A DNA stretch of 64,000 nucleotides. Origin: Nocardioides yefusunii (lineage in GTDB: Bacteria; Actinomycetota; Actinomycetes; Propionibacteriales; Nocardioidaceae). Position 1 is the stretch's first letter. Each line of letters opens with the position of its first letter. The notes beneath the pieces are model-generated. The model had not been told where the DNA came from and searched no databases. It worked only from the letters and a program-made list of their open reading frames with translations. Positions 1 through 64,000 of this stretch are shown here, piece after piece. A program made the translations under genes and the position numbers. The stretch is taken from the NCBI RefSeq assembly GCF_004014875.1, contig NZ_CP034929.1:310001-374000 (forward strand), read 5' to 3'.

Positions 1-1051
1 GTGCGGTCTTGTCGGCCGACTGGGTCAGGTCGGCGCCCTGGACGCGGGTCTTGGCGTACTCGAGCGCGTTCAGGTAGCCGGTCGACAGCGTCGCGATGGC
101 CTTGGTGCCGACCATCATGCGGGCGTTCTCGATGACGTCGAACATCTGCGCGATGCCGTTGTGGATCTCGCCGACGAGCCAGCCCTTGGCGGGCTCGCCG
201 CCGCCGACCTGCGGGTCGCCGAAGGTGACCTCACACGTGTTGGAGACCTTGATGCCCATCTTGTGCTCGACGTTGGTGACGTAGACGCCGTTGCGCTCAC
301 CGGTCAGCTCGCCGGTCTGGTGGTCGAAGTGGTGCTCGGGCATCCAGAAGAGCGAGAGGCCCTTGGTGCCGGGGCCGCCCGCACCCTCGACGCCCTCGGG
401 GCGCGCGAGAACCAGGTGCATGACGTTCTCGACCATGTCGTTGGTGGCGGAGGTGATGAAGCGCTTCACGCCGGTGATGTTCCAGGAGCCGTCCTCGTTC
501 GGGACGGCCTTCGCGCGGCCGGCGCCGACGTCGGAACCGGCGTCGGGCTCGGTGAGGACCATCGTGCAGCCCCACTGGCGCTCGACCATGATCTCGGCGA
601 CGCGCTGGTCGCGCTCGACGCCGTTGGAGTTGTTCCAGAGCACGCCCGCGAACGGGGCGCCGGCGGCGTACATCCACACCGGGGCGTTGGCGCCGAGCAC
701 CATCTCACCCAGGGCCCACACGACCGACGGGGGAGCGGGGGTGCCGCCCAGTTCCTCGCGGATCTGCAGGCGCCAGAACTCGGCGTCCATCCAGGCCTTG
801 TAGCTCTTCTTGAAGGACTCGCCGAGGGGGGCCGAGTGCGTCTTCGGGTCGAAGACGGGCGGGTTGCGGTCGCTGTCCTCGAAGGAGGCGGCCAGGTCCT
901 CGCGGGAGAGACGCTCGACCTCGGCCAGCACCTCACGAGCGGTGTCGCCGTCGACCTCGGCGAAGGGGCCCTTGCCCAGGACCTCGTCGCGTCCGAAGAC
1001 CTCGAACAGGTTGAACTCGATGTCGCGCAGGTTGCTCTTGTAGTGGCTCAC
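1..1051 (-). CDS. fadE5: acyl-CoA dehydrogenase, FadE5 type (3' part outside window)
   Basis: Flavin-dependent acyl-CoA dehydrogenase that oxidises acyl-CoA to enoyl-CoA and passes electrons to ETF. Only the first 350 codons are here; the family is about 610 residues. The start is GTG at 1051, giving [20 protein letters not shown], which closely matches the mycobacterial FadE5 N-terminus as I recall it. The flavin/substrate signature [16 protein letters not shown] and a later run ending [16 protein letters not shown] are clear. An ATG eight bases upstream runs into a stop after three codons, so GTG is chosen. A perfect palindrome lies 55-68 bases upstream and is shared with etfD. The product family is certain; the substrate range is inferred from FadE5. 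Confidence 0.93.
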
Positions 1052-1105
1052 AGCCCCATCCGTTTCTTCCTCGGGACGCCGACCTCGGCGGCCGGTGCGG
1101 AACGT

Positions 1106-1119
1106 TTACTCGCGAGTAA
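1106..1119. promoter_or_regulatory. palindromic operator upstream of fadE5
   Basis: TTACTCGCGAGTAA is a perfect 14-bp palindrome 55 bases upstream of the fadE5 start. A second half-site, ACGAGTAA, follows at 1124-1131. The same palindrome with one change occurs upstream of etfD at 19272-19285. The shape suits a TetR- or MarR-family repressor; the regulator is not identifiable here. Confidence 0.75.
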
Positions 1120-1310
1120 TACCCACGAGTAACTTAATTGTGCCCCCCTGAACGGAGGTACGCAAGGGTCCTTGGTGATCCGGTCTGGACTGGCGTGTCG
1201 GCGGACCCCCTGGTGCAGCCCTCTCGCTCCGTCGGGCAGGTCTGGTCCGGCGGTCCCGCATCCCGGAGAGCTCCTTGCGGCGGCTGCCGTGCACCGTAAT
1301 GTTCATTAAC

Positions 1311-1323
1311 CAAAGTGACTTTG
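1311..1323. promoter_or_regulatory. candidate operator upstream of TSUP transporter
   Basis: CAAAGTGACTTTG has 6-bp inverted arms around a central G and lies about 45 bases before the transporter start. The otherwise gene-free stretch 1137-1366 shows no other feature I can name. Confidence 0.35.
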
Positions 1324-1366
1324 TCCGGACGGGCGACCGTGGGTCGTCCCCGCTCGAGGGGTGTAC

Positions 1367-2263
1367 GTGCGCCAACTGATCGTGCTCGGCTTCGTCGGTT
1401 TCCTGGCGCAGCTGATCGACGGCTCGCTCGGCATGGCCTACGGGGTGACGTCGTCGACCCTCCTGATCGCCGCGGGCGTCGCACCGGCCGCCAGCTCCGC
1501 CGCCGTCCACTTCTCCGAGATCGGCACCTCGATGGTGTCCGGCATCAGCCATGCCCGCCTCGGCAACGTCGACTGGCGCACCGTCGGGATCCTCGCGGGC
1601 CCGGGATTCGTCGGTGCCTTCGCCGGCGCGACGCTGCTGGTGAACCTCGACGGCGACGTCGCCAAGCCTGTCGTCGCCGTGATCCTGCTGCTCCTGGGCC
1701 TCTACGTGATGTGGCGTTTCCTCGTCCTGGGCGGCCGTCGTCCTGAGTTCAAGGGGCGCCCCTCGGCAGGGATGCTCGTCCCGATCGGCCTCGTCGGCGG
1801 CACCCTCGACGCCGTCGGTGGCGGCGGCTGGGGACCGGTCGGCACTACCTCGCTCCTCTCCTCGGGCCGCCTCGAACCCCGCAAGGTGATCGGCTCGGTC
1901 GACACCTCTGAGTTCGTCGTCGCAGTGGGAGGCTCGCTCGGTTTCCTGCTCGGCCTCGGGACCGCGGGCATCGACTGGGCGATCGCTGCGGCCCTGCTCG
2001 TCGGCGGTGTCTTCGCGGCCCCGCTGGCCGCCCTCGCGGTGCGGCATCTCCCGGCGCGGGTCCTCGGCGTCGGCGCCGGCGGACTGATCGTCGTCACCAA
2101 CTCCAACACGCTGGCGAAGGTGGCTGGTCTGGACGGCTCGGGGCAACTGGGACTGCTCGCCGTCGTGGTCGTGGCGTGGATCTCGCTGCTCACCTGGGCC
2201 GTGCGTCAGGAACGTGCCTCCCGTACGACGAAGCCCGGCGACGACGCGGCCGCTGCTGCCTGA
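1367..2263 (+). CDS. TSUP (TauE/SafE) family anion exporter
   Basis: Integral membrane protein of about 298 residues with roughly eight hydrophobic segments, of the TSUP family that exports sulfite, sulfonates or related organic anions. Typical signatures are FLAQLIDGSLGMAYGVTSS near the N-terminus and GGTLDAVGGGGWGPVGTTSL in the second half, the family's internal repeat. GTG at 1367 is preferred over the in-frame GTG at 1361 because GAGGGG at 1356-1361 would overlap the earlier start but is well placed for the later one. An Rrf2 regulator follows 118 bases downstream on the same strand; some Rrf2 proteins (CymR) control sulfur metabolism, which would fit a sulfur-anion substrate. The substrate is inferred. 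Confidence 0.85.
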   Translation: MRQLIVLGFVGFLAQLIDGSLGMAYGVTSSTLLIAAGVAPAASSAAVHFSEIGTSMVSGISHARLGNVDWRTVGILAGPGFVGAFAGATLLVNLDGDVAKPVVAVILLLLGLYVMWRFLVLGGRRPEFKGRPSAGMLVPIGLVGGTLDAVGGGGWGPVGTTSLLSSGRLEPRKVIGSVDTSEFVVAVGGSLGFLLGLGTAGIDWAIAAALLVGGVFAAPLAALAVRHLPARVLGVGAGGLIVVTNSNTLAKVAGLDGSGQLGLLAVVVVAWISLLTWAVRQERASRTTKPGDDAAAAA

Positions 2264-2363
2264 CCTCTCGCGGCGTGCTGCGGGGCGGTGCGGGTCTCGG
2301 AGCGGCATCAGAAGTCGATCAAGTCGACCGACTGACTGCACTGTCTCGGCATTGGAGGGGGTT

Positions 2364-2374
2364 GTCTGTCAGAC
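2364..2374. promoter_or_regulatory. candidate Rrf2 autoregulatory site
   Basis: GTCTGTCAGAC is an 11-bp inverted repeat (arms GTCTG/CAGAC) ending seven bases before the rrf2 start codon, a position where binding would block initiation. It is short, so the support is modest. Confidence 0.35.
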
Positions 2375-2381
2375 TTGACCC

Positions 2382-2840
2382 ATGCGCGTCTCCGCCAAGT
2401 CCGACTACGCCCTGCGAGCCCTCATCGAGATGGCCGGTGGCAACGACGGCAAGCCCGTCTCCGCCGAGGAGCTCGGTCGTCGTCAGGAGATCCCGCACGG
2501 ATTCCTGCAGGCGATCCTCGCTGACCTGCGCAAGTCCGGCGTCGTCGTCTCCCAGCGTGGCCAGTCCGGCGGATGGCGTCTCGCGCGTCCGGCTGAGGAG
2601 GTCTCGGTGGCCGATGTGATCCGCGCCGTCGACGGCCCGCTCGTCTCGGTCTACGGCCTGCGCCCCGAAGCGGTCGAGTACAACGACTCCGCCGCCGTCC
2701 TCCAGCACGTCTGGATCGCGGCCCGCAGCGCCCTGCGCGACGTCTTCGAGACCGTCTCCATCGCGGCGCTCGCCACCGGCGAACTGCCCGAGCAGGTCAC
2801 CTCGCGCACCGCCGACGAGGACGCCTGGCAGCCGCACTGA
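2382..2840 (+). CDS. Rrf2 family transcriptional regulator
   Basis: DNA-binding repressor of 152 residues. The N-terminal winged helix-turn-helix is typical of Rrf2: MRVSAKSDYALRALIEMA, then an EELGRRQEIPHGFLQAIL recognition region and the wing SQRGQSGGWRLARPAEEV. There is no cysteine in the protein, so it cannot carry the three-Cys Fe-S cluster of IscR or NsrR and is closer in kind to CymR-like members. ATG 2382 is followed directly by conserved residues. A strong hairpin terminator follows. It probably regulates itself and perhaps the upstream TSUP exporter; this is inference from position. Confidence 0.9.
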   Translation: MRVSAKSDYALRALIEMAGGNDGKPVSAEELGRRQEIPHGFLQAILADLRKSGVVVSQRGQSGGWRLARPAEEVSVADVIRAVDGPLVSVYGLRPEAVEYNDSAAVLQHVWIAARSALRDVFETVSIAALATGELPEQVTSRTADEDAWQPH

Positions 2841-2863
2841 TCGGCAGCCCCCACACTCAGCAC

Positions 2864-2897
2864 GAAGGCCCGTTCCCCTCAGGGGGAGCGGGCCTTC
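2864..2897 (+). terminator. hairpin terminator after rrf2
   Basis: GAAGGCCCG pairs with CGGGCCTTC, and inside the loop TCCCC pairs with GGGGA. There is no T tract, as with most terminators in this window. Confidence 0.75.
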
Positions 2898-2921
2898 GTC
2901 GTCGGTGCGGGTGAACGCTCC

Positions 2922-2969
2922 GGACGTCATAGGAATCGGGGGCTGGGCCCCACGATTCCTATGACGTCC
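2922..2969. repeat. GGACGTCATA palindromic element, copy 1
   Basis: Perfect 17-bp arms, GGACGTCATAGGAATCG and its complement, enclose a 14-base loop with core CTGGGCCC. The element sits between convergent genes and contains the stop codon of the minus-strand gene. Two relatives lie at 48511-48560 and 48576-48623. Confidence 0.85.
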
Positions 2970-3432
2970 CGGGGAGGGGCCGGGAGGCGCGAGCAACGGA
3001 AGGCCAAGCGCGGGCCGACGGCGTCAGCAGCAGCACCAGGACGGCCAGGCCTGCCGCAGCTGTCACGAGCTGGCCGATCGCCACGGTGAGCAGCGAGAGC
3101 GCCGACAGCGTCACCAGCAACCACCAGGCTCCCGCGCTCCCTCGCAGCACGAGGAAGGCAGTGACGCAGGCGAGCCCGAGGAACACGAGCGGCACGCTGA
3201 GGCCCAGGATGATCGTCGTCGCGTGCGGCAGCGCTGCGGTCTCGTCGAACGCGTCCCAGAGCTGGGGTGAGGAGAGCAGGAAACCTCCCACGATCGCGGC
3301 CATGGCGGCGCAGAGCACTGCCGACACCCACGTCACCACGACGGCGGCCACGACCGTGCCGGGTGCAGGCCGGCGGCCGGCTGCGGGCGTCCAGCCGGCG
3401 GAGACCCAGGTGTCCTCAGGGAGGGAAGTCAT
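2959..3432 (-). CDS. four-helix membrane protein, unknown function
   Basis: Hypothetical protein of 157 residues. About 25 polar N-terminal residues (containing a GWTPAAGRRPAPG stretch) are followed by four hydrophobic segments at roughly residues 28-50, 68-93, 98-117 and 120-137. No catalytic motif is visible and I do not recognise the family. The ATG start is at 3432. The DUF2461 gene lies 39 bases upstream on the same strand, so the two could be cotranscribed. The last codons and stop lie inside the right arm of palindromic element copy 1, so the C-terminal GTS is encoded by the repeat. Confidence 0.7.
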   Translation of the reverse strand: MTSLPEDTWVSAGWTPAAGRRPAPGTVVAAVVVTWVSAVLCAAMAAIVGGFLLSSPQLWDAFDETAALPHATTIILGLSVPLVFLGLACVTAFLVLRGSAGAWWLLVTLSALSLLTVAIGQLVTAAAGLAVLVLLLTPSARAWPSVARASRPLPGTS

Positions 3433-3471
3433 GAGCCAATTCGAGCACGCGGGCCGCGCGCCCGCAGTGGT

Positions 3472-4113
3472 TCAGTGCTGACGAGGACGTGTGGTGAGCC
3501 ACGTGACGAGCGGGCGCAGCGCCTCCCAGTCGGCCCTGACTCGCTCCACCAGGTCGGCGTCGAGGGCGTCGGACTCGAACCCGTAGGGACGCCCGACGTA
3601 GAGCTGCTTGTGGCGCAGCAGTGCGATCCGGGGATGCTGCTTGTCGTAGCCGCGCGGAGCGGTCTTGAGCTGCTCGCCCGAGACCTCCCAGCCGTCGGCG
3701 CGGTACCCGTCGAGCAGAGCCTGGAGTTCGGCGCCGTACTCCTCGTCGACCATCGCCTCACGCACCGCAGCGAGGCGAGCCGAGTTCGCGTCGTAGAAAC
3801 CGCCGCCGACGCGGGTGCCGCGCGGGGAGATCTCGAAGTACCACCCCACGGCGCCCACCTCGGGCACGCCGACGAAGGCACCTTGGTGGGTCTTGTACGG
3901 AGACCGGTTCTTCGCGAACCGCACGTCGCGGTGCGGACGGAAGATCTTCGCCGCCCCGAACTGTGCCTCCAGCGCCTTCATCAGCGCCGTCATCGGTTCA
4001 CGGACGGCCTCCTTGTAGACGTGCTTGTTGGCCTCCCAGAACTGCTTCGTCGGCTCGACCTCGAGGTCGTCGTAGAAGTCGAGGGCGGCGACGGGGAATC
4101 CGGTGAACTGCAC
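3472..4113 (-). CDS. DUF2461 (TIGR02453) family protein
   Basis: Soluble protein of 213 residues from a widespread family of unknown biochemical function. The family hallmarks are here: FYDDLEVEPTKQFWEANK near the N-terminus, then FRPHRDVRFAKNRSPYKTHQ and a GWYFEISPRGTRVGGGFYD segment. The start is GTG at 4113. No signal peptide or membrane segment is seen. Neighbours (a small membrane protein downstream and a TetR gene upstream) give no functional hint. Confidence 0.88.
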   Translation of the reverse strand: MQFTGFPVAALDFYDDLEVEPTKQFWEANKHVYKEAVREPMTALMKALEAQFGAAKIFRPHRDVRFAKNRSPYKTHQGAFVGVPEVGAVGWYFEISPRGTRVGGGFYDANSARLAAVREAMVDEEYGAELQALLDGYRADGWEVSGEQLKTAPRGYDKQHPRIALLRHKQLYVGRPYGFESDALDADLVERVRADWEALRPLVTWLTTRPRQH

Positions 4114-4139
4114 GCTGCCAGCCTACGGGGCGGCCGAGG

Positions 4140-4775
4140 TCAGAGCTCGCCGCTGGTGAGCCGCTCCAGGACGGCCACGCCGGTCACGCCCGACGGGTCG
4201 GTCGGGACGTCGCGTCCCAGGGTGCGCTCGCGGGCGGCGAACATCGACGAGAGCCAGAGGGTGTGCACGGCGAACGCGCGCGCGTACGGGTCGATCGGGT
4301 GGGCGCCCGGGGGCTGGGGCGCGGCGGCGAAGGCCTGGGACATCCGGCTCAGCGCCTCGATCCAGCGGTGGGTGGCGTGGCCGGCGATGTCCAGCGGCCC
4401 CGAGCCCAGGTGGGTCACCAGGGGGTGCGGGATCGGGTCGTCCCCCTCGGCGCGGTCGGTCCAGCCGGCCGCCGTCATGGCGTCGATGGCGGCGCGCAGC
4501 GCGACGGTGACGGGCTCGTCGACGGGGCGTGCGACGACCTCGGTCACGAAGGCCTCGATCCACTCGTCGACGTAGGACAGCATGATCGATGCCTTCGAGC
4601 CGAAGTGCAGGTAGATCGTGCGCACGGCGACGTCCGCGGCAGCGGCGATCTCCTCGATCGAGGTCTCCTCGTAGCCCTTCGCGCTGAACAGGCTGTCGGC
4701 CGCGCGGCCGATGCGGCGCCGCGTCTCGGCCTTGCGTCGGCTCTGGCGGTCGCTGGGGGCAGGGGAGGAGGTCAC
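4140..4775 (-). CDS. TetR family transcriptional regulator
   Basis: Repressor of 211 residues. The N-terminal helix-turn-helix is canonical: RRIGRAADSLFSAKGYEETS, then IEEIAAAADVAVRTIYLHFG. The ligand-binding C-terminal half is not diagnostic. The start is GTG at 4775, close to the helix-turn-helix as usual. It is divergent from a lipoprotein gene, and the 132-base gap holds a repeated TAGTAC-type motif that is a likely operator, so it may control itself and the lipoprotein. Confidence 0.88.
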   Translation of the reverse strand: MTSSPAPSDRQSRRKAETRRRIGRAADSLFSAKGYEETSIEEIAAAADVAVRTIYLHFGSKASIMLSYVDEWIEAFVTEVVARPVDEPVTVALRAAIDAMTAAGWTDRAEGDDPIPHPLVTHLGSGPLDIAGHATHRWIEALSRMSQAFAAAPQPPGAHPIDPYARAFAVHTLWLSSMFAARERTLGRDVPTDPSGVTGVAVLERLTSGEL

Positions 4776-4818
4776 GGCGCGAGTGTAGATCCCGGCTCAT
4801 TTAGTGCAGTGATGGCAT

Positions 4819-4838
4819 TACTAGTACTTTGGTAGTAC
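4819..4838. promoter_or_regulatory. candidate TetR operator
   Basis: TACTAGTA is an 8-bp palindrome, and CTAGTAC is repeated as GTAGTAC 11 bases later, so arms TACTA and TAGTA also form an inverted repeat. The site lies 44 bases from the tetR start and 70 bases before the lipoprotein start. Confidence 0.5.
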
Positions 4839-4907
4839 ATGCGGGCGTGGGCGCAACAGGTGCGTGCCGCTTCGGGACGCGCGTACGAACGACCATGGAG
4901 GTCATGG

Positions 4908-5681
4908 ATGAAGCAGTTCCGAACCCCTGTGCTGGTGGCCGCGTGCGCGCTGGCCCTGGCGGCGTGCGGCGAGGGGACGGACGAGGCGACGACCGCCTCG
5001 TCGGCAGGTTCGCTGGGTGCGGCCAAGGCGGTCGTCGTCGACTACCTGGGCGCGACCTTCTCCGGGGACGCCCGCGCCTGCGACCTGGAGACCGAGTCCT
5101 TCTCGGCCGCGCAGAACGAGGAGCTCGGCACGAAGGACTGCACCGAGCGCGTCGAGGCGATCAAGGTCATGCTCACCGACGGTGAGCCCCTGTTCGACGT
5201 CGAGAAGGCCGTCGTCGAGGTGACCGAGGAGGGCGAAGGCGCCCTGGCGAAGGTCTCCCACGAGACCGAGGACCTGGGCGGCACGTACCGTCTCGTCCTG
5301 GTGGACGGCGACTGGAAGATCGACGGAGAGGTCGCCGGCGACGACGCGAGCGCCGGCGACGACGCGAGCGCCGGCGACGACGCGAGCGCCGGCGACGACG
5401 CAGGCAGCGCCGCCCCGGGCTCCGGCGAGCCGAAGAAGGTCTCCGAAGACGAGGCCAAGGCCCTGGAGAAGGCCTTCTGCGCCGTCGGCGTCGGCACCCC
5501 GCGTGCCGAGGTCGAGGCCATCCTGGGCGAGCCGACTGCTGAGGCCGTCGACGACGACGGTCAGGTCGAGGTCGACTGGCGCTACAACCAGGACTCCTAC
5601 ACCGTCTGGTTCGACGACGCGGACCAGGTGGCCTCCTCCTCCAGCAGCACCCCGCGTGAGGGCGACGTCTGCGAGGGCTGA
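4908..5681 (+). CDS. secreted lipoprotein with GDDASA repeats
   Basis: Lipoprotein of 257 residues. ATG 4908 is preceded by GGAGG and followed by KQF, a hydrophobic stretch and the lipobox LAAC, so it should be anchored on the outer face of the membrane. Residues about 35-140 resemble a small NTF2-like fold (VVVDYLGATFSGDARACDLE ... GDWKIDG). A linker of four GDDASA-type repeats follows. The C-terminal part, with VGTPRAEVEAILGEPT, resembles the BamE/SmpA-like fold found in small lipoproteins. The function is unknown. It is divergent from a TetR gene. Confidence 0.8.
   Translation: MKQFRTPVLVAACALALAACGEGTDEATTASSAGSLGAAKAVVVDYLGATFSGDARACDLETESFSAAQNEELGTKDCTERVEAIKVMLTDGEPLFDVEKAVVEVTEEGEGALAKVSHETEDLGGTYRLVLVDGDWKIDGEVAGDDASAGDDASAGDDASAGDDAGSAAPGSGEPKKVSEDEAKALEKAFCAVGVGTPRAEVEAILGEPTAEAVDDDGQVEVDWRYNQDSYTVWFDDADQVASSSSSTPREGDVCEG
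5334..5401 (+). repeat. 18-bp tandem repeat inside lipoprotein gene
   Basis: Unit GCCGGCGACGACGCGAGC occurs three times exactly and a fourth time in part, encoding AGDDAS repeats in a flexible acidic linker. The copies are identical at DNA level, so copy number probably varies between strains. Confidence 0.9.
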
Positions 5682-5714
5682 GAACGACGCTGGCCGGAGT
5701 GCGGCCGAGCAATG

Positions 5715-5749
5715 ACGAAGGGCGCCACCCGGTGGGTGGCGCCCTTCGT
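5715..5749. terminator. bidirectional terminator, lipoprotein / tRNA-Gly
   Basis: Perfect 16-bp arms ACGAAGGGCGCCACCC and complement with a 3-base loop, between the lipoprotein gene and the minus-strand tRNA gene. Confidence 0.85.
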
Positions 5750-5751
5750 GC

Positions 5752-5827
5752 TGGAGCGGACGACGAGACTCGAACTCGCGACATCGACCTTGGGAAGGTC
5801 GCGCTCTACCAACTGAGCTACGTCCGC
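5752..5827 (-). tRNA. tRNA-Gly (CCC)
   Basis: 76-nt cloverleaf read on the minus strand. Acceptor arm GCGGACG/CGTCCGC, D-arm TAGCTCAGTTGGTAGAGC, anticodon stem CGACC/GGTCG with loop TTCCCAA (anticodon CCC), T-loop GTTCGAGTC. Discriminator T and an encoded CCA end occupy 5752-5755. It decodes GGG. Confidence 0.95.
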
Positions 5828-5870
5828 AACACCGCAGTTGCCTGCGGCTGAGGCGACCATACCTGATTCG

Positions 5871-6632
5871 TCAGGCGAGGCGGTCCAGGGTGGGGTGCTT
5901 CGGTGAGACGGTGTCGCCGGAAGACTTTCCGGTCAGCCGGCGACCGATCCACGGGCCCAAGAACTCACGGGTCCAGCGGGCGTTCTCCGTCAGCGACTCC
6001 TTGCGCGAGAGCACCGGCATCGGGTCGACGGGGAGACGCTCCAGGGCGTGATCGATGCCGAGAGCCTCGAGGACCTTCATCGCCATGTACTGGTGGCCGG
6101 CGGAGTTGAGGTGCATCCGGTCGGTGTCCATGTGCGGTGCCAGCTCGATGTCGCGCATGCGCCACTGGTCGACGAGGACGGTGCCGTGCTTGTCGGAGAT
6201 CTCGCGGGCGAACTCGTTGAAGAGCGCCATCCGGCCGCGGGTGGCCTTGTAGATGCCGTACGAACCCGGGTCGAAGAGGGTGAACATAGCGACCGTCGCA
6301 CCGGTCGCGGTGAGTCGACCGATCGCCTCGTCGTACTTCGCCGCGAGGGCGTCGAGGTCGACCTTGGGGCGCAACACGTCGTTGCCGCCGCCGTGGATGG
6401 TGATCAGGTCGGGCTGCATCGCGATCGCGGCGTCGACCTGCTCGTCGATGATCGCGGGCAGCTTGCGGCCCCGGATCGCGAGGTTGGAGTACCTGAACTC
6501 TTCGTCCATCTCGGCGAGTGCGAACGCGACCCGGTCGGCCCAGCCGCGCAGCCCGTTGGGGCGGGTCGGGTCGTTGTCGCCGACGCCCTCGGTGAAGGAG
6601 TCACCCAGTGCCACGTACCGCTTGAAACTCAT
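5871..6632 (-). CDS. SGNH/GDSL hydrolase family protein
   Basis: Esterase/lipase-type hydrolase of 253 residues without a signal peptide. Block I is YVALGDSFTEGVGD with the nucleophilic serine, the oxyanion block is IHGGGNDVL, and block V is DRMHLNSAGHQYMA with the catalytic Asp and His. The actual substrate cannot be told from sequence. The start at 6632 (MSFKRYVALGDS) places block I at residue 8, usual for cytoplasmic members; in-frame ATGs at 6641 and 6644 are possible and no strong ribosome site decides between them. It is divergent from dcd with 95 bases between. Confidence 0.9.
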   Translation of the reverse strand: MSFKRYVALGDSFTEGVGDNDPTRPNGLRGWADRVAFALAEMDEEFRYSNLAIRGRKLPAIIDEQVDAAIAMQPDLITIHGGGNDVLRPKVDLDALAAKYDEAIGRLTATGATVAMFTLFDPGSYGIYKATRGRMALFNEFAREISDKHGTVLVDQWRMRDIELAPHMDTDRMHLNSAGHQYMAMKVLEALGIDHALERLPVDPMPVLSRKESLTENARWTREFLGPWIGRRLTGKSSGDTVSPKHPTLDRLA

Positions 6633-6727
6633 GCCGCCCATCATCGCGCGTCGACACACGTGGACGGAACTCGACCGAGGGGACCGTGAGCAGGGTGGCG
6701 AGGCGTCGCTCCGGGTAGGGTTCGTCC

Positions 6728-7303
6728 GTGCTTCTCTCTGACCGCGACATCCTGGCCGAGATCGACGCGCAGCGCATCGCGCTGGAGCCGTGGGACCAGG
6801 AGATGCTGCAGCCTTCCAGCATCGACATCCGTCTCGACCGCTTCTTCCGCGTCTTCGAGAACCACCGCTACCCGCACATCGACCCGGCCGTGGACCAGTC
6901 CGACCTCACCCGTGAGGTCGCGACCGAGGGTGACGAGGCGTTCATCCTGCACCCGGGCGAGTTCGTGCTGGGCTCCACCTACGAGACCGTCAGCCTGCCC
7001 GACGACGTCGCCGCGCGCGTCGAGGGCAAGTCGTCGCTGGGCCGTCTGGGTCTGCTGACCCACGCCACTGCGGGCTTCGTCGACCCGGGCTTCTCCGGTC
7101 ACGTCACCCTGGAACTCGCGAACGTCGCGACGCTGCCGATCAAGCTCTACCCGGGCATGAAGATCGGTCAGCTCTGCTTCTTCCGGCTCTCCTCGCCGGC
7201 CCAGCACCCGTACGGTTCGGAGAAGTACGGCTCGCGCTACCAGGGTCAGCGTGGCCCGACGCCGTCGCGTTCGTACACGAACTTCCACCGCACCGAGATC
7301 TGA
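6728..7303 (+). CDS. dcd: dCTP deaminase (probably dUMP-forming)
   Basis: Pyrimidine nucleotide enzyme of 191 residues, the normal length. Conserved elements: [42 protein letters not shown], the catalytic and nucleotide-binding stretch [32 protein letters not shown], and a C-terminal [17 protein letters not shown]. Characterised actinobacterial homologues convert dCTP directly to dUMP; I infer the same here. The start is GTG at 6728. The stop codon lies in a 14-bp tandem duplication (7292-7319), and a hairpin terminator follows. Confidence 0.95.
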
Positions 7304-7319
7304 ACACCGAGATCTGAAC
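7292..7319 (+). repeat. 14-bp tandem duplication over dcd stop codon
   Basis: Two exact copies of ACCGAGATCTGAAC and the start of a third. The first copy holds the last codons and TGA of dcd; the second is untranslated. Confidence 0.85.
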
Positions 7320-7356
7320 ACCGTGACCTGAGCCCCGCCTTCGGGCTGTTGCTGCG

Positions 7357-7390
7357 ACAGGCCCTCGTCCCTTCCGGGACGGGGGCCTGT
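7357..7390 (+). terminator. terminator after dcd
   Basis: ACAGGCCC and GGGCCTGT, plus inner CGTCCC/GGGACG, form one long stem with loop TTCC and one mismatch. Confidence 0.8.
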
Positions 7391-7441
7391 TCTGCGTCGT
7401 GGGAACTTTTTTCGACCCGGCTGTTCCCATCAGTCGCAGAC

Positions 7442-7460
7442 TATGGTTAGGCTTACCTTA
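7442..7460 (+). promoter_or_regulatory. IdeR/DtxR iron box
   Basis: TATGGTTAGGCTTACCTTA matches the DtxR/IdeR consensus TTAGGTTAGGCTAACCTAA at 15 of 19 positions, including GGTTAGGCT and ACCT. It overlaps a possible -10 (TATGGT), so iron-bound repressor would block transcription to the right. Confidence 0.75.
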
Positions 7461-7497
7461 GTAAGTTGATCCTCACTTCGGACGAGAGAACTCCGCC

Positions 7498-7761
7498 ATG
7501 ACCTCCATGCCCGCCACCGGCCCCGCCGCGGGCCCGACGGGTGTCGCCGAGGCCGGCCGCGTCGCCACACCGACCGACCTGCAGGCGAGCGCGAGGCACG
7601 CAGTCACGTGCACGGCAGAGTTCCACGGACATCGTTCGGGCCACTCGCCCGAGCGACCCACGACCGGACGTTCCGGGGACCGCGAAGTCGTCCGCGGTCA
7701 CCGGAACGAGAGGGTGCCTACCCACGCACGCGAGGCTCGGGGGCCTCGTAGGACGGTCTGA
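7498..7761 (+). CDS. small ORF or sRNA unit behind the iron box, unknown
   Basis: An 87-codon ATG frame begins 38 bases after the iron box and stops 23 bases before a strong hairpin, so box, frame and terminator form a complete unit. The product (MTSMPATGPAAGPTGVAEAG...) has no recognisable domain, no membrane segment and many Arg/His/Pro residues. No good Shine-Dalgarno is seen, so it may be non-coding and the transcript (about 7455-7833) could be an iron-regulated small RNA. The stretch 7304-7938 holds no other gene I can support. Confidence 0.35.
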   Translation: MTSMPATGPAAGPTGVAEAGRVATPTDLQASARHAVTCTAEFHGHRSGHSPERPTTGRSGDREVVRGHRNERVPTHAREARGPRRTV

Positions 7762-7784
7762 GGGGGCTGTCCGACCCGTAAACA

Positions 7785-7833
7785 GCAACAGCCCGTCGTC
7801 CCACTCCGCAGGGTGGTGGCGACGGGCTGTTGC
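7785..7833 (+). terminator. terminator of the iron-box unit
   Basis: GCAACAGCCCGTCG pairs perfectly with CGACGGGCTGTTGC; the loop holds a smaller CCAC/GTGG stem. It closes the transcript started at the iron box. Confidence 0.75.
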
Positions 7834-7839
7834 CGTGCG

Positions 7840-7874
7840 GGGTGCCGTCCGGCCTCCACGGCCGGACGGCACCC
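7840..7874 (-). terminator. terminator after mmpL
   Basis: Perfect 15-bp arms GGGTGCCGTCCGGCC and complement, loop TCCAC, 65 bases beyond the mmpL stop. Confidence 0.8.
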
Positions 7875-7894
7875 GCGATCAGGTGGTGATCACC

Positions 7895-7942
7895 GCCGGA
7901 CGGGAGTCATGCCGGACAGGCATCACGCCGGGCAGGAATCAC
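7895..7942 (-). repeat. 16-bp triplet repeat over mmpL stop codon
   Basis: Three consecutive 16-bp units (GCCGGACGGGAGTCAT, GCCGGACAGGCATCAC, GCCGGGCAGGAATCAC), 12-13 of 16 bases alike between neighbours. The mmpL stop lies in the unit at 7927-7942; the other two are untranslated. Confidence 0.75.
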
Positions 7943-10272
7943 TTGGAGGTGTGGTCGAACGTGTTCTCGTGGGCCACGACGCCGTCGCGTTCCAGGGACT
8001 CACCCTCGACGTCGACGTTCGGCAGGATCTTGTCCAGCCACTTCGGCAGCCACCAGGCCTTCTCGCCCAGCAGGTACATCAGGCCGGGGATGAAGGTCAT
8101 GCGGATGACGAAGGCGTCCAGGGCGACAGCAGCAGCGAGCGCGAAGCCCATCGACTTGATGATCGCGTTGTCCTGGAAGATGAAGCCGCCGAAGACGGCG
8201 ATCATGATCGCGGCGGCCGCAGCGACCACACGAGCCGAGTTGCGGAAGCCGTCGACGACCGCCTCGCGGGCCGAGGCGCCGTGGACGTGGGCCTCACGCA
8301 TGCGGGTCACCAGGAAGACCTGGTAGTCCATCGCGAGACCGAAGACCAGACCGATCAGGAAGATCGGGATGAAGGCCACGATCGGCTGACCCTCGAGGAG
8401 GCCGAAGGCGCCCTCCTGGAAGATCGCCACGGTTGCACCCAGCGTCGCCAGGACCGAGAGCAGGAAGCCAAGGGTCGCGGTCAGCGGGACGAGGATCGAG
8501 CGGAAGACCAGCATCAGCAGGATGAAGGCCAGGCCCACGACGACGGCCAGGTAGACCGGCAGGGCGTCGGCGAGCTGCTCGGAGACGTCGACGGTGATCG
8601 CGGTCAGACCGGTGATGCCCATGTCAGCGCCGGTGGCGGCCATGATCTCGTCCTGGCCCGCACGGAGCTCGTGCAGCAGGTCCTCGGTGGCCGCGTCCTG
8701 CGGACCGGTGGTCGGGACGGCCGCGATCATCGCGCCCTGTTCGGCCGAACCGTCGGGGTTGATGCCGCCGGCCAGCATGGCCTGCTGGACACCGTCGTGC
8801 CCCGCGACCCACTCCTGGACCTGGGTGTACGCGCCGGCGCGCTCGGCCTCGGGGAGGTCGCGACCGTCGACGACGAAGAGGAACATCGCCTCCTGGCCCG
8901 GACCCCACGCCTCGGCGATCAGGTCGGACGCCTTGCGCTGCGTGGTCTCGGACGCAGCGGTGGAGTCGGTGGGGAAGGCGAGGTGCATGTTCTTGATCGG
9001 GATCGCCAGGGCGCCCAGCGCCACGACCACCAGCAGCACCCACGCCAGCGGCGCCTTGCCGACCAGGCGGGCCCAGCGGACGCCGTTGTTGACGATGTGC
9101 TGCTTGCCGTCGGCGCCGGTCTCGGTGCCGGGGACGTACTTGCGCACGCGGCCGGCAAAGGCCTTCGACTTGAGCATGCCGAGAATCGCGGGGAGCAGCG
9201 TCAGGGACGCGACGACCGCGACGACGACGGCGAACGCGGCCGCGACACCCATCGAGGTGAGGAACGGGATGCCGACGACGCCGAGCGCGCCGAGCGCGAT
9301 CATGACCGTCAGGCCGGCGAAGACGACGGCCGAACCGGCGGTGCCGACCGCGAAGCCGACGGCGTTCTCGCGACTGTCGGTGTGGCGCAGCTCGTCACGG
9401 TAACGGGCGAGGATGAACAGCGAGTAGTCGATGCCGACCGCGAGGCCCAGCATCGTGGCGAGCATCGGGGTGGAGGAGCCGATCTCGGTGAACGCGGTGA
9501 GGGCGTAGATGCCCGCCATCGAGGCAGCGACGCCGATGATCGCGATCAGGATCGGCAGGCCGGCGGCAGCCAGCGAGCCGAAGGTGATGACCAGGACGAC
9601 CAGCGCGATGCCGATGCCGATCAGCTCGGCGGTGGCTCCGGCCTCGACGACCTGCATGGCCTGACCGTTGACCTCCGCCACCAGGCCGGAGTCACGCGCC
9701 TCGTCGATGACGTCGAGGACGTCGTTCTGGGTGGCGGGGAGGATCTCGGCGACCGTCGGCTCGTCGAAGACGAACGAGATCTTGCCGGTGCGCTCGTCGG
9801 TCGACAGGATCGCGGCCTGGTCGAGCATGCCCTTGGCCTGCGCGGTGGCGTCGGCCTCGCTGGCACCTGCCTCGACAGCCTGGCCGATCGCGCCCTGGAG
9901 CTGGGTCACGGGGGAGAGGATCGCCTCGGCGTTCTCGCCGATCTGCGGGGCCTTCTGCAGGTCCGCGACGAGGGCGTCGACCAGGGCCGAGTACTTCTCG
10001 TCGGTCAGCTTGCCCTCGGCGTCGCTGTCGGGGACGGCGACGACGACGGTGCCGGTGGGCGCCTCGGCGGAGGCGGAGTCCGGGAAGAGTTCGGCCTGCA
10101 GGTCAGCGGCCTTCTCGGACGGAATGCCGGGGATCGAGAACGAGTCCACCATCGGCTTGCCGAGGCCGCCGGCGATGCCGCCGAGGGCGGCGATGACCAC
10201 GACCCAGGCGGCGAGGAAGAGAGGCCACTTCCTGAAGGCCGTCCGGCCGAGTCGGTAGAGCAGGGTTGCCAT
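7939..10272 (-). CDS. MMPL family RND transporter
   Basis: Proton-driven membrane exporter of 777 residues, MmpL type. The two-fold RND layout is clear: one N-terminal helix, a large outer loop (about 40-200), a helix bundle, a second outer loop (about 410-560) and a second bundle. The paired proton-relay motifs are GIDYSLFILARYRDEL (about 277) and GLAMDYQVFLVTRMREA (about 647). Substrates of the family are lipids, siderophores or drugs; none is indicated here. It starts ATG 10272, 72 bases after the tetR gene that precedes it on the same strand, so the pair forms a self-regulated operon. Confidence 0.93.
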   Translation of the reverse strand: MATLLYRLGRTAFRKWPLFLAAWVVVIAALGGIAGGLGKPMVDSFSIPGIPSEKAADLQAELFPDSASAEAPTGTVVVAVPDSDAEGKLTDEKYSALVDALVADLQKAPQIGENAEAILSPVTQLQGAIGQAVEAGASEADATAQAKGMLDQAAILSTDERTGKISFVFDEPTVAEILPATQNDVLDVIDEARDSGLVAEVNGQAMQVVEAGATAELIGIGIALVVLVITFGSLAAAGLPILIAIIGVAASMAGIYALTAFTEIGSSTPMLATMLGLAVGIDYSLFILARYRDELRHTDSRENAVGFAVGTAGSAVVFAGLTVMIALGALGVVGIPFLTSMGVAAAFAVVVAVVASLTLLPAILGMLKSKAFAGRVRKYVPGTETGADGKQHIVNNGVRWARLVGKAPLAWVLLVVVALGALAIPIKNMHLAFPTDSTAASETTQRKASDLIAEAWGPGQEAMFLFVVDGRDLPEAERAGAYTQVQEWVAGHDGVQQAMLAGGINPDGSAEQGAMIAAVPTTGPQDAATEDLLHELRAGQDEIMAATGADMGITGLTAITVDVSEQLADALPVYLAVVVGLAFILLMLVFRSILVPLTATLGFLLSVLATLGATVAIFQEGAFGLLEGQPIVAFIPIFLIGLVFGLAMDYQVFLVTRMREAHVHGASAREAVVDGFRNSARVVAAAAAIMIAVFGGFIFQDNAIIKSMGFALAAAVALDAFVIRMTFIPGLMYLLGEKAWWLPKWLDKILPNVDVEGESLERDGVVAHENTFDHTSK

Positions 10273-10344
10273 CGATTTCTTTCTGGTCGGTGCACGCGCG
10301 GTGCGGGTTGAGTGAGGAGCCCCGGCTCCTGCACGACGGGACGA

Positions 10345-10980
10345 TCAGCCGATCAGGCCGAGCGTCTCCTCGAGCAGGTCCAGGAAGATCGCGGGGAGTT
10401 CGGTCTCCTCGTCGGCGACGAAGGCGTCGAGTGCCTCCTTGACCAGGGAGAGGATGAACATCACCAGTAGTCGTGACTGCCGGGCGTCGAGCGGGTTGCC
10501 GCGCAGTGCGCACAGGTCGGCGAACCGCTGGGCAGCGTCGGCGAAGCGGACGTGGGTCGCCTCCATGAGGCGGGGCTCGCGCAGCAGTGCGGGCAGGCGG
10601 GCGGCGTCGCCGCGACTGGTCGGTTCGGCTGAGATGAGGCCGGCGATGACGACGCCGAGGTCACGCATCAGGTGGCCGTGGGGCGCGCCGGCGACGAACT
10701 CCTCGACGAGCCCGCGCGGCATCGCGGGCGGGTTGCCCAGGACGGCGTCGAGCTTGCTGGGGAAGTGGTTGAAGACGGTGCGTCGCGAGACTCCGGCCTG
10801 GCTGGCGAGGTCGTCCATCGTGAAGCCGTCGAGCCCGTGGCTCAGGGTCAGTTCCTGGGCGGTCCGGGTGATCGTGGCCTCGAGTTCGCGGGCGCGCGCT
10901 GACTGGCTGTCGGGCCAGGCGGCCAGCCAGTCGTCGAGCGTTCGGGCGGAGGCCCGGGGCAGCGTTGCACTCTCAGTCAC
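10345..10980 (-). CDS. TetR family regulator of the mmpL operon
   Basis: Repressor of 211 residues with a standard helix-turn-helix: TITRTAQELTLSHGLDGFTM then DDLASQAGVSRRTVFNHFPS. GTG 10980 is chosen; an in-frame TTG at 11007 would place the start inside the operator repeats. First gene of the tetR-mmpL operon, so it likely represses both. TGCACT half-sites crowd the promoter. Near its stop there is an 8-bp near-duplication (GATCAGCC/GATCAGGC). Confidence 0.88.
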   Translation of the reverse strand: MTESATLPRASARTLDDWLAAWPDSQSARARELEATITRTAQELTLSHGLDGFTMDDLASQAGVSRRTVFNHFPSKLDAVLGNPPAMPRGLVEEFVAGAPHGHLMRDLGVVIAGLISAEPTSRGDAARLPALLREPRLMEATHVRFADAAQRFADLCALRGNPLDARQSRLLVMFILSLVKEALDAFVADEETELPAIFLDLLEETLGLIG

Positions 10981-11014
10981 GAAGTGCAGTGTTGCACTCC
11001 CGCCCAAGGAGTGC
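10964..11014. promoter_or_regulatory. TGCACT operator cluster before tetR-mmpL
   Basis: AGTGCA and TGCACT form an inverted repeat at 10983-10998 with a 4-base spacer. Further half-sites are GTTGCACTC at 10964-10972 and GAGTGCA at about 11010. The cluster spans the tetR start and promoter, as expected for autoregulation. Confidence 0.65.
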
Positions 11015-11096
11015 AGAAATGCTGGTTGCCCGTGGGTAGGGCCACGGGACGTCGGCGGAGCTCGGAGAGGTGGACGGTCGGCGGTCGGCGACAGGA

Positions 11097-11292
11097 TCAG
11101 GCCACCTGGTGGAACGGGTCGTGCTCGGCGAGCAGTTTGTCGATCCGGGCCTGGTCGACCCGCGCGTGCACGCTCTGGGTCTCCTGGTTGTCCCGCACGA
11201 CCTTCGCCAACGTGAACGTCGAGGAGACGAGGAAGAGGCCGGTCATGCCCAGGAAGGCCCGTCCCCGCGTGCGGAACCCGACGCAGATGCGA
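11097..11292 (-). pseudogene. truncated YiaA/YiaB two-helix membrane protein
   Basis: In one frame the minus strand reads RAFLGMTGLFLVSSTFTLAK followed by VVRDNQETQSVHARVDQARI, ending at TGA 11097-11099. This is the C-terminal half of YiaA/YiaB-like inner membrane proteins, which normally have about 100 residues with a first helix ahead of RAFLG. Here the 5' half is missing: just upstream the DNA becomes a duplicated tail of the acyl-CoA ligase gene (11293-11337). Translation could only begin at ATG 11246 (49 codons). I read it as a deletion remnant. Confidence 0.7.
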
Positions 11293-11337
11293 CTCAGGAC
11301 TGCTTGCGCAGACTGCGCCTCAGGACTGCTTGCGCAG
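11293..11337. repeat. 19-bp direct repeat at ligase 3' end
   Basis: CTCAGGACTGCTTGCGCAG occurs at 11293-11311 and 11319-11337, separated by ACTGCGC. The right copy is the true end of the ligase gene (LRKQS and stop); the left copy joins the truncated yiaA, so it looks like a recombination scar. Confidence 0.85.
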
Positions 11338-12960
11338 TTCGTGCTTCATGACCTTGCCCGTCGACGTCCGCGGCAGGCCGTCGGCGAAGACGATGTCGCG
11401 CGGCACCTTGTAGCCCGCGATCCACTCCCGGGCGTGCGCGATGATCTCCTCGCGGCTGAGCTCCTTGCCCGGTTCGGTGATCACGAACGCCCGAGGACGC
11501 TCGCCCCACTTCTCGTCCGGAACGCCCACGACGGCGACGTCGGTGATCGACGGGTGACGCAGCAGCGCCTGCTCCACCTCGACGGTCGAGATGTTCTCGC
11601 CGCCGGAGATGACGATGTCCTTGGCGCGGTCGCGCACCTGCAGGTAGCCGTCGGGGTACATGATGCCGAGGTCGCCGGTGTGGAACCAGCCGCCGTGGAA
11701 CGCCTCTGCGGTGGCGGCGTCGTTCTGGAAGTAGCCGAGCATGACGGTGTTGCCACGCACCACGATCTCGCCGATCGTGGCGCCGTCGGCGGGGACGTCG
11801 TTCATGTCGAGGTCGACGACGCGGGCCTGCTGTGCCTGCACCATCCCGACGCCCTGGCGCGAGAGCAGGTCAGCGCGGTCTCCGGCCGGCAGCGTGGGCC
11901 ATCCGTCCTGGTGCTCGCAGACGGTGATCGGGCCGTACGTCTCGGTGAGGCCGTAGACGTGGACGACGTGGACGCCGATCTCCTCCAGCGCAGCGATCAC
12001 GGTGGGGGCCGGGGGAGCGCCAGCGGTGGTGATCCGCAGGCCGCCCTCGATGACATGGGCCTGCTCGGCGCCGGCGATCGTCGTGCAGACCGCAGGGGCG
12101 CCGCACAGGTGCGTGGTGCCGAGGTCGTCGATCGCGTGCCAGATCGCCTCGGCGCGGACCTCGCGCAGACAGATCTGGGTGCCGCCCGCGGCGGTGACCG
12201 CCCACGGGTTCGTCCAGCCGTTGCAGTGGAACGTCGGGAGCGTCCACAGGTAGCGCGTCGCCGGGGTCAGTTCCTGGTGGACGACGTTGCCGAGGGCGGC
12301 CAGGTGGGCGCCGCGGTGGGAGTACATGACGCCCTTGGGAGTGCCTGTGGTGCCGGAGGTGTAGTTGAGCGAGATCACCGCGTCCTCGTCGGCGACCTCC
12401 CACGAGAACCCGCCCTCGGGGAGGACGGCGGCGCCCGTCCAGTCGGCGTACTGGTCGGTGACGGTGCAGCTGCCCGACGGCGCCAGGCCCGACTCGGGGT
12501 CGTTGGCCTCGACGACGCGGACCAGCGACGGGACGTCGTCGCGGATTCCTTCGATGCGCTCGATGAGCTCGGTGTCGACCACCAGCACCGTTGCGCGGCA
12601 GTGGTTCAGGATCGTGGAGATCTCGGGCTTGGTCAGGCGGGTGTTCAGCATGACCAGCACCGCGCCCGAGAGTGGGGCGGCGAAGTGCGCGAAGACGGCC
12701 TCGGGGACGTTCGGCACGAGGAACGCGACGTGTTCGCCGGGTGCGGCGTCGGCAGTCAGGGCTGCGGCCAGACGCTGCGACTCGGCGGCGAACTCGCCGT
12801 AGGTGTAGCTGCGGTCGCCGTGCAGGACAGCGACCTTGTCGGTGAAGACCTCCGCCGAGCGCTCGAGGAAACGCAGCGGGGTCAGTTCGGAACGGTTGGC
12901 ACGGGCGGGACGGACGGGTGCGTCGACCGCCTCCGTGCGCAGGGAGGCTGAGGGGGTCAC
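11320..12960 (-). CDS. fatty acyl-CoA ligase (AMP-forming)
   Basis: ANL-superfamily enzyme of 546 residues that adenylates a carboxylic acid and transfers it to CoA. The AMP-binding loop is YTSGTTGTPKGVMYSHRG, followed by GLTETYGPI, the hinge motif FHTGDLGIMYPDGYLQVRDR, KDIVISGGENIS, and the C-terminal PRTSTGKVMKHELR containing the catalytic lysine. GTG 12960 (MTPSASLRTEAVD) is chosen because GGAGAG sits just upstream. Members of this form act on medium- or long-chain fatty acids; the exact substrate is open. The stop codon lies in a 19-bp repeat. Confidence 0.9.
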   Translation of the reverse strand: MTPSASLRTEAVDAPVRPARANRSELTPLRFLERSAEVFTDKVAVLHGDRSYTYGEFAAESQRLAAALTADAAPGEHVAFLVPNVPEAVFAHFAAPLSGAVLVMLNTRLTKPEISTILNHCRATVLVVDTELIERIEGIRDDVPSLVRVVEANDPESGLAPSGSCTVTDQYADWTGAAVLPEGGFSWEVADEDAVISLNYTSGTTGTPKGVMYSHRGAHLAALGNVVHQELTPATRYLWTLPTFHCNGWTNPWAVTAAGGTQICLREVRAEAIWHAIDDLGTTHLCGAPAVCTTIAGAEQAHVIEGGLRITTAGAPPAPTVIAALEEIGVHVVHVYGLTETYGPITVCEHQDGWPTLPAGDRADLLSRQGVGMVQAQQARVVDLDMNDVPADGATIGEIVVRGNTVMLGYFQNDAATAEAFHGGWFHTGDLGIMYPDGYLQVRDRAKDIVISGGENISTVEVEQALLRHPSITDVAVVGVPDEKWGERPRAFVITEPGKELSREEIIAHAREWIAGYKVPRDIVFADGLPRTSTGKVMKHELRKQS

Positions 12961-13042
12961 GGGGCTCTCCGGGTGTCCTTGCTCCGGTCGGGAGCGGGGC
13001 GTGAGGGAAGCGCCACCGTAAGTCCGGGGCACCCGTTCGGGT

Positions 13043-13079
13043 ACCCCCGATCGGGGGTGAGTGTGGCTCGGGCCACACT
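13043..13079. promoter_or_regulatory. adjacent palindromes upstream of the ligase gene
   Basis: ACCCCCGATCGGGGGT is a perfect 16-bp palindrome at 13043-13058; AGTGTGGC and GCCACACT form a tight hairpin at 13060-13079. They lie between the MFS stop and the ligase start, both minus strand, so one may be a terminator and the other an operator. A third palindrome, CGACGACGCGTCGTCG, is at 13128-13143. Confidence 0.45.
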
Positions 13080-13197
13080 GTCGTCACGGTGGGAAATGAC
13101 CGCGACGCGCCGCCGGCACCGAAGTGCCGACGACGCGTCGTCGAATCAGGTCGCAGGGCTGGCTGCAGCAGTTGCTCCGGCCGGCGCCTGCGGTGGG

Positions 13198-14646
13198 TCA
13201 GGCCTGGCCGGCCTTGCGGGCCGGGATCAGCAGAGCGACGAGCGCACCTGCGAGGGCGGCACCGGCGCCGATGAGGAAGCAGTAGTGGAATGCGTCCTTC
13301 GACGGGATCGAGGTGCCACCGAGGTCCATGGTGACGCCCACGAGGACGGCAGCCATGACGGCGGAGGCGATGGTGGTGCCGACCGAGCGCATGAGGGAGT
13401 TGACGCCGACGCTGGAGCCGGCCTCCTCCATCGGCACGTTGTCGAGGATGAGGGTCGGGAAGGCGGCGTAACCGATGCCGACGCCGGCGGAGGCGATGAT
13501 GACCGAGACCATCAGCTTCCATGCCTCGTCCATCATGAAGGCGCCGAAGAGGTAGCCGCAGGCCACGACGGTGGCGCCGATGGCGAGGGTCAGACGGGCG
13601 CCGATGGCGGTCATCATCTTGGCGCTCAGGGGGGCGAAGATCAGCATCATCATGCCGCCGGGGAACATCCAGAGACCGGCCTCGAGCATGGTCTGGCCCA
13701 GGCCGTAGCCGGTGCGCTCGTCCATCTGCATGAGCTGGGGGACGACGATCGAGGACGCCATCATGCCGAAGCCGATGAGGATCGCGGCAAGGTTGGTGAA
13801 GAGCACCGGGCGGTGGCTCATGGTGCGCAGGTCGACGAGCGGCTCGTCGTGGCGCATCTCGAAGACGCCGAAGATGCCGAGGACGACGACGCCGCCCACG
13901 ATGGCGATCCAGGTGTCGGTGGAGCCCCAGCCCCAGCTGGAGCCCTTGGAGACGCCGACGAGGAACGAGACGAGACCGACGGCGAGCAGGACGACGCCGA
14001 CGACGTCGATGCGGGCCGGGTGGGTGTCCTTGGTGCTCGGGATGACCAGTGCGGTCAGCACGAGCACGATCAGGGCCAGTGCGCTCGAGACGTAGAACAG
14101 TGCGTGCCAGTCGAACGAGTCGGCGATCCATGCGGAGAGCGGGAGGCCGACGGCGCCGCCGACGCCGAGCGTGGCGGAGACGGTCGCGACCGCGGTGCCC
14201 TGCTTCTCCTTGGGTGCGAGCGAGCGCACCGCGGAGATGGCGACGGGGATGTAGCCCATGGCGACACCCTGGAGGGCGCGGCCGACGAGGAATGCGATCA
14301 GGCCGGAGCCGAAGGCGCAGAGCAGGGAGGCGACGAAGAGGATCGCGGAGCTGCCGACGAGGACGCGCTTCTTGCCGTACATGTCGGCGAGGCGGCCGGT
14401 GACGGGCATCGAGACGGCGGCGGCGAGCAGTGTGGCGGTGATCGCCCAGGAGGCGTTGGAGGCCGAGGTGTCGAGCAGCTCGGGCAGCGTCGACTGGATC
14501 GGGATGACCAGCGACTGCATGAGTGCGCCGGCCAGGGAGCCGAAGCAGAGGGTGAGGATGATTGCGGTGGCGCGCTTGTCGCTGATGTTGAGCGCAGCGG
14601 CGCCGCCTGCGGAGCCGGCAGGGGCCGGTGCGGTGGGGGTAGCCAT
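13198..14646 (-). CDS. DHA2-type MFS drug efflux transporter
   Basis: Membrane exporter of 482 residues with about 14 hydrophobic segments, the DHA2 drug:H+ antiporter layout. It starts MATPTAPAPAGSAGG; motif A is seen as GRLADMYGKKRVL and motif C-like glycines as GVGGAVGLPLSAW. ATG 14646 has AGGA upstream. It is divergent from a MarR gene with a symmetric operator between, the usual arrangement for a ligand-induced pump. The substrate is unknown. Confidence 0.9.
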   Translation of the reverse strand: MATPTAPAPAGSAGGAAALNISDKRATAIILTLCFGSLAGALMQSLVIPIQSTLPELLDTSASNASWAITATLLAAAVSMPVTGRLADMYGKKRVLVGSSAILFVASLLCAFGSGLIAFLVGRALQGVAMGYIPVAISAVRSLAPKEKQGTAVATVSATLGVGGAVGLPLSAWIADSFDWHALFYVSSALALIVLVLTALVIPSTKDTHPARIDVVGVVLLAVGLVSFLVGVSKGSSWGWGSTDTWIAIVGGVVVLGIFGVFEMRHDEPLVDLRTMSHRPVLFTNLAAILIGFGMMASSIVVPQLMQMDERTGYGLGQTMLEAGLWMFPGGMMMLIFAPLSAKMMTAIGARLTLAIGATVVACGYLFGAFMMDEAWKLMVSVIIASAGVGIGYAAFPTLILDNVPMEEAGSSVGVNSLMRSVGTTIASAVMAAVLVGVTMDLGGTSIPSKDAFHYCFLIGAGAALAGALVALLIPARKAGQA

Positions 14647-14663
14647 GTGTTCCTGATCTCGTG

Positions 14664-14713
14664 CGTATGTATGTAACCTACATAGTGCTTTATGTGTAGA
14701 GTACATACGTACG
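14664..14713. promoter_or_regulatory. MarR operator between efflux pump and marR
   Basis: Outer arms CGTATGTATGTA and TACATACGTACG (11 of 12 paired) and inner arms CTACATA and TATGTGTAG share one centre near 14688. The AT-rich nested symmetry in a 92-base divergent gap is typical of MarR control of both genes. Confidence 0.8.
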
Positions 14714-14738
14714 TGCGTCGGAAGCAAAGGAACAGCAC

Positions 14739-15236
14739 GTGGCTCTGGTCACCACCTCCGCGACGATCCTCGCCTTCAAGGCTTCGCCCCTGTGGGCGCT
14801 CGTGGTCGGCACGGCTCGCCTCGAGCGTGGCCGCCACGTCGCCGAGGCCGCTTCCCGACTCAACATCGCCGACGTCCGCCTCCTCTGGTTGCTGTGCTCC
14901 GAAGGCGCGCGCACCATGAAGGAGATCTCCGACGCTCTCGGGCTCGAGCAGTCCACCGTCAACCGTCAGGTCAACGCAGCCCTCAAGCACGGGTTCGTCG
15001 AGCGGGTCGAGCCGGACGCGGACGCCGCTGCTGCCGGACGTGCTCGGCTCATCCGCGCCACCGAGGAGGGCGAGCAGGTCTTCGCCCGCGACCTGGAGGC
15101 CGGCATGGACGTCTTCGGCGTCGCGCTGGACGCGATTCCTGCGGACGAACGTGAGCGGTTCATGACGCACTACGCCGCCTTCGCCGAGGCGTACCGCGTC
15201 GAGGCGCTGCGCGCTTCGGCCCGCTTCCGCGGCTGA
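14739..15236 (+). CDS. MarR family transcriptional regulator
   Basis: Winged-helix regulator of 165 residues. The recognition region is TMKEISDALGLEQSTVNRQV followed by a wing with RVEPDADAAAAGRARLIRAT and the terminal dimer helices. GTG 14739 follows AAAGGAACAG. It probably represses itself and the divergent DHA2 pump through the palindromes at 14664-14713, released by a small ligand. Confidence 0.88.
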   Translation: MALVTTSATILAFKASPLWALVVGTARLERGRHVAEAASRLNIADVRLLWLLCSEGARTMKEISDALGLEQSTVNRQVNAALKHGFVERVEPDADAAAAGRARLIRATEEGEQVFARDLEAGMDVFGVALDAIPADERERFMTHYAAFAEAYRVEALRASARFRG

Positions 15237-15647
15237 GTCCTGCAACTGAGCCGCAACTGTGCACTTCGGGTGCTGAAACCGGCTCCGGGAGCGCGCAAGA
15301 GCACAGTTCCGGCTCACTTTCGAGCGTGATCCACAGCCGGAGGTGGACGTCGGGCTGGCGCTGCCGGCTGCTGCGGCGGGGTGGGTACGGCGCGGGTACA
15401 CCTCGGACGACCTGTTGTGACGGCCCGACGAGATGGCAGCCGACCTCGACCGGACGCTGGGACGACCTTCCGGCCTGCGGCGGGTGGCTGCGTGGCGTCG
15501 GCTGCTGGCGACCTCGGCGGTGACGCAGCGGGGGCCGTGAGCTGGGGGCCGCCTTGGGCTCTGAAGTGATGCGGCTCATGGACGACGAAGGCCGCCGCCC
15601 GGAGGGGCGACGGCCTTCGTGCGTGGTGCGCCCGGAGGCGCGGTGGA
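15237..15647. other. non-coding stretch with palindrome and degraded frame
   Basis: No intact gene. At 15247-15316, arms TGAGCCGCAACTGTGC and GCACAGTTCCGGCTCA pair with one mismatch around a 38-base loop. From about 15330 a plus-strand frame with coding-like codon use (containing VDVGLALPAAAAWVRRGYTS) is broken by TGA and then continues, so it may be a gene relic too short to name. The rest is the etfD terminator. Confidence 0.5.
15585..15620. terminator. terminator after etfD
   Basis: ACGAAGGCCG pairs with CGGCCTTCGT around a smaller GCCC/GGGC stem, 28 bases beyond the etfD stop. Confidence 0.75.
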
Positions 15648-18600
15648 TCAGAGGTCGAACAGCGACGCGACCGAGTTGATGTCGACGTCGGTGCGGGGCT
15701 GGTGGGCCTCGCCGCTGACCTTGACGTCGGCCGCGGGAGCGACCGGTGCCACGGGGGCGGGTGCTGCCGGAGCCTCGACGACCGGAGCCTCGACGACCGG
15801 GGCCTCGACGACCGGGGCCGGAGCAGCCTCGGCGACGGGGGCGGGTGCTGCCGGAGCCTCGACGACCGGAGCTGCGGAGGCCTCGCTGGCGGCGACGGGC
15901 TCGGCGACCTTGACGGTCTCCGGGGCCTCGATGTCGAACAGCGACGCGGCGGCGGTGATGTCGACGTCGGTGCGCGGGGTGCTCGCCAGATCGTTGGAAC
16001 CGGGCAGAGCGATCGACGCAGCAGCGACCGGTGCGGCAGCCTCGGGAGTCGTCGCCACCGGAGCGGCCTCGACGACCGGGGCCGGGGCCTCCGCCACGGG
16101 GGCGGGGGTCTCGACGACCTGAGCCGGAGCAGCGGCAACCGGAGCAGCAACCGGAGCGGCAGCGGCGGGCGCGGCAGCGCTGGCGGCGACGGGCTCGGCG
16201 ACCTGGACGGTCTCCGGGGCCTCGATGTCGAAGAGCGATGCGGCGGCGGTGATGTCGACGTCGGTGCGCGGGGTGCTGGCCAGGCCGTTGGATCCGGCGT
16301 TGCCCGAGGCGGCTGCGGCGGGGGCACCTGCGGCGGCCGGGGCAGCCGGAGCAGCCTCAGCCGGAGCGGCCGCAGCCTCAGCCACCGGAGCCGGAGCCTC
16401 GGCCACGGGGGCCGGGGTGGCGGCCGGAGCAGCAGCAACCGGAGCGGCGGTCGGGGCGGTCGGGACGGTGCCCGGGGCCACCTCGACGGCACCCTCGGGA
16501 GCCTCGATGTCGAAGAGCGAGGCGACGGCGGTGATGTCGACGTCGGTGCGCGGGACGCTGGCGGCACCGCTCACTGCGGCAGCCGGCGCAGCCGGAGCGG
16601 CGGGCTCGACCGGAGCAGGCGCGGCGGCAGCCGGCGCAGGCTCAGTCGGAGCGACGTCGAACAGCGAACCGGCACCCAGGTCGGCAGCCGGAGCGGCCGG
16701 GGCCGCGGGCTCGACCGGAGCAGCAGGAGCTGCGGGGGTGTCGAAGAGCGAACCGCCCTCGTCGAAGAGCGAACCACCAGCGGCCGGGGCAGCCGGCTCG
16801 GCCGGGGCCGGGGTGTCGAACAGCGACGAGGCGTCGTCCGGAGCCGGGGTGTCGAAGAGCGATCCAGCGGCAGCGGCAGGTGCGGCAGCAGCCGGGGTCT
16901 CGGCCGGAGCAGCGGGCGCTGCGGGAGCAGCAGCCTTGGCGGCGGGCTTGGCAGTGGCGTCCTCGGAGGTCTGTCCCGGAGCGAGCTTGGTGGCCTGCTC
17001 ACCCTTGACCGACGCGAGCAGCATCTGTGCGACGTCGAGGACCTCGACGGCCTCGGCAGCCTTGCCGTTGGCCTGCTCGGAGGTCAGGCCGTCGGCCAGC
17101 ATCACGCGGCAGAAGGGGCAACCCACGGCGATCTGGTCGGCGCCGGTGGCCACGGCCTCCTGGGTGCGGTTGACGTTGATGCGCGAACCGAGGGTCTCCT
17201 CCATCCACATGCGGGCACCACCGGCGCCACAGCAGAAGGACTTCTCGTTGCTGCGCTCCATCTCGACGTACTCGGCACCGGGAAGGATCTCGAGCAGCTC
17301 GCGGGGAGCCTTGTACTCCTGGTTGTGACGGCCCAGGTAGCACGGGTCGTGGTAGGTGATCGAGCGCTTGGCAGCACCGGCGCCGGTCGGGACCGGGGTC
17401 AGCTTGCCCTCGCGGACGAGACGGTTGAGGAGCTGGGTGTGGTGCACGACCTCGAGCTCGATGCCGAAGTCCTTGTACTCGTTCTTGAGCGTGTTGAAGC
17501 AGTGGGCACAGGTCGAGACGACCTTCTTGACCTTGAACTCCTTGAACGTCTCGACGTTCTGCGCGGCGAGCTGCTGGAAGAGCATCTCGTTGCCGGCGCG
17601 GCGGGCGGAGTCGCCGGTGCAGGTCTCGCCGTTGCCCAGGACACCGAAGCTGATGCCGGCGATGTCGAGGAGCTCTGCGACCGCACGAGTGGTCTTCTTG
17701 GCGCGGTCCTCGTAGGCACCGGCGCAGCCGACCCAGAACAGCCAGTCGACCTCGTCGAGGGACTCGATGGTCTCGCCCACGACCTTGACCTCGAAGTCGA
17801 GGTCCTTGGCCCAGTCCATGCGCGCGTTCGGCGACATGTTCCAGGGGTTGCCCTTGCCCTCCAGGCCCTTGAAGAGCTGGTTGAGCTCGGCGGGGAAGTT
17901 GGACTCCACCAGCATCTGGTAGCGACGCATGTCCATGATGTGGTCGACGTGCTCGATGTCGACGGGGCACTGCTGGACACAGGCGCCACAGGAGGTGCAG
18001 GACCAGAGGACGTCCTCGTCGATGACGAAGTCGCCGCCCTCGGGGTTGTAGAACCAGTCGATGACCTCGGTGGTCTCGCCGACGGCCGCCTCGGCGTCGG
18101 TCTTGCCGATGAGGGAGCGCTCGCCGGCGGTGCCGTCGGCCTTGGCGTAGGCGTGCTCGCGCAGGCCCATCATCAGGAGCTTGGGGGAGAGGGGCTTCTC
18201 GGTGTTCCAGGCGGGGCACTGCGACTGGCAGCGGCCACACTCGGTGCACGAGGTGAAGTCGAGGATGCCCTTCCAGGAGAAGTCCTCGATCTTGCCGACA
18301 CCGAGGACGAGCTCCTCGTCGTCGTCATCGTCCATGTTCTCGAGCATCTCGAGGGTGAACGGCTCGCCCTTGACCATCATCGGGCGGATCGCGCCGAGGG
18401 CGGTCGAACCGTCGTCCTCGCGCTTGAACCAGATGTTGACCCAAGCGGTGAAGCGGTGCCAGGCGACACCCATCGTCAGGTTGTTGCTGATCATCAGCAG
18501 CCAGATCATCGCGGAGACGATCTTGAGCATGGCGATCGTGTAGATGATGTTCTCGAGCGTGCCGACGCTCTCGACGCCGGTGGGCCAGAGGTTGCCGAAG

Positions 18601-19184
18601 AACTGCGAGATCGGGAACTCCGAGCCGGTTGCGTCACCGGGGTGCTCGGCGTTGATCAGGTTGTACTCGGCGCCACGGATGAAGAGGATCGCCGACGACT
18701 CCAGCAGCACCATCGCCTCGACGAAGTAGGCCTGCCACATCGTCGAGCCGAAGAAGCGCGAGCCGCGGCCCTTGGCCGAGGGACGGTTCCGGATGCGGTA
18801 GACGATCAGTGGGATGATCGCGATCGTGCCCAGCAGGCCGAGGAACTCTGCCACCCACGTGTACAGCGGCCAGTGTCCGATGATCGGGAGCGCCGCGTGT
18901 GCGTCGAAGAGCTGCGGGAACGCTCCCATGACGGCGGTCGACAGCACGATGAACGCGGCGAACGCGAACCAGTGCAGGATGCCGACCCAGGTCCACTGGA
19001 GCATCCGGGTGTGGACCACCGTCTCCTTGAACATGGTCAGGGTGCGGCCCACCGGGTTTCCGGTGCGGCCGACGACGGAGGTGCCCTGGCGCAGGACGCC
19101 GAGCATCTTCCTGACGGCCACGACGGTGAAACCGATGGCGACCACCGAGATGGCCAATGAGACGACGATCGCAAAGATCTGCAT
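15648..19184 (-). CDS. etfD: EtfD-type membrane ETF:menaquinone oxidoreductase with long SLFD-repeat tail
   Basis: Membrane iron-sulfur protein of 1178 residues that should carry electrons from ETF, reduced by acyl-CoA dehydrogenases, to menaquinone. Order: about six membrane helices (4-285); two 4Fe-4S motifs, CTECGRCQSQCP near 310 and CTSCGACVQQCP near 395; then two CCG domains, with CAGAYEDRAKK, CAHCF, DPCYLGRHNQ, FCCGAGGARMW (about 653) and GCPFCRVML. This is the layout of mycobacterial Rv0338c. From about 728 to the end is an Ala/Pro-rich tail with nine SLFD motifs, four of them inside PRTDVDI-type repeats. ATG 19184. A palindrome shared with fadE5 lies 88 bases upstream. Confidence 0.9.
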   Translation of the reverse strand: MQIFAIVVSLAISVVAIGFTVVAVRKMLGVLRQGTSVVGRTGNPVGRTLTMFKETVVHTRMLQWTWVGILHWFAFAAFIVLSTAVMGAFPQLFDAHAALPIIGHWPLYTWVAEFLGLLGTIAIIPLIVYRIRNRPSAKGRGSRFFGSTMWQAYFVEAMVLLESSAILFIRGAEYNLINAEHPGDATGSEFPISQFFGNLWPTGVESVGTLENIIYTIAMLKIVSAMIWLLMISNNLTMGVAWHRFTAWVNIWFKREDDGSTALGAIRPMMVKGEPFTLEMLENMDDDDDEELVLGVGKIEDFSWKGILDFTSCTECGRCQSQCPAWNTEKPLSPKLLMMGLREHAYAKADGTAGERSLIGKTDAEAAVGETTEVIDWFYNPEGGDFVIDEDVLWSCTSCGACVQQCPVDIEHVDHIMDMRRYQMLVESNFPAELNQLFKGLEGKGNPWNMSPNARMDWAKDLDFEVKVVGETIESLDEVDWLFWVGCAGAYEDRAKKTTRAVAELLDIAGISFGVLGNGETCTGDSARRAGNEMLFQQLAAQNVETFKEFKVKKVVSTCAHCFNTLKNEYKDFGIELEVVHHTQLLNRLVREGKLTPVPTGAGAAKRSITYHDPCYLGRHNQEYKAPRELLEILPGAEYVEMERSNEKSFCCGAGGARMWMEETLGSRINVNRTQEAVATGADQIAVGCPFCRVMLADGLTSEQANGKAAEAVEVLDVAQMLLASVKGEQATKLAPGQTSEDATAKPAAKAAAPAAPAAPAETPAAAAPAAAAGSLFDTPAPDDASSLFDTPAPAEPAAPAAGGSLFDEGGSLFDTPAAPAAPVEPAAPAAPAADLGAGSLFDVAPTEPAPAAAAPAPVEPAAPAAPAAAVSGAASVPRTDVDITAVASLFDIEAPEGAVEVAPGTVPTAPTAAPVAAAPAATPAPVAEAPAPVAEAAAAPAEAAPAAPAAAGAPAAAASGNAGSNGLASTPRTDVDITAAASLFDIEAPETVQVAEPVAASAAAPAAAAPVAAPVAAAPAQVVETPAPVAEAPAPVVEAAPVATTPEAAAPVAAASIALPGSNDLASTPRTDVDITAAASLFDIEAPETVKVAEPVAASEASAAPVVEAPAAPAPVAEAAPAPVVEAPVVEAPVVEAPAAPAPVAPVAPAADVKVSGEAHQPRTDVDINSVASLFDL
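15650..16985 (-). repeat. coding repeats in the EtfD tail
   Basis: The DNA encodes four copies of a PRTDVDI(T/N)xxASLFD unit, at about 15650-15695, 15930-15975, 16220-16270 and 16510-16560, and five shorter GSLFD/SSLFD units between 16650 and 16870, joined by Ala/Pro/Val linkers. Neighbouring long units are almost identical in DNA, so they arose by recent duplication. Confidence 0.85.
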
Positions 19185-19271
19185 GCTGAATGCTCCTCGT
19201 TCGGGCGTGACGCAAACCGAAGCCTAAGCGGAGGTGTTTCGAAGGTCACAGGGTGCCGCGTCCCGTGGATA

Positions 19272-19285
19272 CTACTCGCGAGTAA
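19272..19285. promoter_or_regulatory. palindromic operator between etfD and 19343 gene
   Basis: CTACTCGCGAGTAA contains the perfect 12-bp palindrome TACTCGCGAGTA and differs at one base from the fadE5 site at 1106-1119. It lies 88 bases before etfD and 58 bases before the divergent gene. Confidence 0.75.
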
Positions 19286-19342
19286 CGAACGATGGTGCAG
19301 ACTGCTCCGGATTGTCTCGACGAATGGTCCGGGGGAGGGCTC

Positions 19343-20017
19343 ATGAACGTCACCGCGGTGCGTGCGCGACTGGATCACGAGAGGCTGGGAGGCGCCACCC
19401 TTGAACGGGGGGACGACGGCAGCGCGTCCGGATGGGCACTCCGTGCAGGCCGGGCCGGTCTGGACCTCGGGGGGTGGGACCACGGCGAGTGGCGGACCTG
19501 GCACACGTTCGGCACCGCGGACGGCGTCGAGGGCCCTGACCTCGATGAACTCGTGGCCGCGTTGCGTGAGGTGGCCGTCCCGGCGGAGCCGGTGGCGTTC
19601 GCCCGCACCGCCACGGAGACCACCCGAGCTGCTGCCCTGGCGCGCGAACTGATGGACCGCTCGGCCGGATGGGCAGCCGGCGCCGAGGTGGATCGCGACC
19701 CTGCCCGCGGTGTCGACGTCCTGCCCGCCTCGGCGGTCAAGGTCGGCACTCCGTTCGACCACGTCGGTGACGCAAGCGGTCACGTCCTGCACCACTTCGG
19801 GACGTCGTGGGAGGAGCGCGCACTGCCCGACGAGCTCCGCGACCAGCCTGTGACGAGCTACCTGCTCGTGCACAACCTCGGCGTCACGTGCCGGGCCGAA
19901 CGCGTCCCCGCGGCACACGGACATCCCGGTGGCGCGTGGCGCGTCGTGCTGGACGCCCCGATCGCCACCTACGTCGCGGCGGGTGGCCTGCGTCCGTTCG
20001 TCCCGAAGGCTGACTGA
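19343..20017 (+). CDS. unknown protein divergent from etfD
   Basis: Soluble protein of 224 residues that I do not recognise. ATG 19343 is chosen over ATG 19292 because GGGGGAGG stands six bases before it. No signal peptide or membrane helix is visible. Striking features are a tryptophan-rich GGWDHGEWRTWHTFG around 45-60, a helical RTATETTRAAALARELMDRS segment, and a hydrophobic HVLHHFGTSWEERALPDELR stretch. It shares its promoter region and the ACTCGCGAGT palindrome with etfD, so it may belong to the same fatty-acid regulon; that is inference only. Confidence 0.7.
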   Translation: MNVTAVRARLDHERLGGATLERGDDGSASGWALRAGRAGLDLGGWDHGEWRTWHTFGTADGVEGPDLDELVAALREVAVPAEPVAFARTATETTRAAALARELMDRSAGWAAGAEVDRDPARGVDVLPASAVKVGTPFDHVGDASGHVLHHFGTSWEERALPDELRDQPVTSYLLVHNLGVTCRAERVPAAHGHPGGAWRVVLDAPIATYVAAGGLRPFVPKAD

Positions 20018-20055
20018 CGCCCGGCTGAGACCCGCCATGGCTCAGGTGGCAGGGG

Positions 20056-21329
20056 TCAGCTGGCCAGTGAGTTGAAGATCCGGCGCGCGAGAGCGGCCGG
20101 GACGAAGCGCAGCGTCCGGTCGAGCAGCTTCGGGAGACCGTGGACCGCGTCCATCGGATTGCCCAGGGGTGCGCCGGGCACGCTGTCGATGGTGAGCATG
20201 TCGATCGTGGCCGCTGCCAGTGACTGGGTGATCGCGTCCACCTCGACGGCGTCGGTGAGCCCGCGCGCCGACAGGATCCGGTGCACGCTCACCGACACCG
20301 CGTCGCTCCAGTGGGTCAGGGACTCGCGCAGCATCTCGGCCATCGCCGGATCGGGTTCGTCAGGTAGGAGTAGGGGCCGGTGGTGACGAGCCGTGCGGGA
20401 GGATCCCAGTGCCACTGCCCAGATCCACCACGGGCCACCGGCCAGCGCGGGGACAGCGCCCCACAGCAGCGCCCAGCCCGGCGACGTCTCCAGCGGCATG
20501 CCGAGGAAGGTGCTGGGACTCTCGGCGAACGTCCACCACGGCTGCAGGTGCTCGACGGCGCGCACTGCGCACCAGGCCCAGAGGGTGGCGAGGAAGGTCC
20601 TCGGCGCCGGCGCCGGCGAAGTCGACGCGGCCGTCGGTGCGGTCGGTCACCTCGGTCTCGATCGAGCCGGTGGGCATGGCCAACGACCAGGTGTCGCCGA
20701 CCGCGAGGCCGGAGCCCTGCGCCTCGGACGGCACCGGGTAGGGGTGGTCTGGAGGAGCCAGCCACGGTCCGCGTCCGCGAACTCGGGCCCACGGTCCAAG
20801 GCGCGTTCGAAGGTGGAGCAGTCGGCGGCGACGACGTCGCTGGCGCTCACGCTCTGGTGCGGGTTGACCCGCAACACCGTGGAGGTGCCCTCGAAGGCGA
20901 GGCTGCCCAACGCGACGATCCCGATCATGCCGAGTGCGTGGTGCCGAGGACCGGCGGTCTGCTGGATGATCCGGGTCAGTCCGTGGACGCTGTACGCGAC
21001 GCCGTAGACGAGCGGGCTCGCGATCAGCAGGCAGAGCGCGCCCTCCTGGAGGAAGGCGGCGAAGAGCAGTAGGGCCACCGTGACGACCTGGAAGATCTGG
21101 GCGCCGCTGTCGCCGTCGGTGTTGATCAGGCCGATCATCAGCGCGATCAGGCAGGGGATGCCGACGTAGGGCAGCGCGCTGTCGAGGCGTCCCAGGGACG
21201 CGGTGCGACCAGGGCGCCCGCGGCGACGGGCAGCACGATGGCGAGCATCGCCAGGGTCCGCACGCGTCGTGACGTGGCGCGCTCTGCGGCGGGTGGGCGA
21301 TCTGCGTCATCAGGTGTCGTGGTCCCCAT
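20056..21329 (-). pseudogene. multiply frameshifted membrane protein locus
   Basis: Reading from ATG 21329 (MGTTTPDDADRPPAAERATS, then a hydrophobic helix), coding potential jumps frame near 21195, 20745 and 20600. The pieces join into a sensible membrane protein: helices around LPYVGIPCLIALMIGLINTD and GALCLLIASPLVYGVAYSVH, a soluble part with GLAVGDTWSLAMPTGSIETE, and helices around FLATLWAWCAVRAVEHLQPW. In a further frame at about 20352-20390 is LVTTGPYSYLTNP, an isoprenylcysteine methyltransferase-type motif. The last part (AEMLRESLTHWSDAVSVSVH to the stop at 20056) looks like a TetR C-terminal domain. At least three indels, perhaps five: a decayed, possibly fused locus. Confidence 0.72.
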
Positions 21330-21391
21330 GGGTGAAGCACTTGCTCAAACCATTCCTTGGCCTGCACTTTCTCGGTTTCCAGCCCAAGAAA

Positions 21392-22177
21392 TCAGTAGCG
21401 AAGTGCGTCCTCGCCCCGCGGGGTCAGCTGACGGCTGATGCCAGCCGCCGCCACGTGCATCGCTGTCACCAGGCGGTCCCGGTCGCGGCGCAGGGTGGGG
21501 ATGACGACGCCCAGCGCCGCCACCACCGGCGCGCCGGGCATGGTTCCGGCGCGGACCGGAACCGCCAGCGAGCAGGCACCCAACGTCATCTCCTCTGCCG
21601 TGCTCGCCCATCCGTCGGAGCGGATCCGTTCCATCTGCTCGGTCAGGCGTGCGGTCGAGGTGATCGTGTACGGCGTGTGTCGGGTCAGGCGGGCGAAGAC
21701 CTGGGCCACGACGTCGGCCGGCGCGTGCGCCAGGAGCACCTTCCCGACGCCCGTCGAGTGCAGCGGGAGTGTCGAGCCCACGGTGGACACCACCGGCACC
21801 GAGGTGTGGCCGTAGATCCGCTCCAGGTAGAGCGCTCCTGCGCCCTCGCGCACCGCGAGGTGGATCGTCGCGCGGGTCGCCGCGTGCAGGTCGCTGAGGA
21901 ACGGCGCGGCCGCTTCGCGCATCTGTGTCTCGGTGGAGGCGAGGGCGCCGAGCTGCCACAGGCGTCGCCCGACGGAGTAGCGACCGTCGCGGTGGCGCAC
22001 CAGTGCCTCGCCCTCGACCAACTGGGCGAGCAGGCGATGGGTGGTCGCGACGGGCAGGTCGGCGATCAGCGCCAGTTCGCTCATCGTCAGGCGCGGGTGC
22101 AGGTCGGAGAAGGCGTAGAGCAGCGCCAGTACGCGCTGAGTGACGCTTGATCCGGGTGTGGCGAGGTTACCGGGCAT
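21392..22177 (-). CDS. IclR family transcriptional regulator
   Basis: Regulator of 261 residues. N-terminal winged helix: QRVLALLYAFSDLHPRLTMS with ELALIADLPVATTHRLLAQL. The C-terminal effector domain shows SVPVVSTVGSTLPLHSTGVG then KVLLAHAP and a late GACSLAVPVRAG, all typical of IclR. ATG 22177. It is divergent from an aromatic-acid type MFS transporter with a 7-7-7 inverted repeat between, the classical IclR/PcaR-like arrangement for uptake of an aromatic acid that is also the inducer. No degradation genes are next to it. Confidence 0.9.
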   Translation of the reverse strand: MPGNLATPGSSVTQRVLALLYAFSDLHPRLTMSELALIADLPVATTHRLLAQLVEGEALVRHRDGRYSVGRRLWQLGALASTETQMREAAAPFLSDLHAATRATIHLAVREGAGALYLERIYGHTSVPVVSTVGSTLPLHSTGVGKVLLAHAPADVVAQVFARLTRHTPYTITSTARLTEQMERIRSDGWASTAEEMTLGACSLAVPVRAGTMPGAPVVAALGVVIPTLRRDRDRLVTAMHVAAAGISRQLTPRGEDALRY

Positions 22178-22195
22178 TCACCCATCTTTCCACTG

Positions 22196-22216
22196 AGCGG
22201 AAATCTCGCTTCCGCT
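22196..22216. promoter_or_regulatory. IclR operator
   Basis: AGCGGAA, seven bases, then TTCCGCT: a perfect inverted repeat 19 bases before the IclR start. TTTCC/GGAAA partly overlaps it. This is the likely binding site controlling both divergent genes. Confidence 0.65.
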
Positions 22217-22423
22217 GGGTGACCCGGCCCACTTACGTTGTGTCCGTGGTCACCGCCCGCGACGATCTCGCAGGGAGCCCTCGGAACCACCCTCAGACGT
22301 GATTCGGTTTCACCGCCACCCCCCACGCGGTGGAACCGGATCACCCCCCCCTTGCCCCTCGTCGCCCCTTTCAGGGTTTCTCGGACGGTCCCCCACGGCC
22401 GTCCCTCGAAAGGACAGTTCGTC

Positions 22424-23665
22424 ATGAGCTCCCACACCGCTGTCGCGCGCGCCGGCACCTCGTCCGGCCTCTGGCCCGTCATCCTCTGTTGGCTGGCCAT
22501 GACCCTCGACGGGTTCGACATGGTCGTCCTCGGCGCGGTCATCCCGACCCTGGATTCCGAGAACGCGCTCGGCTTCACCACCGCTTCCCTGACCTCGGCC
22601 GCGACCATCGGTCTGATCGGCGTCATGATCGGTGCGGTCATGACCGGAGCCGTCGCGGACCGTTTCGGCCGCCGCCTGACGCTGGTCGCCTGCGTGATCC
22701 TGTTCTCGATCTTCACGTTCGCCACTGCCTTCGTGCCGAACAAGGAGATGTTCATCGCCTTCCGCTTCATCGCGGGTCTCGGCCTGGGCGCCTGCCTGCC
22801 CACCGCGCTCACCTACATGAGTGAGTACGCCAAGGCCGGATCGGCGTCCTCGGCCACCACCCGCACGATGACCGGCTACCACGTCGGCGCCGTCATCACC
22901 TCGCTCATGGCGCTCTGGCTGATCCCGCACTGGGGCTGGGAGTCGCTGTTCATGATCGGTGGCCTCGCCGGCTTCGCGCTCGTGCCGTTCCTCTGGTTCA
23001 AGCTGCCCGAGTCCGACTCGTTCCTCGCCGTCAAGGAGGGAACGGTCGCGAAGGTCAAGCTCTCCGAGGTCGTCAAGGGCCGCCTCCTGGCCGTCAGCAT
23101 CGGCATCTGGGTCGCGTCGTTCATGGGTCTGCTGCTGGTCTACGGCCTCAACACCTGGCTGCCGAAGATCATGTCCGAGGCCGGCTACTCCGTCTCCGGT
23201 GGCGTCGCCCTGCTCCTGACCCTGAACGTCGGCGCCGTGATCGGTCTCTTCGTCTCCGGCAAGGTCGCTGACGAGCGCGGCAACAAGAAGGCCGTCCTGG
23301 TCTGGTTCGGTGTCGCGGCCGTGGCCCTGGCCCTGCTCTCGATCAAGATCGAGTCCCAGTTCGTCGTCTACGCCGCAGTGCTGCTGGCCGGTGTCTTCGT
23401 CTTCTCCGCCCAGGTGCTGGTCTACGCCTTCACCGCACACCTCTACCCGGCCCGCATCCGTGCCACGGCCCTCGGCATGTCTGCCGGCGTCGGCCGCGTG
23501 GGCGCCATCATGGGCCCGACCCTCGGCGGCGCGATGGTCGGCGCAGGTGTCGCCTACCCGTGGGGCTTCTACGCCTTCGCCGCTGCGGCTGCGATCGCCT
23601 TCGTCGCCCTCTTCTTCGTGCCGGCTCACCTGCCGCTCGACGAGAAGGCTCCGGCCGACGCCTGA
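22424..23665 (+). CDS. MFS transporter, aromatic acid:H+ symporter type
   Basis: Uptake transporter of 413 residues with 12 hydrophobic segments. The first helix carries DGFDMVVLGAVIPTL, the Asp-containing signature of the AAHS group (4-hydroxybenzoate, benzoate and similar), and the helix 2-3 loop is GAVADRFGRRLTL. In helix 4, FRFIAGLGLGACLPTALTYM is also typical. ATG 22424 with GAAAGGACAG upstream. It is controlled most likely by the divergent IclR regulator. The exact aromatic substrate cannot be read from sequence. A 24-bp-arm terminator follows. Confidence 0.88.
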   Translation: MSSHTAVARAGTSSGLWPVILCWLAMTLDGFDMVVLGAVIPTLDSENALGFTTASLTSAATIGLIGVMIGAVMTGAVADRFGRRLTLVACVILFSIFTFATAFVPNKEMFIAFRFIAGLGLGACLPTALTYMSEYAKAGSASSATTRTMTGYHVGAVITSLMALWLIPHWGWESLFMIGGLAGFALVPFLWFKLPESDSFLAVKEGTVAKVKLSEVVKGRLLAVSIGIWVASFMGLLLVYGLNTWLPKIMSEAGYSVSGGVALLLTLNVGAVIGLFVSGKVADERGNKKAVLVWFGVAAVALALLSIKIESQFVVYAAVLLAGVFVFSAQVLVYAFTAHLYPARIRATALGMSAGVGRVGAIMGPTLGGAMVGAGVAYPWGFYAFAAAAAIAFVALFFVPAHLPLDEKAPADA

Positions 23666-23712
23666 GTCCCGTCACCATCGACGACCGGCCCGCTGACGAC
23701 ATGCAGCGGGGG

Positions 23713-23766
23713 CCGGGAACGACGCAGGGCCGCACCGGACGGGGTGCGGCCCTGCGTCGTTCCCGG
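23713..23766. terminator. very long bidirectional terminator
   Basis: Perfect 24-bp arms (beginning CCGGGAACGACGCAGGGCC) with a 6-base loop, between the convergent MFS and DUF6131 genes. Confidence 0.85.
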
Positions 23767-23788
23767 GGTTCTTGTCCCCGGGGAGGCG

Positions 23789-23932
23789 TCAGAAGACCCG
23801 GCGGGTGCTTCCACCGATCGGGACCAGGTTGAGGACCAGGCCGACGACGAGCAGGATGCCGCCGATCGTGACGAGGATGCTCGGTCCGAAGACGAGTCCG
23901 ACGATGAGAAGAATGAGACCGAGAGTGATCAT
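23789..23932 (-). CDS. DUF6131-like small two-helix membrane protein
   Basis: A 47-residue protein made of two hydrophobic helices: MITLGLILLIVGLVFGPSIL then VTIGGILLVVGLVLNLVPIG and a basic STRRVF end. It resembles the tiny DUF6131 proteins common in actinobacteria, function unknown. The start at 23932 is well supported by AGGAGG eight bases upstream; a longer frame further upstream lacks such a site. Confidence 0.78.
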   Translation of the reverse strand: MITLGLILLIVGLVFGPSILVTIGGILLVVGLVLNLVPIGGSTRRVF

Positions 23933-24159
23933 GGTGAGACCTCCTGTGTGAGCCCCCGGCCAAGCGCGGCCGGGGCGTGTCGTCACTAGTACCGCCGAAA
24001 AGTCGGTTCAAACCGTCTCGTGAACGAATCGTTACCGAGGGGTCGACTGGTCTACCGCATATCGGGCAACTCCCGACGGGGCCTCACGCTCAGGCGGCAC
24101 GCAGGGGCGTTGACCGTCCCGCAGCAGCGCTGTCAGCCTCGCTCCGGGAGGTAGTACTG

Positions 24160-25887
24160 ATGAGTTCACGCATGTCCCAGGGAGGTCGCGCACGCCGGGC
24201 GACGGCGGCGACCGGGGGCCTGGCGATCCTGGTGACGCTGCTGGCCACCACGGTGGGGCTGGCCAGCCCCGCCTCGGCCCAGGCGGAGCCCGAGTTGAGC
24301 ATCGGCCCCGGACAGGTGCGGCTGGGGGCGACGATGGACGTCGTTGGCAACGGCTTCCGTTCGGGCAGCCAGGTCACGCTCGAGATCTGTGGTGTTCCCG
24401 GTGCAGACGGACGTTTCACCTGCACGACGGTGCGTGAGGGCCTCACGGTCCCGGCCGGGGGCAGGTTCTCCGCACGGGTGCCGGTGACGGAGCCTGCCGG
24501 ACCATGCCCGTGTGTCCTGAAGGTGTCGGTGCCCGAGCGCCGGCCGGTCACCACGTCGGTCGACATCAGTGGTGTCGCGGTGGCCTCGAAGGTCGAGTCC
24601 CCGCAGGTCGTCGTCGACGACGCCCACCTGGAGGGAGGCTCCGGACCTCTCACCTGGTTCACCGGGAGTGCCAGTCCCGACCTCGTCATGACGGTGCGCA
24701 ACGCGGGCGCCGCCCCGGCCCAGCCGACCCTGTACCTCTGGGCGGGCGAGCCCGGCGCCGGCCCGGACGGTACCGCCGTCGACGACCCCGGCGTCTCGCT
24801 CCTGCAGCCTGCTGAGTCCGTCACCGTCCGGATCCCCTTCGAGTACGCCAAACGCCTGGGCGGCACCTACTCGGTGGAGGGGTACGTCGCGGTCGGTGAC
24901 ATCTACGAGCCCGTCCGCGTCGAGGCCCGGATCCTGCCCTGGGGGCTGTACCTGCTCGCCCTCGGTGCCGTCGCGGCGGTCGTGGCCGGCATGCGTCGGG
25001 TGCGGAACGGGCCCGCGCCGTCGGGGACCTCGCACCGGGCGGGAGCACGCCGCGCCCAGGGCCCTCGTCGTCTGCCCATCGCTGCGCCGGTGCGTCCTGC
25101 GGCCGCGCCCGTGGCCAGGAGCCGTCCTCGTCGGGGTGCCGCCGACGCAGGCCCGGTGGGTCCTCCGCGTCTGGCCGAGACCCCGATCGACCGCACTCAC
25201 CTTCCCCACAACAGCGAACCGCTCGCGCCTGCGCTCGACGCACACATCGGGGTCATCGGGTCGTCGCGGTCCTCGGGTGCGGTCGGCGCCGTGGCGTCGA
25301 CCGTCCTGGAACCGACCACCCAGCCGATCGCCGTGCAGACGGCTGACCCGGCGGTCGATCCGGAGACCGACCGGGTCACCAGCTACGTGGAGGCGACCGC
25401 ACCCGAGATGCTGCGCGGCCGTCGCGCACGCAGCACCGTGGGCCTCGACCCGTTGACCGCACCGATCGACGAGATCACCGGACAGTTCCCGGTGGTGGCC
25501 CCGCCGCCGCTGGACCTGCCGGCACCGCCGATGAGCGTCTCCTTCACGGCCCCGATCACCCCGGAGCGGGGGACGCGCCGGGCAGCCGCTCAGCCCCAGC
25601 CAGTGGCACAGCCCCAGCCGGTGGCACAGCCCCGGCCGGCCGTCGAGGCTCCGGCGTGGGAGCCGGCGCCGGCCGTGATCGCGCCGGCCCAGGTCGGTGC
25701 CCCGAGCATGGCCGAGGCGCTGCGTGCGCGGGCGGCACAGCGGGACCAGAGCATCGTCACCGGTGCGATGGAGGCGATCCGTGAACACACCGCCGACGAC
25801 CCGGCGCACCTGCCGGACCAGTACGGATTCGTCCCCGAGCAGCGTGACCGTCGGACCTCGAAGGGCGGCAAGCGCGCCGCTCGATGA
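24160..25887 (+). CDS. exported membrane-anchored protein with Pro-rich cytoplasmic tail
   Basis: Protein of 575 residues, unknown function. ATG 24160 follows GGGAGG. Residues about 10-42 form a signal peptide ending ASAQAEPELS. The outer part (about 45-260) holds a neocarzinostatin/Ig-like domain with paired cysteines (LEICGVPGADGRFTC, GPCPC) and a second beta-rich domain. A helix, ILPWGLYLLALGAVAAVVAG, at about 263-282 is followed by RRVRNG, so the remaining 290 residues should be cytoplasmic: low complexity, Pro/Arg-rich, with an AQPQPVAQPQPVAQP repeat and a basic end. The plan suggests a cell-envelope scaffold; this is inference. The 227-base leader upstream is unassigned. Confidence 0.75.
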   Translation: MSSRMSQGGRARRATAATGGLAILVTLLATTVGLASPASAQAEPELSIGPGQVRLGATMDVVGNGFRSGSQVTLEICGVPGADGRFTCTTVREGLTVPAGGRFSARVPVTEPAGPCPCVLKVSVPERRPVTTSVDISGVAVASKVESPQVVVDDAHLEGGSGPLTWFTGSASPDLVMTVRNAGAAPAQPTLYLWAGEPGAGPDGTAVDDPGVSLLQPAESVTVRIPFEYAKRLGGTYSVEGYVAVGDIYEPVRVEARILPWGLYLLALGAVAAVVAGMRRVRNGPAPSGTSHRAGARRAQGPRRLPIAAPVRPAAAPVARSRPRRGAADAGPVGPPRLAETPIDRTHLPHNSEPLAPALDAHIGVIGSSRSSGAVGAVASTVLEPTTQPIAVQTADPAVDPETDRVTSYVEATAPEMLRGRRARSTVGLDPLTAPIDEITGQFPVVAPPPLDLPAPPMSVSFTAPITPERGTRRAAAQPQPVAQPQPVAQPRPAVEAPAWEPAPAVIAPAQVGAPSMAEALRARAAQRDQSIVTGAMEAIREHTADDPAHLPDQYGFVPEQRDRRTSKGGKRAAR

Positions 25888-25927
25888 CCGTCTGGGTGGC
25901 TGGGTACTGCGACCACCACGACGTACG

Positions 25928-25967
25928 ACGAAGGGCCCCGGAACCGTGAGGTTCCGGGGCCCTTCGT
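25928..25967. terminator. bidirectional terminator
   Basis: Perfect 18-bp arms ACGAAGGGCCCCGGAACC and complement with loop GTGA, between convergent genes ending at 25887 and 25999. Confidence 0.85.
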
Positions 25968-25976
25968 CTGTCAGGT

Positions 25977-26004
25977 CAGAGGAATCAGGCCAGAGGAATC
26001 AGGC
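25977..26004 (-). repeat. 14-bp tandem duplication over the CitE-like stop codon
   Basis: CAGAGGAATCAGGC occurs twice in direct succession. The stop codon (25999-26001) is in the second unit; the first is downstream of the gene. Confidence 0.8.
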
Positions 26005-26859
26005 CAGCGCCTCGACGGCCTCGGCGATCGCCAGGGTGCGCTTCGCGGAGTCGACGTGGAGGTTCTCCACCATCTTGTTCTTGTAGGTGACCACGCCACC
26101 GTCGGAGGCCTCGAAGGCGGCGATCAGGCCCTTGGCGTCCTCGATCGCCTCGGCGGACGGCGCGAACGCAGCGTTGGCGCCCTCGACCTGGCCGGGGTGG
26201 ACGAGCGTCTTGCCGTCGAAGCCCATCTGGCGGCCCTGCTCGCACTCGGCGAGGAAGCCCTCGATGTTCTTGACGTCGTTGTAGACGCCGTCGATCACGG
26301 CGATGCCGGCGGCGCGGCCTGCGAGGAGTGCGGTGTGCAGCGACGGCAGGATCGGGGCGCGGCCGGGCACGTGCTCGGCGTAGAGCTCCTTGACGAGGTC
26401 GTTGGTGCCCAGGACGAAGGCACCCAGACGCGGGGAAGCGGTGGCGATCGCGAGGCAGTTGAACATCGCGATCGGGGTCTCGACCATCGCCCAGAGCTTG
26501 GTGTGCTCCGGGGCACCGGCGGCCTCCATCGCGGCGACCAGCTGGTGCACCTCCTCGGCGCTGTTCACCTTCGGCACGACGATCGCGGCCGGACCGGCCT
26601 GCGAAGCGGCGACGATGTCGTCGTCGTGCCACGCCGTTCCGATGCCGTTGACGCGGATCGTGACGGTGCGACGGCCGTACTCACCGGACTGCACGGCAGC
26701 GACGGCCTTCGCGCGGGCCTCGATCTTGGCGTCGGGGGCGACGGCGTCCTCGAGGTCGAGGATCAGACCGTCGCACGGGATGGTCTTGGCCTTCTCCAGC
26801 GCGCGCTCGTTCGAGGACGGCATGTAGAGGACGGAGCGGAGCGGGGTGAAGTCAGTCAT
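25999..26859 (-). CDS. CitE-like CoA ester lyase / (3S)-malyl-CoA thioesterase-like
   Basis: TIM-barrel enzyme of 286 residues in the HpcH/CitE family. Conserved points: RSVLYMPSSNERALEKAK (CoA site), LDLEDAVAPDAK, VTIRVNGIGT, the metal-binding glutamate in AMVETPIAMFN, and the C-terminal GFDGKTLVHPGQVEGAN. Members cleave or hydrolyse malyl-, methylmalyl- or citramalyl-CoA. It lies 27 bases downstream of a malyl-CoA lyase gene, which favours a role like Mcl2, the malyl-CoA thioesterase of the ethylmalonyl-CoA pathway, but a citramalyl-CoA lyase is equally possible. ATG 26859. Confidence 0.85.
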   Translation of the reverse strand: MTDFTPLRSVLYMPSSNERALEKAKTIPCDGLILDLEDAVAPDAKIEARAKAVAAVQSGEYGRRTVTIRVNGIGTAWHDDDIVAASQAGPAAIVVPKVNSAEEVHQLVAAMEAAGAPEHTKLWAMVETPIAMFNCLAIATASPRLGAFVLGTNDLVKELYAEHVPGRAPILPSLHTALLAGRAAGIAVIDGVYNDVKNIEGFLAECEQGRQMGFDGKTLVHPGQVEGANAAFAPSAEAIEDAKGLIAAFEASDGGVVTYKNKMVENLHVDSAKRTLAIAEAVEALA

Positions 26860-26886
26860 GTCAGTGCTTTCGTTCGTCAGGGGGGA

Positions 26887-27963
26887 TCAGTCGAGGACGA
26901 TGGCGTCGTAACGGGCCTTGAGCTCGGGGTCGATCGCGGCGAGCTCCTCGGCGAGGTCGACCATGACCTTGCACTGCTTGACGGAGGCGTCGTCCTCCAT
27001 CTTGCCGTCGAGCATCACCGCGCCGGTGCCGTCACCCATGGCGGCGATCACGCGGCGGGCGTGCTTGACGTCCTCGACGGAGGGGGAGAAGACCTGGTTG
27101 GCGATCTTGATCTGCACCGGGTGCAGCGACCAGGCGCCGACGCAGCCCATCAGGAACGCGTTGCGGAACTGGTCCTCGCACGCGACGGTGTCCTTGATGT
27201 CGCCGAACGGTCCGTAGTAGGCGTAGATGCCGTGCATCGCGCAGGCGTCGACCATCCGCGCCATCGTGTAGTGCCACAGGTCCTGCTGGAAGATCGCACG
27301 CTGACCGGTGAAGTCGTAGCCGCCCTCGGCGAGCGGGGCAGCGTCCTGGCGGACCAGGTAGCCGGGGTGGCCGCCACCGACGCGGGTGGTCTTCATCCGA
27401 CGGTCGGCGGCGAGGTCGGCGGGACCGAGCGAGATGCCCTGCATGCGCGGGGACGCGCCACAGATCTCCTCGACGTTGGCGACACCGCGGGCGGTCTCCA
27501 GGATGGCGTGGATCAGGATCGGCTTCGTGATGCCGGCCTTGGCCTCGAGCTGGGCCAGGAGACGGTCGACGTAGTGGATGTCCTCGGCGCCCTGGACCTT
27601 CGGGACCATGATGACGTCGAGCTTGTGGCCGATGGCGGGGACGAGGGTGGTGAGGTCGTCGAGCACCCAGGGGCTGTCGAGGGAGTTGATGCGCGTCCAG
27701 AACTGCGTCGGGCCGAAGTCGGTCTCCTGACCGATCTTCACGAGACCCTCGCGGGAGATCTCCTTGTTCTCGGCCTTGACCGCGTCCTCCAGGTTGCCCA
27801 GGAGGACATCGACGGTGCCGACCATCTCGGGGACCTTGGCAGCCATCTTGGGGTTGCCCGGGTCGAAGAAGTGAATGGCGCGGCTGGGCCGTGCCGGGAT
27901 CTCGCGGACCGGGGCCGGAGCACCGACGGCGAGGGGGGCGAAGAAGTCCTTGGCAGTGCGCAT
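26887..27963 (-). CDS. mcl: L-malyl-CoA/beta-methylmalyl-CoA lyase
   Basis: Lyase of 358 residues that cleaves malyl-CoA to acetyl-CoA and glyoxylate, or methylmalyl-CoA to propionyl-CoA and glyoxylate. The sequence follows the Chloroflexus/proteobacterial Mcl family from end to end as I recall it: [132 protein letters not shown]. The start at 27963 (MRTAKDFF) matches the family N-terminus; no clear ribosome site. First gene of an operon with the CitE-like gene. Confidence 0.9.
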
Positions 27964-28030
27964 GGGCCGGAACATAACAGCGCGGCCTCGCCGGCGTGTA
28001 TGACGGATGCCACCGTGGACATCTGGCGAA

Positions 28031-28052
28031 ATCGGTGACCGCGGTCACCGAT
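28031..28052. promoter_or_regulatory. 22-bp perfect palindrome before mcl operon
   Basis: Half-site ATCGGTGACCG followed directly by its exact inverted complement. It lies 68 bases upstream of mcl and 85 bases upstream of the divergent GNAT gene, where an operator is expected. Confidence 0.7.
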
Positions 28053-28136
28053 CCGTGGCAGTCGGGTTAACGACCGCTACCCGATCGCCGCGCCGGACGC
28101 CGGGCCGGACGCCGCGGCCGCGGTAGCGTCGTCGAC

Positions 28137-28607
28137 GTGGAGGACGCATACGGGGTGAGCGAGTGGCTGGACGATCGCGGGCCGCTGCTCCCGCTCTTCG
28201 CACTGGCCGACGACTCGCCCGAGCAGGTCTCCGGCTATCTCGGCTCCGGGCGCGTCTGGGTGGCCCGCGCCCCGGACGGTGCGGTGGTGGGGCACGTCCA
28301 GGCGATCCCTCGCGACGACCGGGTCTGGGAGGTCTCCAGCACGGCTGTCCTGGAGACGGCACGGCGTCGCGGCGTGGGCAGTGCGCTGGCCAGGACCGCC
28401 GTCGAGGCAGCCCGCGCGCAGGGGATCGGTCGGTTGGTGGTCGCCACGGCCACCTGCGACGTCGCCAACCTCGCCTTCCACCAGCGTTGCGGCTACCGGA
28501 TGACCCACGTGGTGCGCGACGTCTTCACCCCGGCCAACGGGTACCCGGAGTCCGTGGTGGACGGCATCGAACTGCGGGACCAGATCTGGTTCGACCAGAT
28601 GCTCTGA
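28137..28607 (+). CDS. GNAT family N-acetyltransferase
   Basis: Acetyl-CoA-dependent acyltransferase of about 156 residues. The GNAT fold is clear: VWVARAPDGAVVGHVQAIP (beta strands 2-4), VLETARRRGVGSALARTAVE with the acetyl-CoA loop RRRGVGS, then VATATCDVANLAFHQRCGYR. GTG 28137 is used; an in-frame GTG at 28155 is possible. The substrate is unknown. It is divergent from the mcl operon with the 22-bp palindrome between. Confidence 0.87.
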   Translation: MEDAYGVSEWLDDRGPLLPLFALADDSPEQVSGYLGSGRVWVARAPDGAVVGHVQAIPRDDRVWEVSSTAVLETARRRGVGSALARTAVEAARAQGIGRLVVATATCDVANLAFHQRCGYRMTHVVRDVFTPANGYPESVVDGIELRDQIWFDQML

Positions 28608-28609
28608 GC

Positions 28610-30085
28610 TCAGGGAACGGGGACGGCTCCCACCGGTCCGGTCTCGTCCACGCCCTCGAAGACGTCCTTGGGGGCCAGGAGCAGGAGACACGCAGCCGCC
28701 AGTGCGGCCACGGCGCAGACGCTCCACACCGTCAGGTAGCCGCTGAGCGGCGCGTGCCCGGCCTCGGGGTCGCCGAGCGATCCGGTCGAGGCCAACGCGA
28801 TCGCGAAGATCGACGACGCGATCGCTCCGCCCACCGCCTTGGTCGCGTTGGTCATGCCGGTCGCGAACCCGGTGCGGTCCGCAGGCGCGGCGGCGGCAGC
28901 GGCCGCGGGCAGCGCGGCAATGAGCATCCCGGACCCGACACCGGCCACACCCATGTTGACCAGGCCCTGCACCGTCGAGTCGTGCAACGGGATCCACAAC
29001 GCGTACCCGAGCGCCACCAGGGCAGCCGCGAGCACGAGCGCGTTGCGGGCACCGAGGAGACGCGACCACAACGGCAGCGTGAACGCACCGACCGCCATCG
29101 TCAGGACGTAGACGCCCACCAGGATCGAGACGAACGATGCCCCGGCACCCAGCCCGTAGCCGGTGACGTCGGGGTCGGCCTGCGCGAACGTCGAGAGCGG
29201 GATCTGCGCACCCAGCACCGAGAACCCGAAGAGGAACGCCGTGATCTGGATCGGCCACTGGGCCGACGTGGCCAGCAGTCGGACGTCGACGAGTGGGTCG
29301 GCGGTGCGCGCCGAGTGCCGCACCAACCCGACCATCACGACGAGGCCGAGGACCACCAGCAGCCATGGTCGTACCGCGCCCGGGCCGTCGAGACGGACCA
29401 GCATCAGACCGGCGAGCAGCAGCACCAGCCCGGTGGTGACCAGTGCGAGACCGGGGGCGTCGAGACGACGTCCGGTGGTCGTCGGGGGGAGGTCGGGCAG
29501 GAGTCGCAGCATCAGCACCAGACACAGGGTGGTGACGGCCGCGGGGATCGCCAGCATCACGTTCATGTCGAGACGGTCCACCAGTGCGCCGCTGGAGAGT
29601 GCGGCCACGATCACCGACGTCTCCAGGACACCCACCAGGATCGCGGCGGCCTTGCGGGTCAGACGTCCCTGCTCGCCGGTGTCGGCGGTGATCCGGTAGA
29701 CGATCGCGACCTCGATCGGCAGCCACACGATGTAGGCACCCTGCAACGCCCATGCGCCCAAGAACGTCCAGAATCCCGGAGCGACGGCGGTGGCCCACGA
29801 AGCGAGCGCGGTGATCGCGGTCGCCAGCACCATGACGCGCTTGTGGCCCCACAGGTCGGCAAGGCGTGACAGCAGCGGGATGCAGAGCGCGGAGACCGTC
29901 AGCTGGGCAGCCTCGAACCAGTTGAGGTCACCCTCGGAGATCCGCAGGTGCTCGGCGAGTGCGGGGAAGATCGGTGTGTAGAAGCCCTGCAGGACGCCGG
30001 AGGCGACCTCGACGCCTGCGAGCAGGGCGACGACGGCGGCGAACGTGGGGACGACGCGTCCGGCGGAGGTGGGTGCGACTGCCAT
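28610..30085 (-). CDS. MFS transporter (DHA2-like)
   Basis: Membrane transporter of 491 residues with about 14 hydrophobic segments. Motif A-like LSRLADLWGHKRVMVLATAI follows helix 2, and FWTFLGAWALQGAYIVWLPI lies in helix 4. ATG 30085 is chosen; an in-frame GTG at 30094 exists. TAACGT on the minus strand at about 30093-30098 could be a -10, which would give a nearly leaderless message from ATG 30085. It is divergent from a GntR regulator, its probable controller. The substrate is unknown. Confidence 0.85.
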   Translation of the reverse strand: MAVAPTSAGRVVPTFAAVVALLAGVEVASGVLQGFYTPIFPALAEHLRISEGDLNWFEAAQLTVSALCIPLLSRLADLWGHKRVMVLATAITALASWATAVAPGFWTFLGAWALQGAYIVWLPIEVAIVYRITADTGEQGRLTRKAAAILVGVLETSVIVAALSSGALVDRLDMNVMLAIPAAVTTLCLVLMLRLLPDLPPTTTGRRLDAPGLALVTTGLVLLLAGLMLVRLDGPGAVRPWLLVVLGLVVMVGLVRHSARTADPLVDVRLLATSAQWPIQITAFLFGFSVLGAQIPLSTFAQADPDVTGYGLGAGASFVSILVGVYVLTMAVGAFTLPLWSRLLGARNALVLAAALVALGYALWIPLHDSTVQGLVNMGVAGVGSGMLIAALPAAAAAAAPADRTGFATGMTNATKAVGGAIASSIFAIALASTGSLGDPEAGHAPLSGYLTVWSVCAVAALAAACLLLLAPKDVFEGVDETGPVGAVPVP

Positions 30086-30229
30086 GGCTGGCACGTTACG
30101 CAGCGGAGAGGTTCTCGGAGCGGCATCTGGGGCGATTGGTGCACCGTCGCGATGGTCCGTCGCAGCCGAGCCCCGCGGGTAACGTGGGCGGTCCCCTCAT
30201 GATCCTGTCCACCCGAAAGGCCACCCCGC

Positions 30230-30967
30230 ATGGTCACCGCCGCGGCTCACGGCACCAGCCGAGCCAGACAGACGCTCCGCGTCCTCCAGCACCGCATCGT
30301 CTCGGGGGAGTGGCCGCTGAACTCCCGGATCCCCACCGAGAAGGAACTCGTCGAAGAGCTCGGCGTGGGCCGCAGCACCATCCGTGAGGCGGTTCGCACT
30401 CTCGCCAACATGGGCATGCTCGAACCCGCCCCCAGTCGCGGCACCTTCGTCCGTTCCCTCACCCCGGTCTCCGAGGTCCTGGGCGAGTTCATGGCGGGGC
30501 GTGGTGTCGTCGATCTGATCGAGACCCGCGTCGCCCTCGAGGTCGAGGCGGCCCGGCTCGCCGCCGGCCGGATCTCGGCCAAGGAGCTCTCAGCGCTCCG
30601 GACCTCCCATGACGACGACGTCGCCAGCACCGCCGGCGCCGAAGCGGGCGCCGACCTGGGAGCCGGGTCGACCACTGGAGTGGAGCGCGGATCGACGCCG
30701 GGCCAGTTCCACGCCCTCGTCGTCCGCGCCTCCGGCAGCGCCCTGATCGCCGACATGCACGCCGGCGTCATGCGGGGGCTGCGTCGCGCGGTCAGCCGTG
30801 GCGAGGCCCGTCCCGGGATCGACGCGGCCTCCCGTCACGCCGACCACGCAGCACTGTTGGCTGCGCTGGCCGCCGGTGACGAGGACCGGGCCGCCGCAGT
30901 GGCGCGTGACCACGTCCTGCGTGACCTCGTCCCGACCGCCGGGGACGCCACGGACCACGACGCCTGA
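30230..30967 (+). CDS. GntR family regulator, FadR (FCD) subfamily
   Basis: Repressor of 245 residues. N-terminal winged helix: ALHGT-like lead then RVLQHRIVSGEWPLNSRIPT, EKELVEELGVGRSTIREAVR and MLEPAPSRGTFV. The C-terminal all-helical FCD domain has DLIETRVALEVEAARLAA and a metal-site-like HADHAALLAALAAGDEDRAA. An Ala/Gly-rich insert around 125-155 interrupts the FCD domain. ATG 30230. Likely regulates the divergent MFS gene and itself. Confidence 0.88.
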   Translation: MVTAAAHGTSRARQTLRVLQHRIVSGEWPLNSRIPTEKELVEELGVGRSTIREAVRTLANMGMLEPAPSRGTFVRSLTPVSEVLGEFMAGRGVVDLIETRVALEVEAARLAAGRISAKELSALRTSHDDDVASTAGAEAGADLGAGSTTGVERGSTPGQFHALVVRASGSALIADMHAGVMRGLRRAVSRGEARPGIDAASRHADHAALLAALAAGDEDRAAAVARDHVLRDLVPTAGDATDHDA

Positions 30968-30983
30968 CCCGACGTCGGGCCGG

Positions 30984-32339
30984 TCAGTCCAGGTTGCGCA
31001 GCAACTGGCCGTACCAGCGCACGCCCTCGTCGAACGCCTCGAGGCCGATCCGCTCGTCGTAGGAGTGGATCGACTCCCGCTGGGCCTTGCTCATCCGGAA
31101 CGGGGCGAACCGGTACACCCGCTCGCAGACAGCTGCGAAGTGACGCGAGTCGGTGGCGCCCATCAGGACGTACGGCGAGGGCACCGCGTCGGGGAAGACC
31201 TCGGCGACGGTGCGCTCCAGGAGCGCGAACGCCGGCTCGTCCTCGAACGCCGAGACCGGCGTCGGCTCGGCGCTCTCCAGCAGGTCGAGGTGGACGTGCT
31301 CGTCGTCGATCGCGTCCCGCAGGTGTGCGGTCGCCGAGGCCACCGAGTCGCCCGGCATGATCCTGACGTTGACGCCGGCCTTCGCGGTCGAGGCGATCAC
31401 GTTGATCGCCGGGGATCCGCTCAGCTGGGTCACCGCTGCCGTCGTGCGGACCATCGCGGCCGGTTCCGCGCCAGCCAGCACCAGTGCCCGGGCCAGCAAC
31501 GGCGCCAGCTTCGACGAGTTCGCCATCAGCGGGCGCAACGCGGCGGGGGCGTGCGGAGCCATCCGGCGGAACAGCTCCAGGGTGGGCGCGGGCATCCGGG
31601 CCGGGAACGGCTTCTTCTCCAACCGCATCACCGCGCGCGCCAGACGCCACGTCGGGCCCTTCGCGGCGGGCTGCGAGGCGTGGCCGCCCCGGCCGTCGAC
31701 GCGGAGCTCGAACGACGTGGCACCCTTCTCCGCCACCCCGATCACCGCGATCGGAGCTGCGACACCGGGGAAGGAGTCGTGGGCGACCGCGCCACCCTCG
31801 TCGAGCACCATCCAGGGGCGCACGCCGAGCGAGGTCAGGTGCTCGACGGCAGCGACGGCGCCCGTTCCGAAGACCTCCTCGTCCGCACCGAACGAGAGCC
31901 ACACGTCCTGGGCCGGGACGAACCCCTCACCCAGGAGCTCCTCGACGGCCGCACAGATCCCGGCGACACAGTTCTTGTCGTCCAGAGTGCCGCGGCCCCA
32001 CAGAAAACCGTCGGCGATCACCCCGTCGAACGCAGCGTGGGTCCAGGTGGCGTCGGCGTCGACGGGAACGACGTCCATGTGCGCCATCAGCACCACCGGT
32101 CGCTCCGACGACGCGCCGCGCCAGCGGTAGAGCAGCGAGTGTCCCGCCAGCGCGGTCCGCTCCAGCTGGGTGTGGAGCAGCGGGTACTCCTCGGCCAACG
32201 CCGTGTGCAGGGCGGCGAAGGCGGCGTCGTCGACCAGCGCAGGATCCCGGTCGGAGACGGTCGGGATCCGGACCAGACGCTGCAGCTTCAGCAGGGCGGG
32301 GGAGGGGTCGGCAGGGTTCACGAGGTCGAGGCTAGTCAC
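30984..32339 (-). CDS. M20 family metallopeptidase (carboxypeptidase S-like)
   Basis: Zinc peptidase of about 451 residues. Metal ligands and catalytic residues are visible: VLMAHMDVVPVD (His, Asp), GRGTLDDKNCVAG (bridging Asp), SFGADEEVFGTGAV (catalytic Glu pair), and a late GATDSRHFA (His). The dimerisation domain is inserted at about 205-330. This matches the CPS1-like branch that hydrolyses peptides or N-acyl amino acids. The start is uncertain: GTG 32339 gives MTSLDLVNPADPSPAL; a GTG at 32393 would add 18 residues. No signal peptide. Confidence 0.88.
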   Translation of the reverse strand: MTSLDLVNPADPSPALLKLQRLVRIPTVSDRDPALVDDAAFAALHTALAEEYPLLHTQLERTALAGHSLLYRWRGASSERPVVLMAHMDVVPVDADATWTHAAFDGVIADGFLWGRGTLDDKNCVAGICAAVEELLGEGFVPAQDVWLSFGADEEVFGTGAVAAVEHLTSLGVRPWMVLDEGGAVAHDSFPGVAAPIAVIGVAEKGATSFELRVDGRGGHASQPAAKGPTWRLARAVMRLEKKPFPARMPAPTLELFRRMAPHAPAALRPLMANSSKLAPLLARALVLAGAEPAAMVRTTAAVTQLSGSPAINVIASTAKAGVNVRIMPGDSVASATAHLRDAIDDEHVHLDLLESAEPTPVSAFEDEPAFALLERTVAEVFPDAVPSPYVLMGATDSRHFAAVCERVYRFAPFRMSKAQRESIHSYDERIGLEAFDEGVRWYGQLLRNLD

Positions 32340-32445
32340 CGGTGTGACGCCACGCTCCTGATCCGGGGGATGCGTGCGTGAGCGGTGTGACACTTCGTGA
32401 CCGTTCCGTGCGGGCCCCGCCTGATCAAAGTCACCCGTTCACATC

Positions 32446-32451
32446 TACAAT
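32446..32451 (+). promoter_or_regulatory. candidate -10 of the mrp operon
   Basis: TACAAT is a good -10 hexamer 42 bases before the mrpA start; no convincing -35 is seen at the right distance. Confidence 0.35.
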
Positions 32452-32493
32452 TGAGCAGCCGACCCCCCTGTCCCTGCAACGAGAGGTCTGCCC

Positions 32494-35427
32494 TTGCTGG
32501 TTGTCATCGCTGTCCTGTTCCTTCTGGCGGCGGTGTGTCCAGCCATCTTCGTCACGGTGGGTCGACGTGCGTTCGTCCCCGTCGCGGCCGTGCCCGCCGC
32601 CGCTGCGGTCTGGGTCGCCACCCAGGCTCCCGCCGCGTTCGACGGAACCACCCGCACCGAGGTGCACTCCTGGGTGCCCTCCCTCGGCCTCGACCTCGCG
32701 TTCGCGATGGGGCCCCTGCAATGGGTGCTCTCCCTCGTCGTCCTCGGCGTCGGTGCCGTCGTCCTGGCCTACTGCGCCTGGTACTTCCACGACGACTCGG
32801 TCGGGGTGCCACGCTTCGCCGGCGTCCTGGTCGCGTTCGTCGCCGCGATGCTCGGCCTGGTCCTGGCCGACGACCTGCTGCTCCTCTACGTCTTCTGGGA
32901 GCTCACGACCGTCTTCTCGTTCCTGCTGGTCGGCCACGACGCCACCCGTATCGCCGCCCGCCGTGCCGCGGTGCAGGCGCTCATCGTCACCACCCTGGGT
33001 GGTCTCGCGATGCTCGTCGGTGCGCTGATCCTGGGCCAGACCGCCGGGACCTACCGGATCACCGAGATCCTCGCCGACCCGCCCGGCGGCACCGTCGTGG
33101 GCATCGGCGTGCTGCTGCTGCTGGCCGGCGCGATCAGCAAGTCGGCGATCTTCCCGTTCCACTTCTGGCTGCCCGCCGCGATGGCGGCACCCACCCCGGT
33201 CAGCGCCTACCTGCACGCCGCCTCGATGGTGAAGGCCGGCGTCTACCTGGTCGCGCTGCTCGCCCCCGCCTACGCCCTCGACACCCCGGGCTGGCGTCCG
33301 GTCGTGGTGGGTCTGGGCATCTTCACGATGCTGCTCGGCGGCCTCCGGGCCCTCAAGCAGAGCGACCTCAAGCTGCTGCTCGCCTTCGGCACCGTCTCCC
33401 AGCTGGGATTCATGGTCGCCGTGCTCGGCATCGGTACCCGCGCCGCCACCTTGGCCGGCCTCGCGGTGCTGCTCTCGCACGCCTTCTTCAAGGCGACGCT
33501 CTTCCTCACCGTCGGCCTCGTCGACCGCACCACCGGTACCCGTGACCTGCGCAAGCTCTCGGGCCTGGGACGACGGATGCCGTGGGTCGCGGTGGCAGCG
33601 ACTCTGGCCGCCGCCTCGATGGCCGGAGTCCCGCCGCTGCTGGGTTACGTCGCGAAGGAGTCGGTGCTGCTCGCGCTCGTCGACGTCGCCGAGTACGGCG
33701 AGGGCACCGGCATGGACGGCGCCTGGGGCTGGACCGTCCTGGTCGGCGTCGTCCTGGGCTCGATCCTGACCGCCGCGTACGCGCTGCGCTTCGTCTGGGG
33801 TGCGTTCGCCACCAAGCGCGACGCCGACGGCACGGCGCTGCCGGTCACCCCCACCACCGACGTCGCCGTCGGCTTCGCCGCGGGCCCGGTCCTGCTCGGC
33901 TTCCTCGGCCTCGCGCTGGCGTTCGCCGGCAAGCCGCTCACCGAGGTGCTCGCCCACCAGGCCGACCTTTTCCCCGAGGGCCACCACCACGCCGAGCTGA
34001 CGCTGTGGCACGGCTTCGGCCTGCCGCTGCTGCTCACCTGCGTCGCGTTGGTCGTCGGAGTCCTGCTCTTCCTGGGCCGCCGCACCGTCGAGCAGGTCCA
34101 GGGTGCGCTCAGCCTCGACGTCTCCACCGAGAACGGCTACCGGCGGATCATGCGCGGCCTCGACCGCGGTGCCGTCGAACTGACCGCCGTCGTCCAGCGC
34201 GGTTCGGCTGCCGCCTACCTCGGCATCACCCTCGTCGTCGTGATCGTGCTGCCCGGCTCGGTGCTGCTCAGCACCTGGGACACCATCCGCGTCACCGCGT
34301 GGGACACCCCGGTCCAGGCCGTCGTCGGCGTCGTGGTGATGATCGCCGCAGTGATGGCGACCCGTTCGCGTCGCCGTCTGCGTGCGGTCCTCCTGGCCGG
34401 TGCCACCGGCTACGGCACCGCGCTGCTCTTCGTCCTGCACGGCGCCCCCGACCTCGCGCTCACCCAGGTGCTGGTCGAGACTCTCAGCGTCGTCGTCTTC
34501 GTGCTCGCGCTGCGACGGATGCCGGAGTACTTCACCGACCGACCCCTCAGCGGCCGCCGCTACTGGCGGATGGCGCTCGGCGTGGCCGTGGCCGTCGTCG
34601 TGGCCGGGTTCCTGCTCGTGGGTGGTTCGGCCCGGATCGACACCCCGATCTCGTCGGTGCTCCCGCAGCTCGCGGTCGACTACGGCGGTGGCGCCAACAT
34701 CGTCAACGTCGTCCTGGTCGACACCCGCGCCTGGGACACCCTCGGCGAGATCGCGGTGCTGGTCGCCGCCGGCACCGGTGTGGCCAGCCTGATCTTCCTC
34801 GACGTGCGCGGCACCGAGATCCGTCGTGTGCACGAGATCCCGCTGCCCGAGGGCGTCGCCAAGCAGCCCACCTCGCTCGGTCGCCGCGTCTGGCTGCCCG
34901 CGCCGCGCACGATGGCCGCCGACAAGCGCGCGATCATCTTCGAGGTCGTCACGCGACTGATCTTCCACACCATCGTGGTCTTCAGCGTCTACCTGCTGTT
35001 CGTGGGCCACAACGCCCCCGGTGGCGGCTTCGCCGGCGGTCTCACCGCCGGTCTCGCCCTGGTGATCCGCTACCTCGCCGGTGGCCGGTACGAGCTCGAC
35101 GAGGCCGTCCCGATCGACGCCGGACGTCTGATCGGCACCGGACTCGCGATCGCGGCCCTGGCCGCGGTGCTCCCGGTGCTCTTCGGTGGCACGATCCTGC
35201 AGTCCGCCGTCCTGCACGTCACCCTGCCGGTGGTGGGCGAGGTCCACCTCGTCTCCTCGGCCCTCTTCGACATCGGCGTCTACCTCGTCGTTCTCGGTCT
35301 GGTCCTCGACCTGTTGCGCGGTCTGGGCTCCCAGATCGACCGGCAGATCCACCGCCAGCAGAAGCAGGAAGCAGCCGACGCGGCTGCCGCCGAGCAGTCC
35401 GCCCAGCAGGCAGGAGTCGCCCGATGA
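32494..35427 (+). CDS. mrpA: Mrp Na+/H+ antiporter subunit A fused to subunit B
   Basis: Largest subunit of the multi-part cation/proton antiporter, 977 residues. Residues about 1-770 are the NuoL-like proton channel: ELTTVFSFLLVGHDATRIAA, KSAIFPFHFWLPAAMAAPTP, VSAYLHAASMVKAGVYL, KQSDLKLLLAFGTVSQLGFM. From about 830 is a MrpB domain: RLIFHTIVVFSVYLLFVGHN then APGGGFAGGLTAGLALVIRY. No separate mrpB follows, as in other actinobacteria with the fused form. TTG 32494 follows GAGAGG. It overlaps mrpC by four bases (ATGA), indicating translational coupling. Confidence 0.93.
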   Translation: MLVVIAVLFLLAAVCPAIFVTVGRRAFVPVAAVPAAAAVWVATQAPAAFDGTTRTEVHSWVPSLGLDLAFAMGPLQWVLSLVVLGVGAVVLAYCAWYFHDDSVGVPRFAGVLVAFVAAMLGLVLADDLLLLYVFWELTTVFSFLLVGHDATRIAARRAAVQALIVTTLGGLAMLVGALILGQTAGTYRITEILADPPGGTVVGIGVLLLLAGAISKSAIFPFHFWLPAAMAAPTPVSAYLHAASMVKAGVYLVALLAPAYALDTPGWRPVVVGLGIFTMLLGGLRALKQSDLKLLLAFGTVSQLGFMVAVLGIGTRAATLAGLAVLLSHAFFKATLFLTVGLVDRTTGTRDLRKLSGLGRRMPWVAVAATLAAASMAGVPPLLGYVAKESVLLALVDVAEYGEGTGMDGAWGWTVLVGVVLGSILTAAYALRFVWGAFATKRDADGTALPVTPTTDVAVGFAAGPVLLGFLGLALAFAGKPLTEVLAHQADLFPEGHHHAELTLWHGFGLPLLLTCVALVVGVLLFLGRRTVEQVQGALSLDVSTENGYRRIMRGLDRGAVELTAVVQRGSAAAYLGITLVVVIVLPGSVLLSTWDTIRVTAWDTPVQAVVGVVVMIAAVMATRSRRRLRAVLLAGATGYGTALLFVLHGAPDLALTQVLVETLSVVVFVLALRRMPEYFTDRPLSGRRYWRMALGVAVAVVVAGFLLVGGSARIDTPISSVLPQLAVDYGGGANIVNVVLVDTRAWDTLGEIAVLVAAGTGVASLIFLDVRGTEIRRVHEIPLPEGVAKQPTSLGRRVWLPAPRTMAADKRAIIFEVVTRLIFHTIVVFSVYLLFVGHNAPGGGFAGGLTAGLALVIRYLAGGRYELDEAVPIDAGRLIGTGLAIAALAAVLPVLFGGTILQSAVLHVTLPVVGEVHLVSSALFDIGVYLVVLGLVLDLLRGLGSQIDRQIHRQQKQEAADAAAAEQSAQQAGVAR

Positions 35428-36143
35428 GCGTCTCGACCACTCTTCTCACCACTCTGCCCACGCTCCTGTCCGCCGCTGGCGGCTCCGGCGGCGGCACCGT
35501 CGCCGAGGGACCGCAGGACGTCAACCTCACCCTCGTCCTCATCGCCGCCGGCCTGATCGGCTGCGGCGTCTACCTGCTGCTCGAACGCAGCCTGTCGCGC
35601 GTCCTCGTCGGACTCGTGATGATGGGCAACGGCGTCTCGATCGGCTTCCTGGTGGCCTCCGGGCCGGCGGGGGAGGCCCCGATCGTCACCGACGCCGAGG
35701 GCGTCACCTACTCCGACCCGCTGCCGCAGGCGATGGTGCTGACCGCGATCGTCATCATGCTCGCGACCGTCTCGTTCGTGCTCGCGATGGCGTACCGCTC
35801 CTGGCAGCTCGAGGGCAACGACGACGTCCAGGACGACACCGAGGACGCCCTGATCCGTCGGATGGCCGCCGCTGACGTCGAGTCCGACTCCTACCGTGCC
35901 GAGGACGACGAGTCCGAGGACGACTCCGACTCCGACTTCACCACCGAGGAACTCGCCGAAGCCGCTGAGGCCGAGGCCGCCGAACGCGAACGCGAACGCG
36001 CTGCGAAGGTGCTGCGTGAGGTCGCCCGCAAGGAGCAGGCCGCTCGTCAGGCTGCGAAGGACGCAGCCAAGGACAAGGCCGCACCCGCCGCACCTGTCGA
36101 GCCGACCGAACCCACCGACGACGAGAAGGAGGCGAACCGATGA
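35424..36143 (+). CDS. mrpC: Mrp antiporter subunit C with long charged tail
   Basis: NuoK-like membrane subunit. Residues about 30-130 hold the three helices (VNLTLVLIAAGLIGCGVYLL, VLVGLVMMGNGVSIGFLVAS, DPLPQAMVLTAIVIMLATVS), which is the whole of a normal MrpC of about 113 residues. Here about 105 more residues follow: an acidic run (ESEDDSDSDFTTEE), a Glu/Arg/Ala helix and a Lys/Pro-rich end, likely a cytoplasmic coiled coil. ATG 35424 overlaps the mrpA stop; the end overlaps mrpD. Confidence 0.9.
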   Translation: MSVSTTLLTTLPTLLSAAGGSGGGTVAEGPQDVNLTLVLIAAGLIGCGVYLLLERSLSRVLVGLVMMGNGVSIGFLVASGPAGEAPIVTDAEGVTYSDPLPQAMVLTAIVIMLATVSFVLAMAYRSWQLEGNDDVQDDTEDALIRRMAAADVESDSYRAEDDESEDDSDSDFTTEELAEAAEAEAAERERERAAKVLREVARKEQAARQAAKDAAKDKAAPAAPVEPTEPTDDEKEANR

Positions 36144-37855
36144 GTTGGATCGTTGCTCTCCCGGTCCTGCTGCCGATCCTCGGCGCCGGACTCTCCCTGG
36201 CCCTCTCCAAGCGCCCGCGGCTGCAGCTGGTCCTCAGCGTCGCGGTGCTGGTCTCGGTGGCCTCGGTCGCCGGATGGCTGATGTTCCTGGCCGACACCGA
36301 AGGCCCGCAGACGTTGTGGGTGGGCGGCTGGGCAGAGACGATCGGCATCGTGCTGGTCGCCGACCGCCTCTCCGCCCTGATGCTGCTGGTCAGCGCCGTC
36401 GTGACCCTCGCGGTCCTGGGGTACTCGATCGGTCAGGGCATGGTCGACGACGAGGAGTCCGCGCCCGTCGCGGTGTACCACCCGACGTTCCTGGTGCTGG
36501 TCGCCGGAATCTCGAACGCGTTCCTCGCCGGCGACCTCTTCAACCTCTTCGTCTCCTTCGAGATGCTGCTCTTCTCCTCCTACGTGCTGCTCACCCTGGG
36601 CGGCACCGGAGCCCGCATCCGCGCCGGCACGATCTACGTCCTCGTCGCGCTGCTCTCCTCGACGCTGTTCCTGATCACGCTCGCGGTCACGTACTCCGCC
36701 ACCGGCACCCTGACGATGGCGCACCTCTCGCAGCGGCTCTCGGTGATCGACCCGGACGTCGCGCAGATGATCCAGCTGCTGCTGTTCACGACGTTCGCGA
36801 TCAAGGCGGCGGTCTTCCCGCTCTCGTTCTGGCTCCCGGACTCCTACCCGACGGCTCCGGCCCCGGTCACGGCCGTCTTCGCGGGTCTGCTGACGAAGGT
36901 CGGTGTGTACGCGATCCTGCGGATGCAGACCGCGATCTTCCCCGACTCCCCGATGACCGACCTGCTGCTGTGGATCGCACTGCTGACCATGGTGATCGGC
37001 ATCCTCGGCGCGATCGCGCAGTCCGACATCAAGCGCATGCTGTCGTTCACGCTGGTGAGCCACATCGGCTACCTGGTGCTCGGCATCGGCGTCGCCGGAC
37101 AGGCCGGGATCTCGGCGACGATCTTCTACGTCGTCCACCACATCACCGTGCAGACCGCGCTGTTCCTCGTGATCGGTCTCGTCGAACGCCGCACCGGCTC
37201 GACGTCGTTGCTCCGGATCGGTGGCCTGGCCCGGATCGCGCCGCTGCTGGCGGTGCTCTTCTTCGTCCCCGCGATGAACCTGGCCGGCATCCCGCCGTTC
37301 AGCGGTTTCATCGGCAAGGTCGGTCTGCTGCAGGCCACCATCGACCTCGGCACCCCGCTGGCGTGGGGTCTGGTCGCCGGTGGAGTCCTGACCAGCCTGC
37401 TGACGCTGTACGCGGTCGCGAAGACCTGGGCCGTCGTCTTCTGGCGCACCCCCGCGGAGGCGCACCAGGCACTGGTCGAGATCAACGCCCTGCAGGACCA
37501 GCCCGGCGTCACCTCCGGCACCCGCCCCACCGAACACCGCGGTCACCTGCTGACCTCGGCCGGTGCAGTGCCCGCGGCGACCATCGCCGAGGCCCAGCAG
37601 GTGACCTCCTCCGAGGTCGACGAACGTGACTTCCACCAGCTGATCGAGGCTGGCGAGGACACCCCGCACCTGCCGCTGTCGATGCTCGGCCCGGCCTCCG
37701 CGCTCGTCGCCGTGACGGTCGCTCTGACCGTCCTGGCCGGCCCGCTCTTCAGCTACACCGACCGGGCCGGGGCCGACCTCGTCGAACACACCCCTTACAT
37801 CGACGCGGTGCTTCCCGGCGACACCACTCCCGCTGACCTGGAGGCCGCCCGATGA
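36140..37855 (+). CDS. mrpD: Mrp antiporter subunit D
   Basis: NuoN/NuoM-like proton-translocating subunit of 571 residues with about 14 helices. Conserved stretches: LFNLFVSFEMLLFSSYVLLT with the key glutamate, FAIKAAVFPLSFWLPDSYPT, APVTAVFAGLLTKVGVYAIL with the channel lysine, QSDIKRMLSFTLVSHIGYL and IPPFSGFIGKVGLLQA. Between the last helices is a polar loop of about 80 residues (about 435-515). Coupled by 4-base overlaps to mrpC and mrpE. Confidence 0.93.
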   Translation: MSWIVALPVLLPILGAGLSLALSKRPRLQLVLSVAVLVSVASVAGWLMFLADTEGPQTLWVGGWAETIGIVLVADRLSALMLLVSAVVTLAVLGYSIGQGMVDDEESAPVAVYHPTFLVLVAGISNAFLAGDLFNLFVSFEMLLFSSYVLLTLGGTGARIRAGTIYVLVALLSSTLFLITLAVTYSATGTLTMAHLSQRLSVIDPDVAQMIQLLLFTTFAIKAAVFPLSFWLPDSYPTAPAPVTAVFAGLLTKVGVYAILRMQTAIFPDSPMTDLLLWIALLTMVIGILGAIAQSDIKRMLSFTLVSHIGYLVLGIGVAGQAGISATIFYVVHHITVQTALFLVIGLVERRTGSTSLLRIGGLARIAPLLAVLFFVPAMNLAGIPPFSGFIGKVGLLQATIDLGTPLAWGLVAGGVLTSLLTLYAVAKTWAVVFWRTPAEAHQALVEINALQDQPGVTSGTRPTEHRGHLLTSAGAVPAATIAEAQQVTSSEVDERDFHQLIEAGEDTPHLPLSMLGPASALVAVTVALTVLAGPLFSYTDRAGADLVEHTPYIDAVLPGDTTPADLEAAR

Positions 37856-38457
37856 GTCCCCGGATGAGGACCGGCTGGACCGGCAGGGTGCGTCCCTCGC
37901 GCTACCGAGCCCTGCAGCCGTGGCCGCTGGCGTGGTTGACGGTGCTGTGGATCGCTCTGTGGGGCAGTGCCTCGGTCGGCAACGTCGTGCTCGGGTTCGC
38001 GGTCGCCGTCGCGGTGTCGTGGTTCTTCCCGCTGCCGCCGGTCGACCTCGGTTCCAAGGTGCGGTTCTGGCCGTTGGTGTGGCTGGTCGTCCACTTCATC
38101 GGCGACGTCCTCAAGGCCAGTGTGCAGGTCTCGCTGGTGGTGCTGCGTCGTCGTCCGGTCCGCAACGCGGTGGTCAAGGTCGACCTGCACTCCAACTCCG
38201 ACTTCGTCCTCACCGGTGTCGCAGCGATGCTGACGCTGGTGCCCGGATCGGTGGTCCTGGAGGCACGTCGATCGACCCACACCCTGTTCCTGCACGTCCT
38301 CGACACCGACGACGAGGCAGCGGTGGAGAAGTTCCGCGCCGAGGCGTTCGCCGTGGAGGAACGCTTCCTGCGTGCCTTCGAACCGTTGCCCGAGTTCCGG
38401 GTCGACGCACCCACCCTGGCTGCTGCTGCGGCCGCCCGTGAGGAGGAGTCCCGATGA
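37852..38457 (+). CDS. mrpE: Mrp antiporter subunit E
   Basis: Subunit of 201 residues. Helices at about 20-60 and 70-90 (PWPLAWLTVLWIALWGSASV, FWPLVWLVVHFIGDVLKASV) are followed by the soluble MrpE domain with NSDFVLTGVAAMLTLVPGSV and FLHVLDTDDEAAVEKFRAEA. ATG 37852 overlaps the mrpD stop. Part of the assembled Mrp complex in the membrane. Confidence 0.9.
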   Translation: MSPRMRTGWTGRVRPSRYRALQPWPLAWLTVLWIALWGSASVGNVVLGFAVAVAVSWFFPLPPVDLGSKVRFWPLVWLVVHFIGDVLKASVQVSLVVLRRRPVRNAVVKVDLHSNSDFVLTGVAAMLTLVPGSVVLEARRSTHTLFLHVLDTDDEAAVEKFRAEAFAVEERFLRAFEPLPEFRVDAPTLAAAAAAREEESR

Positions 38458-38765
38458 CGTGGGTACTGCTCGCCTCCGCGGTGATGCTGAGTGCCGCCGC
38501 GCTGCTGCTGGTCTTCCGGATCACCGTCGGACCCACGATCCTGGACCGCTCGATGGCCCTGGACGTGATGATGTCGGTGATGGTCTGCGCGGTCGCGTTG
38601 AAGTCGATCTGGCGTGAGGACGCCTGGTCGATCCCGATGCTGCTGGTGCTGGCCTCGGTCGGATTCGTCGGGGCGGTCTCGATCGCCCGCTACGCCTCCG
38701 GCGCCGACGACGACGAGGCCCGTGACGACGACTCCGACGACTCCGAGGACGAGGCCCGCGCATGA
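38454..38765 (+). CDS. mrpF: Mrp antiporter subunit F
   Basis: Small membrane subunit of 103 residues with three helices. The family signature RITVGPTILDRSMALDVMMS and the helix IPMLLVLASVGFVGAVSIAR are clear. The last 20 residues are strongly acidic (DDDEARDDDSDDSEDEARA), longer than usual. ATG 38454 overlaps mrpE by four bases; the end overlaps mrpG. Confidence 0.9.
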   Translation: MTWVLLASAVMLSAAALLLVFRITVGPTILDRSMALDVMMSVMVCAVALKSIWREDAWSIPMLLVLASVGFVGAVSIARYASGADDDEARDDDSDDSEDEARA

Positions 38766-39136
38766 CTTGGACCGACGTTGCCGACGTGGCCGCCGCTGCT
38801 CTGCTGTTGGCCGGATCGGCGTTCGCGCTGATCGCTGCCATCGGCGTGGTGCGCCTGCCCGACCTGCCCACCCGGATGCACGCCGCCACGAAGCCGCAGG
38901 TGATCGGCCTGATGCTGGTGGTCTGCGGTCTCGCACTCAAGCTGCGCGAACCGAGCGTGCTGGGGTTGTTGTTCTTGGTGGTGATGATGCAGATGGCCAC
39001 CGCCGTCGTCTCGGGTCACATGGTGGCCCGTGCGGGTTCGCGTGCCGGTCTGGTGCGCGACGACCTGCTCGTCGTCGATGAACTGACCCACGAGCCCGAT
39101 GCCCCTGACGGTCCGGAGCTCCGCGGCGCTCCCTGA
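38762..39136 (+). CDS. mrpG: Mrp antiporter subunit G
   Basis: Final subunit of the operon, 124 residues, three helices. Signature: GVVRLPDLPTRMHAATKPQV then IGLMLVVCGLALKLREPSVL. ATG 38762 overlaps mrpF. The genes A(B)CDEFG are complete and in the standard order, so a working antiporter for Na+ tolerance and pH homeostasis is expected. Downstream there is no normal terminator but a 20-bp-arm palindromic element at 39161. Confidence 0.9.
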   Translation: MTWTDVADVAAAALLLAGSAFALIAAIGVVRLPDLPTRMHAATKPQVIGLMLVVCGLALKLREPSVLGLLFLVVMMQMATAVVSGHMVARAGSRAGLVRDDLLVVDELTHEPDAPDGPELRGAP

Positions 39137-39160
39137 GCCGTCGCTCGCTGCGCTCGCCTG

Positions 39161-39220
39161 CGCAATTGTCGGATTGATGCCGCTCGGCCGGCGTGTCGGC
39201 GCATCAATCCGACAATTGCG
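39161..39220. repeat. CGCAATTGTCGG palindromic element, copy 1
   Basis: Perfect 20-bp arms, CGCAATTGTCGGATTGATGC and its complement, with a 20-base loop. The related element at 62720-62779 has the same 20-20-20 geometry. It lies 24 bases after mrpG. Confidence 0.88.
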
Positions 39221-39282
39221 GGCTGCCGCTGCGCCCGTTCGCTGAGCCCGCTCGGTGAGCACGTTCGACGGGGCGGGGGAGA

Positions 39283-40215
39283 ATGGACGACGTGAGCATC
39301 CCTCCCGCGTCCGCGCAGCCCTCGCCGTTCCGTTGCACGCCCGGCAGTCGCGCCGACGCCGAGCCGATGGTGGGCACCGCGCCGACCGACACCCGCTACC
39401 TGCTGCTGGAGTACGCCGGGGCGTGGGGCAAGAAGGCCGTCGCGGACTCGCGTCTGCCCGACGACGTGAAGACCGCCCTGGCCGGACTCTCCGCGGCGGG
39501 CGTCAACGTGATGCTGGTGCGTCGTCACGGCGGACGCACCGCCGAAGGCGTGCGGGTCTTCACCGTCGAGGTGACGCCCACCGACGCTCACGTCCGGGGC
39601 GCGATGCTCGCCGACGTCAGCGTCCTGCTCTCCCTCGACCTCGAGACGTTCGCCGCCACCGGTGTCCTGACCGGGCTGGAGCCGTGGGAACGCGACCTCC
39701 ACCTGGTCTGCACCAACGGCAGCCGCGACCTGTGCTGCGCCGAACTGGGCCGTCCGGTCGCTGCCGCCGTCAGCGCCCGTTGGCCCGCGGAGACCTGGGA
39801 GTGCACGCACCTGGGCGGGCACCGGTTCTCGGCGACGCTGCTCTCGTTCCCGTCGGCGATCTGCCTGGGTCGCCTCGACGCCGAGAGCGCGGTGATGGCA
39901 CTGGAGGAGATCGAGGTGGGACGTCACCCGCTCGGGTTCTCCCGCGGCCGCGCCGGACTCAGCGGCGCCGCGCAGGTGGCGCAGGTCCACGTCATGGAGA
40001 TGACCGGACTCGACGACCTCGGCGACGTCCTGGTGCTCGAGGAGTCCCACGGCGTGGTGCGACTCCTCGCGCAGGCGCCGGGTTCGGAGGGTGCGCAGGT
40101 GGAGTGGCAGGTGGGCGTGCGGTCGGTGAAGGTGCCGCGTCGTCAGTCGTGCGGGGACTCCCCGTTCAAGCCGGCCACGTCGTACGAGGTGATTGCAGCC
40201 GGGCCCGTCGGCTGA
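39283..40215 (+). CDS. sucrase/ferredoxin-like (thioredoxin-fold Fe-S) protein
   Basis: Soluble protein of 310 residues of the 'sucraseferredoxin-like' family, whose C-terminal half is a thioredoxin-like 2Fe-2S ferredoxin. Cluster ligands are visible in VCTNGSRDLCCAELGRPVAA and WECTHLGGHRF, the usual family pattern. Its role is unknown; an electron-transfer function is inferred. ATG 39283 has GGGGGAG just before it, rather too close; GTG 39292 (MSIPPASAQ) is an alternative with better spacing. The MFS gene follows after 43 bases on the same strand. Confidence 0.85.
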   Translation: MDDVSIPPASAQPSPFRCTPGSRADAEPMVGTAPTDTRYLLLEYAGAWGKKAVADSRLPDDVKTALAGLSAAGVNVMLVRRHGGRTAEGVRVFTVEVTPTDAHVRGAMLADVSVLLSLDLETFAATGVLTGLEPWERDLHLVCTNGSRDLCCAELGRPVAAAVSARWPAETWECTHLGGHRFSATLLSFPSAICLGRLDAESAVMALEEIEVGRHPLGFSRGRAGLSGAAQVAQVHVMEMTGLDDLGDVLVLEESHGVVRLLAQAPGSEGAQVEWQVGVRSVKVPRRQSCGDSPFKPATSYEVIAAGPVG

Positions 40216-40258
40216 CCCGGGCACGCCCGCCGCAAACTCCACTGGGACACTGGACTTT

Positions 40259-41560
40259 GTGACGCTCCTGCAACGACTCCGCGGCCTGCGGATGGACACC
40301 ACCCCGTTCCGCGAGTCGAGGGACTTCCGGCTGCTGCTCGTGGCCGGAACGGTCTTCGCCTTCGGGTCGATGATCACCTACGTCGCGATTCCCTACCAGG
40401 TCTACAAGCTCACCGACTCCAACTTCATGGTCGGCCTCGTCGGTGCCGTCGAACTGGTGCCGCTGATCGTCTTCGGGCTCTGGGGCGGCGCGCTCGCCGA
40501 CCACCTCGACCGACGACGCCTGCTCGTCCTCTACGGGATCGCACAGGCCGTGATCGTGGCCGGCCTGGCGCTCAACTCGTTCGTCGGCGAACCGCGCCTG
40601 TGGGTGCTCTTCGTGCTCGCGGTGCTGCTCACCTCCACGTCGTCGTTGCAGCGCCCGGCCCGCGAGGCGCTGATGCCGCGCACCGTGAAACACGAACAGA
40701 TCGCCGCTGCGCAGGCGCTCACCAGCCTCGGCTCCCAGATGGGTGTCCTGGCCGGACCGCTCCTGGGCGGTGTGCTGATCGCCTGGGTCGGCACCGGCTG
40801 GTGCTTCGTCGTCGACGCCTGCGGTCTCGTCCTCGCCACGCTCATGTACGTCGCGATGCGCGCCTACCCGCACACCACCGCGACGACGCCGCCCTCGATC
40901 GCCTCGATCATGGAGGGCGTGCGCTACGGCGTCGGACGCCGCGACCTGCTGGGCACCTACACCGTCGACATCGCCTCGATGCTGCTCGCGATGCCGGTGG
41001 TGCTGTTCCCGGCGATGGCCGAGGAGGTCTTCGCTGCCCCCGAACGTCTGGGCCTGCTCTACGCTGCCGGCACGATCGGAGCAGTCCTGGCCACCGCGAC
41101 GTCGGGCTGGATCGGCTCGGTGCACCGTCACGGCGCCGCGATCACCGTCTCCGCTGCGCTCTACGGGGCGATGGTCGCGTTGGCAGGTCTCAGCCCGAGC
41201 TTCTGGCTCGCGTTCGTCTTCCTCGCCCTGGCAGGGGCCACCGACATGGTCTCGGCGATCTTCCGCGGCACCGTCTGGAACCAGACGATCCCGGAGAACA
41301 TGCGCGGACGCCTGGCCGGCATCGAGATGCTGTCCTACTCCTTCGGTCCGCGTGCCGGACAGGTCCGGGGCGGCTTCGTCGCGGACGCCTGGAACGTCCG
41401 CGGTGCGGTGGTCTCGGGCGGTCTGGCCTGCGTCGTCGGGGTCGCTGCGACCGCGGCGGCGCTGCGCACCTTCTGGAGCTACGACGCCCGGACCGACGAG
41501 CACGCGGTCGCCGAACGCGCCGCGCGTGCCGCCCACGACGACGTCCGGGCTGGGATCTGA
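40259..41560 (+). CDS. MFS transporter (EntS/MFS_3-like)
   Basis: Exporter-like MFS protein of 433 residues with 12 helices. It begins MTLLQRLRGLRMDTTPFRES, then a first helix LLLVAGTVFAFGSMITYVAI; motif A is WGGALADHLDRRRLLVLYGI, and late SAIFRGTVWNQTIPENMRGR is typical of the EntS/MFS_3 branch, which exports siderophores or drugs. GTG 40259 is chosen because upstream residues are not conserved-looking. It directly follows the sucrase/ferredoxin-like gene, so the two may be cotranscribed. The substrate is unknown. Confidence 0.85.
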   Translation: MTLLQRLRGLRMDTTPFRESRDFRLLLVAGTVFAFGSMITYVAIPYQVYKLTDSNFMVGLVGAVELVPLIVFGLWGGALADHLDRRRLLVLYGIAQAVIVAGLALNSFVGEPRLWVLFVLAVLLTSTSSLQRPAREALMPRTVKHEQIAAAQALTSLGSQMGVLAGPLLGGVLIAWVGTGWCFVVDACGLVLATLMYVAMRAYPHTTATTPPSIASIMEGVRYGVGRRDLLGTYTVDIASMLLAMPVVLFPAMAEEVFAAPERLGLLYAAGTIGAVLATATSGWIGSVHRHGAAITVSAALYGAMVALAGLSPSFWLAFVFLALAGATDMVSAIFRGTVWNQTIPENMRGRLAGIEMLSYSFGPRAGQVRGGFVADAWNVRGAVVSGGLACVVGVAATAAALRTFWSYDARTDEHAVAERAARAAHDDVRAGI

Positions 41561-41632
41561 GTCGCGACGGCTGCCCGGTGACGGCGCCAACACCTCAGCA
41601 GGGCTGCGACTCAGGCCCCGGGGTGGAACAAT

Positions 41633-41652
41633 GACGGCGACCGTTCGCCGTC
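41633..41652. promoter_or_regulatory. inverted repeat upstream of 41671 gene
   Basis: GACGGCGA, CCGT, TCGCCGTC: perfect 8-bp arms 19 bases before the start codon. Position suggests an operator or a leader hairpin. Confidence 0.4.
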
Positions 41653-41670
41653 GTCATCGAGGAGCCCGTC

Positions 41671-42321
41671 GTGGCTGACCAGCCCGCCCCGTCCCAGCGC
41701 CCTGCTGAGCACTCCGGCGGAGCCGTGCCCGGAGGGCCGGACCGTCCCGACCGCCCGGTCACGTCCGAGCAGCCCGTCCGCAAGCCGATCGTCGCGGGGC
41801 TGATCGCTCTGAGCAGCGTCGCCGTGGTCGCCGGCCTGCTGGGTGGCGTCATCGTGATCGCCGGCGCCAAGATCTTCGGCGTCTCCGAGGCCGAGGGCGG
41901 CACCAGCGGCGCCCCGTCGTCGGGGGCCACGCTGTACCTCCCCGAGCCGACCAAGACCACCGGCTCCTCCAAGCCCAGCGTCTCTCTCGACGTGGACCCC
42001 AGGGACCTCACTGTCGAGGAGGAGCCTGAGGAGGAAGAGGAAGAGGCCGACGAGGGTCTGACCCTCGCGGCCGGCCAGACCTCCGTCCCGAGCATGGGAC
42101 GCATCGACCTCACCGGTACCTACGGCACCGACGGCGCGATCCTGCAGGTGCAGCGTCGTCAGGCGGGCGGCGACTGGGTCGACTTCCCGGTCACCGCAGC
42201 AGTGCGGGGCGGGGCGTTCTCCACCTACCTGATGACCGGCCAGGCCGGGAAGACCGAATTCCGGGTCGTCGACACCGACTCCGGCACAGCGTCCGAGCCG
42301 GTCAGCGTCCAGATCGGCTGA
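41671..42321 (+). CDS. single-pass membrane protein, unknown function
   Basis: Protein of 216 residues. A Pro-rich cytoplasmic head (about 1-38) is followed by one helix, PIVAGLIALSSVAVVAGLLG, then an outer region with a Glu run (VEEEPEEEEEEADEG) and a small beta domain that begins TYGTDGAILQVQRRQAGGDW and recalls bacterial Ig-like or Big-type modules. GTG 41671 follows GAGGAG. I do not recognise the family. The secreted metalloprotease gene is convergent downstream. Confidence 0.7.
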   Translation: MADQPAPSQRPAEHSGGAVPGGPDRPDRPVTSEQPVRKPIVAGLIALSSVAVVAGLLGGVIVIAGAKIFGVSEAEGGTSGAPSSGATLYLPEPTKTTGSSKPSVSLDVDPRDLTVEEEPEEEEEEADEGLTLAAGQTSVPSMGRIDLTGTYGTDGAILQVQRRQAGGDWVDFPVTAAVRGGAFSTYLMTGQAGKTEFRVVDTDSGTASEPVSVQIG

Positions 42322-42376
42322 TCCGGCCGTTCTGGTGCCGGCCGCTCCGTTGCTGGGCCGGAGCGTTCCTGAACGG

Positions 42377-43927
42377 TCAGTGGCGGACGGTCGTCGTCGG
42401 CTCGGGCTGGTCGATCGTGGTCTGCGTGCCGCCGTCGGTACCGGTGGAGGAACGCGAGGATCCCCACCAGTCGATGCCCGTCGTGCAGCCGGTGGTCGCG
42501 CCGACCTGACGCAGGCCGCGCAGGTCGCCCTTGCCCCAGTCGCTGTCGCGTCCCGGGAAGTAGTAGGCGTCCATCAACTGGTCGCCCCACCCGTTGCGTG
42601 AGTGGTCCAGGCCCACAGCGTGCCCGAGCTCGTGCTTGAGCACCCCGTAGGTGTTCTTCTCGCTCTTCTCCAGGAACGACGAACCGACGCGCAGCATCGC
42701 GTGCCCCTGACGGGCGATGCTCACCGGTCCCCGGGCGTCTCGGCCCTCGAAGCTCGTGATGCCGCCCAGGCCCTGGACCGACGAACTGGGCCACTTCTCC
42801 GAGCTCTGGCCGTTGCGGGTCCAGGAGATCACCAGGTCGGTGCCGGAGGGCCACGGCTTGTTGTCGTGGGGGAAGGCGTGTCGGTTCGTGGTGCCGTCGT
42901 AGGCGAAGGTCAGGCCGCTGGCCTGGGCGACCTCGGCGACGGCCCGCTGGATCATGTCGAGGGTGACGAAGGCGGGTGCCTGGGTCATGTTGACGCGGTA
43001 GTTGATCGGGCCGGTGGCGCACGGGTTCCACCGCTGACGCAGGCCGTCGCCGGTGCGCAGGTAGGTCCAGTCGTTGGTGCTGCCGGTGGCCTTCCACGTG
43101 GGGGTGGTCTTCAACCGGGTCGCCTGGCTGTACCGCTTCCGTGCGCCCGTGACGGCGGGGACGTAGAGGCGGTGCTGGAGGTCGAGGAGCCAGTCGCCGG
43201 GCACGGTCAGGGTGTAGGCGCCGGAGGCGTCGGTGGTGGCGCGGGCGACCGTCTTCCAGTTGTCGGTGTGCTTGCGCTGCACGACGATCTTGCGGTTCCG
43301 CCCTGTCGGTCCGGGCAGGACTCCGGTGACGGTGAAGGAGGCCTCGGCCCCGACCTTGATGCTGGAGCGCTGCCAGGAGGCGGTGAAGTCGGCCGGGAAG
43401 GGGGTGCGCCACTGCGCGGCGTTCGCGGGCGCCTTGGTGACGGTGACGGGGTAGTTCTTGTACGCCTTGGCCATCCCGCGGGTGGCGGTCGCGGTGACGC
43501 GGTAGCGCCGGGAGGCGTTGAACTTCGGTGCCGTGGTGGCGACGGTGACGGCTCCAGTGGCGTCGGTGGTGGCGCGCTTGAGCACCTTCCACTTCTTCTC
43601 CTTCGCCTTCCACGCGCTGAGGACGACCGTGCGCGGTGCACCGTCGGAGCTGATGGTGCCGGTGAAGGTGACCTTCGCGCCGCGGTACACCTGCGAGGGG
43701 CCGCGCACCGACAGCGTGGTGGCGGTGGACTTCGTGGTGGCGGTGGACTTCGAGGTGGCGCTGGTGGAGCCGCTCTGAGCGGGGCTGGCCTGGGCAGGCG
43801 CGTTCAGTGCGGCGGCGCCGGGCAGGGCGAGCGCCCCGGCGACGAGGGCCGCGACAGCGATGCGGCCGGCTCCGGCACGGACGGTGTTCGTGCGCGTGCG
43901 GGCATGCGCGCGGGACGCGTCGTTCAT
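42377..43927 (-). CDS. secreted matrixin-like zinc metalloprotease
   Basis: Exported protease of 516 residues. A signal peptide (about 1-48, ending near QASPAQSG) is followed by two bacterial Ig/adhesion-like modules (about 65-270) with repeated phrases such as VLKRATTDATGAVTVATTAP and VARATTDASGAYTLTVPGDW. The catalytic part contains HELGHAVGLDH, a metzincin HExxHxxGxxH zinc site, and LMDAYYFPGRDS as the Met-turn region. The peptidase domain begins WTYLRTGDGLRQRWNPCATG. ATG 43927 has AGGAG upstream. Probably acts outside the cell; the target is unknown. Domain calls for the Ig-like part are inference. Confidence 0.85.
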   Translation of the reverse strand: MNDASRAHARTRTNTVRAGAGRIAVAALVAGALALPGAAALNAPAQASPAQSGSTSATSKSTATTKSTATTLSVRGPSQVYRGAKVTFTGTISSDGAPRTVVLSAWKAKEKKWKVLKRATTDATGAVTVATTAPKFNASRRYRVTATATRGMAKAYKNYPVTVTKAPANAAQWRTPFPADFTASWQRSSIKVGAEASFTVTGVLPGPTGRNRKIVVQRKHTDNWKTVARATTDASGAYTLTVPGDWLLDLQHRLYVPAVTGARKRYSQATRLKTTPTWKATGSTNDWTYLRTGDGLRQRWNPCATGPINYRVNMTQAPAFVTLDMIQRAVAEVAQASGLTFAYDGTTNRHAFPHDNKPWPSGTDLVISWTRNGQSSEKWPSSSVQGLGGITSFEGRDARGPVSIARQGHAMLRVGSSFLEKSEKNTYGVLKHELGHAVGLDHSRNGWGDQLMDAYYFPGRDSDWGKGDLRGLRQVGATTGCTTGIDWWGSSRSSTGTDGGTQTTIDQPEPTTTVRH

Positions 43928-44259
43928 GAGGTACTCCTGGACCGCTCTGCTCCACCGGGGCCGGTGCTCTGGGCCCAGTCTGCACCGTAGGTGCCGGTGA
44001 GTGGCGAGTTCGTCCGGCGGAGCGGTGTTCGGTCGTGACTGGCTGCTTCGTCACCGAGGGCGGGCAGGGGGTGGTGCAGGTCACCGTCAGATGTTCTGCT
44101 GGATCGGGAACACCCGGGGTGACAGTTTCGTTGTGCCCAGTGTGAAAGGTTGAGTCGAAAGCACTCAACTTGTTTGCATCGCGGCCCACTTCGGGTCACA
44201 ATGGGTACATCACGACTTCCCCGGGTCGGCCGGGGCTGCGCACTACGGAGGTAACTCAC
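43928..44259. other. divergent intergenic region, metalloprotease / dnaK
   Basis: 332 bases without a gene. The right third holds the HspR operator at 44149-44169 and the dnaK leader; the left part should hold the metalloprotease promoter, for which I see no clear hexamers. Confidence 0.6.
44149..44169. promoter_or_regulatory. HAIR operator (HspR) before dnaK
   Basis: GTTGAGT, seven bases, ACTCAAC: perfect symmetry with the HAIR consensus CTTGAGT-N7-ACTCAAG except that the outer C/G pair is swapped to G/C. It lies 91 bases before the dnaK start. Confidence 0.88.
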
Positions 44260-46101
44260 ATGGCACGTGCCGTCGGTATCGACCTCGGAACGACCAACTC
44301 GGTCGTCGCCGTCCTCGAGGGTGGCGAGCCCACCGTCATCGCGAACGCCGAGGGCGCTCGCACCACCCCGTCCGTCGTGGCTTTCGCCAAGTCGGGCGAG
44401 GTCCTCGTCGGTGAGGTCGCCAAGCGCCAGGCCGTCACCAACGTCGACCGCACCCTGCGTTCGGTCAAGCGCCACATCGGCACTGACTGGAAGACGTCCA
44501 TCGACGAGAAGAGCTTCGCTCCGCAGCAGATCTCGGCCTTCGTGCTGCAGAAGCTGAAGCGCGACGCCGAGGCCTACCTCGGTGAGCCCGTCACCGACGC
44601 GGTCATCACCGTCCCCGCCTACTTCAACGACGCCCAGCGTCAGGCCACCAAGGAGGCCGGTGAGATCGCCGGTCTGAACGTCCAGCGCATCGTCAACGAG
44701 CCGACTGCTGCCGCTCTGGCCTACGGCCTCGACAAGGGTGACGACCAGACCATCCTCGTCTTCGACCTCGGTGGCGGCACGTTCGACGTGTCCCTCCTCG
44801 AGATCGGTGAGGGTGTCGTCGAGGTCAAGGCCACCTCCGGTGACAACAACCTCGGTGGTGACGACTGGGACCACCGCATCGTCGAGTGGATGGTCACCAA
44901 GTTCAAGAACGCCAACGGCGTCGACCTGGCCGCCGACAAGGTCGCTGCCCAGCGTCTGCAGGAGGCCGCTGAGAAGGCCAAGATCGAGCTGTCCTCGTCC
45001 TCCGAGGCCCAGATCCACCTTCCCTACGTCACTCTCGGCGAGTCCGGCCCCCTCCACTTCGAGGAGAAGCTGACCCGCGCCGAGTTCCAGAAGATCACCG
45101 CTGACCTGATCGAGCGCACCAAGGTTCCGTTCCGCAACGTCCTCAAGGACGCCGGCATCGCGATCTCCGCCATCGACCACGTGGTCCTCGTCGGCGGCTC
45201 GACCCGCATGCCGGCCGTCACCGAGGTCGTCAAGGAGCTGCTCGGCGGCAAGGAGCCCAACAAGGGCGTCAATCCCGACGAGGTCGTCGCACTCGGTGCG
45301 GCCCTCCAGGCCGGTGTCCTCAAGGGCGAGGTCAAGGACGTCCTGCTCCTCGACGTCACCCCGCTCTCCCTCGGCATCGAGACCAAGGGCGGCGTCATGA
45401 CCACCCTGATCGAGCGCAACACCACCATCCCGACCAAGCGCTCCGAGGTCTTCACCACCGCTGACGACAACCAGCCGTCGGTCGAGATCAAGGTCGCCCA
45501 GGGTGAGCGTCAGATGTGGGCCCAGAACCAGCCGCTGGGCAACTTCGAGCTGACCGGCCTCCCGCCGGCCCCGCGCGGAGTCCCGAAGATCGAGGTCATC
45601 TTCGACATCGACGCCAACGGCATCGTCCACGTGACCGCCAAGGACCAGGCCTCCGGCAAGGAGCAGTCCATGACGATCTCCGGCGGCTCCTCGCTGTCGA
45701 AGGACGACATCGCCCGCATGGTCGCCGACGCCGAGCAGTACGCCGAGGAGGACGCCAAGCGTCGTGCCGGCGTCGACGCCCGCAACCAGGGTGACTCCCT
45801 CGTCTACTCCACCGAGAAGTTCCTCACCGAGAACGACGAGAAGCTCCCGGCCGAGGTCAAGGACGAGGTCAAGACCGACGTCGAGGCCCTCAAGGCTGTT
45901 CTCGCCAACGAGGAGGCCGACGCCGACGAGATCAACGCCGCCGTCGCCAAGCTCAACGAGTCCTCGCAGAAGATGGGCGCCGCTCTCTACGCCCAGGCTG
46001 AGGCCGACAACGCCGCTGCCGGTGGCAACGACGAGTCCACCGGTGCCGAGGACGACGACGTCGTCGACGCCGAGATCGTTGACGAGGACGACAAGAAGTG
46101 A
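44260..46101 (+). CDS. dnaK: molecular chaperone DnaK (Hsp70)
   Basis: ATP-dependent chaperone of 613 residues, the shorter actinobacterial form. The ATPase domain shows [77 protein letters not shown] and [13 protein letters not shown]; the substrate-binding domain has [20 protein letters not shown]. The acidic tail ends [12 protein letters not shown] 44260 follows GGAGG. First gene of dnaK-grpE-dnaJ-hspR; repressed by HspR at the HAIR site. Confidence 0.98.
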
Positions 46102-46700
46102 GCGACGCCGACGGCGTGACCGCCAACCACCCCAACGACGACGACACCTCCGGTGTGGCCGACATGGTGGAGGAGGGCGCACCGCTGGAGCCCCAGGACG
46201 TGACCGAGGCCGAGGCCGACGCCACCACCGAGGGTGACGTCGAGACTGAGGTCGTCGAGGAGATCGACCCGCTCGCCGCGGCCCAGGCCGAGGCGACGGA
46301 GCGCACTGCAGACCTGCAGCGCCTCCAGGCCGAGTTCCTCAACTACAAGCGTCGCGTCGAGCGCGACCGCGAGCTGCTCGCCGAGAACGCCACCTTCAAG
46401 GCGCTCTCGGGAGTCATCGAGGTCCTCGACACCATCGACCTGGCCCGCGCGGCCGGTGAGGTGGAAGGTGGCTTCAAGGCCGTCGTCGAGCAGCTCGAGG
46501 CAGCGGTGGCGAAGGCCGGTGTGGTTCGGTACGCCGAGCCCGGCGACGCCTTCGATCCCAACCTGCACGAGGCACTCACCGCCATGGGCACCGACCCCGA
46601 CGTCACCGTGACCACCGTCAAGGTCGTTGCTCGCGCCGGGTACCGCATCGGGGAGCGCGTCGTGCGCGTCGCCCAGGTGCTCACCGTCGAGCCGGCCTGA
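46098..46700 (+). CDS. grpE: nucleotide exchange factor GrpE
   Basis: Co-chaperone of 200 residues that releases ADP from DnaK. An acidic N-terminal region is followed by the long coiled coil ([20 protein letters not shown]) and the beta-domain with [17 protein letters not shown] and a C-terminal [19 protein letters not shown] 46098 overlaps the dnaK stop by four bases, so translation is coupled. Confidence 0.96.
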
Positions 46701-46879
46701 GCCAGTTCGACGCCCCGGGAGGCCGGGGCACGTTCCACCCCGTTCCCGGGGTCGCACGGTCCATGTGACCGTCGCGGCCCCGGGCGCGGGTCCGGCCCCG
46801 CTGCGTGCGGGGTTCACTGACTTCAGGCGTCCGCCGGTCTCGGCGTCGACGCCTCACCTCTTCGAGGAAGGCTTGCGAG

Positions 46880-48031
46880 ATGGCTACCGACGGCATGCGT
46901 GCTGACTGGGCGCAGAAGGACTTCTACGCCGTGCTGGGCGTCACGAAGGACGCCGACGCTGACGCCATCAAGAAGGCGTACCGCAAGCTGGCCCGCGAGA
47001 ACCACCCCGACTCCAACCCGGGTGACGACGCGAAGGCCGAGCGTTTCAAGAAGGTCGCCGAGGCGTACGACGTCGTCGGTGACCCGGCCAAGCGCAAGAG
47101 CTACGACGACATCCGCAACTCCTTCGCGTCGGGCGGCTTCGGCGGCTTCGGCGGCGGTATGGGTGGCCAGGGTGGCTTCGACATGAGCGACATCTTCGGC
47201 GGTGCGGCTGGTGGCCGTGGCGCCGGTTCGGTCTTCTCCGACCTGTTCGGCGGCGGACGTCAGCGCGGCCCGCGCCCCGTCAAGGGTCAGGACGTCGAGT
47301 CGACCGCGACCGTCTCCTTCACCGACGCCCTCGACGGCGTCACCATCTCGCTGCGTCTGACCTCTGACGCGGCCTGCCACACCTGCAACGGGTCGGGCGG
47401 CAAGCCCGGCACCAAGCCCCGCGTCTGCGTGACGTGCGAGGGCGTCGGCCACGTCACCGACCCCTCGGGCGGCTTCGGCGTGAACCGCACCTGCCCCGCC
47501 TGTGGCGGCCGCCAACTGACCTACGAGGCCCCGTGCCCCGACTGCATGGGTTCGGGTCGTGGCACCTCGGCGCGCACCATCCAGGCCCGCATCCCCGCGG
47601 GCGTGAAGGACGGCCAGAAGATCCGTCTCAAGGGCAAGGGCGGCCCCGGCCAGAACGGCGGCCCTGCCGGAGACCTGCTCGTCACCGTCAAGGTCGGCAA
47701 GCACCGCATCTTCGACCGCTCGGGCGACAACCTGACCGTCGACGTCCCGATCGGCTTCGACGAGGCCGCACTCGGCGCGGAGATCAAGGTGCCCACGCTG
47801 GGCGGCTCCCCGGTGACGCTCAAGATGCCCGCCGGCACCCCCACCGGCCGCACGTTCCGTGTGCGTGGCAAGGGCGTGACCCGCAAGGACGGCACCAAGG
47901 GTGACCTGCTGGCCACCGTCGTCGTGCAGGTCCCGGCCACGCTGGACGACGAGACACGAGCCGCCGTCGAGGCTTATCGTGCGGCTCAGGCCGACCGACC
48001 GTTGAGGACGAATCTCTTCGAGGAGGAGTGA
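46880..48031 (+). CDS. dnaJ: molecular chaperone DnaJ (Hsp40)
   Basis: DnaK co-chaperone of 383 residues. J-domain at about 14-75 with KAYRKLARENHPDSNPGD (HPD motif), then a Gly/Phe-rich linker, and a zinc domain with four CxxCxGxG-type pairs (CHTCNGSGG, CVTCEGVGH, CPACGGR, CPDCMGSGRG). ATG 46880 follows GAGGAAGG. A 179-base gap separates it from grpE, so an extra promoter is possible there. Its stop overlaps the hspR start. Confidence 0.97.
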   Translation: MATDGMRADWAQKDFYAVLGVTKDADADAIKKAYRKLARENHPDSNPGDDAKAERFKKVAEAYDVVGDPAKRKSYDDIRNSFASGGFGGFGGGMGGQGGFDMSDIFGGAAGGRGAGSVFSDLFGGGRQRGPRPVKGQDVESTATVSFTDALDGVTISLRLTSDAACHTCNGSGGKPGTKPRVCVTCEGVGHVTDPSGGFGVNRTCPACGGRQLTYEAPCPDCMGSGRGTSARTIQARIPAGVKDGQKIRLKGKGGPGQNGGPAGDLLVTVKVGKHRIFDRSGDNLTVDVPIGFDEAALGAEIKVPTLGGSPVTLKMPAGTPTGRTFRVRGKGVTRKDGTKGDLLATVVVQVPATLDDETRAAVEAYRAAQADRPLRTNLFEEE

Positions 48032-48489
48032 TGACTGACTTCGGTGTTCCGTCGCCCGACGCCGCGGTGTACGTCATCTCAGTGGCGGCAGAGCTCACTG
48101 GTCTGCACCCGCAGACCCTGCGCACCTACGAGCGTCAGGGGCTCATCACGCCGGGACGTACCGGTGGCGGCGGACGTCGCTACTCGGCGCGTGACGTCGA
48201 GAAGCTCCGTGAGATCGCGGAACTCACCGCGACCGGCATCGGGCTCGAGGGCGTCAAGCGGATCCTCGAGCTCGACAACCAGGTCACTGCCCTGCAGGCC
48301 GTCAACGACGAACTGCGTGCTGAACTGGCAGCGACCCGTGAAGCCTTGCGTCAGGCGCTGGCTGCCACGAGCGCGGCCCAGAACGCTGCGGCGAAGGCTG
48401 CGCGTCCGGTCAGCCGGGTCCCCGCGCTGCGCCCCGCCCCGTCGACGGAGTCGGCCGTGGTGGTCTGGCGCCGCGGCGGTCAGCGCTGA
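48031..48489 (+). CDS. hspR: heat-shock repressor HspR (MerR family)
   Basis: Repressor of 152 residues that binds HAIR operators, with DnaK as corepressor in characterised actinobacteria. MerR-type helix-turn-helix: VYVISVAAELTGLHPQTLRT then YERQGLITPGRTGGGGRRYS, followed by a coiled coil and an Ala/Pro-rich basic tail ending WRRGGQR. ATG 48031 shares one base with the dnaJ stop and has AGGAGGAG before it. Expected targets in this window: dnaK operon and clpB. Confidence 0.96.
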   Translation: MTDFGVPSPDAAVYVISVAAELTGLHPQTLRTYERQGLITPGRTGGGGRRYSARDVEKLREIAELTATGIGLEGVKRILELDNQVTALQAVNDELRAELAATREALRQALAATSAAQNAAAKAARPVSRVPALRPAPSTESAVVVWRRGGQR

Positions 48490-48510
48490 GCCTCCACGCA
48501 CACGCAACTC

Positions 48511-48560
48511 GGGACGTCATAAGAATCCGGGCCCTGGGCCCTGCATTCTTATGACGTCCC
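48511..48560. repeat. GGACGTCATA palindromic element, copy 2
   Basis: Perfect 16-bp arms, GGGACGTCATAAGAAT and complement, with an 18-base loop holding CCCTGGGCCC. It begins 21 bases after hspR. Confidence 0.85.
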
Positions 48561-48575
48561 GCTGTCTGCTCGCTC

Positions 48576-48623
48576 GGACGTCATAGTCATCGAGGGCTCT
48601 GGGCCCCGAAAGCTATGACGTCC
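48576..48623. repeat. GGACGTCATA palindromic element, copy 3
   Basis: Perfect 11-bp arms GGACGTCATAG and complement, with an imperfect inner stem and loop TCTGGGCCCC. It lies in tandem with copy 2, 15 bases apart; together they fill the gap between hspR and the convergent receiver gene. Confidence 0.8.
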
Positions 48624-48644
48624 CGCTGGGTATGGGGGAGCGGC

Positions 48645-49205
48645 TCAGGCGTCGAGGTAGTGCTTGTCCTCGTAGTTCTTGCTGAGCGGGTACGGCCGCA
48701 ACGGACGGGTCGCGGCCTTCTCGGTGACGTGCCGCAGGTGCTCGGCGATCGTCCGGGCGGAGACTCCCTTGACGATGTAGCCCCATGCGCCTTCCTGGAG
48801 CGCCGCCTCGGTCATGTAGGTGGCGCTGATCGCGGAGATGACGACGACGCGGGTGGTCGGGACGTCCTCGTAGATCAGCGGCAGGAGTTCGAGACCGCCG
48901 ACGTCGGGCATGTGCAGGTCGAGGAGGACGACGTCGGGACGTACCCGGTTGATCTCCTCGAGCGCGCTCTCGGCGTCACCGGCGTCCGCTGCGACGCGGA
49001 AGCCGGCTGCTTCGAGGGCGACCCGCAGCACGAAGCGGACCTCGTCGTCGTCGTCGACGATCACGACGGAGGTCTGGTTGCCGTGCAGTGGACGCACCGT
49101 GAGGCTCTGGGTGTCCGTGGGGGACTCGTCGATCTGGGCGGGTACGTCGGGCAGGTCCTTGACCGACGTCAGGGCGCGTTTGCGGCCGCTGCTGAACAGT
49201 TTCAT
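48645..49205 (-). CDS. stand-alone response-regulator receiver protein
   Basis: Protein of 186 residues with one receiver domain at about 48-165 and no output domain. Phosphorylation pocket: VVIVDDDDEVRFVLRVALEA, phosphoacceptor in VVLLDLHMPDVGGLELLPLI, the Ser/Thr position in VVVISAIS, and lysine in GAWGYIVKGVSARTIAEHLR. The first 45 residues are basic then acidic and unassigned. ATG 49205 is preceded by GGAGGGG. No histidine kinase is adjacent. Convergent with hspR. It may act by protein contact. Confidence 0.88.
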   Translation of the reverse strand: MKLFSSGRKRALTSVKDLPDVPAQIDESPTDTQSLTVRPLHGNQTSVVIVDDDDEVRFVLRVALEAAGFRVAADAGDAESALEEINRVRPDVVLLDLHMPDVGGLELLPLIYEDVPTTRVVVISAISATYMTEAALQEGAWGYIVKGVSARTIAEHLRHVTEKAATRPLRPYPLSKNYEDKHYLDA

Positions 49206-49323
49206 CGTGTCCCCTCCCAAGCGTGAGCAGCGCCATCGTGTCCCGTGCCCGGTGCCTGTCAGGGGTTTGGGATGCGACAGTCACCGATAATGGGTACGCG
49301 GGAGTGGGACCGGTCCGGACCGG

Positions 49324-51360
49324 TCAGGCGTCGGTCGATTCGTCCGCGGGTGCGTCGATCCGGGTGGAGGGATCGCGGTCCCCGCGCGTCGCGGTGCCCT
49401 CGGCGATCCGTCCCAGCATCGCGTTGTAGCGGGCCAGTTCGGCGTCGTCGTCGCGGTCGGCCTTGCGGTCACGCTGCTTCGCCCGACGCGAGTCGTCGCG
49501 GAACCACTGGAAGATCAGCACGACACCCACCAGCAGCAGCGGCACCTCGCCCATCGCCCACGTCAGCGACCCGGCCAGGTACTGGTCGTCGAGCAGGTTC
49601 GAGGAGTACGGGCGCTCCAGCAGCGCGTAGAACGACTCGCCGATGACGGTCGAGGAACTCATGACCGCGATCGCGAAGAACGCGTGGAACGGTGCCACCA
49701 GCAGCAGGATGCCCAGGCGGCCCAGGTGCGGCAGACGCTTGGGCAGCGGCGCGGTGCCGATCAGCACCTCGTAGTAGAGGTAGCCAGCGAGCAGGAAGTG
49801 CAGCTCCATCAGGGCGTGGCCCAGGTGGTTGTCCATCAGCCAGTCGAACGCGCCGGTGAAGTAGATCGCGTAGAGGCTGCCGGTGAACATGATCGTCGCG
49901 AACGCGGGGTTGGTGACGACCTTCGAGTAGGTGGAGTTGAGGAACGAGACCAGCAGCTGACGCGGTCCGTCGCCGCCGGGGGTCTCCGGGCCGGGCAGGG
50001 CGCGCAGGGCCAACGTGATCGGCGACCCCATGACCAGCAGCACCGGCGCGAGCATCGAGATCACCATGTGGCTGGTCATGTGCCAGGAGAACATCACGCC
50101 GGAGTAGACGCCCAGACCGCCGATCGTCGCGAACGCGACGGCCAGCAGACCCAGGAACCACGCGATCGTGCGGCCCACGGGCCACGTGTCGCCGCGACGA
50201 CGCAGCGTCCGCAGGCCTACGAGGTAGCCGACGACGCCGAGCACGACCACAGCAGTGCCGAAGCCGGAGAACTGGAACGACGTCAGGATGCGGCCGGCGG
50301 TCGGCTCGGGCGGCAGCGGTCCGCCGAGCAGGCTCTCCACCTTGCCGGGCCACGGGGCGCCCACCGGGGGAGCGGTGCGCGAGAGCGCCGCACCGAGCGC
50401 GACGGCCGCCGACAGCGCAGTCAGTTCGATCGCGGTGAGCAGCGCGAAACCGCGCTTCTCCGGCGCGACCTCAGTGGTGACGACGCTGCGACGCAGGCGC
50501 GCGGCGAGCACACCGAGTCCCACCAGGATCACCAGCTTGAGCAGCGCCGCACGGCCGTAGCCGGAGGTGAAGAGGTCGGAGAACTCACCCAGACGCACCC
50601 ACGCGTTGATCGCGCCGGTGACGGCGGTGACGCCGAAGCACCAGCCCGCCAGGGCGGAGAAGCGTCGGGTCGCGCGGCCACGTTCGGTCTCAGGCAGCAC
50701 CAGCAGTGCCCACAGGGCAGCGATGCCGGAGGTCCACACGACGGCCGCGACCACGTGCAGCAGCAGCGACACCACGGCGGCGTCGTGGCTGCCGGATGAC
50801 GCGGAGTGGCCGGTCAGCGTCGTCGGGACCAGCGCAGCGAGCGTGAAACCGATCGCGAACACGGCCCGACGGGGCGTGTCGACCGTGCCCAGTCCGAGCG
50901 TCAGCGCCAGCAGGGCCAATGCCTGCGCGGTGAGCGACTGCACCTGGGTGGTGGTGCCGAACGCGTCGACGACGGTCCCGAGAGAGGTGGAGAAGAAGTC
51001 GGTGGCCTGCTGGTCGGCGACGGTGGCCCAGGCTTCGACCAGGCTCAGGACGACGCCGACGCCGAGCGCTGTCCGGGCCACGCGCACACCCTGCGTGGCC
51101 CGCGGGTGCAGCTCGTCGCGCATCTTGTGCATCGTCAGCGGAGCCAGCAGCAGACCTGCCACGGCCACCACGACCGCGATGTCGGTGCCGAAGGAGGCCA
51201 AGGGCAGGAGCCAGCGGGTCAGCGCGTCGGTGTCGGGAAGACCGAGGTCGTTGCCGGCCACGGCTCCGGTCGCGAGGACGGTGGCGACGAGGACGAGAAG
51301 ACCGACGACGCCGGCGACCAGGCCGGTGCGAGGCAGGGATGCGGTGGGGGAGTCGCTCAC
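49324..51360 (-). CDS. fused CopD / cytochrome c oxidase assembly (CtaG) protein
   Basis: Polytopic membrane protein of 678 residues. The N-terminal half (about 1-330) is CopD-like, with helices such as LLHVVAAVVWTSGIAALWAL carrying the His/Trp typical of copper import; the C-terminal half (about 360-630) is the CtaG/caa3-assembly domain with FSWHMTSHMVISMLAPVLLV, GHALMELHFLLAGYLYYEVL and YLAGSLTWAMGEVPLLLVGV. Such fusions occur in actinobacteria and deliver copper for oxidase assembly. ATG/GTG start at 51360 overlaps the copC stop by four bases, so the two are one operon. The tail is charged and cytoplasmic. Confidence 0.88.
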   Translation of the reverse strand: MSDSPTASLPRTGLVAGVVGLLVLVATVLATGAVAGNDLGLPDTDALTRWLLPLASFGTDIAVVVAVAGLLLAPLTMHKMRDELHPRATQGVRVARTALGVGVVLSLVEAWATVADQQATDFFSTSLGTVVDAFGTTTQVQSLTAQALALLALTLGLGTVDTPRRAVFAIGFTLAALVPTTLTGHSASSGSHDAAVVSLLLHVVAAVVWTSGIAALWALLVLPETERGRATRRFSALAGWCFGVTAVTGAINAWVRLGEFSDLFTSGYGRAALLKLVILVGLGVLAARLRRSVVTTEVAPEKRGFALLTAIELTALSAAVALGAALSRTAPPVGAPWPGKVESLLGGPLPPEPTAGRILTSFQFSGFGTAVVVLGVVGYLVGLRTLRRRGDTWPVGRTIAWFLGLLAVAFATIGGLGVYSGVMFSWHMTSHMVISMLAPVLLVMGSPITLALRALPGPETPGGDGPRQLLVSFLNSTYSKVVTNPAFATIMFTGSLYAIYFTGAFDWLMDNHLGHALMELHFLLAGYLYYEVLIGTAPLPKRLPHLGRLGILLLVAPFHAFFAIAVMSSSTVIGESFYALLERPYSSNLLDDQYLAGSLTWAMGEVPLLLVGVVLIFQWFRDDSRRAKQRDRKADRDDDAELARYNAMLGRIAEGTATRGDRDPSTRIDAPADESTDA

Positions 51361-51926
51361 TTGTCCTTGTCCTTCGTCCTGCTGGTCGCCGCGACCGTGA
51401 CCAGCAGCAGCGCCAGCACCGCGGCGATCAGGTAGGGCGCGCCGCTGTGGCCGTCGTCGGAGGCGACGGGGTCGGTGTCGCTGGTGGCGGGGGTCTCCGC
51501 GGGGGTGCGCGGTGGAGAAGTGGGGGTCGGCTCCGGCACCTCGGCACCCTCGACGGTGAACGTCGTCTGGCCCGAGACCGTGTGGCCGTCAGCGGAGACG
51601 ACGCGGTAGGCGACGGTCCAGCGACCGTTGGGGTCCACACCCTCCAAGGTTGCGGCGTCGAAGGTCTGGGTGACGGTCGCGCCGTCGAGGGTCGGGTCGC
51701 CGGCCTCGTGGGTGCTGCGGTCGGGCCCGGTGATGACGACGAACGCCGGCGCACGCACCTCTTCGCTGAAGCTCAGCGTCACCTCGTCGGGCAACGAGTC
51801 GACGGTGGTGCCCTCCGAGGGCACGGCGCCGGTCAGCCCGGAATGGGCCTGGGCCGCGGTCAACGGGAGGACGAGCGAGGCCAGTGCGGCGAGCACGGCC
51901 AGGGCGAGGGTGCGCAGCAGGTTCAT
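51357..51926 (-). CDS. copC: CopC-domain copper-binding protein
   Basis: Exported copper-binding protein of 189 residues. Signal peptide about 1-27; the mature protein begins HSGLTGAVPSEGTTVDSLPD, whose first His is a copper ligand, and the second site is in VVSADGHTVSGQTTFTVEG. A Pro/Thr linker and a C-terminal helix (APYLIAAVLALLLVTVAATS) anchor it outside the membrane. ATG 51926. Coupled to the CopD/CtaG fusion, it likely hands copper to that transporter. Confidence 0.9.
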   Translation of the reverse strand: MNLLRTLALAVLAALASLVLPLTAAQAHSGLTGAVPSEGTTVDSLPDEVTLSFSEEVRAPAFVVITGPDRSTHEAGDPTLDGATVTQTFDAATLEGVDPNGRWTVAYRVVSADGHTVSGQTTFTVEGAEVPEPTPTSPPRTPAETPATSDTDPVASDDGHSGAPYLIAAVLALLLVTVAATSRTKDKDK

Positions 51927-52106
51927 CGGAGCTCTCGGGTCGGAGGTCGTCCGCTCGTGGCACCGACAACGGTGGGGCCCGGGCGGCCTCCGGTCATGCT
52001 ACGGAGCCGGTGCCAACTGACTGGAGTCCTCGCGCGCGCCCGTACGCGTGTGGCGTGAACGGATTCACATGCCCGCGTCTGGTGAACGTCGGTCGAAAAA
52101 AATGAA

Positions 52107-52127
52107 GTTGAGTGGAACAGGCTCAAC
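52107..52127. promoter_or_regulatory. HAIR operator (HspR) before clpB
   Basis: GTTGAGT, seven bases, GCTCAAC: the left arm is identical to the dnaK site and the right arm has one mismatch. It lies 74 bases before the clpB start; TTGACT follows at 52138. Confidence 0.85.
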
Positions 52128-52200
52128 TTTCCTGACGTTGACTACGGTGAGACGACGTATCATCGTCGCGATGCAGTCGTGAGTTCTTCAGGAGGACCCC

Positions 52201-54792
52201 GTGAGCCAGTTCGGCGTCGACAAGTTCACCACCCGCAGCCGCGAGGCGATCGAGGCTGCCCAGCTCGCCGCGACCACGTCCGGCAACGCCCAGACCGAGC
52301 CCGTGCACCTGCTCGTGGCGCTGCTCAAGGAGGACGCCGGCGCGACCCGCAGCGTCGTGACCAAGGCGGCCGGCGACCCCGCACTCCTGCTCGCCGCCGC
52401 GCAGCAGGCCCAGCAGTCGCTGCCCACCGCCAGCGGCTCCGGCGTCCAACGTCCGGCCCCGTCCGGCGCACTGACCCGCGTCCTCGCGGTCGCGATGGAG
52501 AAGGCCGGCGAGATGAAGGACGACTACGTCGCCACCGAGCACCTGCTGCTCGCCCTGGCCGACGTCGACTCCTTCGCCCAGCGCGTCCTCAAGGACGCCG
52601 GGCTGAAGTCCAAGAACCTGCGCGACGCCGTCGGCGAGGTCCGCGGTTCGCGCCGCGTCACCAGCCAGGACGCCGAGGACACCTACGAGTCGTTGGAGAA
52701 GTTCTCCGTCGACCTCACCGCCGCCGCCGAGGCCGGCAAGCTCGACCCCGTCATCGGACGCGACCAGGAGATCCGCCGCGTCATCCAGGTGCTGAGCCGC
52801 CGCACCAAGAACAACCCGGTCCTGATCGGTGAGCCCGGCGTCGGCAAGACCGCCGTCGTCGAAGGTCTCGCCCAGCGCGTCGTCGCCGGCGACGTCCCCG
52901 ACTCCCTCAAGGGCCGCCGCGTCCTGAGCCTCGACCTGGCCGCAATGGTGGCCGGTGCGAAGTACCGCGGCGAGTTCGAGGAGCGGCTCAAGGCCGTCCT
53001 GGAGGAGATCAAGGCCGCCGAGGGCCAGGTCATCACGTTCATCGACGAGCTGCACACCGTCGTGGGTGCGGGCGGTTCCGGCGACGGCTCGATGGACGCC
53101 GGCAACATGCTCAAGCCGATGCTGGCCCGCGGCGAGCTGCACATGATCGGTGCGACCACGCTGGACGAATACCGCGAGCGGATCGAGAAGGACCCGGCCC
53201 TGGAGCGTCGTTTCCAGCAGGTCTTCGTCGGTGAGCCCAGCGTCGAGGACACCATCCAGATCCTGCGCGGCATCCAGGAGAAGTACGAGGCCCACCACGG
53301 CGTCCGGATCACCGACGCCGCCCTCGTGGCCGCCGCCTCGCTCTCGGACCGTTACATCACCGGACGACAGCTGCCGGACAAGGCGATCGACCTGGTCGAC
53401 GAGGCCGCGTCGCGGCTGCGGATGGAGATCGAGTCGAGCCCGGAGGAGATCGACCAGCTGCGTCGCAGCGTCGACCGCCTCAAGATGGAGCAGTTCGCGC
53501 TCCAGCGCGAGTCCGACGACGCCTCCGTCGAGCGCCTGGCTCACCTCAAGGAGGAACTGGCCAACCAGAGTGAGGAGCTCCGGGCGCTCGAGGCCCGCTG
53601 GGAGGCCGAGAAGGCCGTCCTCGAGGGCGAGGGCGAACTGCGCAAGCAGCTCGACGCGCTCCGGATCGAGGCCGAGCGCCTGATGCGTGAGGGCAACCTG
53701 GAGAAGGTCGCCGAGATCCAGTACGGCCGGATCCCCGCCCTGGAGAAGCAGATCGCCGCCGCCGCGGCAGCAGCCGAAGCCGCCGAGGGGGCAGAACGTC
53801 TCGTCGGTGAGGAGGTAGGGGCCGAGCAGATCGCCGAGGTCGTCGAGGCCTGGACCGGCATCCCCACCGGCCGCATGCTGCAGGGCGAGACCGCCAAGCT
53901 GCTGCAGATGGAGGAGGTCATCGGGGCCCGCCTGATCGGCCAGAAGGAGGCCGTCGGGGCCGTCTCCGACGCGGTGCGCCGCAGCCGCGCCGGGATCAGC
54001 GACCCCAACCGTCCCACCGGTTCGTTCCTGTTCCTGGGCCCCACCGGCACCGGCAAGACCGAGCTCGCCAAGAGCCTGGCCGACTTCCTCTTCGACGACG
54101 ACCGCGCCATCGTCCGCATCGACATGAGCGAGTACTCCGAGAAGCACTCGGTCTCGCGTCTGGTCGGTGCGCCCCCCGGCTACGTCGGCTACGACGAGGG
54201 CGGCCAGCTCACCGAGGCTGTGCGTCGTCGTCCCTACAGCGTCGTCCTGCTCGACGAGGTGGAGAAGGCCCACCCGGAGGTCTTCGACATCCTGCTGCAG
54301 GTGCTCGACGACGGGCGCCTCACCGACGGTCAGGGCCGCACGGTCGACTTCCGCAACACGATCCTGGTGCTCACCTCCAACCTGGGTTCGCAGTACCTCG
54401 TGGACCCGCTCCTGGACGAGGAACAGCGTCGTGAGCAGGTCATGGCCACCGTGCGGACCGCGTTCCGTCCGGAGTTCCTGAACCGTCTCGACGAGGTCGT
54501 CATGTTCTCCGCCCTCAGCAAGGACGAACTGGCCCACATCGTCGACCTGCAGCTCGCACTCCTGGAGCAGCGTCTGGCCAACCGCCGGATCAGCGTCACC
54601 GTCACCGACGCGGCCCGGGACTGGCTGGCCGACACCGGGTACGACCCGGCCTACGGTGCGCGTCCGCTGCGTCGCCTGATCCAGACCGCGATCGGGGACC
54701 GGCTGGCGAAGATGCTGATCGGTGGCGAGGTGACCGACGGTGGTGCCGTCGTCGTCGACGCAGCCGAAGACGGTCTGGTGCTCACCGCCTGA
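52201..54792 (+). CDS. clpB: ATP-dependent disaggregase ClpB
   Basis: Hsp100 chaperone of 863 residues that extracts proteins from aggregates together with DnaK. N-domain with [16 protein letters not shown]; first AAA+ module with Walker A GEPGVGKT (about 212) and [15 protein letters not shown]; the coiled-coil middle domain (about 410-530), which marks ClpB rather than ClpC; second module with GPTGTGKT (about 613), [20 protein letters not shown] and the pore loop [12 protein letters not shown] 52201 has AGGAGG upstream. Controlled by HspR through the site at 52107. Confidence 0.97.
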
Positions 54793-54846
54793 CCAACAGG
54801 CACTGATGAGCAGGGCCTGACCAGCGCTCCCACGCCCCAGCGTCAC

Positions 54847-54884
54847 CACGGCCGCCTCTCCGTCATTGCGGGGAGGCGGCCGTG
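54847..54884 (+). terminator. terminator after clpB
   Basis: CACGGCCGCCTC pairs with GAGGCGGCCGTG around a 14-base loop, followed by TTGT. Confidence 0.75.
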
Positions 54885-54910
54885 TTGTCGGCACGTGATG
54901 GAATGACCCC

Positions 54911-56059
54911 GTGAGTGAGCCCAAGGAACTGCCTCGTCCTCCGCAGACCACCCTGTTGGGGTGGGTGATCCTGCTGGGATCGGTCTTCGTGGCGCTCACC
55001 GCCTTCGAGAGCCTCTCGGGGCTGCGGTCCATGGAGATGCGTGAAGCCCTCGTCGATGCGGTCAAGTCGACCGGCGCGGACCTCACCTACGAGACGCTCG
55101 TCAGCGGAATGCGTGCCGTCGTCACGGTCGGTGCAGTCTGTTCGGCCGCTGCTGCCGTCCTCGGTTTCTTCGTCCTGCGCCGTGACCGTGGCGCCCGCGT
55201 CGGCCTGACGGTGCTGGCCGTGCCGTTGCTGCTGAGCGGCCTGCTGACCGGCGGTTTCGTGGCGCTGATGGTGATCGCCGCGATCGTCCTGTTGTGGCTG
55301 CAGCCCTCGAAGAACTGGTTCGCCGGTCTGCCGCCGATCGAGCCTCCCGCACCGTTGAGCAAGCAGCCGAACGTCTTCGGGTCGCCGTCCCGCGCCCAGG
55401 ACGCCGACGCGGCGCCGCCGTTGCCGCAGGTGCGCGGTGAGATCACCGGGGACGCCCGGCCGGTCCGCGGGTTCGGGTCCGACCCGGCCGCGCCCGGCAC
55501 TGCTGCTGCCCCCGGTGCCCCTGTCCCCGGCGCGCCCGTGATTCCGGCCGATTCCTGGACCACGCCTCGCTCCCAGCGTCCGGGACGTCGCGCCGACCGC
55601 ACCGGCACCGTCGCCGCCGCGCGTGGAGCCCGCCCCGGCATGCTCGTGGCCGGTGCCGTGGTCGCGATCGTCATGTCGGGTCTGGGCCTGCTCTCCAGCC
55701 TCGTCAGCCTGACGGTCTCCCTCACGGCCAGCGACACGTTCATGCAGGACCTCCTCGACAACGCCCCTGGTGCCTCCGGCGACGCCGCGATGACCGCCGA
55801 CGAGTTCGCCCAGATGCTGACGGTCGCCTCCGGCGTCATCGCAGTGATGTGTGTCCTCACGATCGCTGCGGCCGTGCTCACCCTGGTCGGGAATCGTTCC
55901 GGCCGCGGCGCGCTGATGGTGATGACGTCGTTCGTGCTGGTCTTCTCCGCCATGGGGATCGCGGCCAGCCCGCTGATGATCTTCTGCGCCGCCGCCGCGG
56001 CCTACGTGTTGTGGGCGTTGACCCGTCCGGCCGTCAACGCCTGGTTCACCCGCCGCTGA
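54911..56059 (+). CDS. membrane protein with Pro/Ala linker, unknown function
   Basis: Protein of 382 residues: three helices in the first 130 residues (LLGWVILLGSVFVALTAFES, AVVTVGAVCSAAAAVLGFFV, VGLTVLAVPLLLSGLLTGGF), a cytoplasmic Pro/Ala/Gly-rich linker of about 100 residues, and three more helices (from MLVAGAVVAIVMSGLGLLSS). The halves look like two copies of one design. No motif is recognised. GTG 54911 opens the frame seven bases after a weak GGAATG stretch. Confidence 0.7.
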   Translation: MSEPKELPRPPQTTLLGWVILLGSVFVALTAFESLSGLRSMEMREALVDAVKSTGADLTYETLVSGMRAVVTVGAVCSAAAAVLGFFVLRRDRGARVGLTVLAVPLLLSGLLTGGFVALMVIAAIVLLWLQPSKNWFAGLPPIEPPAPLSKQPNVFGSPSRAQDADAAPPLPQVRGEITGDARPVRGFGSDPAAPGTAAAPGAPVPGAPVIPADSWTTPRSQRPGRRADRTGTVAAARGARPGMLVAGAVVAIVMSGLGLLSSLVSLTVSLTASDTFMQDLLDNAPGASGDAAMTADEFAQMLTVASGVIAVMCVLTIAAAVLTLVGNRSGRGALMVMTSFVLVFSAMGIAASPLMIFCAAAAAYVLWALTRPAVNAWFTRR

Positions 56060-56079
56060 CCCTCACCCGGCACTGACGC

Positions 56080-56811
56080 TCACTGGTCCCCGACCTCCAG
56101 ACGCCGCTGCCGGGCCATCACGCGGGGGAGCACCGTCAGCATCCCCAGCGACCAGCCCACGTGCAGGACGGTCGGCGCCACCAACGAGCCACTGCGTTCG
56201 CGGGCGATCCCGGTCAGGGTGCCCAGCAACCCTGCGGCGAAGACCAACATCGGGTTCCCGGTGGCGCAGGTCGTGACGGTGTAGACGGCCGTCGTCGTGG
56301 GCACGGTGGGCAGTTCCAGTGCAGAGGCGAGGTCGTGGACCGCGCCCCGGAAGAAGAACTCCTCCGTGGCGCCGGTGACCAGGGCCAGCGCGGTGGCCTG
56401 CGCGAACGAACCACGGGTGGCGTGCGCGATCACCGACTCGATCTCCCGACGCAGGATCGGCACCTTCGCCACCACCACCGCGCCGACGGAGAAGACCGCC
56501 ACCGCTCCGGCAGCGGTCGCTGCCGGCAGCAGCACCCGCTCGCGTCGTTCGGAGGGGTCGACGCGCCACAGTCGCGGCTCGAACTGACCGCTCACCGCGG
56601 CCCCGGTCGTCCAGGCCGAGGCCAACGCCATCGTGCGGCGTCGGAACGACGAGCCGCCGCGCGGAGCCAGCAGGGCGGCCCGCAGCAGCGGCACCCCCAC
56701 GGCCATGGTCGCCGCGACGCTCGCGACCAACGGGCGGTCGGAGGACTGTTCGTCAGGACGGCCCGGATCGATGGATCTCGACGTCGTCGAGGGTTCTCTT
56801 GTGTTCCCCAT
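56080..56811 (-). CDS. CPBP family intramembrane metalloprotease
   Basis: Membrane protease-like protein of 243 residues (Abi/CAAX-protease family). Motif 1 is ATEEFFFRGAVHDL (paired glutamates and Arg) and motif 2 is LVAPTVLHVGWSLG with the metal-binding His; about five helices. ATG 56811 is chosen since it follows the divergent promoter region. The target protein is unknown. It shares a 64-base divergent gap containing a 9-8-9 inverted repeat with the NmrA-like gene. Confidence 0.85.
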   Translation of the reverse strand: MGNTREPSTTSRSIDPGRPDEQSSDRPLVASVAATMAVGVPLLRAALLAPRGGSSFRRRTMALASAWTTGAAVSGQFEPRLWRVDPSERRERVLLPAATAAGAVAVFSVGAVVVAKVPILRREIESVIAHATRGSFAQATALALVTGATEEFFFRGAVHDLASALELPTVPTTTAVYTVTTCATGNPMLVFAAGLLGTLTGIARERSGSLVAPTVLHVGWSLGMLTVLPRVMARQRRLEVGDQ

Positions 56812-56830
56812 GGACCTACAGTGCCAGAGA

Positions 56831-56856
56831 GGGAACGTCCCGTCCGCGACGTTCCC
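56831..56856. promoter_or_regulatory. inverted repeat in divergent promoter
   Basis: GGGAACGTC, eight bases, GACGTTCCC: perfect 9-bp arms centred in the gap between the CPBP and NmrA-like genes, so one factor could control both. Confidence 0.6.
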
Positions 56857-56875
56857 CACTGCGATCGGAGATCTC

Positions 56876-57877
56876 ATGAAGGTGCTGGTCACAGGTGCGA
56901 GCGGCTACGTCGGGAGCCGTCTCGTCCCGGCGCTCCTCGCCGCGGGGCACGAGGTGCGCGCGTCGTTCTCGTCGCCGGAGAGAGCACAGGGGTACGCCTG
57001 GGTGGACGACGTCGAGGTGGTCGGGATGGACGTCCTCGATCGCGACGCGGTGGCCGCCGCGGTGGGCGGGACGCCCGGCACCAGCGCGGTCGACGCCGTC
57101 GTCTACCTGGTGCACGGCATGGGCGGGAACGACTTCAAGGAGACCGACCGCAAGGCGGCGTTGCACACCGCGGACGCCTGCGCGGCCGCCCGGGTGAAGC
57201 GGATCGTCTACCTCTCGGGGCTGGTGCCGCCGGTCCCGCGCGAGGAGCTCAGTGACCACATCGACTCCCGGCTCGAGGTCGAGGAGCTGCTCACCGCCTC
57301 GGGCGTCTCCACGATCTCGTTGCGCGCCGCGATGGTGCTCGGTCAGGCATCGACGTCGTTCGAGCTGATGAGGCAGGTCGCCGAGCGGATGCCGGTGCAC
57401 GTGGTGCCCACCTGGATGGACTCGAAGGTCCAGCCGATCGCGGTCACCGACGCGATCGCAGCGATCATCGGGGCGCTCGAACTCGACGAGGACACCCCGT
57501 CGCGTTCCTACGACGTCGGCGGCCCCGACGCCCTGCCCTACGCAGAGTTGTTGAAGAGGTTCGCCGAACTGAACGGCACCGCGAAGCCGCAGATCAAGAA
57601 TGTCCCCGGCCTGCCCGGAGTCGTGGTCCGCAAGGTCGCGGCAGCGCTCGTCGACGTGCCGTCCTCCACCGTCGAGGCGATCATGGAGTCGCTGACCCAC
57701 GACATGGTCTGCGCCGACGACGACTACGTCGCTGAACTCCTCCCCGACGGGCACGACGTGATGGGCGCGGAGGAGGCGATGAGGCACGCCCTCGACGTGG
57801 GCGAGGTGGAACCGGACGAACACGGGCACGCCGATCCGATGGGTCGGTGGCCCTCCGACCCCGACTGGGCAGGCTGA
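56876..57877 (+). CDS. NmrA/SDR-like NAD(P)-binding protein
   Basis: Rossmann-fold protein of 333 residues, atypical short-chain reductase type. Dinucleotide loop MKVLVTGASGYVGSRLVPAL; then VVYLVHGMGGNDFKETDRKA, VKRIVYLSGLVPPVPREELS (in place of the usual catalytic Tyr-x3-Lys), and a C-terminal segment SRSYDVGGPDALPYAELLKR. It resembles the oxidoreductase/epimerase group with complex I NDUFA9-like members. No classical active-site YxxxK is obvious, so it may bind rather than reduce. ATG 56876 with GGAG before it. Confidence 0.82.
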   Translation: MKVLVTGASGYVGSRLVPALLAAGHEVRASFSSPERAQGYAWVDDVEVVGMDVLDRDAVAAAVGGTPGTSAVDAVVYLVHGMGGNDFKETDRKAALHTADACAAARVKRIVYLSGLVPPVPREELSDHIDSRLEVEELLTASGVSTISLRAAMVLGQASTSFELMRQVAERMPVHVVPTWMDSKVQPIAVTDAIAAIIGALELDEDTPSRSYDVGGPDALPYAELLKRFAELNGTAKPQIKNVPGLPGVVVRKVAAALVDVPSSTVEAIMESLTHDMVCADDDYVAELLPDGHDVMGAEEAMRHALDVGEVEPDEHGHADPMGRWPSDPDWAG

Positions 57878-57933
57878 GTGGGCGGGCCGATCCCGGGGCA
57901 GGGGTTGGGTCACGGGCCGATAACCTTGGAGGC

Positions 57934-58473
57934 ATGGCCAACGACCCCACCCTTGCTGCTGACATCGACGCGACCTGCCGCCTGAGCGGCGAGTTCACCC
58001 TCCGCTCCGGCACCGTGTCGAACGAGTACTTCGACAAGTACCTGTTCGAGGCCGACCCCAAGCTCCTCGACCGCGTCGCGATCGCGATGGTCGAGCTGAT
58101 CCCCGAGGGCACCGAGCTGCTCGGCGGCCTCGAGCTCGGCGGCGTCCCGATCGCCACCATGGTCTCGGCCAAGACCGGCATCCCCACCCTCTTCGTCCGC
58201 AAGAAGGCCAAGGAGTACGGCACCTGCAAGCTCGCCGAGGGCCAGCCGGTCGAGGGCAAGAAGATCACCCTGATCGAGGACGTCGTCACCACCGGCGGCG
58301 CGGTCCGTGACGCCACGAACGCCCTGCGCGAGCTCGGCGCTGTCGTCGAGACCGTCGTCTGCGCGATCGACCGTTCCCCGGCCGACGTCAACCCGCTCGA
58401 CGACGTCTCCCTCGAGGTCCGCCCGGTGCTGACCAAGGCCGAGCTGGACGCCGCGCGCGACGCCGCGCTCTGA
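57934..58473 (+). CDS. pyrE: orotate phosphoribosyltransferase family protein
   Basis: Phosphoribosyltransferase of 179 residues. The PRPP-binding loop is ITLIEDVVTTGGAVRDATNA and the flexible-loop side is LFVRKKAKEYGTCKLAEGQP; the N-terminal half includes TLRSGTVSNEYFDKYLFEAD and LLGGLELGGVPIATMVS. This is the pattern of orotate phosphoribosyltransferase (UMP synthesis). It stands alone, away from other pyrimidine genes, so a paralogue elsewhere cannot be excluded. ATG 57934 is 12 bases after CTTGGAGG. Confidence 0.87.
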   Translation: MANDPTLAADIDATCRLSGEFTLRSGTVSNEYFDKYLFEADPKLLDRVAIAMVELIPEGTELLGGLELGGVPIATMVSAKTGIPTLFVRKKAKEYGTCKLAEGQPVEGKKITLIEDVVTTGGAVRDATNALRELGAVVETVVCAIDRSPADVNPLDDVSLEVRPVLTKAELDAARDAAL

Positions 58474-58502
58474 TCCCTTCGCGGTGAGCGTCTGCTGACG
58501 CC

Positions 58503-58540
58503 ACGAGGCCCCTCCCGGAACGCTTCGGGAGGGGCCTCGT
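58503..58540. terminator. bidirectional terminator pyrE / EamA gene
   Basis: Perfect 15-bp arms ACGAGGCCCCTCCCG and complement, 8-base loop, between convergent genes. Confidence 0.85.
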
Positions 58541-58553
58541 CGTACGTGTGGGG

Positions 58554-59456
58554 TTACGCAGTCGAGTCCGGGGCCGTGACTGCGGCGGGCCGGGGACGGT
58601 TGCCGAACTGCCCGAAGACGACGCCACCGATCACCAGCACAAAGCCGACCGCCTGCGGCAGACCGAACGCCTCGTGCGCCACGACCACGCCGATCACGGT
58701 CGCGGAGAGCGGGTTGAGCAGGCTGATCAGTGCGACACTGCCGGCCGGCATCTGCTGCATCGCCGTGAACCAGCACCAGTACGCGACACCGGTGCCCATG
58801 ACACCGATCCACAGGTAGCCCAGCGCAGCGGGCAGGTCGATCGCCGGGGGAGCACCCTCGATCGCGAAGGCGAGCGGCAGCAGCATGACGCCACCGACGA
58901 CGAGCTGCCAGGAGACCAGCGTCAGGTTGTCGACCGGCGGGTCCCAGCGCTTCACCAGGACCGCGCCGATCGAGGTGCAGGCGATCGAGGCGAACGCCCC
59001 GAACAGGCCGAGCGCGGTGATGCCGGTGGTGGTGCCGAGCACCATCAACGCGACGCCGACCAGGCCGACGACACCGCCGACGAGACGGTTCACGGTGGGG
59101 CGTTCACGCACCAGCACGAACGCCGAAGCCATCACCGCGAGTGGCAGCAGCGCCTGGATGGTGCCGGCGAGACCGCCCGGCAGACCGTAGGCGGAGAGGT
59201 AGATCAGTGGGAAGAACGCACCGATGTTGAGGACGCCGAGGACGACTGCCTTGCCCCACCAGCCGGCCGGCGGCAGGGTGCGGCGCCACAGCAGCAGCAC
59301 GATGCCCATCGGCAGAGCGCGCATGAGGGCGCTGAACATCGGCCGGGAGTCGGGCAGCCACTTCTCGGTGACGATGTACGTCGTCGACCAGACCAAGGGG
59401 GCGACGGCGGCCAGGAGGAGCAGTCGCAGGGACGGGCGGGAGGAAACTTCGGGCAC
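58554..59456 (-). CDS. EamA/DMT family transporter
   Basis: Membrane transporter of 300 residues with ten helices in two EamA repeats (about 10-140 and 155-285). Typical phrases: APLVWSTTYIVTEKWLPDSR, LNIGAFFPLIYLSAYGLPGG, GVMGTGVAYWCWFTAMQQMP and ALISLLNPLSATVIGVVVAH. Related proteins export amino acids or metabolites. GTG 59456 is used; a nearby ATG at 59463 is in another frame. It follows the DedA gene on the same strand but behind that gene's terminator. Confidence 0.87.
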   Translation of the reverse strand: MPEVSSRPSLRLLLLAAVAPLVWSTTYIVTEKWLPDSRPMFSALMRALPMGIVLLLWRRTLPPAGWWGKAVVLGVLNIGAFFPLIYLSAYGLPGGLAGTIQALLPLAVMASAFVLVRERPTVNRLVGGVVGLVGVALMVLGTTTGITALGLFGAFASIACTSIGAVLVKRWDPPVDNLTLVSWQLVVGGVMLLPLAFAIEGAPPAIDLPAALGYLWIGVMGTGVAYWCWFTAMQQMPAGSVALISLLNPLSATVIGVVVAHEAFGLPQAVGFVLVIGGVVFGQFGNRPRPAAVTAPDSTA

Positions 59457-59473
59457 GTTTCATGCAATCACGC

Positions 59474-59506
59474 CGAAGGCCCCCGCCAGATGGGCAGGGG
59501 CCTTCG
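59474..59506 (-). terminator. terminator after DedA gene
   Basis: CGAAGGCCCC pairs with GGGGCCTTCG, with an inner GCC/GGC stem; 19 bases beyond the dedA-like stop. Confidence 0.75.
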
Positions 59507-59524
59507 AGTGGAACAGAGGGGGGC

Positions 59525-60334
59525 TCAGACGTCCTTGCGGTGCTGGGCTTCGCCGGACGGCAGCGGCGGGACGTCCTGACCGAGGATGTCGCGGTCGGGG
59601 CGACCGTCGTGGTCCTTGTCCTCGGCCTCGGCGGAGTTGGTGCGCTTGTGGCGGATGAACTCCCAGGTGATCGGGATGATCGAGAAGGCCAGGATCGCCA
59701 GGATCGCGAGGTCGATGTTGTCGCCCAGGGCCGGGAACGTCGAGCCGAGGAAGTAGCCCAGGACGGTGATCGAGATGACCCAGGCGAGGGCGCCGATCAG
59801 CGACCACGTGAAGAAGCGGCGACGGTCCATCTGGGTGACACCCGCGACGACGGTCACGTAGGTGCGCACGAACGGAACGAAGCGACCGATGACGAGCGCC
59901 TTGTTGCCGTGCTCGTCGAAGAACGCCGCCGTCTGGTCGAAGTACTTCTTCTTCAGGATCTTGCCGTCACGTTCGTACAGCTTGGGGCCGATCGCCCGGC
60001 CGATCTCGTACCCGGCGATATTTCCGAGCACTGCTGCGACGGTGAAGAAGGCGAGCCCGAAGAGGAGTTCGACGATCGGTCCGCCGGGGAAGATGTCGAT
60101 CTGCTCACCGGCGAAGAAGATGCCGAGCGCGAAGAGCAGGGAGTCGCCGGGCAGGAACGGGAAGAAGAGACCGCACTCGACGAAGATGATCGCCAGGCTG
60201 ATCCAGAAGAGTTCGGCGCCGAAACGTTCCAGCAGCCACTGGGGATCCATCCATTCGATCTTCCCGATGCCGGGGATCGACAGCATGGGCTCGAGGAAGA
60301 GGGACGGATCCAGGAGTGCGCTCACGTCCGTCAC
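59525..60334 (-). CDS. DedA family (VTT-domain) membrane protein
   Basis: Membrane protein of 269 residues. Family marks: FVECGLFFPFLPGDSLLFAL with the conserved acid and Pro, GNIAGYEIGRAIGP, and the motif RFVPFVRTYVTVVAGVTQMD containing the essential arginines. DedA proteins act as lipid scramblases or support carrier-lipid recycling and membrane potential. The C-terminal 50 residues are a charged soluble tail (SAEAEDKDHDGRPDRDILGQ), longer than usual. GTG 60334. Confidence 0.9.
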   Translation of the reverse strand: MTDVSALLDPSLFLEPMLSIPGIGKIEWMDPQWLLERFGAELFWISLAIIFVECGLFFPFLPGDSLLFALGIFFAGEQIDIFPGGPIVELLFGLAFFTVAAVLGNIAGYEIGRAIGPKLYERDGKILKKKYFDQTAAFFDEHGNKALVIGRFVPFVRTYVTVVAGVTQMDRRRFFTWSLIGALAWVISITVLGYFLGSTFPALGDNIDLAILAILAFSIIPITWEFIRHKRTNSAEAEDKDHDGRPDRDILGQDVPPLPSGEAQHRKDV

Positions 60335-60375
60335 CCTATCGGGAGCCTGTGAGAACCCCGACCTAGGCTGGACGC

Positions 60376-61149
60376 ATGACCGGCCCTGACTCCCTTCCCG
60401 CTCCCTGCCCCGAGCCGGTGGTCCAGACCGATTCCGAGACTGTCGCGGCGTCCGAGGTCGAGCAGCGTGCCCCCTACGACCCGATGCCGCACGGACCCGC
60501 CGAGGTGGGGCTGGGGCCGTGGCCCGGTGGCCGTGACGCCTGGCCCGAGGGTGATCAGTACGACCCCGAACTGCTCGAGAACGGCGACCGTCGCAACGTC
60601 GTCGACCGGTACCGGTACTGGACGATGGAGGCGATCGTCGCCGACCTCGACACCCGACGTCACTCGTTCCACGTCGCGATCGAGAACTGGCAGCACGACT
60701 TCAACATCGGGACGATCGTCCGTTCGGCCAACGCGTTCATGGCTGCCGAGGTACACATCGTCGGCAACCGCCGCTGGAACCGTCGCGGTGCGATGGTGAC
60801 CGACCGCTACCAGCACATCCGTCACCACGAGGACGTCCCCGCGCTGGCCGAGTACCTGCGCTCGATCCCCGAGGAGGACGGTGGTCCGGTGCAGCTCTAC
60901 GGCATCGACAACCTGCCCGGTTCGTTCGAACTGGAGTCGATGGAGATGCCTGAGCGGGTCTGCTTCCTCTTCGGCCAGGAGGGCCCGGGTCTCTCCGAGC
61001 GTGCTCGCGAGGTCGTCGACGGCACGTTCTCGATCGCGCAGTTCGGCTCCACCCGCTCGATCAACGCCTCCGCGGCCGCGGCGATCGCAATGCACTCCTG
61101 GGTCGTGAAGCACGCCGACCTCTCCGCCGACGCTGCCTGGCGCGGCTGA
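60376..61149 (+). CDS. SpoU/TrmH family RNA methyltransferase
   Basis: SAM-dependent 2'-O-methyltransferase of 257 residues. The three knot motifs are present: NIGTIVRSANAFMAAEVHIV (motif 1), VCFLFGQEGPGLSERAREVV (motif 2) and FSIAQFGSTRSINASAAAAI (motif 3, with Ser where many members have Gly-Ser-Leu). The first 70 residues are an acidic, proline-rich extension without known domain. It may act on tRNA or rRNA; which position is not clear. ATG 60376. Confidence 0.87.
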   Translation: MTGPDSLPAPCPEPVVQTDSETVAASEVEQRAPYDPMPHGPAEVGLGPWPGGRDAWPEGDQYDPELLENGDRRNVVDRYRYWTMEAIVADLDTRRHSFHVAIENWQHDFNIGTIVRSANAFMAAEVHIVGNRRWNRRGAMVTDRYQHIRHHEDVPALAEYLRSIPEEDGGPVQLYGIDNLPGSFELESMEMPERVCFLFGQEGPGLSERAREVVDGTFSIAQFGSTRSINASAAAAIAMHSWVVKHADLSADAAWRG

Positions 61150-61619
61150 CACCGGCCGACCTCGCGTCGCTGGTACTCAGCGGGAATCGATCAGTTCGGC
61201 CAGTGCGTGAACTGACTCCTCGCCGCGGTCACCGGAGATCTGGGCGGAGTCGGGCATCGGCCCCAACTGGGAAGGCAGTTCACGCTCGGGAAGCTGCTGA
61301 AAGCAGGGGGTCCGCCCCAACTGCCTGCTGAATCGGGGTCAGGCCTGCGCACCGCCCCAACTGCTGCCTGGCAGCCACGCACCAGTCAAAAGTGCTGCTG
61401 GTCGGCCGATTTCACAGCACTTCTGACTGGTGCGCGAGTGATCCGCGCAGCGGAGCCACGGCGCATGAGGAGTGCAACTTCACCGTCCCCTCGCCGATCC
61501 GCAGGGCGGGGGCGGCGCGTGCCCCGAAGCGTCGTTGCCATTTCGTGATGGGCGCTGGTCGGAGTGCAGAAGCGGACCACTACCCTGTAGTCGCTGACCC
61601 GTCTGTCCTAGGAGAGTTC
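61150..61619. other. 470-base non-coding region before fba
   Basis: No gene seen. It holds an inverted repeat GCGTGAACTG/CAGTTCACGC (61205-61214 and 61276-61285), three copies of CCCCAACTG (61261, 61315, 61355), a long palindrome (61378-61434), and, near the end, the fba promoter region with a possible -10 around TACCCTGTAG. Confidence 0.6.
61378..61434. repeat. long palindrome, 20-bp arms
   Basis: Arms CGCACCAGTCAAAAGTGCTG and CAGCACTTCTGACTGGTGCG pair with one mismatch around a 17-base loop. The geometry matches the elements at 39161 and 62720, but the sequence is different. Confidence 0.8.
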
Positions 61620-62654
<1,035 letters not shown>

Positions 62655-62668
62655 TCCAGAGCTGAACA

Positions 62669-62708
62669 CGCGAAGGCCCGCCATCCGTCAGGATGGCGGG
62701 CCTTCGCG
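62669..62708 (+). terminator. terminator after fba
   Basis: Perfect 18-bp arms CGCGAAGGCCCGCCATCC and complement with loop GTCA. Confidence 0.87.
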
Positions 62709-62719
62709 CTGCTCAGACG

Positions 62720-62779
62720 CGCAATTGTCGGATTGATGCGCCGACACGCTGTGGCGGTGGCATCAATCCGACAGTTGCG
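62720..62779. repeat. CGCAATTGTCGG palindromic element, copy 2
   Basis: Left arm CGCAATTGTCGGATTGATGC is identical to copy 1; the right arm has one change (ACAGTT for ACAATT). Loop 20 bases, related to the reverse complement of the copy 1 loop, so the insert orientation is opposite. Confidence 0.88.
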
Positions 62780-62793
62780 CCGGGGCGAGGCAG

Positions 62794-64000
62794 CTACTGG
62801 TTCCAGAGGTGGTTCGGGTGGCCGGTGCGTCCGGGCGTCGTCGGCGGGATGTACGGGACGTCGCGTTCCTTCGCGTCGTCGCCGGACGGCTTGGGCGGCT
62901 TCGGGGCGCCGGGAGCTGCGCCCATGTGCTTGGGACGTTCCAGGAACATCACCGTCACCAGACCCAGCACGAGGACGGCCGGGACCACCCACAACGTCTC
63001 ACGGAAGACGTCGGTGTAGGCCTGCATCACTGCGGGCGGCATGACGCCGTCGGTGGAGACCGACGTCGTCTCGGCGCCGCCCTCAGCCGCTGCGAGTCCG
63101 TGGGCGCGCAGGCGGGCGTCGAGCAGCAGGGCCGCGACGGCGGAACCGAGCACGGCTCCGATCTGACGCGTGGTGTTGTAGACGCCGGCACCGGCTCCGG
63201 CCTGGTGCATCGGCAGGTTGCGGTTGGCGGTCGCCGAGAGCGGACCCCACAGGCAGGCGGCGCCGCAGCCCATGACGGCCAGCACGACGATCGCCTTCCA
63301 GACCGCGACGTCGGGCGTCAGGAGCAGGCACAGCGACGCCATCGCGGCGGTCGCCAACCCGAACCCGACGGCGGTGATCCACTTCGGGTGCACCCGGTCG
63401 GTGGCCCTACCGACGACGCCGGCCAGGAGCATCGAGGCCAGCGCCAGCGGCGCCATCAGCAGACCAGACTCGGTGGGGGACCAGCCGCGCACTGCCTGGG
63501 CGTAGAGCATCAGCGGGAAACCCATCGAGGTGAACGCGAACGAGACGGTCGCGATCGCCACGTTGGAGGTGGAGAAGTTGCGGTCGCGGAAGAGTTCGAG
63601 CGGCATCAGCGGCTCGTTGCGGTTGCGGGCCTGCCACACCACGAACGCGACCAGGACGACGAGCCCGACCAGGATCAACTGCCACACCGTGACGGAGCCG
63701 ATCGCCGGGCCCCAGCCGTTCTCGCCGGCTTCCTGGATGCCCAGAACGAGGGCCAGCATGCCCACGCCGAACAGGACGACGCCCGGGACGTCGAAGCGGT
63801 GCGGGTGGGTGGAGAGGTTCGGGACCAGCTTCATCGCCAGGACGAACCCGACGACGCCGACGGGGATGTTGACGAAGAAGATCCACTCCCAGCCCAGGTG
63901 GTCCACCAGGACGCCACCGAGCAGCGGGCCGGTCAGGGTCGCGAGTCCGGCGGCGGCGCCCCAGAGCGCCATCGCCTGGCCGCGTCGTTCACGCGGGAAG
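62794..64000 (-). CDS. DHA2-type MFS transporter (N-terminus outside window)
   Basis: C-terminal 400 residues of a 14-helix efflux transporter. At the edge, FPRERRGQAMALWGAAAGLA is followed by the DHA2 motif C region TLTGPLLGGVLVDHLGWEWI and FFVNIPVGVVGFVLA. The last 45 residues are a polar tail ending RTGHPNHLWNQ. The frame runs open to 64000, so the start lies further right. Substrate unknown. Convergent with fba across terminator and palindromic element. Confidence 0.9.
   Translation of the reverse strand, partial: FPRERRGQAMALWGAAAGLATLTGPLLGGVLVDHLGWEWIFFVNIPVGVVGFVLAMKLVPNLSTHPHRFDVPGVVLFGVGMLALVLGIQEAGENGWGPAIGSVTVWQLILVGLVVLVAFVVWQARNRNEPLMPLELFRDRNFSTSNVAIATVSFAFTSMGFPLMLYAQAVRGWSPTESGLLMAPLALASMLLAGVVGRATDRVHPKWITAVGFGLATAAMASLCLLLTPDVAVWKAIVVLAVMGCGAACLWGPLSATANRNLPMHQAGAGAGVYNTTRQIGAVLGSAVAALLLDARLRAHGLAAAEGGAETTSVSTDGVMPPAVMQAYTDVFRETLWVVPAVLVLGLVTVMFLERPKHMGAAPGAPKPPKPSGDDAKERDVPYIPPTTPGRTGHPNHLWNQ

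Follow-up and report, generated by a model that had tools for sequence, protein, structure and literature searches.

The etfD gene of Nocardioides yefusunii, located in a window of 64,000 nucleotides (the whole stretch of DNA that was analysed, positions 310,001 to 374,000 of contig NZ_CP034929.1), raises the question why a predicted respiratory membrane enzyme should carry behind its folded core a tail of several hundred residues in which the four-letter word SLFD returns again and again. The original prediction proposed that such regularly repeated motifs on a flexible chain dock a soluble partner, for example ETF or acyl-CoA dehydrogenases, to the membrane protein. Multivalent docking is the best-supported class of explanation for the SLFD tail, and as its specific form we favour, at a probability of roughly one in two, a multivalent, membrane-tethered arm that captures ETF.

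The identity of the protein has been derived from its core. A phmmer search against solved structures has returned the EtfD of M. smegmatis (9ojn) with an E-value of 6e-197, and Foldseek has matched the AlphaFold2 model to the same structure with an E-value of 3e-47, a TM-score of 0.84 over the target and 46% identity in an alignment spanning 757 columns. Read from the model only, the N-terminal multi-helix membrane domain comprises long helices at residues 2–32, 61–93, 106–132, 149–180 and 204–234, and the last long helix of the protein covers residues 718–727. By this predicted core fold, the Fer4 dicluster and the two CCG domains (Table 1), the window protein is assigned as EtfD. It is the only EtfD match in its genome, which also holds one ETF alpha gene with an EtfB reading frame adjoining. 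Beside etfD, translations read by eye (window 11320–15236) resemble an AMP-dependent acyl-CoA ligase, an MFS-type transporter and a MarR-type regulator.

Table 1. Positions in the window of etfD, its domains, the SLFD motifs of its tail and the DNA repeat units.
Feature	Position	Strand	Basis
etfD, predicted ETF:(mena)quinone oxidoreductase, 1178 aa	15648..19184, incl. stop codon	minus	ORF, CCG/Fer4 domains, AF2 match to 9ojn
EtfD folded core, residues 1–722 (membrane helices, two 4Fe-4S motifs, two CCG domains)	17019..19184	minus	AF2, Pfam
4Fe-4S dicluster region, residues 311–410	17955..18254	minus	Pfam Fer4_8 and others
Best CCG stretch, residues 609–696	17097..17360	minus	Pfam PF02754, 2 stretches, E 2.1e-36
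Disordered Ala/Pro/acidic tail, residues 723–1178, 456 residues, net charge −44	15651..17018	minus	pLDDT, composition, charge
SLFD 1 (starts at residue 775)	16851..16862	minus	
SLFD 2 (787)	16815..16826	minus	
SLFD 3 (805)	16761..16772	minus	
SLFD 4 (812)	16740..16751	minus	
SLFD 5 (840)	16656..16667	minus	
SLFD 6 (889), within VPRTDVDITAVASLFDI	16509..16520	minus	
SLFD 7 (983), within TPRTDVDITAAASLFDI	16227..16238	minus	
SLFD 8 (1081), within TPRTDVDITAAASLFDI	15933..15944	minus	
SLFD 9 (1174), C-terminal QPRTDVDINSVASLFDL	15654..15665	minus	
DNA repeat unit around SLFD 8, reference copy	15879..16003	minus	family D4
DNA repeat unit around SLFD 7, 93% to reference over 125 nt, recent duplication	16173..16297	minus	family D4
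DNA repeat unit around SLFD 6, 67% to reference, older	16455..16579	minus	family D4

The long Ala/Pro-rich tail that had been described after the second CCG domain is present, with a length of 456 residues and nine SLFD copies, and the four copies said to lie inside PRTDVDI(T/N)xxASLFD units are the last four (SLFD 6 to 9), each continuing with I or L. The tail consists mainly of Ala (160), Pro (74), Val (46), Glu (31), Thr, Ser and Asp; its only aromatic residues are nine Phe, all inside SLFD, and it holds neither Trp nor Tyr. Shuffling the tail 100,000 times has yielded 0.00093 SLFD on average and never more than 1, versus the nine observed. All nine motifs encode their serine by TCG and their leucine by CTC or CTG. 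In structure prediction, a first full-length AlphaFold2 run with 101 close rows reached a mean pLDDT of 60.7 and modelled the core poorly; a second run with 121 more diverse rows reached 69.7 with a well-modelled core, placing 691 residues at a pLDDT of at least 70, nearly all of them in the core, and leaving residues 751–1178 below 50 nearly throughout.

Regarding the DNA beneath the tail, the view that its repeats are recent duplications applies to one pair of units, those around SLFD 7 and SLFD 8 (93%), but not to any other pair (63–71%); the C-terminal unit around SLFD 9 shares 63–71% identity with the units around SLFD 6, 7 and 8 (families D4 and D5). Among 130 Nocardioides-type proteins, the number of DVDI-SLFD units per protein is none in 5, one in 51, two in 34, three in 38 and four in 2, with the four units of the window protein standing at the top of this range.

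The conservation of the motif has been followed in the best 120 proteins listed by a homologue search, the window protein included, which are mostly from Nocardioides where named. Eighteen lacking the motif at the C-terminus, some labelled partial and others frame-shifted in appearance, were left out before counting, and four of these hold 0–2 SLFD. All of the 102 intact homologues carry 4–11 SLFD (median 8) in tails of 164–622 residues, and their C-termini read SLFDL in 100 cases, SLFDF in one and SRFDL in one. In a set of 130 proteins ending in SLFDL, which includes extra rows from a further homologue search, 1027 of the 1086 motifs are exact and 59 are one-letter variants (SMFD 34, SLFG 15, others), and none of the cores contains SLFD. 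The linkers between the copies show little consensus across homologues, the spacing of the motifs varies widely (quartiles of 17, 35 and 62 residues in 100 proteins), and the two residues preceding SLFD (positions −2 and −1) are in most cases G, A or S. Exact words amid drifting linkers and spacing are the pattern of selection acting on short linear motifs and, as judged from sequence comparison, SLFD is under strong selection. Codon-pattern scans for the repeated word of the respective tail, which fix some codons and so miss other codings, and in which clustering was judged by eye, have placed 9 of 16 matches of the own genome in etfD (reversed control pattern 3), 12 of 51 matches in the Janibacter-type genome G178 (reversed control 64) and 5 of 16 in G081 (reversed control 10). 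As the count in G178 does not exceed that of the reversed control, the evidence lies in the clustering within etfD and not in the number of matches.

An EtfD match has been found in 179 of 197 genomes of the class, and the tails were read at 50 loci. SLFD is present in 12 of 12 same-genus genomes among these loci, the own genome included; three genomes from other genera of the same family have long acidic tails without SLFD, and two named Aeromicrobium loci are alike. The suggested comparison across the Nocardioidaceae accordingly divides: within Nocardioides copy number and terminal SLFDL are kept in the intact homologues, whereas outside the genus (Aeromicrobium, other families) tails lack SLFD, many of them bearing a different repeated word instead. 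Seven loci of one family carry basic KGLG/GFGM..K(R/A)PG words that reach the C-terminus and no SLFD, and because these words match M. smegmatis EtfD the family has been taken for Mycobacteriaceae. For the mycobacterial EtfD repeats, Szekely 2020 has been cited. The mycobacterial protein (Rv0338c/MSMEG_0690; 9ojn) shares the core fold, the domain order and a disordered C-terminus of comparable length with interspersed repeats, for which a structural report has proposed an ETF contact (PMC13083937). In M. smegmatis the repeats are basic KGLG..GAKRPG-type words, whereas the window tail is built from an exact acidic-aromatic word with a fixed C-terminal copy, is strongly negative (−44) and contains no GLG[LIM]. 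The same report treats FadF of Bacillus and DgcB of Pseudomonas as EtfD homologues and suggested ETF electron acceptors, which have a short or absent disordered C-terminus and do not have the cluster D1 cysteines (PMC13083937).

A further type of tail has been found with a Janibacter-type EtfD as query. Among the 120 proteins listed, 61 have tails with at least three words of Trp and an acid; Trp is followed by Asp or Glu in 532 of 537 cases, and 49 of the other listed matches have tails under 60 residues, 10 being partial, frame-shifted or otherwise long. Like the window tail, these Intrasporangiaceae tails (Janibacter, Phycicoccus, Knoellia, Oryzobacter and others) are long and acidic, carry 3–14 aromatic-acid words and end in the word in 53 of 61 proteins, with Trp in place of the Phe of SLFD. 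Mostly one word is used per protein, namely PSWE in Janibacter, DPWD in Phycicoccus, Knoellia and Oryzobacter, and PAWD or MSWE in a few. One Janibacter-type tail (L039) is a very regular array of a dozen PSWE words, several spaced by 96 or 42 nt. In the Propionibacteriaceae, Enemella (L127) has basic SPIERAK-type words and Granulicoccus (L123) SYGE/DYG words. Streptomycetaceae account for 27 of 80 named loci, with 24 short tails, 2 SLFD tails and 1 other long tail. Many relatives have no long tail, including members of families with tailed EtfD, and docking is therefore not essential for the chemistry of EtfD.

The history of the tails has been traced on a rough FastTree tree, in which some long branches meet, of 172 cores from 108 loci and 64 proteins hand-picked from 298; it leaves out 21 near-duplicate loci of L140–L163 (mostly Streptomycetaceae, with one Nocardioides and one Planosporangium) and L042 (G081), whose core is short. 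SLFD requires 2 changes on this tree, Trp words against the rest 3, and the presence of a long tail against none 12. Within the Intrasporangiaceae the words switch among near relatives, with 5 changes among Trp words. Aeromicrobium and Solicola fall between two Nocardioides groups in this EtfD tree, which need not equal the species tree.

A natural transplantation of the motif is found in Streptomyces. Ten Streptomyces EtfD proteins (P0241–P0250), of which P0241 is the S. ureilyticus protein and the others are at least 90% identical to it, form together with the loci L130 and L131 a clade inside Nocardioides (FastTree support 100), which joins P0089, whose only source is JGI, with support 91. 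The ten proteins contain 11, 9, 10, 6, 6, 3, 10, 10, 4 and 8 SLFD, respectively, and in each of them a single residue follows a terminal GLFD. By its position in the tree, the SLFD-tailed EtfD is a transfer into Streptomyces from a Nocardioides-like donor, with 3–11 copies kept. Both L130 (1–5997) and L131 (3–5604) show the gene order GcvT-type protein, EtfB, EtfA, EtfD (Pfam domains checked in L130); beyond it, on the other strand of L130, lie a GntR/FCD regulator and an OpuAC betaine-binding protein. These neighbours suggest that the cluster may serve betaine or dimethylglycine breakdown. An MTHFR gene considered as a neighbour in L131 gave no Pfam match and was dropped. The genomes of L130 and L131 each encode another EtfD as well, whose tail measures 26 or 30 residues and lacks SLFD. 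Since the SLFD-tailed EtfD accompanies an ETF in its new setting, ETF is favoured over a beta-oxidation enzyme as the partner. The ETF beside it is very divergent from the canonical Nocardioides ETF, and one motif would therefore have to fit two divergent ETFs. That one SLFD motif serves two such ETFs is possible, given the Nocardioides genomes G198, G199 and G211 (L189, L190 and L191), which each combine one full-length EtfD with a second, betaine-type ETF that has no EtfD next to it in the stretch read.

Published data on mycobacteria point in the same direction. EtfD co-immunoprecipitates EtfB in M. tuberculosis (PMC8593149). In the structural report, purified mycobacterial EtfD lacked ETF, for which two explanations are given, weak binding being one; the 2026 structure contains neither ETF nor the tail, and an AlphaFold3 model suggests a contact between EtfD and ETF through the disordered region (PMC13083937). 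Within ETF itself, the EtfB word DEDGSGA occurs in 18 of 18 and the EtfA word LPA in 17 of 18 Nocardioides, both being found in 0 of 5 Aeromicrobium; DEDGSGA is also present in the tailless Kribbella and LPA in Granulicoccus and Enemella. Both are confounded with ancestry and, being shared in part by tailless or other-tail lineages, do not form a clean co-variation signal. The net charge of EtfA is −13 to −16 in 7 of 7 genomes with basic tails (six mycobacteria-like genomes and Enemella), −3 to −9 in 18 canonical SLFD genomes, −10 in both Streptomyces beside the SLFD-tailed EtfD, −6 to −15 in four canonical Streptomyces and −3 to −12 in tailless genomes; in this comparison, the net charge of ETF gives at most a hint and does not separate the tail types. 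Taking the mycobacterial data and the transfer into Streptomyces beside EtfB and EtfA together, ETF would be the most likely soluble partner of the tail.

The conservation of the motif is, however, silent on the identity of its partner, and it is conceivable, if on balance unlikely, that the repeats dock a soluble protein other than ETF, such as an acyl-CoA dehydrogenase, an enzyme of the beta-oxidation or betaine pathway or a component of the respiratory chain, with EtfD acting as a metabolon scaffold. The Streptomyces copies adjoin a GcvT-domain enzyme as well as ETF, the motif has been kept although the adjoining ETF is divergent, and the co-immunoprecipitation mentioned above gave 49 matches of which 8 are cytoplasmic (PMC8593149). 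Yet an enzyme specific for beta-oxidation would be unexpected beside a betaine-type copy, ETF probably being what both settings have in common, and no result of the analysis speaks for acyl-CoA dehydrogenases. In the own genome, moreover, the codon patterns used reveal an SLFD cluster outside etfD only in RNase HI, with its two copies.

An improbable reading dispenses with a specific pocket and treats the aromatics as stickers on an acidic disordered chain, which would drive condensates or clusters of EtfD. That 857 of the 966 aromatics in Nocardioides-type tails lie inside the motif would agree with it, as would the near-invariant pairing of Trp with an acid in the 61 Intrasporangiaceae-type tails and the wide variation in spacing. 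A generic sticker needs the aromatic only, whereas S, L and D vary about as little as F and the terminal SLFDL is nearly invariant; the acidity of the tails (median about −15 per 100 residues) would also disfavour self-association.

Still less probable is that the motif folds back to latch or gate the electron entry site of the EtfD core. The fixed C-terminal place of the last motif would suit such a latch, and the region 1074–1087 around SLFD 8 reaches a pLDDT of about 50–53, but none of the motifs gains confidence for docking on the core in the two AlphaFold2 monomer runs, as read from pLDDT and secondary structure only, and 4–11 copies exceed what a latch needs. That the tail is low-complexity sequence made by slippage, with no selected function, has very little to recommend it: tandem GC-rich repeats, the one recent duplication and the many changes between long and short tails on the tree would all fit, but an exact motif has been conserved amid drifting linkers and after transfer to Streptomyces.

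Sliding-clamp binders have the consensus QL[SD]LF, and RNase HI of the own genome (L005 958–1995; C1:619076–620113) has two tandem ASLFDAVP copies in a linker before a further C-terminal region. RNase HI has been dropped as a general second bearer of SLFD, as SLFD is missing, in every frame, from all 15 further Nocardioides RNase H loci, six of which match at 68–70% identity and the rest at 37–41%. A clamp-binding or other general hub motif shared with RNase HI is scarcely credible for EtfD, since the two RNase HI copies that suggest it have no counterpart in these loci, the Gln of the clamp consensus is absent, the two positions ahead of SLFD being mostly G, A or S, and a respiratory enzyme has no obvious use for a clamp site.

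The arm for ETF capture may be pictured as follows. The SLFD copies would all dock weakly into one and the same pocket of the soluble partner, most likely EtfAB, and many weak sites would concentrate reduced ETF near the electron entry clusters of EtfD. ETF could be passed from copy to copy and let go after electron transfer, so that a mobile carrier, which also visits many dehydrogenases, would be kept at the membrane without tight binding. Carboxysomal CsoS2, which binds Rubisco, and eukaryotic epsin, whose DPW repeats bind AP2, work in a comparable way, many weak short peptides on a flexible chain recruiting a soluble partner, in epsin even by DPW; the likeness is one of operation only, and no homology is claimed. 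Related lineages keep the arrangement with the whole array swapped for another word (PSWE, DPWD, PAWD, MSWE or the basic KRPG-type words of mycobacteria), and replacement of whole arrays fits an array that tracks changes in the groove of its partner.

A more far-reaching version, in our view doubtful, is that EtfD tails form a rapidly rewritten docking code with one word per lineage (SLFD, PSWE, DPWD, PAWD, MSWE, SYGE, KRPG-type), in which the copies are switched together, the word follows ETF, and ETF and EtfD are matched in pairs; two pairs in one cell, such as the SLFD-tailed betaine-type EtfD and the tailless EtfD of Streptomyces, would in this way be kept apart.

A disordered repeat tail on mycobacterial EtfD with possible ETF contact has already been published (PMC13083937). 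SLFD in EtfD, the exchange of words between lineages, mostly with a final copy at the C-terminus, and the transfer together with ETF into Streptomyces have not been found in the PMC open literature, with SLFD as the one word searched by name. SLFDL, conserved over the genus and surviving gene transfer, makes the encounter of ETF and EtfD in actinobacteria a question of peptide binding. If the capture of ETF by the tail is true, EtfD would clearly exemplify, for bacteria, a respiratory enzyme that uses a multivalent disordered arm, and the rewritten motifs of its relatives would form a natural series in which the joint change of linear motifs and their grooves can be studied.
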